Source: Clostridiales bacterium
GTDB taxonomy: Bacteria; Bacillota; Clostridia; Christensenellales; JAISNN01
Length of the DNA: 35,380 bases
Direction of reading: 5' to 3'
NCBI GenBank assembly: GCA_031275485.1
Contig: JAISOS010000057.1
Span: forward strand, 1-35,380
Made by a program: the position numbers and the translations under genes. The notes below the pieces were generated by a model. That model saw only the letters and a program-made list of their open reading frames with translations, searched no databases and was not told where the DNA came from. Positions 1 through 35,380 of the stretch are shown in pieces. Position 1 is the first letter of the stretch. Each line of letters opens with the position of its first letter.

Positions 1-106
1 GAATGGTTTACGCGTTAATGGAGAGCCCCGTATACACAGGAATGTGTAAGTACGGTTTGGAGAGAGGACTGTGCAAACCTACCATAGTAATATGGCAAGG
101 CGGCAC
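1..106 (+). mobile_element. 3' end of a group II intron (domains V and VI), cut by the window edge
   Basis: Positions 23-58 fold like group II domain V. An AGC-containing 5' strand is followed by a UACACA/UGUGUA upper stem closed by a GGAA tetraloop (GNRA type), a two-base AG bulge and a UACGG 3' strand. The 5' strand has two extra C residues compared with the usual GAGCCGUA. Positions 71-106 fold like domain VI: GUGC pairs with GCAC, CCU with AGG, and CCAUA with UAUGG around a GUAA loop, with an unpaired A about 8-9 nt from the end as the likely branch point. The element would end in AC at 106, matching the AY rule. The intron-encoded protein would lie left of the window. The two extra bases suggest either a divergent subclass or a relic. 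Confidence 0.6.
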
Positions 107-225
107 TTTCCTGCTTTACATTTTGGGCAGTATAGTGGAAAATTTGTAAGTGTTGTGTCCTGTCGTAATCTTGTCCGGGTCTTACTTTTACAGACAGGAC
201 ATAATAGCCATTCATCTTTATTCAT
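79..225 (-). pseudogene. Cysteine-rich KTR-domain protein, broken by the group II intron
   Basis: On the minus strand a start at 225 is preceded by AGAGGAGA. The frame reads MNKDEWLLCPVC, then KTR, then FPLYCPKCK, and ends at 79-81. The two CPxC pairs (C9/C12 and C33/C36), the KTR triplet and the NFPLYCPKC block are the signature of the short cysteine-rich KTR proteins carried by Tn916/Tn1549-like conjugative elements. The family normally continues CPKCKQET. Here KQE appears only if one A is dropped at about 115-117, and right after it the sequence becomes the end of an antisense group II intron (boundary near 106/107). The gene is therefore truncated and frameshifted. The function of the family is unknown; a zinc-binding role is inferred from the cysteines. 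Confidence 0.7.
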
Positions 226-343
226 AACGTCTCCTCTAAAGAAAAATGGATTTTTTAACGGTCAGAACATAATTTATATGCTCAAATGGAGCGCTGTGAC
301 AAGAAAAATCAGCATGATCGGAAAACGAGGATAGGGTATAATT

Positions 344-1117
344 ATGAAAATAGGCGTTCAGCTTTATACGTTAAGGAATTATCTGAAAAAACAAAGCGAT
401 TTTCCCGGCGTGTTCGAGCGGGTGCGCGCTATGGGCGCGGAAACCGTTCAGATTTCGGGAACGGGGGAGTTCGACGTCAAATTTTTAAGAAAGGTTTTGG
501 ATGATACGGGGCTTTCGGTTTGCGTCACGCATTCGCCGTTCGCGCGCATAAAGAACGATCTCGAGAGGCTTATAGAGGAGCATTCGGAGTTCGGTTGTTT
601 TCGGATAGGCGTGGGAATCTTCCCGCCCGAATTCGACAAAAAAGATGCGGACGATATAAAGCGTTTTGCCGATACGATAAACGCGGCGGCGGCAAAGCTC
701 GAGGCTTACAAAATGACGATAGCCTATCACAATCACGGATTCGAGTTTAACAAGGTTAAAAATACATCTAAAACGCTTTTTGATATTTTATTGGAAAATT
801 TCAAGCCGTCTGTGGAATTCATACCCGATACGTTTTGGCTGAGACTCAAAAAAATGGATATCGTGTCCTTTTTGGAAAATTTAAAGGGTAGAATTTCCGT
901 AATCCATTTAAAAGACTACCGCAGACGGTTTGCGCCTATGATGCTACCCGTGGGTGACGGCGTTTTGGATTTTAAAGCGATTCTTGAAGCCGCCCGGGTT
1001 TGCGGGGCTGCAGCGGCCGTAACGGAGCTGGATTTTTCAAAGGACCCTTTTCGCGATACTAAAAAAAGTTTGGATAAGACGTTTGAAATTATACGGGAAT
1101 TGCGCGCGGACCGGTAG
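344..1117 (+). CDS. Sugar phosphate isomerase/epimerase (xylose-isomerase-like TIM barrel)
   Basis: A 257-residue protein of the AP-endonuclease-2/xylose-isomerase-like TIM-barrel superfamily, which contains soluble, divalent-metal-dependent sugar and inositol isomerases or epimerases. The opening IGVQLYTLR, the mid-protein YHNHGFEF, then FIPDTFW, ISVIHLKDYR with PVGDG, and the late TELDFS follow the order of metal- and substrate-binding strands in this family. The length fits a single barrel. The start has a purine-rich GAGGATAGGG upstream. The substrate cannot be told from sequence, and no dehydrogenase or transporter partner lies beside it. It is separated from the next gene by more than 500 bp, so it is probably transcribed alone. 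Confidence 0.85.
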   Translation: MKIGVQLYTLRNYLKKQSDFPGVFERVRAMGAETVQISGTGEFDVKFLRKVLDDTGLSVCVTHSPFARIKNDLERLIEEHSEFGCFRIGVGIFPPEFDKKDADDIKRFADTINAAAAKLEAYKMTIAYHNHGFEFNKVKNTSKTLFDILLENFKPSVEFIPDTFWLRLKKMDIVSFLENLKGRISVIHLKDYRRRFAPMMLPVGDGVLDFKAILEAARVCGAAAAVTELDFSKDPFRDTKKSLDKTFEIIRELRADR

Positions 1118-1237
1118 TGAAAAAATAGAAGCCGTTACGGGCAAGCTCGGTCGACGGAATTTATAAACAACCACATAGTGGCGCGCGGAATAATGTTTGT
1201 CGCGCAATATCTAATTTGATTAAGTACGCAACCGTAT

Positions 1238-1274
1238 TAAGTATTCTAAAAAACGGCGCTTTTGAGAATACTTA
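1238..1274. repeat. Perfect 10-bp inverted repeat with AAGTATTC arms
   Basis: TAAGTATTCT at 1238-1247 is the exact reverse complement of AGAATACTTA at 1265-1274. The 17-nt loop has its own A-rich and T-rich edges. There is no T-run after the 3' arm, so it is not a standard terminator. A further TAAGTATTCC follows at about 1283. The same arms recur at 26857-26885 and 29859-29882. Confidence 0.7.
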
Positions 1275-1352
1275 GCCCGGTTAAGTATTCCGCAAACAGG
1301 TGTTTGAAAATATAATCTTTCTTTTCCCGTCATGATTTACCTTCTGTTTTTG

Positions 1353-1381
1353 TTGCATTTTTTTGTTCGGCGTGGTATAAT
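1353..1381 (+). promoter_or_regulatory. Candidate sigma-A promoter in the spacer
   Basis: TTGCAT at 1353-1358 and TATAAT at 1376-1381 are separated by exactly 17 bp. A second TATAAT lies just downstream. The nearest gene starts 290 bp away, so this promoter would give a long leader or an unannotated RNA. Confidence 0.45.
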
Positions 1382-1658
1382 TGCTATAATATTTTAGGTG
1401 TGCTCTTTCGGTTAGGCGATAATAATGTCGCTTTGAATTTGCGCGCCGACAAAAACGCGGGATACGCTTCCGCGTCCTCCTTTGTCATCGTTTTGTCCGC
1501 TCCGCGTGAGTGTCAACAAACGTTTACTAATGATTTAAAGAGGACAAAAAAAGAACTGTTACGCGTATAATAGCGTCAAATTTTGGTTTCTATTAAGTAA
1601 GCATAAAATAGAAAGAATATTACTAAAAAAGAATAATAATTCTTCGCGGTAATTATCT

Positions 1659-1664
1659 TATAAT
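1659..1664 (+). promoter_or_regulatory. -10 box 8 nt before the transferase start
   Basis: TATAAT lies 8 nt before the ATG at 1673 and there is no Shine-Dalgarno site. Transcription from it would begin close to the start codon. I cannot find a good -35 at the right distance, so this is weaker than the comparable site before manA. Confidence 0.35.
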
Positions 1665-1672
1665 TAAATCGT

Positions 1673-2338
1673 ATGATTATCTTCATTTGTTCCGGTAAAA
1701 ATGACGAAAATACCGATTCGGAAACGCTGATTTTGCGTTGCTTGGAGGTTTATGCTTCAAAAAAGGGAGATCCCGCCGCGCTTGCAAATGTTAAAATCGC
1801 GAGAAATTCTTACGGAAAGCCATTTTTTGAGAATTTCTACGCGGAATTTTCACTTTCGCATACACGCGGTATGAAAATCGTCGCGGCGGCGGAGAGCGCG
1901 GTCGGAGCGGACGTCGAGTTCATACGCGAATTGCCGAATGCGGACGGGATTGCCGCGCGTTTTTTTACGGTCGGCGAGCGGCGCGGAATCAAAACCAAAG
2001 AGGATTTTTTCCGTTTGTGGGCGGCGAAGGAGGCATATTCAAAATACACCTCTTTGGGAATAGCCTCGTTTAAAACCTTCGATATAAGCGGATTGCCGGC
2101 GTCGCGGCGCGTGTATTCCGAATACGGATATCCTCGGACGGATTCTTTTAATACCCTTGAAGCGAGCGGACTGCCGACGGCAGGCTCCGAGCGCGCGCCT
2201 TTTGGGACGGCGTCGTTTAGGACGTTTAATATAGGCGCTATAAACGGAACGCGCCTTATCGGACTGGACGTGGGCGCAGGCTACGCGGCGGCGGTTGCGG
2301 GTGGAGGCGGAGAAAATATCGAATTTTATATGCTATAA
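1673..2338 (+). CDS. 4'-phosphopantetheinyl transferase, Sfp-like
   Basis: Transfers the phosphopantetheine arm of CoA to a serine of carrier proteins in the cytoplasm. The 221-residue sequence shows the family blocks in order: GKPFF (48-52), FSLSHT (59-64), GADVEF with the metal-binding D80 and E82, and LWAAKEAYSK (115-124) with E120. Sfp-type enzymes are usually around 220-230 residues, so the length is normal, but the segment after 128 is odd. GIASFKTFDISG (129-140) is echoed by GTASFRTFNIGA (178-189) with a low-complexity stretch between, as if part of the C-terminal strand had been duplicated. No acyl carrier or nonribosomal synthesis gene is adjacent, so the target protein is unknown. 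Only 45 bp separate it from the next gene, suggesting co-transcription. Confidence 0.85.
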   Translation: MIIFICSGKNDENTDSETLILRCLEVYASKKGDPAALANVKIARNSYGKPFFENFYAEFSLSHTRGMKIVAAAESAVGADVEFIRELPNADGIAARFFTVGERRGIKTKEDFFRLWAAKEAYSKYTSLGIASFKTFDISGLPASRRVYSEYGYPRTDSFNTLEASGLPTAGSERAPFGTASFRTFNIGAINGTRLIGLDVGAGYAAAVAGGGGENIEFYML

Positions 2339-2383
2339 AACCGTTAGGTGTCTACTTTATTACATAAAGAACGGGTGAAAAAT

Positions 2384-4420
2384 ATGAGGCTTAAAATATT
2401 TGCGGCGGTTTTATCCGCAGGAATAGCTTTTATTCTTTCGGCGGCGGGCTTTTCATCTTTCGCCGCTTTTTATAACGCGCCGTTTGAGGCGAGCGTTTCC
2501 GAATTTTCCCCGTCCGTATGCTGTGAGAATTATTTGAGCGGTTCGGAATATTCGGTTGCCGATTATTCCGAAAGCTATGACAATAATTCCGCCGTTTCGT
2601 ATTCCGAAAGCTCTTTAAAACCAGGCGAGGCGCGCCTGAAAACCCGAGCCGTGTATTTTCTCGAGAGGACGGAATTGGAGTTTGAAACCTACGGCGACGA
2701 AAGGGTCGATACGGTGATATACGGATACGCGGGAAAATACGCTCTTAGCGTTCCCGACGGCGAGGGCAGGTTTTATATCTACGTCTATTGGACGCCTGCG
2801 AATACGGACGGCTTTTCGGGCGGAGGAGCGGTTCTTGAGCTCAATGTTACGACCGACGGCAATAAAAATCCGATGACTAACTTAACCGTCGAAGTGATAT
2901 TTTACGACGCGGAATTTCCGTATGCGGACGGAAGCAAATTGGAACTGAACAATGCGCCGATCGATTGGGCGCCCAAGCTCAATTCGACGAACGCGGACGA
3001 CGGACTTTCGGAGCGTTTTGCCGCGAATGTCGGCGTTAATACCGGCAGGGTGTCGCTTTTTTTGACCGAAACCGTCGCTAAGCCCGTAGGAAACAAAGAT
3101 CCCGCCGTAAACTCGGAGCGCGAGGAACTCGATTACGCTTACGTCTTTCCCGGCGGCTTCGGAGTCGGGCGGAATATGAATGGTCTTTATAACGTTTTGT
3201 ACGCGCGGTTTGGCGAGGAGCTGTTCGAATATTTGGAAATAAGCTTGAAAATAGAATACTACGCGGCTGTGGACGATCCCGTAATCCCTGAAAAAGATTT
3301 GTTCAATCTGCTCAAAACGATAAATATCACGGTTGTGAAAATAGAAAAATTCCCTGCAGTGCGGACGCGAATCCGCGAGGGCTTAAAAGCGTTTATCGGT
3401 TCGCTTTCGACAGACAGCAGTATCGGTGCGGCGGAGCTTACAAGCGCGCTGGGTCTGGACGAGGCTTTTGTCAATTCTTTTGACGGCGCGGTCGCCGTAT
3501 GCAAAATTACGCGCGGCGGTTCTTCGGATACGGTTGTGATAAGTGCGGATTTGAAAAACCCCGCGAGTACTTCGGACGCGGCGAAATACAAACCGGCGGC
3601 GGGGGAGTATACGTTTTCGGTCGAAGTGTATTTCGGCGGCAATCTGTTTTGCATCTTCGATTTCAAGCAAAAGGTGGGGCTGTCCGTAGCGGGCATACTC
3701 AAAATTTCTACAATCGTAGCGGGGAGTGCGGCGGCGGTGTTTATCGCGCTTTCTTTCGTGGCGGTTGTTTACAGAAAACGGCGGCACGCCGGCGCCGCCG
3801 CTACGGGGAACGCCGACGCGTTAAATACGGATATAAGTATAAGCGGTTCCGACGCGATACATATCGGCGCGGGCAATCCGAGCGCGAATGAATCCGGAAC
3901 GGCAAACACGGATGCGGGTAATTCCGACATGATAAATGCCAGTATAGGCGATGATTACGGCGCGGGTAATTCCGATATGAGTAAATTCGCCGGGGCAAAT
4001 TCCGGCACTGTAAATGCTGTAAATTCGGATACTGCAAATAGCGGTTTATTTAACGCCGATTTTAATGGTTTAAACGGTAACGCGGAAAAATTAAAGGACG
4101 GCGCCGAATACGCGGACCTTCCGTCCGACCGCGCCTACTCGGGCAACGGCAGACAGCTGAAAGAAAAAATAACGGGTAATATTAACCGCAATTCCGAAAA
4201 AACGCGTAAAGAGAACGTTATAAAAACGAACGGCGGAATCGAATACGGCGACAAAACGAAAAACGGCGGAATGAAAGACGGAACTGAGTACGGCGATAAA
4301 ATTAAGTCGGGCATAAAAGCGAACGACGAAGTTGAAGGCAGTAAAAAAGCGAACGGCGGCAAATACGCTGGACTTTTTGAAATTTACGATAAAATGAAAA
4401 AAGATAACGATAATAAGTAA
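2384..4420 (+). CDS. Single-pass surface protein with low-complexity cytoplasmic tail, function unknown
   Basis: A 678-residue protein if it starts at the ATG at 2384, preceded by an ACGGGTG-like purine site; an in-frame GTG at 2348 would add 12 residues. It opens with MRLK and a hydrophobic run ending near SSFAA, a signal peptide. The first 430 residues form an acidic extracellular part rich in Tyr, Asp and Ser with no domain I recognise. One membrane segment follows (roughly residues 435-465), closed by YRKRRH, giving a type I topology. The last 200 residues are a repetitive tail built from GNSD, NSDTAN and GANSG units, then Lys/Gly-rich EYGDKTKNGG-like units. It may be an envelope or cell-surface sensor or scaffold protein, but the sequence gives no direct evidence of role. 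Confidence 0.75.
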   Translation: MRLKIFAAVLSAGIAFILSAAGFSSFAAFYNAPFEASVSEFSPSVCCENYLSGSEYSVADYSESYDNNSAVSYSESSLKPGEARLKTRAVYFLERTELEFETYGDERVDTVIYGYAGKYALSVPDGEGRFYIYVYWTPANTDGFSGGGAVLELNVTTDGNKNPMTNLTVEVIFYDAEFPYADGSKLELNNAPIDWAPKLNSTNADDGLSERFAANVGVNTGRVSLFLTETVAKPVGNKDPAVNSEREELDYAYVFPGGFGVGRNMNGLYNVLYARFGEELFEYLEISLKIEYYAAVDDPVIPEKDLFNLLKTINITVVKIEKFPAVRTRIREGLKAFIGSLSTDSSIGAAELTSALGLDEAFVNSFDGAVAVCKITRGGSSDTVVISADLKNPASTSDAAKYKPAAGEYTFSVEVYFGGNLFCIFDFKQKVGLSVAGILKISTIVAGSAAAVFIALSFVAVVYRKRRHAGAAATGNADALNTDISISGSDAIHIGAGNPSANESGTANTDAGNSDMINASIGDDYGAGNSDMSKFAGANSGTVNAVNSDTANSGLFNADFNGLNGNAEKLKDGAEYADLPSDRAYSGNGRQLKEKITGNINRNSEKTRKENVIKTNGGIEYGDKTKNGGMKDGTEYGDKIKSGIKANDEVEGSKKANGGKYAGLFEIYDKMKKDNDNK

Positions 4421-4746
4421 AAACCCGTTTTCATAAATTAAAGTGCGCGTCTTTTTACGGATATAGTCATTTTACTTGCGGCGACGATTCCGTCGAAAGC
4501 TCTCGAACGATGTTTCGAAAACCGCAAAATATCCCGTAAATCCCGATATTTCGATTCATCAAAACGAATTCCGAATACGGTTTACATATTTTTCTAAACG
4601 GTGAACGAATAAAACGCCCGCCGGCGAGCAAAATATTAATGCGGAACGAAACCGTTTTACGCGGCGGCGGAGGATTTTCAAGAATTTTATCCGAAACGTC
4701 TTGCGCGGCTTCGCGGCGGCTGGTGTCCGTAAACGGAGGTGTTTTT
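4421..4746. other. Spacer without recognisable gene
   Basis: These 326 bp carry no convincing reading frame on either strand and no clear terminator after the surface-protein gene. The last bases contain the strong ribosome-binding site of the next small gene. Confidence 0.5.
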
Positions 4747-4908
4747 ATGAACAAAACCTATAAGCCGGGTGAAAAAGCCGAACAGAGCGGCACTTATGAA
4801 TTGGTCAATTCCAACGGAAGCAAAACGGGTATGGCCGTAAGAGTTTCCGCCGACGATCATTTCCCGCCCGCAGACAAGAAGGGACAAAGATACTCCCTTA
4901 AAAAGTAG
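4747..4908 (+). CDS. YjzC-like small protein
   Basis: A 53-residue protein. The start at 4747 is chosen because a perfect GGAGGTG lies six bases upstream; a longer frame from 4639 has no such site. The sequence (YKPGEKAEQSGTYEL near the start, then DDHFPP and a basic end) matches the pattern of the YjzC family of short Firmicute proteins: KPGxKAPxxGxY, a polar middle, then GDxFPP. The function of the family is not established. It stands alone between two long spacers. Confidence 0.7.
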   Translation: MNKTYKPGEKAEQSGTYELVNSNGSKTGMAVRVSADDHFPPADKKGQRYSLKK

Positions 4909-4979
4909 AGCATGCGTCGCGCGCCGACAAGGTATTTTAAAGATATTTTTCGGGCGCATAGCGTTTATACTAATTAAAC

Positions 4980-5026
4980 TTTCAAATCGGACTGCGTCCG
5001 ATTTGAAAACGCCGCCAAAAGGCGGT
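4980..5026. repeat. Double hairpin: 13-bp perfect stem plus CCGCC/GGCGG stem
   Basis: The 13 bases at 4980-4992 are the exact reverse complement of 4996-5008, with a 3-nt loop. CCGCC at 5012-5016 and GGCGG at 5021-5025 form a second hairpin around AAAA. Neither is followed by a T-run, so this is not a plain terminator. The first stem could also form a cruciform. Confidence 0.7.
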
Positions 5027-5212
5027 CGTCGGTTTAATACCGCTCGCAATCGGATGCGCGCAAAAAGCTTCGCTTTTTTCCGCTGCGTTTTAAGCGGCGG
5101 AAAAGGCGTTTGAAGCGCGGTTTAAAGTGTAATCACCGTACAACGTATGTTCCACGCTTAAGAAAATGAGGACGGATTCGCCGCTATTACGGCAAAAATT
5201 CGTTTTCATCGC

Positions 5213-5250
5213 AAAAAATTCCGGATAGACCGCCAGTCACCGGATTTTTT
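5213..5250. terminator. Bidirectional-looking rho-independent terminator
   Basis: A6, then TTCCGG, a 15-nt loop, CCGGA and T6. The A-run and T-run pair to extend the stem and could stop transcription from either side. Confidence 0.5.
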
Positions 5251-5471
5251 GTTATTCAGTTATTTTAACGCAAGGTTTTTTATTTTTTTACGATGTGTAG
5301 GCGCTATCGCAATAAGGCGGATTTTAAACGATTTTTATGTCCGGCAAGGCGTTTTTTGCAAGGCGCGGCGTTGCTGCGATAGTGAAAATAATACCGCTGA
5401 ACGTGAAAAGTAGCAAAATACGACTATTTCGCATAGCGTCAACACGCCATAGTTTTATAAAGAATACATGG

Positions 5472-5510
5472 AAAAAATCACCGTTTGAGGAACGGCTCAA
5501 ACGGCTTTTT
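5472..5510 (+). terminator. Rho-independent terminator
   Basis: CCGTTTGAG (5481-5489) pairs perfectly with CTCAAACGG (5496-5504) around a 6-nt loop and is followed by C and five T; an A-run precedes it. No gene lies directly upstream, hinting at an unannotated transcript. Confidence 0.7.
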
Positions 5511-5593
5511 CGCGTTGCGTTTAATTTTTAATTAGGAGTGCATAAATAGCGTTGACATTTAAGGAACGTAAACATTACCTTTTTATATGATTA

Positions 5594-5621
5594 TTGTCAA
5601 TCGAAAAGTGTCATATATACA
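5594..5621 (+). promoter_or_regulatory. Candidate promoter of the winged-helix gene
   Basis: TTGTCA and TATACA are separated by 16 bp, 25 bp before the start codon at 5647. Confidence 0.4.
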
Positions 5622-5646
5622 ACACGGCAGCATATAAAGGGAGGAA

Positions 5647-6108
5647 TTGCGCACAAGGCTGGGCGAGCCGATAGAGGACGCGTTAATAAAGTTTTGCGAC
5701 ACTCCAAAAACGAGAGGGGAATTAGCCGAGTTTCTTGGAACGGACAAAGAGTTGGCGATGGAACAATATGTTAGACCGCTTATAGAAAAAGGAAAGATAT
5801 TTTATACGATACCGGACAGTCCGCACACTCCGCAACAAAGGTTTGTGAACGGGAACGGTAAGGAGTATGTGATAACGAGAGAAAGTCTTATACAGTTTTG
5901 TAAAGAGCCGCGAAGCATTGACGCAACCTCAAGGTTTTTACATATGAATCAAATGTCCGCGCGGACGATGTATCTTTATCCGCTAATAGAAAGCGGTAGA
6001 TTAAAAAGAACGATGCCGAGGAACGGCAAGCAAAGATATTTAGACTCCGATATAGAGCTATCGGCGGAGCAATTGTTTAAAATCGATAAAATGAGACCGC
6101 CTTACTGA
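5647..6108 (+). CDS. Tandem winged-helix DNA-binding protein, unknown role
   Basis: A 153-residue protein made of two similar halves. The first (about residues 6-68) reads EDALIKFCDTPKTRGELAEF, then VRPLIEKGKI and TIPDSPHTPQQRFV. The second (about 75-138) reads ESLIQFCKEPRSI, then LYPLIESGRLKRTMP and NGKQRYL. Each half has a helix-turn-helix followed by the PLIE-G-L-IP wing and a final RF/RY strand, like the winged-helix units found at the C-termini of Fic or AAA_4-type regulators, but here free-standing. GGGAGG lies only 2 nt before the TTG at 5647 and an in-frame stop at 5635 rules out extension, so the start is a little uncertain. A further coding-looking frame follows immediately, and a decayed restriction-modification unit lies downstream. 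A regulatory role is inferred. Confidence 0.6.
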   Translation: MRTRLGEPIEDALIKFCDTPKTRGELAEFLGTDKELAMEQYVRPLIEKGKIFYTIPDSPHTPQQRFVNGNGKEYVITRESLIQFCKEPRSIDATSRFLHMNQMSARTMYLYPLIESGRLKRTMPRNGKQRYLDSDIELSAEQLFKIDKMRPPY

Positions 6109-6109
6109 A

Positions 6110-6256
6110 GTGGTATGGGAAGCGGGAATTTACACCCCGCGACATGTCGGCGTACAATATGCCGCCGTGTTATTAAGCAAAACGAAGTCCGACGGTCGGT
6201 TAAGTTATAAGCGAATCGGCAATAAGGGGGCATATAAAATTCACGAGATAAAATAG
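6110..6256 (+). CDS. Short frame directly after the winged-helix gene
   Basis: A 48-residue frame beginning at a GTG two bases after the previous stop, in another frame. It reads WEAGIYTPRHVGVQYAA, then LLSKTKSDGRLSYKRIGNKG and AYKIHEIK. The composition and the smooth basic/hydrophobic pattern look like real protein, and the end (SYKRIGNKGAYKI) resembles a wing of a winged-helix fold. It may be the displaced C-terminal part of the preceding protein after a frameshift, or a separate small protein. No ribosome-binding site of its own is evident. I do not recognise a family. Confidence 0.35.
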   Translation: MVWEAGIYTPRHVGVQYAAVLLSKTKSDGRLSYKRIGNKGAYKIHEIK

Positions 6257-6321
6257 GGAACCGTATAGAATCTATAAACGAACGAAATCAGAAACGGCAC
6301 GGATATAACGATAAAGATTAT

Positions 6322-6350
6322 TTGACAATGGATGCGAAATCGGCTATAAT
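6322..6350 (+). promoter_or_regulatory. Perfect consensus promoter of the restriction-modification remnant
   Basis: TTGACA at 6322-6327, a 17-bp spacer and TATAAT at 6345-6350: an exact sigma-A consensus, 26 bp before the XRE start. Confidence 0.8.
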
Positions 6351-6376
6351 AACATAATTGAAACGAGGTAAAGAGT

Positions 6377-6501
6377 ATGATATACAAAAAGTTGAGGAAA
6401 CTGCTTACTGACCGCAACTTAAAAAGCAAGTTCTAAAAGCCTCGGCGCGTATTAGTTCGGCGTCGATGACCAAATTAACGCGCGGCGACAACATTGCCAC
6501 C
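6377..6501 (+). pseudogene. XRE/Cro-CI family regulator, frameshifted fragment
   Basis: Behind a consensus promoter and a GAGGTAAAGAG site, the frame starts MIYKKLRKLLTDRNLKSK and stops at 6434-6436. One base away the sequence continues LKASARISSASMTKLTRGDN and stops resembling the family near IAT (about 6501). Together these match the small XRE regulators that begin with a YKKL-KLLIDR helix followed by a recognition helix of the type ISSASMTKL. A one-base indel near 6430-6437 splits it, and the C-terminal half is missing, replaced by the leader of the methyltransferase gene. Small XRE regulators often sit in front of type II methyltransferases, so it was probably the controller or a companion regulator; that is inference. 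Confidence 0.6.
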
Positions 6502-6529
6502 AAACGACCATATGTGGAGGATAACGGCT

Positions 6530-7725
6530 ATGATAAATTCGATAGAATTATTATGTGGCGCGGGAGGACTTGCACTTGGATTGCATCAAGTGGGGTTTTC
6601 GCCATATGCGTTATTCGAGTGGGATAGAGATTCGTGCGAAAATATAAAAAGCAATATTACGGCGGGATATGATGCGGTCAAAAACTGGAATGTAATTCAG
6701 ACAGACGTGAGAGAAATCGACTACAAGCGGTACAAAGGTGTGGAATTCGTGACAGGCGGTTCGCCGTGTCAACCATTCTCCTTGGGCGGCAAACATAGAG
6801 TCTATAACGATGAGAGAGATATGTTTCCCGAAGCGGTTCGCGCTGTCAGAGAACTGAAACCAAAAGGTTTCATATTTGAGAACGTGAGGGGGTTGCTCAG
6901 AAAGTCGTTTGCATCTTATTTTAATTATATCATACTGCAATTGACATATCCAGAAATAATCAGAAAAAAGGACATGGATTGGACGGAGCATTTGGTAATG
7001 CTTGAATGCTATCACACTTCCGGTATACGTGCTGGGCTTGAATAAAATGTTGTGTTTCGTTCCGTCAACGCTGCAGATTATGGAGTTCCACAAGTGCGGC
7101 ATAGGGTTGTTATCGTCGGATTCCGAAATGACTTGAGTGTCAACTGGGCGTTTCCTGCCCCGACACATACGAGGGAAGCACTTCTGTACGCAAAATATAT
7201 TGACGGTACTTACTGAGATGCGCATAACATGGACCCAAAAGACAGGTTGATATTTTCGACAGCCCAGCGCGACACCTGTGCAGATATTTTGAGCAAAGGG
7301 AAGTTGGGCAAAGATGGCAAACCGTTAGGGATGCGTTAATGGGTTTATCGGATCCGCGCAGAGGAATCTCTAAAATTGCTAATCATGAGTTCCGCAATGG
7401 AGCGCGTATGTATGTGGGGCATTCCGGAAGCGTCTTGGACGAGCCGTCTAAAACCATAAAGGCCGGAGCGCACGGAGTACCGGGGGGCGAAAATATGCTC
7501 ACGCTTGATGATGGTTCAATCAGATATTATACAGTGCGCGAGAGCGCGAGGGTACAAACATTTCCCGATAAGTATATATTTCACGGTTCGTGGACTGAAA
7601 GCATGAGGCAGATAGGGGATGCCGTTCCGGTTAAGCTCGCCAATATTATCGGCGAGTCTGTGGCATCGCAAATACGGAGAATAAAGGACGATGAAACAAA
7701 ACATAAAACCGTACAACCCGCTTGA
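6530..7725 (+). pseudogene. DNA (cytosine-5)-methyltransferase, inactivated
   Basis: The ATG at 6530 follows GGAGG. The reading contains the C5-methyltransferase motifs in order: ELLCGAGGLALGL (motif I, SAM binding), GGSPCQPFSLGG (motif IV, catalytic Cys at residue 80), IFENVRGL (motif VI), GVPQVRHRVVIVGF (motif VIII) and QIGDAVPVKLANIIG (motif X). It is broken at several points: in-frame TAA at 7043 (most simply a lost Tyr before NVVFRSV), in-frame TGA at 7214 (most simply a lost Trp before DAHNMD), and a frameshift near 7323-7330, after which VRDALMGLSDPRRG continues in another frame to 7725. Original length would have been about 400 residues, typical for the family. Its 3' end overlaps an Eco29kI-like endonuclease remnant, so it was probably the modification half of that system. 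Confidence 0.85.
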
Positions 7726-7867
7726 TAAAAAACACCTTGGCGCGAGCGTGGCAGATGCGCTTGTCGAAGCTCCAATATATGGACTTCCCCCCGAAGCATT
7801 TGTGGGGGCAGGTGTTTATGCTTTATATTACACGGGTATCAAAATATTTGTCGGAAACGCTAAATAA
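7691..7867 (+). pseudogene. Eco29kI-like GIY-YIG restriction endonuclease, truncated
   Basis: An ATG inside the end of the methyltransferase gene opens a 58-residue frame: YNPLDKKHLGASVADALVEA, then LPPEAFVGAGVYALYYTG, then IKIFVGNAK and stop. The DPLDK-LG-SVA-AL opening and the GAGVYALYYTG block are characteristic of Eco29kI-family enzymes (GIY-YIG fold; Eco29kI cuts CCGCGG). Family members are roughly 200 residues, so about three quarters is missing, including the downstream catalytic residues. The last residues, IFVGNAK, resemble the next conserved block (IYVGKA) drawn close to YYTG, suggesting an internal deletion before the stop. The overlap with the methyltransferase gene is normal for such an operon. 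Catalytic function is surely lost. Confidence 0.7.
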
Positions 7868-8260
7868 ATGATATGCGCCGATTGTTGATTTTTAGATTGT
7901 CGACTCTGCTTTGCCGTTTGAAAAGAGCGACAGCCGGCGGACGGCGCGCGATGTTTTCATATCAAAAAAGTAAAATATCTTCAAATATTAAAAATAAATA
8001 CCGTGCATAGAGGCTCAAAAGCGTGGTATTGACGATTGACGCGGTAGAAGCGGACACACGGTAGTTAGATAATTTTCAGCCGATGCCCAAATGGCAAGCC
8101 CCTACTTGAAATTGCAAGACATCTGAATGCTAAGGAGCGCCGTATAAAAGAAGTTAAAACTAAAAAAAGACAAGATAATACCTGACGCCGAATTTTCCGC
8201 GCCAATAGTGCGATAGGTTTTGCGAAACGAAAAATATATCGACACGTTTATTTACTGCAT
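7868..8260. other. Spacer between restriction and recombinase remnants
   Basis: About 390 bp with no readable gene and no clear promoter or terminator. It probably consists of decayed mobile-element sequence. Confidence 0.4.
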
Positions 8261-8269
8261 AACAAAGAA

Positions 8270-8558
8270 AATAAAAACCAAAACGGATTCGACGAATACG
8301 GCGTCAAGGCGGCGCGGTATAATTTCTATTACTGCTCGGCAAAGCGCAGGAATAAAAACTGTAAAAAAAGAGAGTAATGTAGGCAAAGAACGCATAGAGG
8401 ATGCCGTTATTAAAAGAATAATAGATTACTGTTATAACAATGAAAGTATAGAATTGCTTGCTGATGACTTTCACAAATGGTATAAAACCGCGCCGAGTTA
8501 TTTTTTTCGGCATACCGTGAGAATATGCGTTGCCCAAAACGACGCGTACGCACACTGA
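8270..8558 (+). pseudogene. Serine recombinase (resolvase) C-terminal remnant, frameshifted
   Basis: In one frame 8282-8374 reads NGFDEYGVKAARYNFYYCSA, then KRRNKNCKKRE and stops. This is the second half of the recombinase zinc ribbon (YYKCSGRKxxxxC pattern). Removing one A from the A7 run at about 8363-8369 joins it to the frame reading ESNVGKERIEDAVIKRII, then YCYNNESIELLADDF up to 8558, which matches the segment after the ribbon in large serine recombinases (EWLEDLVV, then a helix ending IA-E). The catalytic N-terminal domain is absent. The remnant shows that a large serine recombinase element was once inserted here. Confidence 0.65.
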
Positions 8559-8634
8559 AACAGCCTAAAAAACTATTCGCCGTCAAGTTTTGAAATGGGG
8601 TCTAATATATAAAACGAAACAAGGAAGGCGTAAA

Positions 8635-8856
8635 ATGAAAATTGATTTTGACAAGGCGGTTGCCGAGATTGAAGATATTACGAAACGTATGGAGGATCCG
8701 TCGATAAGCCTTACGGAGAGCATAGAGCTTTTTAATGAAGGGGTTGTTCTGTCCAAGAAGTGTCTGGAGGTTTTGGAGGACGGAAAGGGTAAAATTATGC
8801 TTTTGACCGACGAGGTAAACAATGTTTCCAAGCCGTTTGACGTCGACGAAAACTAA
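8635..8856 (+). CDS. xseB: Exodeoxyribonuclease VII small subunit
   Basis: The protein partners XseA to form the ExoVII nuclease, which degrades single-stranded DNA in repair and recombination. The 73-residue sequence has the family pattern: FDKAVAEIEDITKRMEDPSI, SLTESIELFNEGVVLSKKC, then a Leu-rich coiled helix (LEVLEDGKGKI). The start at 8635 follows AAGGAAGG; an in-frame upstream start at 8590 lacks such a site. The usual partner gene xseA and the isoprenoid gene often found next are absent, and mobile-element remnants lie on both sides. The gene is therefore an orphan here, either split from xseA by insertions or a stray copy. The frame itself is intact. Confidence 0.9.
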   Translation: MKIDFDKAVAEIEDITKRMEDPSISLTESIELFNEGVVLSKKCLEVLEDGKGKIMLLTDEVNNVSKPFDVDEN

Positions 8857-9249
8857 GGCGGCACGGCGTGACTAGATTGCGAATATTGCCGTCGGCTTTT
8901 GCGGCGCAAAACGAGCGAAAAACCGCGCGGTCTTGCTTACGCGAAAGACAAAGAATGTTACAATAATACATAGCCGTTACGAATAGGAACTGAAGAAATG
9001 TCAAACGTTTTTCAGTAGGTTTTTGAAAAGAATCTCTTTTTAGGTCTGTCGTAGAGTAGTTTAGCATACTTTAGGGAGTAAAAACAACTAAAATCAGAGA
9101 GTTGTTAAATAAAGGTTGGGGTTAGGGGCATAGCTCCCCCTTTTTTTGCAAAAAGAGGGGGAGCTGTTTCGTGAATTTTACATGCCAACAAGCCCCAACT
9201 AAATTGTGGCACAATTGTAGCAGATTTGATTCGGCGTGTTAAAGTTCGT
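8857..9249. other. Spacer between xseB and the insertion sequence
   Basis: No gene is supported. It contains a very strong A/T-and-G/C hairpin at 9132-9165 nested in a GTTGGGG (9115-9121)/CCCCAAC (9193-9199) pair, and probably the left end of the insertion sequence near 9205-9230. Confidence 0.45.
9132..9165. terminator. Strong stem-loop, likely insertion-sequence terminator
   Basis: AGCTCCCCC at 9132-9140 pairs with GGGGGAGCT at 9157-9165, and the T-rich and A-rich inner flanks extend the stem. It lies downstream of the minus-strand transposase and could end its transcript or shield it from outside transcription. Confidence 0.6.
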
Positions 9250-10274
9250 TTAAGCGGCGGCTTGCTCGACAAAACGGACGGAGAACTCGGTGTCGGCTTT
9301 CAACCGGGCGAAAAGCTCCGCTCTTTTTTGCAGAGGACTTAGCCACGCGATGCGACCCTTTTTGTTTTTACTTTTGAATACCGATGTTGGGATATTATTT
9401 GAGCGGGTTAAATATTCGCTCATTTTTTGTTGCAACTCCTCAAAAGTTTCAAACCGTAGATATTTATAAAACCGTGATTGGTCATTGCGATGAGAACGCT
9501 CGACTTTTCCATTGTGCCGGGGAGTGCGGGGCTTAATGAGTTGATGTTCTATTTTTAATTTTTGCATGGTCACATCCGCGATATGCTGTTTTTTACCCGT
9601 GCCTTTACGTTTAGGGTCTGTGAATTCGGAACCGTTGTCGGTTTGAATAATTGCGGGGATATAGCCGAAATAGACGATAGCGCGTTTAATAAAATCAGCC
9701 GTGGAGTCGCCGCAATGCTCCGTATATGGATAGATAAATCGTTCACGCGTCGCTTCATTGAGCATCGTGTATTGGGTAATACTTGAGACCGTTACTACAA
9801 ATAATTGCATTCGGCGGGAATGAATTTAACGTCCATTTGCCACTTCACGCCAAGCATTTGCGGTGTGTCATATTTTTTGGGTTCATAAGACTTTTGGATT
9901 TCAAGAGCGGCTTCGGACGGACGAATGCCGTTTTTTCGTATGTAGCTGTACATAGCCATCGGGTGACGGTCATATGCGTAGTTAGTACGCAATTCGCCGT
10001 AAAGCTCGGCGTAACCGAAGTCCGGGTGTTCAGCATAAACGGTTTCGATGTTTTTGCGTTCTTCGGCGGTATGAGAATTTGGATGCGGAGTTAACGGACG
10101 AGATGATTTATTCCGCAAACTTTCAAGAGAGCCGTCATAAGCGGCTTTCCACCGCCACAAACTCCGCTCGGTGCATTTGCATTTCTCGGCAACACAGGCA
10201 ATGTCTCTAGTGGTGCCGCTCCACATATTCAGTGCTTTTAATTTTTGTTTCGCCGTGAATTTTACGCTTTTCAT
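9250..10274 (-). pseudogene. IS3/IS481-like DDE transposase, frameshifted
   Basis: On the minus strand, GGAGGG precedes the ATG at 10274. The N-terminal part has a helix-turn-helix (KQKLKALNMW, then ERSLWRWKAAYDG) and a linker RNKSSRP. The catalytic rve domain starts at QMDVKFIP (first Asp). After AECNYL the frame stops at 9795. The rest continues in another frame with YTMLNEATRERFIYPY, IIQTDNGSEF (second Asp) and HNGKVERSHR (Glu) to 9250. Two small indels near 9800-9810 and 9775-9785 explain the break. The break falls inside the catalytic domain, not between an orfA and orfB, so programmed frameshifting is unlikely. The combined length of about 340 residues is normal for single-ORF DDE transposases. 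Confidence 0.75.
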
Positions 10275-10292
10275 ATACCCTCCGATGTTTTC

Positions 10293-10321
10293 ATTATAAC
10301 TCAAACTTGTAAATTGTTCAA
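10293..10321 (-). promoter_or_regulatory. Transposase promoter
   Basis: On the minus strand, TTGAAC and TATAAT are 17 bp apart, 18 bp before the transposase start codon. Confidence 0.6.
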
Positions 10322-10389
10322 CGTTTTTAGTAAATCATTTGATGTTTTTTGTTTGTTTCAAAGGAAGGGCGCGAGATGCAGATAATAAA

Positions 10390-10692
10390 ATGGAGACAAA
10401 AATGGTTAATATAATTTACGACTTTTTAATCGACGAGGGAATATCGTCTAACGTAATCGGGTTTCGGCACATAATGAATGCGATAGAAATTCTTTGTGCG
10501 GAAAAGGAATGGAAATTCGGCGGCGAAGGTGGGATATACGACAGGATAGCAAAAAAACAAGACAAGGGATATGGATGGAGAACAATAGAGCGGTCATGCC
10601 GGTATGCGAATTCGAAGGCGAAGAGATATTCGGAAATGACAATGAAAGAATGGTTGGTATGGATTGCGGTGGAAGTTAAGGCAAAGTGCTGA
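10390..10692 (+). CDS. Orphan Spo0A C-terminal-like DNA-binding protein
   Basis: About 100 residues. The core (IIYDFLIDEGISSNVIGFRH, then IMNAIEILC, then IYDRIAKK, then RTIERSCRYANSKAKR) follows the plan of the Spo0A effector domain: a helix ending in LGIPAHIKGY, then LREAI, then LYPxIAKK, then VERAIRHAIE. No receiver domain is present, so it could not be controlled by phosphorelay in the usual way. A 10-residue KEWLVWIAVE tail follows. In-frame starts exist at 10339, 10390 and 10402; the purine site AAGGAAGGG at 10361 suits none of them ideally, perhaps because the insertion sequence just upstream disturbed the leader. It belongs to the mobile island and is likely a phage- or element-borne regulator; targets are unknown. 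Confidence 0.6.
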   Translation: METKMVNIIYDFLIDEGISSNVIGFRHIMNAIEILCAEKEWKFGGEGGIYDRIAKKQDKGYGWRTIERSCRYANSKAKRYSEMTMKEWLVWIAVEVKAKC

Positions 10693-10745
10693 TAATAGTA
10701 TAGAGGCGGTAGTAAGAGCCGTATCAGAAAAAGGAGAGCGAAAAA

Positions 10746-10960
10746 ATGAACAAACCAAAAGTAACATTTGAGGGAGCAATCGAAAAAACGGCGGTCTTTA
10801 CTGTGAAAAATGCGATGCAAATTTAGCCCTTGAGAAAAACACAAAAATGGTGGCGCACATGGGCGGTGCGAAAACTTTCCGTTGGGTTTACAACTGCACA
10901 AAATGCGACAATGTTATCACAAGAATACAAGAGCGCATAAAGGAGTGGAACAACAAATAA
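10746..10960 (+). pseudogene. Small zinc-ribbon protein with a one-base frameshift
   Basis: A good ribosome-binding site (AAGGAG) precedes MNKPKVTFEGAIEK at 10746, but that frame soon stops. Adding one A to the A6 run at about 10785-10790 restores NGGLYCEKCDANLALEKNTK, then FRWVYNCTKCDNVI, then RIQERIKEWNNK to 10960. Two CxKC pairs about 30 residues apart make a zinc ribbon. The stop overlaps the start of the next gene (TAATG), indicating former translational coupling. The indel in a homopolymer could be real decay or an assembly error. The family is unrecognised; proteins like this are common in phages and conjugative elements. Confidence 0.6.
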
Positions 10961-11220
10961 TGACGGACGAAGAAAGAAAAGAAGCGATTGAACGGCTTGA
11001 AAAGCTCGACGAGGGAGGCTTGCAAGGAGCGGAACTTGAAGCAAGATTGGAACGTATGGACGCTAACAAAAAGCAAGCGGAGTTCGCCGCAAAAAGAAAT
11101 CGCATAATGACCGTAGGCGAACTGATGACAAACCTTGCAAAACTACCGAAAGATACCGCAGTTTGTTTAGCGAGTGATGAGGAAGGTAATAGTTACAGCC
11201 TCGTACAAGGCGCTACTTGA
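10960..11220 (+). CDS. Small acidic phage-type protein, probably 3'-truncated
   Basis: An 86-residue frame whose ATG overlaps the preceding stop as TAATG, with AAAGGAG upstream. The first half is a charged helix (ERKEAIERLEKLDEGG) resembling a coiled coil. The second half (IMTVGELMTNLAKLPKDTAV, then DEEGNSYSLVQGA) looks like the conserved block of small phage proteins with an MTVGEL-LPxD-V pattern. The protein ends abruptly in LVQGAT, and at that very point (about 11205-11215) another protein's sequence starts in a different frame. The natural C-terminus was therefore probably lost in a deletion. Confidence 0.55.
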   Translation: MTDEERKEAIERLEKLDEGGLQGAELEARLERMDANKKQAEFAAKRNRIMTVGELMTNLAKLPKDTAVCLASDEEGNSYSLVQGAT

Positions 11221-11446
11221 AAGTATAGTATGGTGTCTGACGGGAGAAACGATACGCGGAACGCGGGATGTGAAAAACTATTACACCGACGGTGATTGTA
11301 CCGTAAGCATCGAGTTTGAAAAGGACGGAAAAATTTATGAGATAACCCGAAACAAGGGAAAAAGCCTTGCGCTGACAGTCGACGGAAAAGACTGTTCGGG
11401 AAAAGAGACGGAGCAGACGAGGGCAGTGGTACGCATTCGGCAGTAA
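11205..11446 (+). pseudogene. AAA/SMC-type ATPase fragment without its Walker A motif
   Basis: The frame reads LLESIVWCLTGETIRGTRD, then VKNYYTDGDCTVSIEFEKDG, then YEITRNKGKSLALTVDG. LLE-I-WCLTG-T-RG directly follows the GxGKS of Rad50/SbcC-like or phage recombination ATPases, and the beta-rich segment after it also fits. Here the GKS is missing: the sequence upstream belongs to the preceding small gene. This is the scar of a deletion that fused two genes out of frame. There is no start signal of its own, so it is a remnant. Confidence 0.5.
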
Positions 11447-11447
11447 T

Positions 11448-11866
11448 TTGGAAAGTTGTTAGATATTTGGATAACTTCAAAGAGAAGCCATATTTTATCG
11501 GAACGCCTAAAAATATGTCGAGCAATATAACGATAGGAATAACGGATAATCTATGTGAAATACTAAGCGTTTTGAAAAAAACTCGAAAACGCCCCTTTTT
11601 GTATTCGGCGATAATCAACCGTTAGCCGAAAATACGCTTGCCAGAGCCTTTAAAAAATATTGCGAAGCCGCTAACGTTCCGCGAATTCGCATACACGATT
11701 TTCGGCATTCTCATGCCAGCTTGCTTATATCGCAAGGAACAAATATCATTTTGGTCGCAAAACGTTTAGGACATAAAAAGATATTGAACAGACACTTAAC
11801 ACTTACGCGCATTTGATGCCCGACGACGAGCGGAAGTTGCTTGACAATCTAAATCGGTTATTATAA
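11448..11866 (+). pseudogene. Tyrosine integrase C-terminal remnant, two frameshifts
   Basis: Joining three frames gives YLDNFKEKPYFIGTPKNMSS, then NLCEIL/KRFEKNSKTPLFVFGDNQ, then NTLARAFKKYCEAANVPRIR, then IHDFRHSHASLL, then VAKRLGHK/DIEQTLNTYAHLMP and NLNRLL, ending at 11866. The HxxR box (HDFRHSHASLL), the LGHK motif and the catalytic Tyr in NTYAH are those of phage and conjugative-element tyrosine recombinases. Shifts occur near 11565 (one A too few) and near 11772-11776 (two A too many). The N-terminal half is absent. The stop lies 91 bp from the 3' end of tRNA-Ser, the classic position of an integrase next to its tRNA attachment site. Confidence 0.8.
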
Positions 11867-11922
11867 TTTGTACCTAATTTGTACCTAAATATTTTCCAAT
11901 GCTACATATCGCGCTTAAAACA

Positions 11923-11954
11923 AAACTCAACCACTACATATAGTGGTTGAGTTT
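11923..11954 (-). terminator. Terminator of the tRNA-Ser gene
   Basis: A perfect 14-bp stem (11923-11936 with 11941-11954) around a 4-nt loop. On the minus strand it follows the tRNA 3' end and runs into TTTTGTTTT. Confidence 0.75.
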
Positions 11955-11956
11955 GT

Positions 11957-12048
11957 TGGCGGAGAAGCCGGGATTTGAACCCGGGCGAGATTCATCACCT
12001 CCTACTCCCTTAGCAGGGGAGCCCCTTCGACCTCTTGGGTACTTCTCC
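11957..12048 (-). tRNA. tRNA-Ser (anticodon GCU), CCA encoded
   Basis: On the minus strand GGAGAAG (5' acceptor) pairs with CTTCTCC before a G discriminator and an encoded CCA. The anticodon loop shows CTGCTAA, the T-arm has GGTTCAAATCC, and there is a long variable arm as in class II tRNAs; it reads AGC codons. A 14-bp terminator follows and a promoter lies upstream. The integrase remnant next to its 3' end suggests this gene is the attachment site of the decayed element on the left. Confidence 0.95.
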
Positions 12049-12076
12049 AAAGATAAAAGACAAATATAACTTGATA

Positions 12077-12105
12077 AGATTAACACAAAAAAAGCGATAT
12101 GTCAA
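12077..12105 (-). promoter_or_regulatory. tRNA-Ser promoter
   Basis: On the minus strand TTGACA is followed after 17 bp by TAATCT, about 30 bp before the tRNA 5' end. Confidence 0.55.
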
Positions 12106-12429
12106 ATATTTTTTTATAATTTTAAAAATATCGGTCAATTTGGAAGTCTTGAAGTTCTTTGCCGTTGTAATTTAGATTAAATAATATTAGCTCTAAAAAG
12201 CTCGATATCATGAAGTTTTCCGCACATTCGGCAAACGCAAATTACCTTGCCGCCTTTCACCGTCGATCACAATTTGCTCTTTGATTGCGCGTCGTTTTTT
12301 GTTTTCCGGAGCAGTTATTTGCGTTGTTTTTTTTGAGGGCGTTCGGTTTCTTGTTATACCGCGTCCAAAATTCTTACGTTCCAAAGAACTTAGCCGTAAC
12401 ATTTAGTCCGAACGGAATCGTAAAAAGCG

Positions 12430-12490
12430 TTAAAATTCTTTGAAAAAATGAGCGAAGAAAGCCTTTTGTCCGCAAAAGATTTCCCCGAGT
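12430..12490. repeat. Dispersed element, copy 1
   Basis: TTAAAATTCTTTGAAAAA, then GAGCGAAG, then CTTTTGTCCGCAAAAGATTT and CCCC. It aligns loosely with the copies at 13590, 15218 and 19901 on this strand and 18468 and 22895 on the other. Confidence 0.4.
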
Positions 12491-12709
12491 ATAATTTTCA
12501 AAAAAGCTTGAAATAAAATATTTATATGAAAACTGAATAATATCCCTTGAATACGGCATACAATTATACAGGTAAAATTCACGTCGATCGGCGGATTGTC
12601 CTGCTGAAATACGGGCTTTCGTTATCGGTGGGCGGGGCTATCGACGCAAGCTGTTTTTGCGCGCAATCGGTGGGTTGTCTAAAACGTGCCGCGGGGGAAT
12701 GTTTTCGTA

Positions 12710-13459
12710 ATGTGGTCAACGGCAATAAGTATAGATAAAAGGTACGGAAGAGAGTTCGCGTATATCCTCGGCGAGGTCAAAAAAAACAAATATTCGTCCT
12801 GCGCCGTGGAAGAGAGCCGTTTTAGGTACTTTGTGCAAGTCGTAAGCGAGGAAAAATACCGCGCCGCCGTTGTCCGAGACGTTATTAGAATAGTCGCCGA
12901 CGTGATTTTGATATATTTCAAGGCTCGGTATTTGAAAAAACGGCTGACGGACGGACGCGGCGGGGATGATGCGGGCACGGTGGGCGACGCTATGGCGATT
13001 CTGATTTCCTCGCTTATATATTTCGACGTGGGTATAGAGAGCCGTATACTGAACGGTATAATAACGGATTCCGACGAATATTCGGTGGACGGTCTTTTTA
13101 TGTTCAGAATGGGCGAACTTATTTACAACTGGGACGAGCTTTGCGCTCTGAGCGCGGGGCTTTTATCGTTGAATCCGTCCGATTCGGACATATTGAATCT
13201 AACCTCGTTTTTAATAGACGCGTCGAAAGGTAAAAAAAACAAAATTACCGTGTCCGGCGCGGATGAAATTTCGGTTTTCAACGTTACGACGAACGAGAAA
13301 ATTTATATTCACGACATTTTTTCGGACGAAAAACAGAACCTCACGAACGCCATTATCAGCTGTTATCCGGAGGAAATTTGTTTGAAAAATAAGAATCTGT
13401 CGGAACGCGTATTAAACGTATTGAAAAAAATCGTGAAAATTCAAGCTGCCGAGATATAG
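12710..13459 (+). CDS. Unknown protein, weakly like sporulation protein YtxC
   Basis: A 249-residue protein if started at the ATG at 12710; a GTG at 12686 would add eight residues. A G-rich CGGGGGA site precedes the ATG at a rather long distance. The sequence is mixed alpha/beta, with a charged helical start (KRYGREFAYILGEVKKNKYS), a middle rich in small hydrophobics and a C-terminal part with KIYIHDIF, then an AIISCYPEEICLKNKNLS segment. The spacing of KIxIHD followed by a short I-C-like strand is faintly reminiscent of the C-terminus of YtxC proteins, but cysteines and overall similarity are too weak for assignment. There is no signal peptide or membrane segment. It stands alone between two spacers, next to manA. 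Confidence 0.6.
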   Translation: MWSTAISIDKRYGREFAYILGEVKKNKYSSCAVEESRFRYFVQVVSEEKYRAAVVRDVIRIVADVILIYFKARYLKKRLTDGRGGDDAGTVGDAMAILISSLIYFDVGIESRILNGIITDSDEYSVDGLFMFRMGELIYNWDELCALSAGLLSLNPSDSDILNLTSFLIDASKGKKNKITVSGADEISVFNVTTNEKIYIHDIFSDEKQNLTNAIISCYPEEICLKNKNLSERVLNVLKKIVKIQAAEI

Positions 13460-13589
13460 CCCGGTCGTAAACAGGAATGGTCGCGACGGGGGCGACGGGG
13501 GTATTATTACGCGGCGTTCTCTATGCGAAAAAGTAACCCGCGAATTTCGCTAAAAGGTTTCGTCTCGGCGTTCGGTTTGCATAGAATTA

Positions 13590-13660
13590 TTAAAATATTA
13601 AAGTTTTTGGGAAAGGGACGCGGGCGGAGAGGTCTTTTTGTCAAAAAAGGTTTTTTCCTA
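13590..13660. repeat. Dispersed element, copy 2
   Basis: ATTAAAGTTTTTGGGAAAGG, then GACGCGGGCGG, then TCTTTTTGTCAAAAAAGG and TTTTTTCC. It is the clearest copy together with the one at 15218-15290. Confidence 0.55.
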
Positions 13661-13691
13661 AAATATTTTTTGCTTTTCCCCTTTAAAAGCC

Positions 13692-13720
13692 TTGAAATAA
13701 AATCAATTATGTTGTATAAT
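13692..13720 (+). promoter_or_regulatory. manA promoter, leaderless arrangement
   Basis: TTGAAA (13692-13697), 17 bp, TATAAT (13715-13720). Only 7 nt separate the -10 box from the ATG and no Shine-Dalgarno site is present, so the mRNA should begin at or next to the start codon. Confidence 0.75.
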
Positions 13721-13727
13721 AAAACAA

Positions 13728-14696
13728 ATGCAAAAAAAATATCCTTTGTTACTCGCACCCGCATATAGAGATTATCTATGGGGCGGAACAAAGCTCGAAA
13801 AAAAATGGGGCAAAACTCCGCCGGAGCCGGGTGCGGTTATCGCGGAAACTTGGGAGCTTTCTCTGCGTGAGGGCGCTCTGTGCGGAATAAAAAACGGGCG
13901 GTTCGCGGGACTTACGCTTCTCGAGGTTTTGGAATTCAATCCCGGTTTCGCCGGCAAAAAATGTCTTTCTTTTTCCAAATTTCCGTTGCTTATAAAGCTC
14001 ATAGATTCCGCCGCGAATCTCTCCGTTCAGGTTCACCCCTCGGACGCATACGCTCTGGTTAACGAGAAAAGCTACGGTAAATCCGAGGTCTGGTTTATTT
14101 TAGAGGCGGAGGAGAACGCGGGCGTCTTTTTCGGCTTTAAGAGGGATTCCTCCGAGGCGGAGGTCAGAGACAGAATAAACGACGGCTCGCTTACGGAGAT
14201 ACTGAATTTTACGAAAGTCAAAGCCGGCGACGTCTTTATGATAGACGCGGGGACGGTTCACGCTGTGGGCGGCGGCATAACTCTCGCCGAAATTCAGCAG
14301 AATTCCGACCTTACGTACCGTGTGTACGATTTCGGCAGAACGGATAAAAACGGCAAACCGCGCGAATTGCATATAGAAAAAGCTTTAACGGCGATGAATT
14401 TTCGAGCGCATACGGGGGAGGCTTCGGTCTATCCTTACGTGGATTACGCGGAATTTCAAAAGCGTTTGATTGCCGACAATAAATACTTCTTTTCGGAATT
14501 TTACAGGTTGGACGGCGCGTGTCCGCTCTGTAACGAGGATTGCTTTACCGTACTGACGCTGACCGCCGAACGCGCCGATATTCGTTACGGAGGCGAGAGC
14601 CTTTCCGTTGTTAAAGGCGATACCGTTTTTATCCCCGCAGGGTTGGAGATTTCGGCGAGTGGAAAAGCGGAATTCATCGCGACTACGCTAAGGTAA
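13728..14696 (+). CDS. manA: Mannose-6-phosphate isomerase, class I
   Basis: A zinc enzyme of the cytoplasm that interconverts mannose 6-phosphate and fructose 6-phosphate. The 322-residue length is that of the short Firmicute type. The cupin zinc ligands are in place: Q101 and H103 in VQVHPSD, E120 in GKSEVWF and H178 in DAGTVHAVGGG, followed by the family block LAEIQQNSDLTYRVYDFGR. The start is fixed by the first ATG after the promoter: the -10 box ends 7 nt before it and there is no ribosome-binding site, implying a leaderless transcript. A ROK glucokinase lies downstream on the same strand, separated by 635 bp, consistent with hexose use but not with one operon. Confidence 0.95.
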   Translation: MQKKYPLLLAPAYRDYLWGGTKLEKKWGKTPPEPGAVIAETWELSLREGALCGIKNGRFAGLTLLEVLEFNPGFAGKKCLSFSKFPLLIKLIDSAANLSVQVHPSDAYALVNEKSYGKSEVWFILEAEENAGVFFGFKRDSSEAEVRDRINDGSLTEILNFTKVKAGDVFMIDAGTVHAVGGGITLAEIQQNSDLTYRVYDFGRTDKNGKPRELHIEKALTAMNFRAHTGEASVYPYVDYAEFQKRLIADNKYFFSEFYRLDGACPLCNEDCFTVLTLTAERADIRYGGESLSVVKGDTVFIPAGLEISASGKAEFIATTLR

Positions 14697-15331
14697 AGCG
14701 CGGTTCTTTGAAAATTTTTGCGCGCGTAAAGTATTTTCTTGGGGAAAATTTATCCGCGCGTCCTTTTTCTAAAAAACTCTTGTGATTTATGCGGTCGGTT
14801 GGAAATTTCGGTAGATTTTCGGAGAGAGTTGCCGGAATAGCTTCTACTGCGGCGCGGTTATTTCGAGGGTATTTTTTTGTTCGGTTGGAAAATTCGGAGG
14901 TTTTAGGGAATAAAACAATCTAAAACCGTCCTTTGCTCATATAGGTGCGGTAAACCGTGAGCGGAAAACCTTCGCCGGTAAGTATATAATGCCGCTTTAC
15001 AGCGTCGTTTTTTGCCCGCAAGTATGTTTTACTGCGCTCCGTAACGTTCTTTTTTAATATTTGACAGTATTTTTCTCGTCCGTTTGTACGGGACTTATGA
15101 TTCCCTGTAACGCTTTTTTTGTGTGTACCGGGTACAGTCACGGATTATGGCCGCTTTGCGTAAGCCGACGCGGTTTGCGGTGTTTTACGGAATTCTTTGC
15201 GCGCTCGCTTGGAATAGTATTAAAAAATACTTAAGTTTTTGGGAAAGAGTTGCGGGGAAGTCGCTTTTGTGAAAAAAGATTTTTTCCGCTCATAGATCAA
15301 TTTAATCCCGTTTTAAGAAAAAAGGAGTTTT
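14697..15331. other. Gene-poor spacer between manA and glucokinase
   Basis: About 635 bp. A minus-strand frame of 73 codons (14920-15141, GTG start, no ribosome-binding site) has a plausible composition but matches nothing I know. A possible further degenerate copy of the dispersed element lies near 14730-14785 and a clear one at 15218-15290. Confidence 0.4.
15218..15290. repeat. Dispersed element, copy 3
   Basis: ACTTAAGTTTTTGGGAAAGA, then GCGGGGAAGTCG, then CTTTTGTGAAAAAAG and ATTTTTTCCGC. TTAAGTTTTTGGGAAAG here is nearly identical to the TTAAAGTTTTTGGGAAAG of copy 2. Confidence 0.55.
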
Positions 15332-16282
15332 ATGTACATAATCGGCGTGGATATCGGCGGTATGAGCGTTAAAGGCGGCATAGTCGGCGAGGACGGCAAA
15401 ATTTTGTGCAAAGCCGGCGTCGAGACCAAGACCGCGAGTGAGCCGGACGTGATTATCGCCGATACGGTTTCGCTTATAAACAATCTTATGCAAAAAGCCC
15501 GCTTAAAAATCGGCGGTATAAAAGGCTTGGGGTTGGGTATTCCCGGCGCGATAGATTCTAAGCGCGGCGTGATCGTATATTCCAACAATATCAACTTTAT
15601 AAACGTTCCGATTGTCGAAAGACTGCGCGGATATTTCGGCGAGTTGCCCGTGTTTATCGGCAACGACGCAAACGCCGCCGCGCTCGGAGAAATGCGTTTC
15701 GGCGCGGCGAGAAAATACTTGAACGCCGTGTTCGTCACGCTCGGCACGGGTGTGGGTACGGGCATCGTCATAGACGGCAAGCTGTTCGAGGGCGTAAGCT
15801 CGGCGGGCGCGGAGGGCGGGCATACCGTCATTGTCGCGGACGGCGAACCATGCTCATGCGGCAGGCGCGGCTGTTTCGAGGCATATGCCTCCGCGACCGC
15901 TCTTGTGAGGCAGACTAAGGCGGCGATGGAGAAACATCCCGACAGCCTTATGAGCGTAATAGCGCGCGAAAAGGGACGAGTCAACGGCAGGACCGCATTT
16001 TTAGCGGCGGCAAGGGGCGACGTTGCGGCGCAGGAGGTGATAAACAGATATATCGGCTATGTGGGAGAAGGAATCGTCAACCTCGCTAATATATTCCGTC
16101 CGGAAGTAATACTGATAGGCGGGGGCGTTTCCAACGAAGGCGACGCGCTGATACTGCCGCTTCAAAAAATTATGGACGAACGCTGTTACGGCATACATAA
16201 CGGAAATCCGCGCGTGCTTGTGGAAAAGGCGTCATTGACGAACGACGCGGGAATTTTGGGCGCGGCGTCGCTAGCGTTGTAA
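15332..16282 (+). CDS. ROK-family glucokinase
   Basis: Phosphorylates glucose with ATP in the cytoplasm. The 316-residue protein begins IGVDIGGMSVKGG (phosphate-binding DxGG at 7-10). It has the catalytic Asp in GNDANAAALGE (D112), GTGVGTGIVIDG, the sugar-contacting EGGH (161-164), and the ROK zinc signature GEPCSCGRRGCFEAYAS with three Cys plus H164. The C-terminal IFRPEVILIGGGVS is also standard. AAGGAG lies a few bases before the ATG. Length and motifs are typical of Firmicute GlcK; other ROK sugar kinases cannot be fully excluded, but the set of motifs favours glucose. Confidence 0.93.
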   Translation: MYIIGVDIGGMSVKGGIVGEDGKILCKAGVETKTASEPDVIIADTVSLINNLMQKARLKIGGIKGLGLGIPGAIDSKRGVIVYSNNINFINVPIVERLRGYFGELPVFIGNDANAAALGEMRFGAARKYLNAVFVTLGTGVGTGIVIDGKLFEGVSSAGAEGGHTVIVADGEPCSCGRRGCFEAYASATALVRQTKAAMEKHPDSLMSVIAREKGRVNGRTAFLAAARGDVAAQEVINRYIGYVGEGIVNLANIFRPEVILIGGGVSNEGDALILPLQKIMDERCYGIHNGNPRVLVEKASLTNDAGILGAASLAL

Positions 16283-16748
16283 TTTATTTTATGAGCCGAT
16301 TTAAAAATTCGATTTATATCCGTATTATATTACGTTATATTTACCGTATTGCGTCGCGGATATAAAAAGATACGCGGAAATTTATGCGTTTCATAAAAAT
16401 CGCGCGGGAAAATGCGCATTAGAAAGTGTGCGTTTTAATAAAAAACGTATTAAAAAGCATACGTATTTAAAAAAATATACGCATGGAAAAGCGCGTAAAA
16501 TATTACGCGTTTTTGATAAAAACGAACGCGTAAAAATATACGCGTAAAAACGTGTTTAATTTGAAATTTATAACCTTTTTGCGGGTTTTATACAAATATC
16601 TACTATATTTCGGAAATCGGTTGCGGAGCTGTTTTTTGCGTCGTCGGGTTTTTTTACGCTTTTAATCCGATTCCGAAAGGTTGCGTTTTGTGTCTTGACG
16701 CTTAAAGGGCGTTTTTAATGGGAAATAACAATTAAATTAAGGAGTTTT
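16283..16748. other. Spacer and probable leader before the RNase J gene
   Basis: 466 bp without a gene. The middle (16411-16550) is a run of short stem-loops. No well-spaced promoter was found after them, so they may lie in the untranslated leader. Confidence 0.5.
16411..16550. repeat. Cluster of four short stem-loops with ACGCGT/GCGTAA arms
   Basis: Successive arms are AATGCGCA/TGTGCGTT, ACGTAT/ATACGT (16445-16464), CGCGTAA/TTACGCG (16492-16509) and ACGCGTA/TACGCGT (16526-16545), separated by A-rich linkers. The sequence GCGTAAAA recurs three times. Confidence 0.65.
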
Positions 16749-18419
16749 ATGGCAAAATCATTCAAAATCGTATTCCTCGGCGGCATAGGGGAAATAGGAA
16801 AAAATATGACCGCTATCGAATACAGCAACGACATAATAGTCGTGGACGCGGGGATGTCCTTTCCGGGATACAATATGCCCGGCATCGACTACATCATCCC
16901 CGACACGGGCTACCTGAAATCAAATAAAGACCGAATTCGCGGCATCGTGCTGACGCACGGTCACGAGGATCACATCGGCTCGCTTCCTTATCTCTGCAAG
17001 GATATCCCCGGATTGCCCGTTTTCGGCACGCGGTTGACGGTAGCTCTTTGCCAGCACAAATTCAGAGAGAATAAGATAGCCGACAATAATCTGAACGTCG
17101 TTTCGGAGGGCGGAGCGGTTAACCTCGGCTTGTTCCGAATCGAATTTATCAAGGCGACGCACTCGATCGCGGGGGCGTGCCATCTCGCGATAGACACCCC
17201 TATCGGTATGATCTTCCATACGGGCGATTATAAGTTTGACTACACGCCGATCGACGGCAAAATGACGGATCTCGGCAGGCTCGCGGACCTCGGAAACCGC
17301 GGCGTCACCTTAATGCTCGGCGAGAGCACTAACGTCGAGAAGGAAGGACACTCGATGAGTGAAAAAAACGTAGGACAGTCCTTGGACTATATCTTTTCCA
17401 AAAATACTGACAGACGGCTTGTAATCGCGACGTTCTCGTCAAATATTTACAGAATTCAGCAGATTATAGACCTTGCTGTCAAACACGACCGTAAGGTCGC
17501 CTTTTCGGGCAGGAGCATGATAAATATCGCGGAGATGGCTTTTAAAATCGGAGAGTTGCGCTTCGAGCATACGACTATCGTCGATATAGACAAAATTAAA
17601 CGCTATCCGCACGAAAAAACCGTCGTCATCTGTACGGGCGGGCAAGGCGAGCCGATGAGCGCGCTATCGAGAATGTCCACGGGCGACTTCGACAAGCTGA
17701 CTATCGGCGCAAAGGATACCGTCGTGCTCTCCTCGTCTCCGATTCCAGGCAATGAAAAAATGGTGCTGTCCGTCGTCAATAACCTTTACAGACTTGGCGC
17801 GGACGTCATATACGAGGCGTTGCACGAGGTTCACGCGTCGGGACACGCTTATACCGAGGAGTTGAAGCTGATGCTCTCCCTCATTAAACCGAAATTTTTT
17901 ATTCCCGTTCACGGCGAATACCGTCATTTGAAAAAACACAGCTTTATGGCTCAAGCTCTCGGCATGAGCAAGGAAAATATATTCGTACCCGAAGCGGGCT
18001 CAACCGCCATAGTTCAGAGAAACGGGATAAAGGCGGGACCGAAAGTGCAGGCGGGGAATATTTACGTGGACGGGTACGCCACGGGAGATATGGACAGCCT
18101 CGTGCTTAAAGACAGACAGCACTTGGCGGAGGACGGATTTATTCTCGTCATTTTGAATCTTCTCGCGCTGACGCCCGGTAACGAGGAGAGCTTTTATTCC
18201 AATGTAGACGTAATCACGAGAGGTTTCCACAGTACGGACGGCTTTACGCCCGAAATCAGGGAAATCGTTAAAAATGCTTTGGCGCAGTTTGATTTCGATA
18301 AGTGCGACGACCCGGCCGTAATTAAGGCTATCGTCAAAAAAACATTGCGAAAGCATATTTTCAATAAGTATAAACAAAATCCGATGATTATGCCGATAGT
18401 TTTGGACAGCTCGCTTTGA
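16749..18419 (+). CDS. rnj: Ribonuclease J
   Basis: A metallo-beta-lactamase/beta-CASP nuclease with 5'-to-3' exo- and endonuclease activity that matures and degrades RNA in Firmicutes. The 556 residues match RNase J in length. Features in order: FLGGIGEIGKNM, the zinc-binding HGHEDH (70-75), ATHSIAGACHLAI and HTGDYKFD, the beta-CASP stretch with RMSTGD and VVLSSSPIPGNE, HASGHA, and KPKFFIPVHGEYRHL. The C-terminal domain follows with VVDxTxRGF-like DVITRGFH. AAGGAG lies seven bases before the ATG. Only one rnj gene is seen here; whether it corresponds to J1 or J2 cannot be decided. Its spacer carries a stem-loop cluster that might serve autoregulation. Confidence 0.95.
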   Translation: MAKSFKIVFLGGIGEIGKNMTAIEYSNDIIVVDAGMSFPGYNMPGIDYIIPDTGYLKSNKDRIRGIVLTHGHEDHIGSLPYLCKDIPGLPVFGTRLTVALCQHKFRENKIADNNLNVVSEGGAVNLGLFRIEFIKATHSIAGACHLAIDTPIGMIFHTGDYKFDYTPIDGKMTDLGRLADLGNRGVTLMLGESTNVEKEGHSMSEKNVGQSLDYIFSKNTDRRLVIATFSSNIYRIQQIIDLAVKHDRKVAFSGRSMINIAEMAFKIGELRFEHTTIVDIDKIKRYPHEKTVVICTGGQGEPMSALSRMSTGDFDKLTIGAKDTVVLSSSPIPGNEKMVLSVVNNLYRLGADVIYEALHEVHASGHAYTEELKLMLSLIKPKFFIPVHGEYRHLKKHSFMAQALGMSKENIFVPEAGSTAIVQRNGIKAGPKVQAGNIYVDGYATGDMDSLVLKDRQHLAEDGFILVILNLLALTPGNEESFYSNVDVITRGFHSTDGFTPEIREIVKNALAQFDFDKCDDPAVIKAIVKKTLRKHIFNKYKQNPMIMPIVLDSSL

Positions 18420-18467
18420 GCGAAGATTCAGGGAAGAGGGATTTGCGCGGAGAGACTTTTTTAAAAA

Positions 18468-18545
18468 ATTATACGGGGATGGGAACCTTTTGTATAAAAA
18501 AATGTTCCCACGCTCCCATTTTCAAAAAATCTCAATACTTTTATA
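18468..18545 (-). repeat. Dispersed element, copy 4 (inverted)
   Basis: On the minus strand: TATTGAGATTTTTTGAAAAT, then GGGAGCGTGGGAAC, then TTTATACAAAAGGTTCCC. GGGAAC and GTTCCC here can form a hairpin. Confidence 0.45.
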
Positions 18546-18573
18546 AGTTTTACTGCGAATATATCCCTGCCGT

Positions 18574-18705
18574 TTATGTCAGGCGTCCCGTCGAGCCGTC
18601 ACTCGATAGCGTCGCGCACGGGGGGGGGCTACCCGCAAATACTGTAATGCGAACTCTTTCTTTTTGCTCCGTCTCGCGTAGCTTATCTTTAACGAGGTTT
18701 TCCAT
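18574..18705 (-). pseudogene. Possible nucleotidyltransferase (YcgL-like) N-terminal scrap
   Basis: On the minus strand an ATG at 18705 opens MENLVKDKLRETEQKERVRI, then TVFAGS, and then runs into a nine-C tract and short nonsense. The pattern of a helix ending in E--E-VRI-A-GS is how DNA-polymerase-beta-like nucleotidyltransferases (SGSRAWG, then SPDSDYD) begin. The catalytic Asp residues are missing, so this would be a decayed 5' end. The similarity is short and the call tentative. Confidence 0.3.
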
Positions 18706-18815
18706 AATCTCGATATTTTTCCTTTCGCGGCTCTTATTTTGCCGGCCGGCAAGCGTTGCGGAATATGCTATCAATAAAATTTTATAAAAGCGCGGGTGTT
18801 ATGAAACTGATAGAG

Positions 18816-18844
18816 TTGTCTATATAAAAACTTTCTGATATAAT
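18816..18844 (+). promoter_or_regulatory. Candidate promoter
   Basis: TTGTCT, 17 bp, TATAAT. The first annotated start downstream is at 19008, about 160 bp away. Confidence 0.5.
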
Positions 18845-19007
18845 ATAAGCGCGAGAACTGCAAAGACAACGGAAGGAGGACGCCGTCGGGAAATGCGGAG
18901 ACGCAACCAAGCAAAAGAACTAATCTTACGGGAACGGCATAAATATCCTTGCGGGCAAAGGGTTTTCCGCGCATAAATCAGTTCTGTCAAAAAATAAAAG
19001 CATTATT

Positions 19008-19900
19008 ATGAGGATAATATCGAATTTCAAGGATTGTTACGACTATGTCGGACACAATAGCGGTGAAAACGGCGATACCGGCTACAGGGAAAAGATTTAC
19101 GTCAGAAACGCCGCGCTAAAGACTGCCGCGTACGCGCTTGAAGAAATCTGTGAAGACCGGCTTGGTACGGACTGGAGCGGCGGCTGGGGGCGCGGTCTTT
19201 ATCTCAAACAACGGTACGTTTCAAAATAGTGGACGGAAAACAAGCGTGCGCTCGGTCTGTCCGACTGTCCCGCTATACGTTCGGGCTGTATTTTCTTATG
19301 CGGAAAGGCGTATCCTTTTCTGTTTTTGAGGGATACGGCAAAAAAATTCTCACAGCCGGAAAAAGCCTCCGCTTAAAGCCGTCCGAGTATTACAATGCGC
19401 ACATTAAAGAAAGCATCGAAAACAAGCAAATAAGGAGAGCTTGGGAGAAAGGAAAAGCGAATGAGAATACTTACAATTTTTTTAAAACGTATTTTTCCGT
19501 TGAGGAATTTCGTGGCGACATAAGCGAGGCTGAACCGACCCGTATACGCCAGCGGTATTACGATGGGGGGATATTCCGCGATGCAAAAGGATTTTTTGAG
19601 TTTTACACGGGGAAGGATTTTACGCCCCTGCACCTGCGGTTGGATTGTCCGCTGACGCTGTTTGTCAAAAAGGAGGCGTGGCGCACCGGACAAGAAACCG
19701 AGTACGAGTTTATGCTCAATCAGATGCTTTCCGAATTTGATTTTATGCGAATCGTCGGTGCGGAAACGCTGTTTCAAGAATTGGAATTCTTGGGCGGCGT
19801 GCTGGTAAAAGACGAAATGCCGTTTTCGCCGCAGTCGGATTTTGACAAACTGACCGCGCACGGTTTCGACCCGAAAAGTTCTTTTAGAAAAATGAATTAG
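19008..19900 (+). pseudogene. Conserved protein of unknown function, frameshifted
   Basis: The beginning (MRIISNFKDCYDYVG) and the end (EFDFMRIVGAETLFQELEFL, then GGVLV, then HGFDPKSSFRK) are those of a widespread uncharacterised bacterial protein that starts MRIISxFxDYYD and ends with a YTAFQEI-LG / KGFDxxSFRK pattern. The middle breaks: the first frame stops at 19229, a second reads through CIFLCGKAYPFLFLRDTAKK (near 19288-19350, matching the family's GFCGKLYPF block) in a third frame, and the last frame resumes by 19375. At least two indels are therefore needed. No ribosome-binding site precedes 19008. Either a pseudogene or a poorly assembled stretch. Confidence 0.55.
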
Positions 19901-19970
19901 TTTTTTTTCTTAAAAAAGATTGTACGCGGGAGACTTTTTGTTCACACAAAGATTTCGCGCGATCAAAAAG
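19901..19970. repeat. Dispersed element, copy 5
   Basis: TTTTTTTTCTTAAAAAAG, then GTACGCGGGAGA, then CTTTTTGTTCACACAAAG and ATTTCGCGC. It lies directly after the frameshifted gene and before der. Confidence 0.4.
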
Positions 19971-20034
19971 CCTCCGAATAAAAAATTCACACCGTATCAA
20001 AGCCGAATAAGCCGGCAAGAAGGAGAAATTTCGT

Positions 20035-21366
20035 ATGTCGAAACCGTTAGTCGCCGTAATCGGCAGACCGAATGTGGGAAAATCCACGCTGTTCAACCGA
20101 ATCGCGGGCAGGCGCATATCCATAGTCGACGATCGTCCGGGCGTTACACGGGACAGGCTTTACGCCGACGCGGAATGGCGCGGGTATAATTTTACCATGA
20201 TAGACACGGGCGGCTTGGAAGTTAAATCCGACGACGAAATGTGGGGGCATATACGCCGTCAGGTGGAATTCGCCGCCGCGCGCGCCGACTTGATTCTCTT
20301 TATCGCGGACGGAAAGAACGGCTTGCTTCCCGAGGATTACGAGGTTGCGGATTTTATAAGAAAGACGAAAAAGCCGTGTATTTTGACCGTCAATAAGATT
20401 GACAATTTGGAGAACGAAAACGCCGTCTACGATTTTTACGCACTGGGATTGGGAACGCCGCTTTCGATTTCCGCAGAGCACGGAAAGGGAATAGGCGATT
20501 TGCTTGACGAAATAACCGCGTTATTAAAGGAAAAAATTCCGAGTGAGGAGGTTTCCGACCGTTTAAAAATCGCCGTCATAGGGCGGCCGAATGTCGGCAA
20601 AAGCTCTATCATAAACCGCCTTTTAAGCTTTGAGCGCGTTATAGTAAGCGATATCGCGGGTACGACGCGGGACGCTGTCGACACGGATTTTGAATACGGG
20701 GGAGTGAAATGCACGCTTACGGACACGGCGGGAATCCGCAAAAAGAAAAACGTGGACGAGGATGTAGAGTACTATAGCGTTTTGAGATCGCTTGAAGCGG
20801 TTCGCCGTTCGGATGCCGCGCTCATAATCGTTGACGCGTCGGAAGATTTGACGGAACAAGACATCCGCTTAGCGGGATATGCGCACGAGCACGGCAAGCC
20901 GTCCGTTATCGTTATGAATAAGTGGGACAGGGTGGAAAAGGATACTTATACGGTAAATAAATTCAATCTTATGCTTGGCGAGGAATTGAAATTTATGGAC
21001 TACTTCCTGCCCGTATACGTTTCCGCGCTCAACGGAAAAAGAACGCAAAACATAATGCGCGAAGTTTTGCGCGTTTTTGAAAATTCCGAAAGACGAATCG
21101 GTACGGGAGTTCTGAACGATATAATACGCGAGGCGGTTTCCGTCAACGAACCGCCGTCGAAAAACGGCAGGAGATTAAAAATATACTTCGCGACGGAGGC
21201 GTCGGTTTCACCGCCGACTTTTGTGTTTTTTGTCAACGACGCGGAGCTTGTACATTTTTCTTATAAACGTTATTTGGAAAACAGTATAAGAAAGGCGTCG
21301 GATTTTTCGGGAACGCCGATTCGCCTCGAATTCAAAGCGAAAAACGAGGACTCGCCGTATGATTGA
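20035..21366 (+). CDS. der: Ribosome-assembly GTPase Der (EngA)
   Basis: Essential double GTPase that assists 50S subunit assembly. The 443 residues contain two G domains and a C-terminal KH-like domain. The first P-loop is GRPNVGKS (10-17) with DTGGL and NKID. The second is GRPNVGKS from about residue 183, with the switch-region GTTRDAVD, DTAGIRKK and NKWD. The end has EPPSKNGRRLKIYFATEASV, then PPTFVFFVNDAELVHFSYKR, as in the family. AAGAAGGAGA lies 9-10 nt before the ATG at 20035. The neighbouring plsY/gpsA genes common in other Firmicutes are absent. Confidence 0.97.
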   Translation: MSKPLVAVIGRPNVGKSTLFNRIAGRRISIVDDRPGVTRDRLYADAEWRGYNFTMIDTGGLEVKSDDEMWGHIRRQVEFAAARADLILFIADGKNGLLPEDYEVADFIRKTKKPCILTVNKIDNLENENAVYDFYALGLGTPLSISAEHGKGIGDLLDEITALLKEKIPSEEVSDRLKIAVIGRPNVGKSSIINRLLSFERVIVSDIAGTTRDAVDTDFEYGGVKCTLTDTAGIRKKKNVDEDVEYYSVLRSLEAVRRSDAALIIVDASEDLTEQDIRLAGYAHEHGKPSVIVMNKWDRVEKDTYTVNKFNLMLGEELKFMDYFLPVYVSALNGKRTQNIMREVLRVFENSERRIGTGVLNDIIREAVSVNEPPSKNGRRLKIYFATEASVSPPTFVFFVNDAELVHFSYKRYLENSIRKASDFSGTPIRLEFKAKNEDSPYD

Positions 21367-21717
21367 TTTTTAATACGGTTACGGACTTATCGGAAAATTT
21401 TGAGCGGATCTAATTTAGGCGAAAATCAGGGTTCGCCGCGTTTATGAGGAAAAGAGGATGCTCGGAATATATAAACGGATTATGTATTATCGCCGGCGCA
21501 ATACATAGATTTAAGCGCTTTTAAACGCCGTAGATTTAATACTTAAATAAGTCCGGCGGACCTTAAACATTTTTAAGCCATAATATATAAATGCGTTACG
21601 TATTACCGCTCTCGTGGTACTTAAACGGATTATGTATTCTCTTAAACGCGGCGAACGGCGATATCTAATTCGTTCATCGTTGCGGGAAAAACAATTGAAA
21701 AAGGACGGTAAAATATT
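21367..21717. other. Repeat-bearing spacer between der and thiI
   Basis: 351 bp without a gene. A 17-bp direct repeat occurs at 21472 and 21622, and inverted ATGTATT/AATACAT arms lie at about 21482-21507. Several TAGATTTAA and TTAAACG words recur. Confidence 0.5.
21472..21638. repeat. 17-bp direct repeat, 150 bp apart
   Basis: TAAACGGATTATGTATT occurs at 21472-21488 and again at 21622-21638. The period of 150 bp could reflect a degenerate tandem duplication, since other short words between them also recur. Confidence 0.6.
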
Positions 21718-22878
21718 TTGGCGGATAATTGCATATTGATAAGGTACGGCGAAATTTTTTTGAAGGGCGGCAACAGGTCTTTTTTTGAAAGCCTGCTTAA
21801 AAAGAATATAAAAGAGGCTTTGAACGGCTTGAAGTTTGAGCTTGGCTTGTCGCGGGCGCGTTATTATGTGAGCGGTTACGGCACGGACGACGAAAACGAA
21901 ATTTTGAACCGCTTGAAGAGAGTATTCGGCATACATTCTTTGAGCGTGTGCGGAAAAATAGAAACGGATTTGGAAAAAATAAGCGCGTTGCTGTGCGAGC
22001 GGTTCGATAAAAGCGGCAGATTCCGCGTTTCGGTCAACCGCGCCGACAATAAAATCAAAAAAAGCTCTACGGAAATCGCGGGCTATCTAGGCGCGGAGCT
22101 TTTAAAGGCGCGGGGCGATTCGATCTCCGTCGATTTGAAAAATTTCGACTATGAGATAAACGCGGATATTCGCGAAAACGGATATACCTATCTCTTTTAC
22201 GAAAAAATACCGGGTGCGGGAGGACTGCCCGTCGGTAGCTCGGGAAACGGTCTGTTGTTGTTGTCGGGCGGCATCGACAGTCCGGTAGCGGGATATATGG
22301 CGTTAAGGCGCGGCATGCGCGTGCATGCCGCGCATTTTTTCAGCTTTCCTTACACAAGCGTTCAAGCGAAGGAAAAGGCGGCGGATTTGGCGAAAATTTT
22401 GCGTTCCTACGCCGCCGAGCCGACGCTGTTTTTCATTATGTTTACGGGTATTCAGGAGGCGATTTACGAGAAATGCCCGAACGAATATTTGATTACTATT
22501 ATGCGCCGTATGATGGTGCGCATCGCGGACAGGCTTTGCGCGGAACACGGCTTCGACGCTATTATAACCGGCGAAAATTTAGGACAGGTGGCTAGTCAGA
22601 CAATCGAGAGTCTGACCTCGACGGGCGCGGTTACGGATAAGCCGATTTTGCGTCCGCTTATTTGCTTTGATAAGTCGGAGATTATAGCGGCGGCAAAAAA
22701 AATCGGCACTTACGACACAAGCGTTTTGCCGTTCGAGGATTGTTGTACGGTATTTTTGCCAAAAAATCCTATCATACGTCCGCGTTTGAAAGCGGTTGAG
22801 GAATTGGAAAAGGCTTTGAACGTGAACGAGCTTGTCGAGCAAGCCGTTTCGGAAATGACGGAGGTCGTGAAAATATAA
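21718..22878 (+). CDS. thiI: tRNA 4-thiouridine / thiamine sulfurtransferase ThiI
   Basis: Adenylates U8 of tRNA for thiolation and can feed thiazole synthesis. The 386 residues comprise an N-terminal ferredoxin-like part with RYGEIFLKGGNR, a THUMP domain and a PP-loop pyrophosphatase domain with LSGGIDSPVAGY (SGGxDS at 183-188), ITGENLGQVASQTIESL and FEDCCTVFLPKNP. There is no rhodanese extension, as usual in Firmicutes. The start codon is TTG with AAGGAC upstream at a rather long spacing; no better start exists in frame. The cysteine desulfurase gene that often precedes thiI is not here. Confidence 0.95.
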   Translation: MADNCILIRYGEIFLKGGNRSFFESLLKKNIKEALNGLKFELGLSRARYYVSGYGTDDENEILNRLKRVFGIHSLSVCGKIETDLEKISALLCERFDKSGRFRVSVNRADNKIKKSSTEIAGYLGAELLKARGDSISVDLKNFDYEINADIRENGYTYLFYEKIPGAGGLPVGSSGNGLLLLSGGIDSPVAGYMALRRGMRVHAAHFFSFPYTSVQAKEKAADLAKILRSYAAEPTLFFIMFTGIQEAIYEKCPNEYLITIMRRMMVRIADRLCAEHGFDAIITGENLGQVASQTIESLTSTGAVTDKPILRPLICFDKSEIIAAAKKIGTYDTSVLPFEDCCTVFLPKNPIIRPRLKAVEELEKALNVNELVEQAVSEMTEVVKI

Positions 22879-23198
22879 CGGCGGTATGCAGGCTTGGGAG
22901 ATTTCACGCGGTGGAAAACTTTTTGTGAAGAAAAGCCCCCCATGTTCCTTTCTAAAAAGCTTCAACGGGTACATTCATCCTTTTAAAACTGCGCCGCACG
23001 ATAAATATAAGGCGATTTTTATGCGGAACGATGCGTTCGTTGCCCGACGGTGCGTATTCAATGATAACGTCAAAAAATTCGACGATTATTTTTGCGCGGT
23101 TTCAATTCATAACTATTGTATTTTGTAAATTTATCATTGAAACCTTAATACCGACATTGATTGCATGCGGAATTTTTTCGTCTTTGAAGGCGTTCGCG
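22879..23198. other. Spacer between thiI and the converging PBP gene
   Basis: 320 bp without a gene. It holds an inverted copy of the dispersed element (22895-22975) and a 9-bp inverted repeat GGTTTCAAT (23098-23106) / ATTGAAACC (23136-23144) with a 29-nt loop. Confidence 0.5.
22895..22975 (-). repeat. Dispersed element, copy 6 (inverted)
   Basis: On the minus strand: GAAGCTTTTTAGAAAGG, then GGGGGGCTTTTCTTCAC, then AAAAAGTTTTCCACCGCG. Same order of blocks as copies 2 and 3. Confidence 0.4.
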
Positions 23199-25370
23199 CT
23201 AGTAAAAGACGGTACGGCGCACTCGTTTATGCGGCGGTAGGATAACGGCGGCGGGACGCTCGCGAGCTTCTAAACGGAACGGGATTTCGGTCTTTTCATA
23301 TTCCGCAAAGTTTTTATCTTCCTCGAATTCGGGCAAGCCGCGCCGTTCGCGCGAGTATAGTCCGGGCGATTCAAGCAAGCCGCGTAATTCGGAAAAGGAC
23401 AATTCGCGCAACTCGTATTCGTATTCGGACAAGAATAATTTGCGCGGGTCGGACGGCGGCAATTCGCGCAATTCAGGCAAAGCGTTCGTTTTGAAAATTT
23501 CCGTGCCTCCGTCGGTTTTAACGCGCGTAATTCCAGGCGGCTCGGTAAAATCGGCGGGAGGATTGCCGCAGTATAGCGCGGTCAAAATTTCCGCCGCTGT
23601 GAGCGTCGGATACGACCCGCCCGTGACGGAATTTGCAAGAGCGTTTTCGGCGGAATTAGATAGGTTGCCCTGCCATACAAGCAGGGAATGACACGTCGTG
23701 TAAGAGAGATTCCACGCGTCGTCGTTCAGCCTTTTATCGTCGGCGTTGGCTACCGTTCCCGTCTTTGACGCAACCGAAAAGGGAAGTCCCGAAAGGAATT
23801 TCGCCGTGCCCGACTTTGAGGTTTCGAGCAGTATGTCGGTCATAAAATACGCGTCCTCCTCGGATAACACGCGCTTAAACGAGCGACTTTTTTTGTATAT
23901 GAGATTGCCGCCGCCGTCGTATATCCTTTCGATGAAGCCGAGCGGTCTGTAATTGCCGCCGTTTGCGAGCATGGAGTATCCCGAGAGAATCTCGATAGGT
24001 GTCAGTCCGTCGGTCAAGCCGCCCAAGGCTATGTTTAGATTGTCCGCGTCCGAAAAGCGGACATTCATCTCCGCTGCGAACTCTTTGCACCTCTTTACGG
24101 TCAGCTTGCCGAGAATGTCGACGGCGGCGACGTTAGAGGAATGCTTTACGGCGTTTCTCACCGTTGTAAGCCCCTCGTATTTGTCCTTATAGTTTGACGG
24201 AGAGTAACCGTTCTCAAAGGTCTTTTTTACGTCCTCTATCGGCGACGACGGCGTTATTATGCCGTCCTTAAAGGCGGGCGCGTACACGAACAGCGGCTTT
24301 GCCGCCGAGCCGGGTCGGCGCTTCAGTCCGTATATATTGAACGCGGCGTCCGCATAAAACGCGTTTATTCCGCCGTCGTGGTTGTCCGAGAGCATCGACA
24401 TAACGTCGGGTTTTTTGCCGAACGAATTTGCCGCGAGGTATTTTTCGTTATTTAAAGCGTCCGCGAGGATTCTTTGCTTTTCGGCATCGTAGAACGTGTA
24501 AATTTTATATCCAGACGCTCTCAACGACCCGACGCTTAATCCCGTTATTTTCGCCGCCTCGCTAAAAACGGCGCCGATATAGGGTTCGCGCTCGGTTTCG
24601 GAGCGGATTTTTCCCGCAAGCGCGATTTTTTCCGCGCGCGCGGCCGCGACTTCGTCCGCCGACGCGTAGCCGCAATCCGCCATAAGCCGTAGAACTAAAT
24701 TGCGGCGTTCATAAGATTTTTTTAAGTCCCGAATGGGAGAATACCTCGCGGGATTTTTTACGACTGCGGCGAGAACTGCGCACTCAGACAGAGAAAGCTC
24801 GCTTAACTCCTTGCCGAAAAAGCCGGCGGCGGCGGGCTTGACGCCGTAAATACCGCCGCCGAAATAGAGACCGTTCAGATACATCTCCATTATTTCCGAC
24901 TTGGAATATTTTTTGTCGAGCTCTAGGGCGAGTTTTATCTCCTTGATTTTCCGTTCAAGCGTTTTTTCATGCGAAAGTTGCGAGTTTTTGACGAGTTGCT
25001 GGTTTATTGTGGACGCGCCCTCTTTGAAAGATAGGGTTTTCACGTCGTTTTTTATCGCGCCCGCTATCCTTATAGGGTCGATTCCGTTATGCTTGAAAAA
25101 GCGTTTATCCTCTATCGACACAAAAGCAAGCACAAGCCTTTTGGGAATATTCGCGTATTTTACGTACGAGCCGCCGCCCGTGTTTATGGGTGCGCCGAAC
25201 GTGTCATAAACCGCGACGTCGTATTCGGGAGGAGCAAGCGCGGCGCGGTCTAACGATACCTTTGCCGACATATTCCAAAAAATCGCCGCCGAAAGTGTGA
25301 TTAGGACGGAAAAAATAAGACACGCGGAGTATAAAATTTTTTTTACGAGGCGTTTTTTCGGCTTTTTCAT
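23199..25370 (-). CDS. Class A penicillin-binding protein (PBP1a-like)
   Basis: Bifunctional peptidoglycan synthase anchored in the membrane. The 723 residues contain an N-terminal basic stretch and membrane anchor (about 11-33), then a GT51 glycosyltransferase with SIEDKRFFKHNGID (catalytic E87) and GASTINQQLVKN (118-129), and a transpeptidase with SAAK (355-358, nucleophile S355), SSN (411-413) and KTG (536-538). A tail after residue 600 is made of irregular LREL/SE-EYE-ELREL units ending in a basic stretch. The -10 box TATAAT ends 7 nt before the ATG and no Shine-Dalgarno is present, a leaderless arrangement like manA. The gene is divergent from miaB across 110 bp. Confidence 0.93.
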   Translation of the reverse strand: MKKPKKRLVKKILYSACLIFSVLITLSAAIFWNMSAKVSLDRAALAPPEYDVAVYDTFGAPINTGGGSYVKYANIPKRLVLAFVSIEDKRFFKHNGIDPIRIAGAIKNDVKTLSFKEGASTINQQLVKNSQLSHEKTLERKIKEIKLALELDKKYSKSEIMEMYLNGLYFGGGIYGVKPAAAGFFGKELSELSLSECAVLAAVVKNPARYSPIRDLKKSYERRNLVLRLMADCGYASADEVAAARAEKIALAGKIRSETEREPYIGAVFSEAAKITGLSVGSLRASGYKIYTFYDAEKQRILADALNNEKYLAANSFGKKPDVMSMLSDNHDGGINAFYADAAFNIYGLKRRPGSAAKPLFVYAPAFKDGIITPSSPIEDVKKTFENGYSPSNYKDKYEGLTTVRNAVKHSSNVAAVDILGKLTVKRCKEFAAEMNVRFSDADNLNIALGGLTDGLTPIEILSGYSMLANGGNYRPLGFIERIYDGGGNLIYKKSRSFKRVLSEEDAYFMTDILLETSKSGTAKFLSGLPFSVASKTGTVANADDKRLNDDAWNLSYTTCHSLLVWQGNLSNSAENALANSVTGGSYPTLTAAEILTALYCGNPPADFTEPPGITRVKTDGGTEIFKTNALPELRELPPSDPRKLFLSEYEYELRELSFSELRGLLESPGLYSRERRGLPEFEEDKNFAEYEKTEIPFRLEARERPAAVILPPHKRVRRTVFY

Positions 25371-25377
25371 CAGTTTT

Positions 25378-25383
25378 ATTATA
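25378..25383 (-). promoter_or_regulatory. -10 box of the PBP gene, leaderless position
   Basis: Minus-strand TATAAT, 7 nt before the ATG. The -35 region is AT-rich and not clearly recognisable. Confidence 0.5.
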
Positions 25384-25421
25384 GCTTTTTTTGCGAATTT
25401 TATTTATATTTTGAAAAACAG

Positions 25422-25450
25422 TTGAAAAATTTTCGTATAAAATGTATAAT
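25422..25450 (+). promoter_or_regulatory. miaB promoter
   Basis: TTGAAA (25422-25427), 17 bp, TATAAT (25445-25450); same hexamers and spacing as the manA promoter. It lies about 40 bp from the PBP -10 box on the other strand. Confidence 0.7.
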
Positions 25451-25480
25451 AAAACGATAAGGAAACTTACGGGGAAAATC

Positions 25481-26782
25481 ATGCGCTATCATATCGTTAC
25501 ATACGGCTGTCAAATGAACGTCCATGAGTCGGAAAAAATTGCCGGAATATTAAAAAAAGAAGGCGGCGAGCCGTGCGGCGGCGCGGATGACGCCGATTTA
25601 ATCGTTTTCAACACCTGCTGTATACGCGATACCGCAGAAAAACGAGCTCTCGGCAATATCGGCGCGCTCAAAAGCCGCAAAAAAAACCGCAAGGATTTGA
25701 TAATCGCCGTGCTCGGCTGTATGACGCAACAAAAGGGTTTCGCCGAAACGATGAAAGCGAAATTTCCTTTCGTCGACATAATTTTGGGAGCGAATAACCT
25801 CCACCTTTTGCCGTATTACCTCAAATTAAAGGACAAAAAAACCGCTATCGATATAAACGATAATCCCTACGACGTCAATATTTCCGTCGATACTTTCAGG
25901 ACAAGCTTTCCGAACGCATGGGTCAACATAATGTACGGCTGCAACAATTTCTGTTCTTATTGCGTCGTGCCTTACGTCAGAGGCGCGGAGGTCAGCCGCC
26001 CGCCAGGCGATATTATAAACGAGGTCAAGTTCCTGATAAGCGAAGGATATAAAGAGATTACATTGCTCGGGCAGAACGTCAATTCATATAAATACGGAGA
26101 TTACGGTTTTAAGCGTTTGTTGTCGGAAACTGCGGGTGCGGATAGAAAGTTCCGCCTGAGGTTTATGACGTCAAATCCTAAGGATTTCAATAAGGATATA
26201 ATAGAAGTTATAAAAGCGTCCGACAATATCTGTAAGCATATCCATCTGCCCGTGCAATCGGGTAGCGACAGAATTTTGCGGCTGATGAACCGCAAATATA
26301 CCGCCGCGCATTACATTGATTTGGTGGATTCCGTGCGGAGCCGTATCGGCGGCGCGCTTTTCAGTACGGACATTATGGTCGGCTTCCCGACGGAGACGGA
26401 GGATGATTTTTCGGACACGTTGAGTTTGGTCGAGAGATGTCGCTTTTCACAGGCGTTTACTTTCGTATACTCGCCGCGCGCGGGCACGGCGTCCGCGAAT
26501 ATGCGGGATTTAGACGCGGATGTGAAGAAACGCAGAATTACCGAGCTTATAAGGGTTCAAAACAAAATTACTAAGGAAATCTCTAAGAGCTTTTGCGGTA
26601 CGGTTCGGGAGGTTTTAATCGAGGGCGAGGACAAGAAAGGCAATTTTATGGGCAAAACCGATAACGGCAGATTAGTCGTCTTTAAAAAGCGTTCGGGATA
26701 CGGCGTAGGCTCTTTTGCGGACGTAAAAATAGCCGAATCGAAGTCGTCGTCGCTCACGGGCGAAATATGCGGAAGAAATTAA
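25481..26782 (+). CDS. miaB: tRNA-2-methylthio-N6-isopentenyladenosine synthase MiaB
   Basis: Radical-SAM methylthiotransferase that modifies A37 of tRNAs. I chose the ATG at 25481 (433 residues): the in-frame ATG at 25442 overlaps the -10 box. The UPF0004 domain supplies three cysteines for one iron-sulfur cluster (C10 in TYGCQMN, C46 in FNTCCIRD, C80 in LGCMTQ). The radical-SAM CxxxCxxC is C154/C158/C161 in YGCNNFCSYCVVPYVRG. GLLGQNVNSY-like ITLLGQNVNSYKYGD, HLPVQSGSD and a C-terminal TRAM domain complete the family. It is the first gene of the common Firmicute order miaB-mutS-mutL. Its usual substrate-maker miaA is not seen in the window. Confidence 0.96.
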   Translation: MRYHIVTYGCQMNVHESEKIAGILKKEGGEPCGGADDADLIVFNTCCIRDTAEKRALGNIGALKSRKKNRKDLIIAVLGCMTQQKGFAETMKAKFPFVDIILGANNLHLLPYYLKLKDKKTAIDINDNPYDVNISVDTFRTSFPNAWVNIMYGCNNFCSYCVVPYVRGAEVSRPPGDIINEVKFLISEGYKEITLLGQNVNSYKYGDYGFKRLLSETAGADRKFRLRFMTSNPKDFNKDIIEVIKASDNICKHIHLPVQSGSDRILRLMNRKYTAAHYIDLVDSVRSRIGGALFSTDIMVGFPTETEDDFSDTLSLVERCRFSQAFTFVYSPRAGTASANMRDLDADVKKRRITELIRVQNKITKEISKSFCGTVREVLIEGEDKKGNFMGKTDNGRLVVFKKRSGYGVGSFADVKIAESKSSSLTGEICGRN

Positions 26783-27158
26783 GGCGGCGGTTTGCTATAT
26801 CATAAAAAAAACGGAGCTCGGAACGCTTTTTATGCAAGCGAGAATACCGCGTGACGCGAAGTATTCCGTATACGAGAATACTTCGACAACCTTTTTCTTT
26901 GTTTTTTTGCGCTCGTTTGCCTTATTTTTCTTCGTGCGGCAAATACCTTTGACGGATATACGAAAGTCTTCCGAAAATCCGAATTTTCTTATTTATGGAT
27001 ACGTTTTTTTAAATATGCGGTATTTTTTACGCTTTTAACGGGAGCTTCGGTTTTTTAAAAAACGCTGAAAAAACTAAACGCTAAAGCGAGATATCGTACC
27101 ATACGGAAAGGCGACAAAATATAACGGCGATAAAATACGTAAAATAAACGGGAATCAT
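26783..27158. other. Spacer between miaB and mutS
   Basis: 376 bp without a gene. A perfect 10-bp palindrome of the AAGTATTC type lies at 26857-26885. The rest is AT-rich; no clear promoter for mutS was found. Confidence 0.5.
26857..26885. repeat. Perfect 10-bp inverted repeat CGAAGTATTC/GAATACTTCG
   Basis: CGAAGTATTC (26857-26866), a 9-nt loop, GAATACTTCG (26876-26885). A further GAGAATAC precedes it at 26840. Same arms as the hairpin at 1238-1274. Confidence 0.7.
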
Positions 27159-29798
27159 ATGAAAAACGAAAAAAAACTTTCCCCTATGATGACGCACTAT
27201 ATGACCGTGAAAGAACGATACCCCGACGCGATACTTATGTTCCGTCTGGGAGACTTTTACGAGATGTTTTTTCAGGACGCGGTCACCGCGTCCTCTATCC
27301 TCGATTTAACGCTTACGGGACGCGATTGCGGGCTTGAAAAGCGCGCGGAAATGTGCGGCGTGCCCTATCACGCCGTCGATACTTACGTGAAAAAGCTGAT
27401 AGACAACGGCTGCAAAGTGGCGATATGCGACCAGATGAACACGCCGGAGGACGCGCGCGGAAAGCTTGTGGACAGAGAGGTCGTGCGCGTCGTAACGCCC
27501 GGCACCGTCATCGACGACACGCTTTTAGACGATAAAACCGCCGTGTATACCGCTTCGGTTTTTATAGATAAAACTCGCGTCGGGTTGGCTTACGCGGATA
27601 TGGCTAGCGGCGAATTTAAATGCCGCGAGCTTGACAATCCTTATAATCTCGAGGATTGCCTGCTGAATATAAACGCCGCCGAAATCATAGCGTCCGACGC
27701 GGCTTGCGAATTTATGTTGTCTATGAAGTCCCTCGCGGCGGGCAGACTGGTAAAGCCGCAGAAATATCACGACTACGCTTACAAGTACGATAACGCCGAA
27801 AAGAAACTGAAAAGACAATTCAACGCCGTTTCTTTGGAGGCATTCGGGCTTTCGGAAAAACGATACGCCGTTGCCGCTGCGGGCGCGCTTATGGAATATT
27901 TTACGGAAACGCAAAAAAGAGGACTGCCGCATTTCAATAAAATCGTCTGCATTACGGAAAAAGACCGTATGCTACTCGACAATAACGCGCGGCGCAATCT
28001 TGAATTGACGGAGACCGCCCGCGAAAGAAGAAAGGTCGGGACACTCCTTTGGCTACTCGATAAGACGGTCACAAATATGGGCGCGCGCAAAATGAAGGAG
28101 GTCATTGAAAATCCGCTCTTAAATTCCACCGAAATAAACGGGAGATTGGACGCCGTCGACGAGTTCGTTAAAAACGCAAGACTTAGAGACGGGCTTGCCG
28201 CCGGCCTTAAAAGGGTTCGAGACCTTGAACGGCTGTCCGCGAAAATTGCCTACGGAAATCTCAATCCGCGCGATTGCGCCGCAATCGCGGAAACTTTGCG
28301 CGAATTGCCGGCGATTAAAAAATCGCTCGCGTCCTGCCGTTCCGAATTGCTGAAAAAGAGCGCGGATAAAATTATGCCGCTTCCCGAAATCGGCGGGCTT
28401 CTTTTGCGGGCGATAGCGGAAAATCCGCCCGCGCTTTTAAAGGACGGCGGATACATAAACGACGGCTACAACGCGGAACTTGACGAATACAGAAATATCA
28501 GAAAAAACGGAAAGGCCCTGATCGTCAACCTCGAAACCGCCGAGCGCGCCGCTACGGGAATAAAAAATCTGAAAGTAGGCTTTAATAAGGTTTTCGGATA
28601 TTACATAGAGGTAACTAGCCAATACAAAAATCAGACTCCTTTCAGGTATATAAGAAAGCAGACTACCGTGAACGGCGAACGCTACGTTACGGAAGAATTG
28701 AAGGAGCTGGAAGATAAAATTTTGAGCGCGGAGGAGCGGAGTCTCAAAATCGAGGCGGTTTTATTCACGGAGATAAAATCCGCGCTCGTCGTCGTCATTC
28801 CCGAGCTTCAGATCACCGCGTCCGCGCTTGCGCTCTGCGACGTGCTGCTCTCGTTTGGCGAGGTCTCCGCGATCCACGGCTTTTCGCGCCCCGTCATAAA
28901 CGAGAGTATAAAAGAAATCAATATAACCGGAGGCGCGCACCCCGTAATCCGCGCGCTCATAAGCCGCGATTTTATCCCGAACGATGTCCTTCTCGATTGC
29001 GGCAAAAATCGCACGCTCATAATAACCGGTCCCAATATGGCGGGCAAAAGCACGTACATGCGTCAGGTCGCCGTGATAACCGTTATGGCGCACATAGGCT
29101 GTTTTGTGTCTGCGGTCGCGGCCAGAATATCGCTCACGGACAGAATCTTTACGAGGGTGGGCGCGAGCGACGACCTTGGGTTGGGGCAGAGCACATTTAT
29201 GACCGAGATGATAGAGGCTTCGGCAATCATAAATAACGCGACGGAAAACAGCCTGCTCATACTCGACGAAATCGGGCGCGGCACGTCCACATACGACGGG
29301 ATGTCCATAGCGTGGGCGATACTTGAGTATATCTCAGGACATATAAAGGCAAAAACGCTTTTTTCCACGCATTATCACGAAATAGCCGAGCTCGAGGGTC
29401 TGTTAGAAGGCGTAAAAAATTATAAAATACTCGTCAAAGAGGTTGGAAACGGCATACAATTCCTTTACAAAATAGCGCGCGGAGGCGCGAACAAAAGCTT
29501 TGGCGTCAAGGTTGCGTCTCTTGCGGGGCTACCGAAAGAGATTATAGAAAGGGCGGAGGTTTTGATAAAAAGGCTTGAAGCCTCCGATATAAACAAGGAT
29601 ACGAACGCGCTTATGCTGAACGGCGTTTCGCAAAAAAACGCAAAGCAAATCAGCTTTATCGAGGAAATCGGCGATAAAGAAAGGGTAAAAAATGAAATTT
29701 TCAACATTATAAAGGATACGAATCCCGACACTTGTTCTCCGTTGCAAGCATTGACAATTTTGACGGAATTGAAAGAAAGAACGAAAGGTATAAAATGA
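27159..29798 (+). CDS. mutS: DNA mismatch repair protein MutS
   Basis: Recognises mismatches and recruits MutL. The 879 residues match MutS1 in length. The mismatch-binding domain has MFRLGDFYEMFFQDA, with the Phe-Tyr-Glu wedge preserved. The core/lever domain is followed by the clamp. The ATPase shows TGPNMAGKSTYMRQ (about residue 624), Walker B LLILDEIGRGTSTYDGM and STHYHE. The C-terminal part ends with a helix-turn-helix dimer segment and a short variable tail. The start at 27159 has only a weak GGGA site. mutL follows after a 126-bp gap that holds two GAATACT words. Confidence 0.97.
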   Translation: MKNEKKLSPMMTHYMTVKERYPDAILMFRLGDFYEMFFQDAVTASSILDLTLTGRDCGLEKRAEMCGVPYHAVDTYVKKLIDNGCKVAICDQMNTPEDARGKLVDREVVRVVTPGTVIDDTLLDDKTAVYTASVFIDKTRVGLAYADMASGEFKCRELDNPYNLEDCLLNINAAEIIASDAACEFMLSMKSLAAGRLVKPQKYHDYAYKYDNAEKKLKRQFNAVSLEAFGLSEKRYAVAAAGALMEYFTETQKRGLPHFNKIVCITEKDRMLLDNNARRNLELTETARERRKVGTLLWLLDKTVTNMGARKMKEVIENPLLNSTEINGRLDAVDEFVKNARLRDGLAAGLKRVRDLERLSAKIAYGNLNPRDCAAIAETLRELPAIKKSLASCRSELLKKSADKIMPLPEIGGLLLRAIAENPPALLKDGGYINDGYNAELDEYRNIRKNGKALIVNLETAERAATGIKNLKVGFNKVFGYYIEVTSQYKNQTPFRYIRKQTTVNGERYVTEELKELEDKILSAEERSLKIEAVLFTEIKSALVVVIPELQITASALALCDVLLSFGEVSAIHGFSRPVINESIKEINITGGAHPVIRALISRDFIPNDVLLDCGKNRTLIITGPNMAGKSTYMRQVAVITVMAHIGCFVSAVAARISLTDRIFTRVGASDDLGLGQSTFMTEMIEASAIINNATENSLLILDEIGRGTSTYDGMSIAWAILEYISGHIKAKTLFSTHYHEIAELEGLLEGVKNYKILVKEVGNGIQFLYKIARGGANKSFGVKVASLAGLPKEIIERAEVLIKRLEASDINKDTNALMLNGVSQKNAKQISFIEEIGDKERVKNEIFNIIKDTNPDTCSPLQALTILTELKERTKGIK

Positions 29799-29975
29799 AA
29801 CCGATATAAAAATAAGAATATTTCGTTTTTGAGGCGTTTTTTGCGTCGGGATATTGCGGAATACTTCAAGCGAGAGAATACTAAATCCGCTTATGTCAAA
29901 ACCCGGAGGGTGTAATCGGAGCTAATGAATTATACGCTATTTGAAAATCACAACGAATGGAAAAAGGAAAAAATT

Positions 29976-32198
29976 ATGCCCGATATAAATATTTTGGACA
30001 GCTCGGTATATAATAAAATTTCAGCCGGCGAGGTTATAGAAAGACCGCGCTCGGTCGTGAAAGAGCTTGTGGAAAACGCCGTGGACGCTGGAGCGACGCT
30101 CGTAACGGTAGAGATCTCGGGCGGCGGAATAAGGTCGGTCAGAGTCTCGGACAACGGCTTCGGCATCGACGAGGCGAATCTCAAAAAAGCCTTTCTGCCG
30201 CACGCCACAAGCAAAATTCTGCGCGCCGAGGATCTTGAAACAATCTCGTCGCTAGGCTTCCGCGGCGAGGCTTTGGCGAGTATAGCCGCCGTGGGAATCG
30301 TCGAGATAGTGTCTAAAACGGACGCGCAGGACGCGGCTTGTAAAATGGAAGTAAAGGACGGGATTTTTGGCGAAATCACGTATACCGCCGCCAACCGCGG
30401 CACGAGTATCACCGTAAACGATCTGTTCTACAACGCAAAACCCCGCTTGAATTTTTTGAAACGTCCGAAAACGGAGGAAAATTACATATCGGCGCTGATG
30501 GCGAAATTTATTACGGCTTATCCGGACATATCTTTTACCTATAAGGCGGACGGCGAAATCGTGTATAAAACGTCGGGAGCGGGCTTGGAGAACGCCGTTT
30601 ACGAGGTGTACGGCAGGGAACTTTCCGACAATTTGATGAGCGCGGAATACTACGCGAAAGGGAGTATTCTGAGGGGCTATATTTCTATTCCGGGTTATTA
30701 TAAGTCCAATAAAACCTATCAAACCGTGTTCGTGAACGGCAGAATTGTGGAAAGCGCGCTGATTTCCGCGGCGGTTTCTAAGGCTTACGGCGAAAATATT
30801 ATGAAGCATTGTTTTCCGATTTTTATTTTGGACATAATTCTGCCTTTCGACACGGTGGACGCCAACGCGCATCCGACAAAAAATGAGGTCAGATTTGCCG
30901 ACGATAAGGAGGTGTTTTCATTCGTGTTCAGGGCGGTTCGCGAGCGAGTAAATCTTTTTATCGCGAACGGCGAAAAAAAATCCGCGCCTTTAACTGATGA
31001 AAATGATGTAAATGACGAAGACGAATACGGAAGAAACAGAAATGAAAAATCCGAGAACGGCGACGAGGGTATCGGCTGGACCGATGCGAAAGGTGCAAGC
31101 GGTGTAAACGAAACGAACGGTACGGAGCGAATTGCGGCTAAAGGATCGGTGCGGATTGCCGGGCAAATCGGAAACAAGCCGCCGTATAACGTTAACCTCG
31201 ACGCCGTAAAAAGGTTCGGGCGCGGTTCGCTTTCTTTCGGTGCGTTGCGGAATTCCGCGAAAAACCGACTGAACGATAATGCCTCGCCGATTGCGATACC
31301 GCGCGATTTCTTTACCGATTACGGTTGTAACAATACCGACTCCGATTATAACGCGGCGGCGGAAAACGGCGGTAAAATCCAAGAAAGATCCGGTTCGAAT
31401 ACGGCATATTCGGAGAACGCGGGCGGCGGAGCGGCGGTAAAAAACGACGGCATTGGGATTCGGGACGCATTCGGTCAGAAGAGGACGCATACGGAAAACG
31501 CGGACGCTTTCGGCGGTATGAATAATTATAACTCAACCGGAGCGGAGCGTTCAAACGGCGAGGTCTTAGCTGACACGGATATATCTGCCGCATACGGAAC
31601 ACCGCCGAAAAAAACGGCTAATCCGAACGCACTTGATTTCATTAAGCACGGCAGGCGCGTAGGGCAAGTTCTCGGATGTTATATAATATTCGAGTATTTT
31701 AACGAGGTGTATTTGGTGGATCAGCACGCCATTCACGAGCGCGTAAATTATGACAGATTGAAAAGCCGTCAAAGAACGGCGAACAGTCAAATATTTTTGG
31801 AACCCTACATATTCCGCGTCAATCACGCCGAAAAAAATATTATCGACGGCTTGCGGGAATATCTCGCGGAACTCGGCTTCGACATCGAATATTTCGGCGG
31901 TAGCGATTATAAAATTTCAGCCGCGCCCGTTGACGTCGATTTGAAAAAATTTATCGCGGATTTGCTCTCCGAAGTCAGAGACACGAGGCAATCGAGAGAC
32001 TACTTGGAGGAAAAAATAATTCAAACCGCCTGCAAAAGCTCGATAAAATCGGGCGACGTCCTGAACGACGCGCAGCTTGGCGAGCTTGTCGGAATGCTGA
32101 AAAACCTCGATATCGCGCCGACATGCCCACACGGCAGACCCGTTTTCGTCAAGCTCACGAAAACGGAACTCGATAAAATGTTTAAAAGAATAATATGA
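29976..32198 (+). CDS. mutL: DNA mismatch repair protein MutL
   Basis: The 740-residue protein starts at the ATG at 29976, which has AAGGAAA eight bases upstream; an in-frame ATG at 29925 lacks this. The N-terminal GHKL ATPase has ELVENAVDAGAT (E30, N34), DNGFGI and GFRGEALASI. A 200-residue low-complexity linker (about 345-555) is rich in Asn, Gly, Ser and Ala. The C-terminal endonuclease domain has DQHAIHERVNYD (582-593), ACKSSIKSGD and CPHGRP (about 717). The endonuclease motif normally ends in Glu (DQHAxxExxxxE); here the last residue is Asp 593, a conservative change. Downstream, where miaA often lies, an insertion-sequence end is found instead. Confidence 0.96.
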   Translation: MPDINILDSSVYNKISAGEVIERPRSVVKELVENAVDAGATLVTVEISGGGIRSVRVSDNGFGIDEANLKKAFLPHATSKILRAEDLETISSLGFRGEALASIAAVGIVEIVSKTDAQDAACKMEVKDGIFGEITYTAANRGTSITVNDLFYNAKPRLNFLKRPKTEENYISALMAKFITAYPDISFTYKADGEIVYKTSGAGLENAVYEVYGRELSDNLMSAEYYAKGSILRGYISIPGYYKSNKTYQTVFVNGRIVESALISAAVSKAYGENIMKHCFPIFILDIILPFDTVDANAHPTKNEVRFADDKEVFSFVFRAVRERVNLFIANGEKKSAPLTDENDVNDEDEYGRNRNEKSENGDEGIGWTDAKGASGVNETNGTERIAAKGSVRIAGQIGNKPPYNVNLDAVKRFGRGSLSFGALRNSAKNRLNDNASPIAIPRDFFTDYGCNNTDSDYNAAAENGGKIQERSGSNTAYSENAGGGAAVKNDGIGIRDAFGQKRTHTENADAFGGMNNYNSTGAERSNGEVLADTDISAAYGTPPKKTANPNALDFIKHGRRVGQVLGCYIIFEYFNEVYLVDQHAIHERVNYDRLKSRQRTANSQIFLEPYIFRVNHAEKNIIDGLREYLAELGFDIEYFGGSDYKISAAPVDVDLKKFIADLLSEVRDTRQSRDYLEEKIIQTACKSSIKSGDVLNDAQLGELVGMLKNLDIAPTCPHGRPVFVKLTKTELDKMFKRII

Positions 32199-32217
32199 AA
32201 ATTACCGTCTGCAACAC

Positions 32218-32245
32218 TGAAATGCACCCCAAAAGTTATACACTT
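32218..32245. mobile_element. Solo terminal repeat of an IS3-family element
   Basis: TGAAATGCACCCCAAAAGTT, then ATACACTTA, resembles the ends of IS3-family (IS150-like) insertion sequences, which typically begin TGxACTGCxCCCCAAAAGTT followed by AGACA. No transposase and no partner end are seen. It lies 19 bp after the mutL stop. Confidence 0.45.
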
Positions 32246-32259
32246 AAATAAAAAAGATT

Positions 32260-32910
32260 TTAAACGATTTTTCCGTCGGCGAGATTTACGATTCTGCCGG
32301 CGTAAGCCGCCATTCGCGCGTCGTGCGTAACCAAAACGATAGTTTTACCCTTGTCCGTATTGAGTTTTTTTAATATTTCCATTATTTCAAAAGCCGATTT
32401 CGAATCCAGGTTACCCGTCGGTTCGTCCGCTAAAATCACTTCGCTCTCGTTAAAGAGGGCGCGGGCTATCGCGACGCGCTGACGTTCGCCTCCGGACAGC
32501 TTGTTTATTTTTTCGTTTTTCTTTTCAACGATTCCAAGCTCCGTTAAAAGCGCGTCGATTTTTTCCTTATTATTTTCAAATTTCCCGCCTATCCAATAGG
32601 GTAGCAATATATTCTCCTTTACGTTCAGTTCGGGCATAAGGTTGTAAAACTGAAATATAAAGCCTATTTTCGACAGCCGTATTTTGCTTTGCTCCTTGTC
32701 GCCGAGCCGCGCGGCGTTTTGCCCGTCGAATAAGATCCGCCCTCTCGTGACCGGCTCCAACAAACCTATATTATAAAGTAACGTGGATTTGCCCGAGCCG
32801 CTGGGTCCCATAACCGCGACGAATTCACCCCGCTTGATTTCGAGGTTTATATCGCTGAGCACCTCTCGCGAGTCGTATTCCTTAAACAAATTTTCAACTC
32901 TTATATCCAT
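32260..32910 (-). CDS. ABC transporter ATP-binding protein (LolD/MacB type)
   Basis: The 216-residue subunit powers the FtsX-type permease encoded just upstream. It has Walker [10 protein letters not shown] (35-43), a Q-loop in [12 protein letters not shown], the signature [15 protein letters not shown], Walker [13 protein letters not shown] and the switch His in VTHDAR. PTGNLDS and the short length place it with MacB/LolD/FtsE-like exporters. The ATG at 32910 is preferred; a GTG at 32925 would overlap the permease stop and has its purines too close. The two genes form an operon, and the stop of the permease lies 8 nt before the ATG. Confidence 0.93.
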
Positions 32911-32917
32911 ACGGTCT

Positions 32918-35380
32918 TTATTCACCCTTTGAAAGATTCACGATCATTTTTTGTTTCAGGCATATTTTCGCGGCGAGTTTTGTGGCGGCGAATACGACGG
33001 CGGCGAAAACCGCCGCGTATACGAGCAGATCGGACGGCGAAAGTTTCAATACGACGACGAAGTCGCCGAAATAGCTTTGGAATATTACGCCGACTATTTT
33101 TATGAGGAAAACGGAGTAAACCAGGGCGACCGCCGCGCTTATTATAAGCGAAATTAAGAACTCGAATATTAACGTTCCGTCAACCTTCGACCTTGTGCCG
33201 CCCATACATTTCAGCAGTAACAATTGGCTTTTCCTTTCGTTTATTTTGACGTAACATATATTGGCGAGCGCGATAACGACGACGATCAGAATCACGGCGT
33301 TTAATACGTTAAGCATCGTCTCGGTTTCTTTCATAATGTCGAAATAACTCTCTTTTATGGACCGGTTTGTAATTACGTTGTATTGCCCCCGCCCGAACTG
33401 TTCCTTTAAAACCGCGTCGACAGTCCGGCTGCCGCCGTTTTTATCCTTGACGAACAATATGTTGCGGCCGATATCCGTGTCGAGGTTTTCCGCGACCATA
33501 CCGTAATCGAAAATAACGAGATTCTGAAAAACCAAGTCGCTTTCGATAACGCCGCAAACCCTGAGAAGCTGCGAGAACATAGACTCTACGAACGTATTGC
33601 CGAGTTTTAAATTTTTGACTTTCGCATAATCCTCGGTTATGATGCAATTATATAAGGGAAAGACGCTGAAAACCCCGTCTTCTTTCCATACCTCTTTCAA
33701 CTCCTTAGAGACCGTCTCTCTGTTTCCCGCGACAAACTTGAGACCGTAGTTCGCGAAAAAACCGTCGGCGTGCACCGCGAGAAAATTTTCTCCGTAATTT
33801 GCCGAATTCGGTACCCTCGCGAAAACGCCGTAATCGTAATAGATAAAGTCCGAAAGACCGCTCACGGCGTTCATTTGGGTCTCCGAAAAGCCGTATTCCT
33901 CCGCCGTGTTATATACGACGTAGTCGAATTTGTAAAGGCTGTCCACGTTTTTATCGACGGAATCGCGGTAGCCCCGCGTCAGGCTGCCGACGGTCAGCGC
34001 GGCTATCAGGCTCAGCGCGACGATAAAAATTCCCGCAGAGTTTTGAATTCTGTTTTTACCGAACATTTTAAGGGACAATTGCGGTTTTTTTAAGCTCTTT
34101 TTTTCCGAGATAAGACCGGCGGCTTTTCCGATTATTTTTATTATGAAAGGAATTATCAAGTATACGCTGAACATAAAAAGGGCTATCATTCCCAATAACA
34201 ACGCCGTATTTTCCTTTAAAAATTCGTTAAAAAAATCATCTCTCGAAAAAAACAGCGCGACCTCGGCGACGAAAACCGCGACGCCCAGCGCGAAATTCAG
34301 GGGTTCGTTGACGCGTTTTTTTCTTACGGTATCCTCCGCGTCGTTATATTTGATCATTTGGGTGATTTTTTCCGCGCTCGATTTTACTATATGGGCGACG
34401 GACGCGGCGCAAGGCATAACGACGCCGAGTACGGCGGAGGTTATCAGCGCTTTAAGATTAAGGAAATTAAGCGGCATATCGGAGGGGAGCTTATAGCCTA
34501 TTTCGAACGTTCTCATAAGCAGTCCCGTCAGCCCGCCGCCCAAAAAGACGCCCGCAACGACTGCGGACGCGCCCAGCAAAAAGCTCTCGGATAAGTACAG
34601 CGCGGTAAGCCTTTTTTCCGAAACGCCGAGTGAACGGAGCAAGCCGCTCGTCCGCATACGGCCGTTCAGCAGAATTTTATACGTTATGACTATCAGAAAA
34701 AAGCCCAAAACCGAAACAACGGTTTTGAACACGTCCAAAAGTAAGGAGGCGGTCTCGATCATCGCCTCCTGATTTTTCATTAAATCGCCGAAAGTATATA
34801 CGGTGCTACCGTAACTAGCATAATCTTTCGCCTTCTCATCAAGTTCCTCCCCCGTATAATTGCAGTCCACAAGAATCGTGTTGTAATTATAGGACAGCCC
34901 GAACAGCCCGATCAAATATTCGCGCGATATATAAACCGGCGGCACTCCGAAAACGTATTCCCCGAGCGGTATGTCTCTTATGACGCCCGCGACGGGCAGT
35001 TCGACGGTTTCTCCTCCCGCGACGATACTTACGGCGGCTCCCCCGCTAAGCCCTAACTTTTCGAGAACGGACTCGGTAACGATTATCCCGCCGCTCCCGT
35101 AAAACGCGGCGTTATCGGCAAATTCTCCTCCGAAAACGTACTCGTATCCGAAAAATACGCTTTCTTCCGCGAGGTCTATGCCTATGAGGCAGACCTCCGC
35201 GTTATCCGGCTGAAGCCTTACGCTTTGTTTGTTTCTGTATAGAAATCCATTGCTGTCAGAAAAGACCTCTTTCGCCGTTCTTATATCGGCGTCGCTTATT
35301 TCGACGTCCTCTATAACCGTGTCGACCCTGCCGAAAATCATATCCGCGCTGTTATTAAAATTTTCCAGCAGACTGTCGGT
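32918..35380 (-). CDS. FtsX-family ABC transporter permease, 5' end outside the window
   Basis: At least 820 residues; the frame is open to the window edge, so the ATG at 35341 is not necessarily the start. Membrane segments occur in two FtsX modules. The first follows a periplasmic/extracellular MacB-like domain (for example VLGFFLIVITYKILL and SAVLGVVMPCAASVAHIV). The second is near the C-terminus (NAVILIVVVIALANICYVKI, FLISLIISAAVALVYSVFLI, LLVYAAVFAAVVFAATKLAA). A pair of segments lies in the centre (about 340-400). This arrangement is that of large Firmicute permeases exporting peptides, bacitracin-like drugs or lipids; the substrate cannot be inferred. The ATPase gene follows with overlapping translation signals. 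Confidence 0.9.
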   Translation of the reverse strand, partial: TDSLLENFNNSADMIFGRVDTVIEDVEISDADIRTAKEVFSDSNGFLYRNKQSVRLQPDNAEVCLIGIDLAEESVFFGYEYVFGGEFADNAAFYGSGGIIVTESVLEKLGLSGGAAVSIVAGGETVELPVAGVIRDIPLGEYVFGVPPVYISREYLIGLFGLSYNYNTILVDCNYTGEELDEKAKDYASYGSTVYTFGDLMKNQEAMIETASLLLDVFKTVVSVLGFFLIVITYKILLNGRMRTSGLLRSLGVSEKRLTALYLSESFLLGASAVVAGVFLGGGLTGLLMRTFEIGYKLPSDMPLNFLNLKALITSAVLGVVMPCAASVAHIVKSSAEKITQMIKYNDAEDTVRKKRVNEPLNFALGVAVFVAEVALFFSRDDFFNEFLKENTALLLGMIALFMFSVYLIIPFIIKIIGKAAGLISEKKSLKKPQLSLKMFGKNRIQNSAGIFIVALSLIAALTVGSLTRGYRDSVDKNVDSLYKFDYVVYNTAEEYGFSETQMNAVSGLSDFIYYDYGVFARVPNSANYGENFLAVHADGFFANYGLKFVAGNRETVSKELKEVWKEDGVFSVFPLYNCIITEDYAKVKNLKLGNTFVESMFSQLLRVCGVIESDLVFQNLVIFDYGMVAENLDTDIGRNILFVKDKNGGSRTVDAVLKEQFGRGQYNVITNRSIKESYFDIMKETETMLNVLNAVILIVVVIALANICYVKINERKSQLLLLKCMGGTRSKVDGTLIFEFLISLIISAAVALVYSVFLIKIVGVIFQSYFGDFVVVLKLSPSDLLVYAAVFAAVVFAATKLAAKICLKQKMIVNLSKGE

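Follow-up and report, generated by a model that had tools for sequence, protein, structure and literature searches.

A probable REP-like extragenic palindromic repeat with gene-edge polarity and spacer growth inside operons in Clostridia

What is the short, degenerate element that recurs in the spacers of the window, by which we mean the whole 35,380-nucleotide stretch of Clostridiales DNA analysed here? The first-pass annotation had counted at least six copies and suggested that the family might be small, mobile and non-autonomous, or else a motif of structured RNA. By eye, most single window copies look weak, and they might be taken for low-complexity or chance resemblance in AT-rich spacers. 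A genome search seeded with the best window copy, however, yields 30 places at E<=0.001 in the window's own assembly (genome G000; 2.03 Mb, 90.7% complete), and these copies align as a single family. We name this family of hairpin repeats of about 70 to 80 bp R1. A covariance model trained on 30 genome-wide copies gives at least 150 matches in the assembly, with E-values down to 1e-20. The enrichment over shuffled spacers that the annotation proposed to look for is clear: a 5'-block matrix at 12 bits or more hits 0/795 shuffled spacer windows against 31 to 32 of 125 real gap ends. Together with the stem covariation described below, these figures refute the chance reading, to which we attach practically no probability. 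In a 365 kb sample of G000 we counted 115 distinct R1 sites, and a scan with the 5' block only, in a sample of similar size, gave 148. Extrapolation leads to some 600 to 800 copies per genome, a rough figure because the sample consists of 20 kb stretches from contigs picked for already holding hits. No Rfam family reaches its gathering score for R1 (sub-threshold chance matches only), and a literature search with the sequence string returned unrelated matches only.

The G000 consensus reads AACrTTAAAGTTTTTTGGAAAGGGGCGCGGGGGAAACCTTTTGTTCACAAAAGGTTTCCCCCGCATAATTTTT. A near-invariant 5' block of about 20 nt (AAGTTTTTTGGAAAGGGGCGC) is followed by a perfect hairpin of 15 to 20 bp and a short AT tail, which in G000 is the AT-rich ATAATTTTT. 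The conserved block adjoining the stem is AAAGGGGCGC, and conservation ends about 10 nt outside the 5' block. The consensus is species-specific: G004, a second species of the same genus, has its own (ATTACTAAAAGTTTTTGAAAAGGGG...), and the tail of the copies in G088, from another family of the order, is not T-rich.

High copy numbers are patchily distributed. A loose 5'-block pattern is present in more than three copies in 4 of about 790 genomes, namely G000 (71), G088 (56), G004 (37) and G070 (23). G000 and G004 represent two of the six species of one genus, whereas G088 and G070 are species that share a genus in another family. This pattern search is the better guide to distribution, as the phylum-wide model search scored only 16 candidates per genome and its negatives are weak for that reason. 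An exact 25-nt match also occurs in an unrelated Clostridia MAG from roe-deer cecum, with two copies on one contig; the viral, phage and plasmid collections hold no R1 match. The near-identical consensus in distant hosts may point to horizontal spread or to strong sequence constraint on the active form.

In the window, the covariance model finds seven sites at E<1e-4 (Table 1). Five of these are independent of the model, since only the copies at 13594 and 15226 were used in training. All six places named earlier are real, the one at 19901 being weak and better matched on the minus strand than as annotated. A further copy suspected near 14730 is genuine and stronger than that at 22895, whereas near 18425 the model scan gives no separate copy. 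All window copies lie outside intact genes, as had been stated. The copies at 14712-14786 (left) and 15226-15299 (right) form a '-+' pair around the spacer between manA and the ROK-kinase gene. Two sites match on both strands: the copy at 12426 scores 38.7 bits on the minus strand, as 12442-12515, and the palindrome at 19896-19980, located after an ORF stop (19900) and 54 bp before der, folds well (z -5.7). As side observations, two ORFs in R1-flanked regions (19008-19900 and 12710-13459) have no Pfam match, and a run of short palindromes (ACGCGTAAAA...TTTTACGCGT) occupies 16404-16560, between the ROK-kinase and RNase J genes.

Table 1. Positions of R1 copies in the window and of other repeated or mobile sequences in G000. 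Window gene names (manA, ROK kinase, RNase J, ThiI) were assigned by NCBIfam.
Feature	Position	Strand	Details
R1 copy near palindromic variant	12426..12498	+	41.6 bits, E 1e-8
R1 copy, best of window	13594..13670	+	68.3 bits, used in training; 3' end 57 bp upstream of manA start (13728)
R1 copy, degenerate	14712..14786	-	37.3 bits, E 1.7e-7; 3' end 16 bp after manA stop
R1 copy	15226..15299	+	59.6 bits, used in training; 3' end 32 bp upstream of ROK-kinase start (15332)
R1 copy	18463..18539	-	45.2 bits, E 1.9e-9; 3' end 44 bp after RNase J stop (18419)
Weak R1-like palindrome	19896..19980	both, - better	26.7 bits on - (E 7e-5), 18.7 on +
R1 copy, degenerate	22898..22969	-	30.9 bits, E 6.2e-6; 3' end 20 bp after ThiI stop (22878)
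R2 copies	window 5301-5446; L031:19408-19549, L033:11145-11282, L037:18589-18739, others
IS110-type Transposase_20 fragments, G000	C41:56805, C74:11842, C12:2093, C63:15685; contig ends C7, C45, C91

The compensatory changes that a structured element should display are strongly present. Stem covariation amounts to 0.284 in G000 (0.157 after shuffling) and 0.379 in G004 (0.180 after shuffling), values reached in 0/500 shuffles each. Folded as RNA, the R1 consensus reaches -33.6 kcal/mol (z -6.1). Single copies are less uniform: three of the seven in the window (15226, 12426 and 22898) fold no better than shuffles. Among copies found by the 5' block alone, an eroded block goes together with an eroded hairpin (pairs against block score, Spearman 0.36). 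Block and hairpin decay jointly, which means that the stem is not kept up in each single copy. The covariation would then best be read as subfamily variation among active copies.

R1 is strictly placed relative to genes. Based on genes from a simple in-house caller (70% coding), the 3' or hairpin end is the gene-nearer end in 96 of 110 intergenic copies of G000, at a median distance to the gene of 30 bp against 306 to 311 bp on the side of the 5' block. All seven window copies follow this polarity. When two copies on opposite strands share a gap they are always arranged '-+' (16/16) and never '+-', an order that puts both 5' blocks on the inner side, towards the spacer. The 5'-block matrix, which ignores the palindrome, agrees: at tandem gap ends the expected orientation is found in 31/125 cases on the stop side and 32/125 on the start side, the opposite one in 5/125 and 1/125, respectively. 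The same rule holds in G004 (35/39) and, weakly, in G088 (8/10), and the two copies on the roe-deer MAG contig have their hairpin ends turned towards a stop codon, at distances of 5 and 15 bp. The best-scoring 25 copies are looser (19/25 overall, less strict on the start side); the pattern may thus in part be acquired after insertion. R1 also discriminates between gap types, favouring tandem (94 sites in 74 kb) and convergent gaps (11 in 7 kb) and rarely occurring in divergent ones (5 in 14 kb); the block matrix likewise hits 9 of 26 convergent and 1 of 42 divergent ends.

A second pattern emerges from comparison with G003, an R1-poor sister species of the same genus that has almost no R1. The median intergenic gap is 87 bp in G003 (82% coding) against 320 bp in G000 (70%), 361 bp in G004 (67%) and 443 bp in G088 (71%). 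Where two genes are neighbours in G000 as well as in G003, the R1-bearing gaps are longer in G000 in 10 out of 10 cases (median 324 against 44 bp, Wilcoxon p=0.002), and seven of the ten G003 counterparts measure 60 bp or less; gaps without R1 show a median difference of 5 bp. R1 therefore sits in spacers opened inside operons. Even rpsL-rpsG-fusA is split in G000, where the two spacers measure 336 and 562 bp and carry R1. The rpsL-rpsG gap is likewise short, 73 to 127 bp, in the R1-poor G001, G002 and G005, but reaches 249 bp in R1-poor G003 and 260 bp in G004; its single R1 copy is reversed and lies beside a leader that is otherwise retained. R1 is not the sole source of growth, as several enlarged gaps hold no recognisable copy. 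Alternatively, G003 could in principle have lost spacers instead of G000 gaining them. Neither the polarity nor the tie to spacer growth inside operons had figured in the first-pass annotation.

Other sequences were noticed in these spacers. Some enlarged ones (e.g. L032:1767-2527) consist of A-rich, quasi-periodic GTGAAAAACG-like sequence with no R1. A second dispersed family, R2, measures about 140 bp and has inverted ends of about 20 bp (TRTTCGCRTAAACGAAAACG-like); about two dozen copies occur in the sampled spacers, several of them no more than 80 bp away from an R1 copy, on its 5' side. A CAACCTAAA-like motif a short distance upstream of the rpsG ribosome-binding site is conserved in five of six genus members (L122-L125 and L127), L126 reading CAACCCAAA; possibly it is a leader element.

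Dispersed and tandem duplicates were seen in G004. An identical R1 copy of about 80 bp occurs there at two sites whose flanks are unrelated to each other. On contig L062, local tandem R1 arrays with a period of about 94 bp (11148-11407 and 12449-12707) and a 185-bp tandem duplication of 99% identity (17041-17766) suggest ongoing local duplication. Target duplications, which had been named as a check, gave no signal in 90 R1 copies, which are old and have uncertain exact ends. With one genome per species, gaps were compared between species. The search for a mobiliser led to several rejected candidates. A RAYT route is unsupported because its domain (Y1_Tnp, PF01797) is absent from G000 and from the many-copy G004; it is absent from G070 as well, and G088 has one Y1/RAYT fragment at a contig end with no R1 nearby. 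IS110-type elements give many Transposase_20 hits in G000 and none in the other carriers or in five other genus members tested, and no R1 lies beside the two copies checked. In the search for a parent transposon, the genes enclosed by a '-' and a '+' copy turned out to be housekeeping genes or unknown ones, none of which had a transposase signature by inspection.

Taking these results together, we consider R1 to be probably a lineage-specific, high-copy, REP-like extragenic palindromic repeat, i.e. a mobile but non-autonomous stretch of DNA some 70 to 80 bp in length. This reading draws support from the copy number, the species-specific consensus, the stem covariation, the gap placement and the longer orthologous gaps, and likewise from the patchy distribution, the identical G004 copies, the tandem duplications and the joint erosion. 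Counted against it are the lack of a linked transposase and of a target-duplication signal, the polarity, and the possible spacer loss in G003. Mechanistically, the 5' block would act as a single-stranded tag which, next to a perfect hairpin, may be recognised by a putative trans-acting transposase. Copies pile up in gaps downstream of genes, including gaps nearly closed in the operons of a sister species, and avoid divergent promoter regions, as the counts above show. After insertion they erode, tag and hairpin together, which is seen as a correlation. Further DNA would gather next to the tag, which would leave the hairpin end beside the gene edge and the tag turned to the growing spacer; of this step the polarity is observed directly, and growth on one side is a candidate cause of it.

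The strict polarity is not predicted by simple random insertion. Candidate explanations are that later insertions prefer the tag side, leading to growth on that side only; that R1 copies are the ends of larger decayed units; or that oriented insertion or selection takes place at transcript borders. A rival reading regards R1 as an RNA element useful to the host, such as a terminator, an mRNA-end hairpin or a processing hairpin. Located beside stops and starts, its hairpin would shield the ends of mRNAs, block transcription that enters genes from the spacer or serve as a target of a double-strand RNase, and the covariation would reflect selection on structure. The strength of that covariation, the near-absence from divergent gaps, the gene-edge placement with fixed polarity and the AT-rich tail of the G000 consensus all fit. 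Nonetheless we hold this unlikely: the stems erode with the 5' block, three window copies fold no better than shuffles, the T-rich tail is missing in G088, and most species of the genus do without high copy number. Moreover, copies occur tens of bases upstream of the starts of essential genes, e.g. at rpsG-fusA, where a terminator would silence the gene. As general roles, terminator and promoter are both disfavoured. The former is contradicted by the non-conserved tail (G088) and the wrong orientation at stop codons. A promoter with the loop as -35 and the tail as -10 can be seen in some window copies, but the tails in G004 and G088 keep no -10-like hexamer. Of the two options raised at the outset, the mobile one, read as a REP-like repeat, is favoured over an RNA motif, given the patchiness, the identical G004 copies, the longer spacers and the joint erosion.

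It might also be argued that larger insertion units, resembling MITEs or cassettes, have R1 copies as their two inverted ends. In these units '-+' pairs would represent the termini, the interior would be decayed or captured cargo, and solo copies would have lost their partner. This accounts directly for the polarity and for the exclusive '-+' pairing, and the paired gap L044:8860-9130 has a G003 counterpart of only 17 bp. We find it a doubtful reading all the same. Interiors (61 to 475 bp) are largely non-homologous to each other, conservation stops just outside the 5' block, and gaps with a solo copy carry no conserved motif at the far end, which speaks against a MITE with a conserved interior in particular. 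In addition, the near-identical dispersed G004 copies have only the element of about 80 bp in common, and rpsL-rpsG holds its single reversed copy beside the retained leader. Very improbable, in our view, is a DNA-level site (a cruciform, or a protein-binding site with a role in e.g. topology or the organisation of the chromosome) that is preserved at the borders of transcription units: the palindrome with its AT-rich centre and the border placement are in line with such a site, but not the patchiness among close relatives or the many rotted copies.

A more far-reaching version of the mobile, REP-like reading starts from the fixed polarity itself. Here the insertion machinery or the cell would read gene edges, and in one sub-lineage R1 would have driven a genome-wide opening of operons; R1 would then either be a REP-like repeat domesticated to mark the borders of transcripts, or be mobile and insert in a set orientation, directed to gene edges. 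We regard this as speculative and rather unlikely. If true, opening driven by R1 would extend even to rpsL-rpsG-fusA, split by hairpin-bearing spacers. Independent of this, R1 offers a natural contrast within one genus, two high-copy species with loose operons against low-copy sisters, with compact operons seen in the one sister examined in depth. With it, one can ask if the loss of gene compactness in bacteria can be driven by small repeats. The same contrast bears on what moves REP-like repeats without RAYT, and on why a repeat is oriented to the gene edge.

Several known systems resemble R1 in part. MITEs with terminal inverted repeats, such as the Correia, RUP and bcr elements, are likewise small, dispersed, intergenic and non-autonomous, whereas R1 has no conserved interior between inverted ends and its 90 copies, old and with uncertain exact ends, give no signal of target duplication. 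Intrinsic terminators share the GC-rich hairpin, the location at gene ends and, in G000, the T-rich tail; R1 differs by its conserved block upstream of the stem, the opposite orientation at stops, a tail that is not T-rich in G088 and copies situated just before starts as well. REPINs are described as short non-autonomous palindromic repeats with a RAYT transposase that persist as a population within the genome (PMC3116915); R1 compares with them as such a population, but its genomes G000 and G004 are without RAYT and its basic unit is not a closely spaced inverted doublet.

The closest likeness is to the REP repeats (GTAG/CGTC, BIMEs). GTAG/CGTC repeats are tagged hairpins with a stem of 5 to 13 bp that favour unidirectional and convergent gaps and rarely occur in divergent ones; they are often found as pairs in opposite orientation, their subfamilies show compensatory stem changes, and the CGTC families lack a dedicated transposase (PMC3733652). 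Similarly, R1 is a short palindrome that occurs outside genes in high copy number and has an unpaired tag on one side, prefers tandem and convergent over divergent gaps, and shows compensatory stem changes and opposite-orientation pairs. In contrast, its stem measures 15 to 20 bp, its tag is a block of about 20 nt rather than GTAG or CGTC, and its pairs occur only with the tags inward, 60 to 475 bp apart. Also different are the strict polarity to the nearest gene edge, the link with spacer growth inside operons, and the host: REP-like repeats have been described mainly from Proteobacteria, and neither Clostridia nor Firmicutes turn up in a text search of the PMC3733652 survey. R1 works like a REP repeat yet lacks the defining tag sequence and stem length of the GTAG/CGTC families, and we do not file it as a member. 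Summarizing, R1 is a REP-like extragenic palindrome with an unusual association with spacer growth inside operons and a polarity towards gene edges that calls for an explanation of its own.
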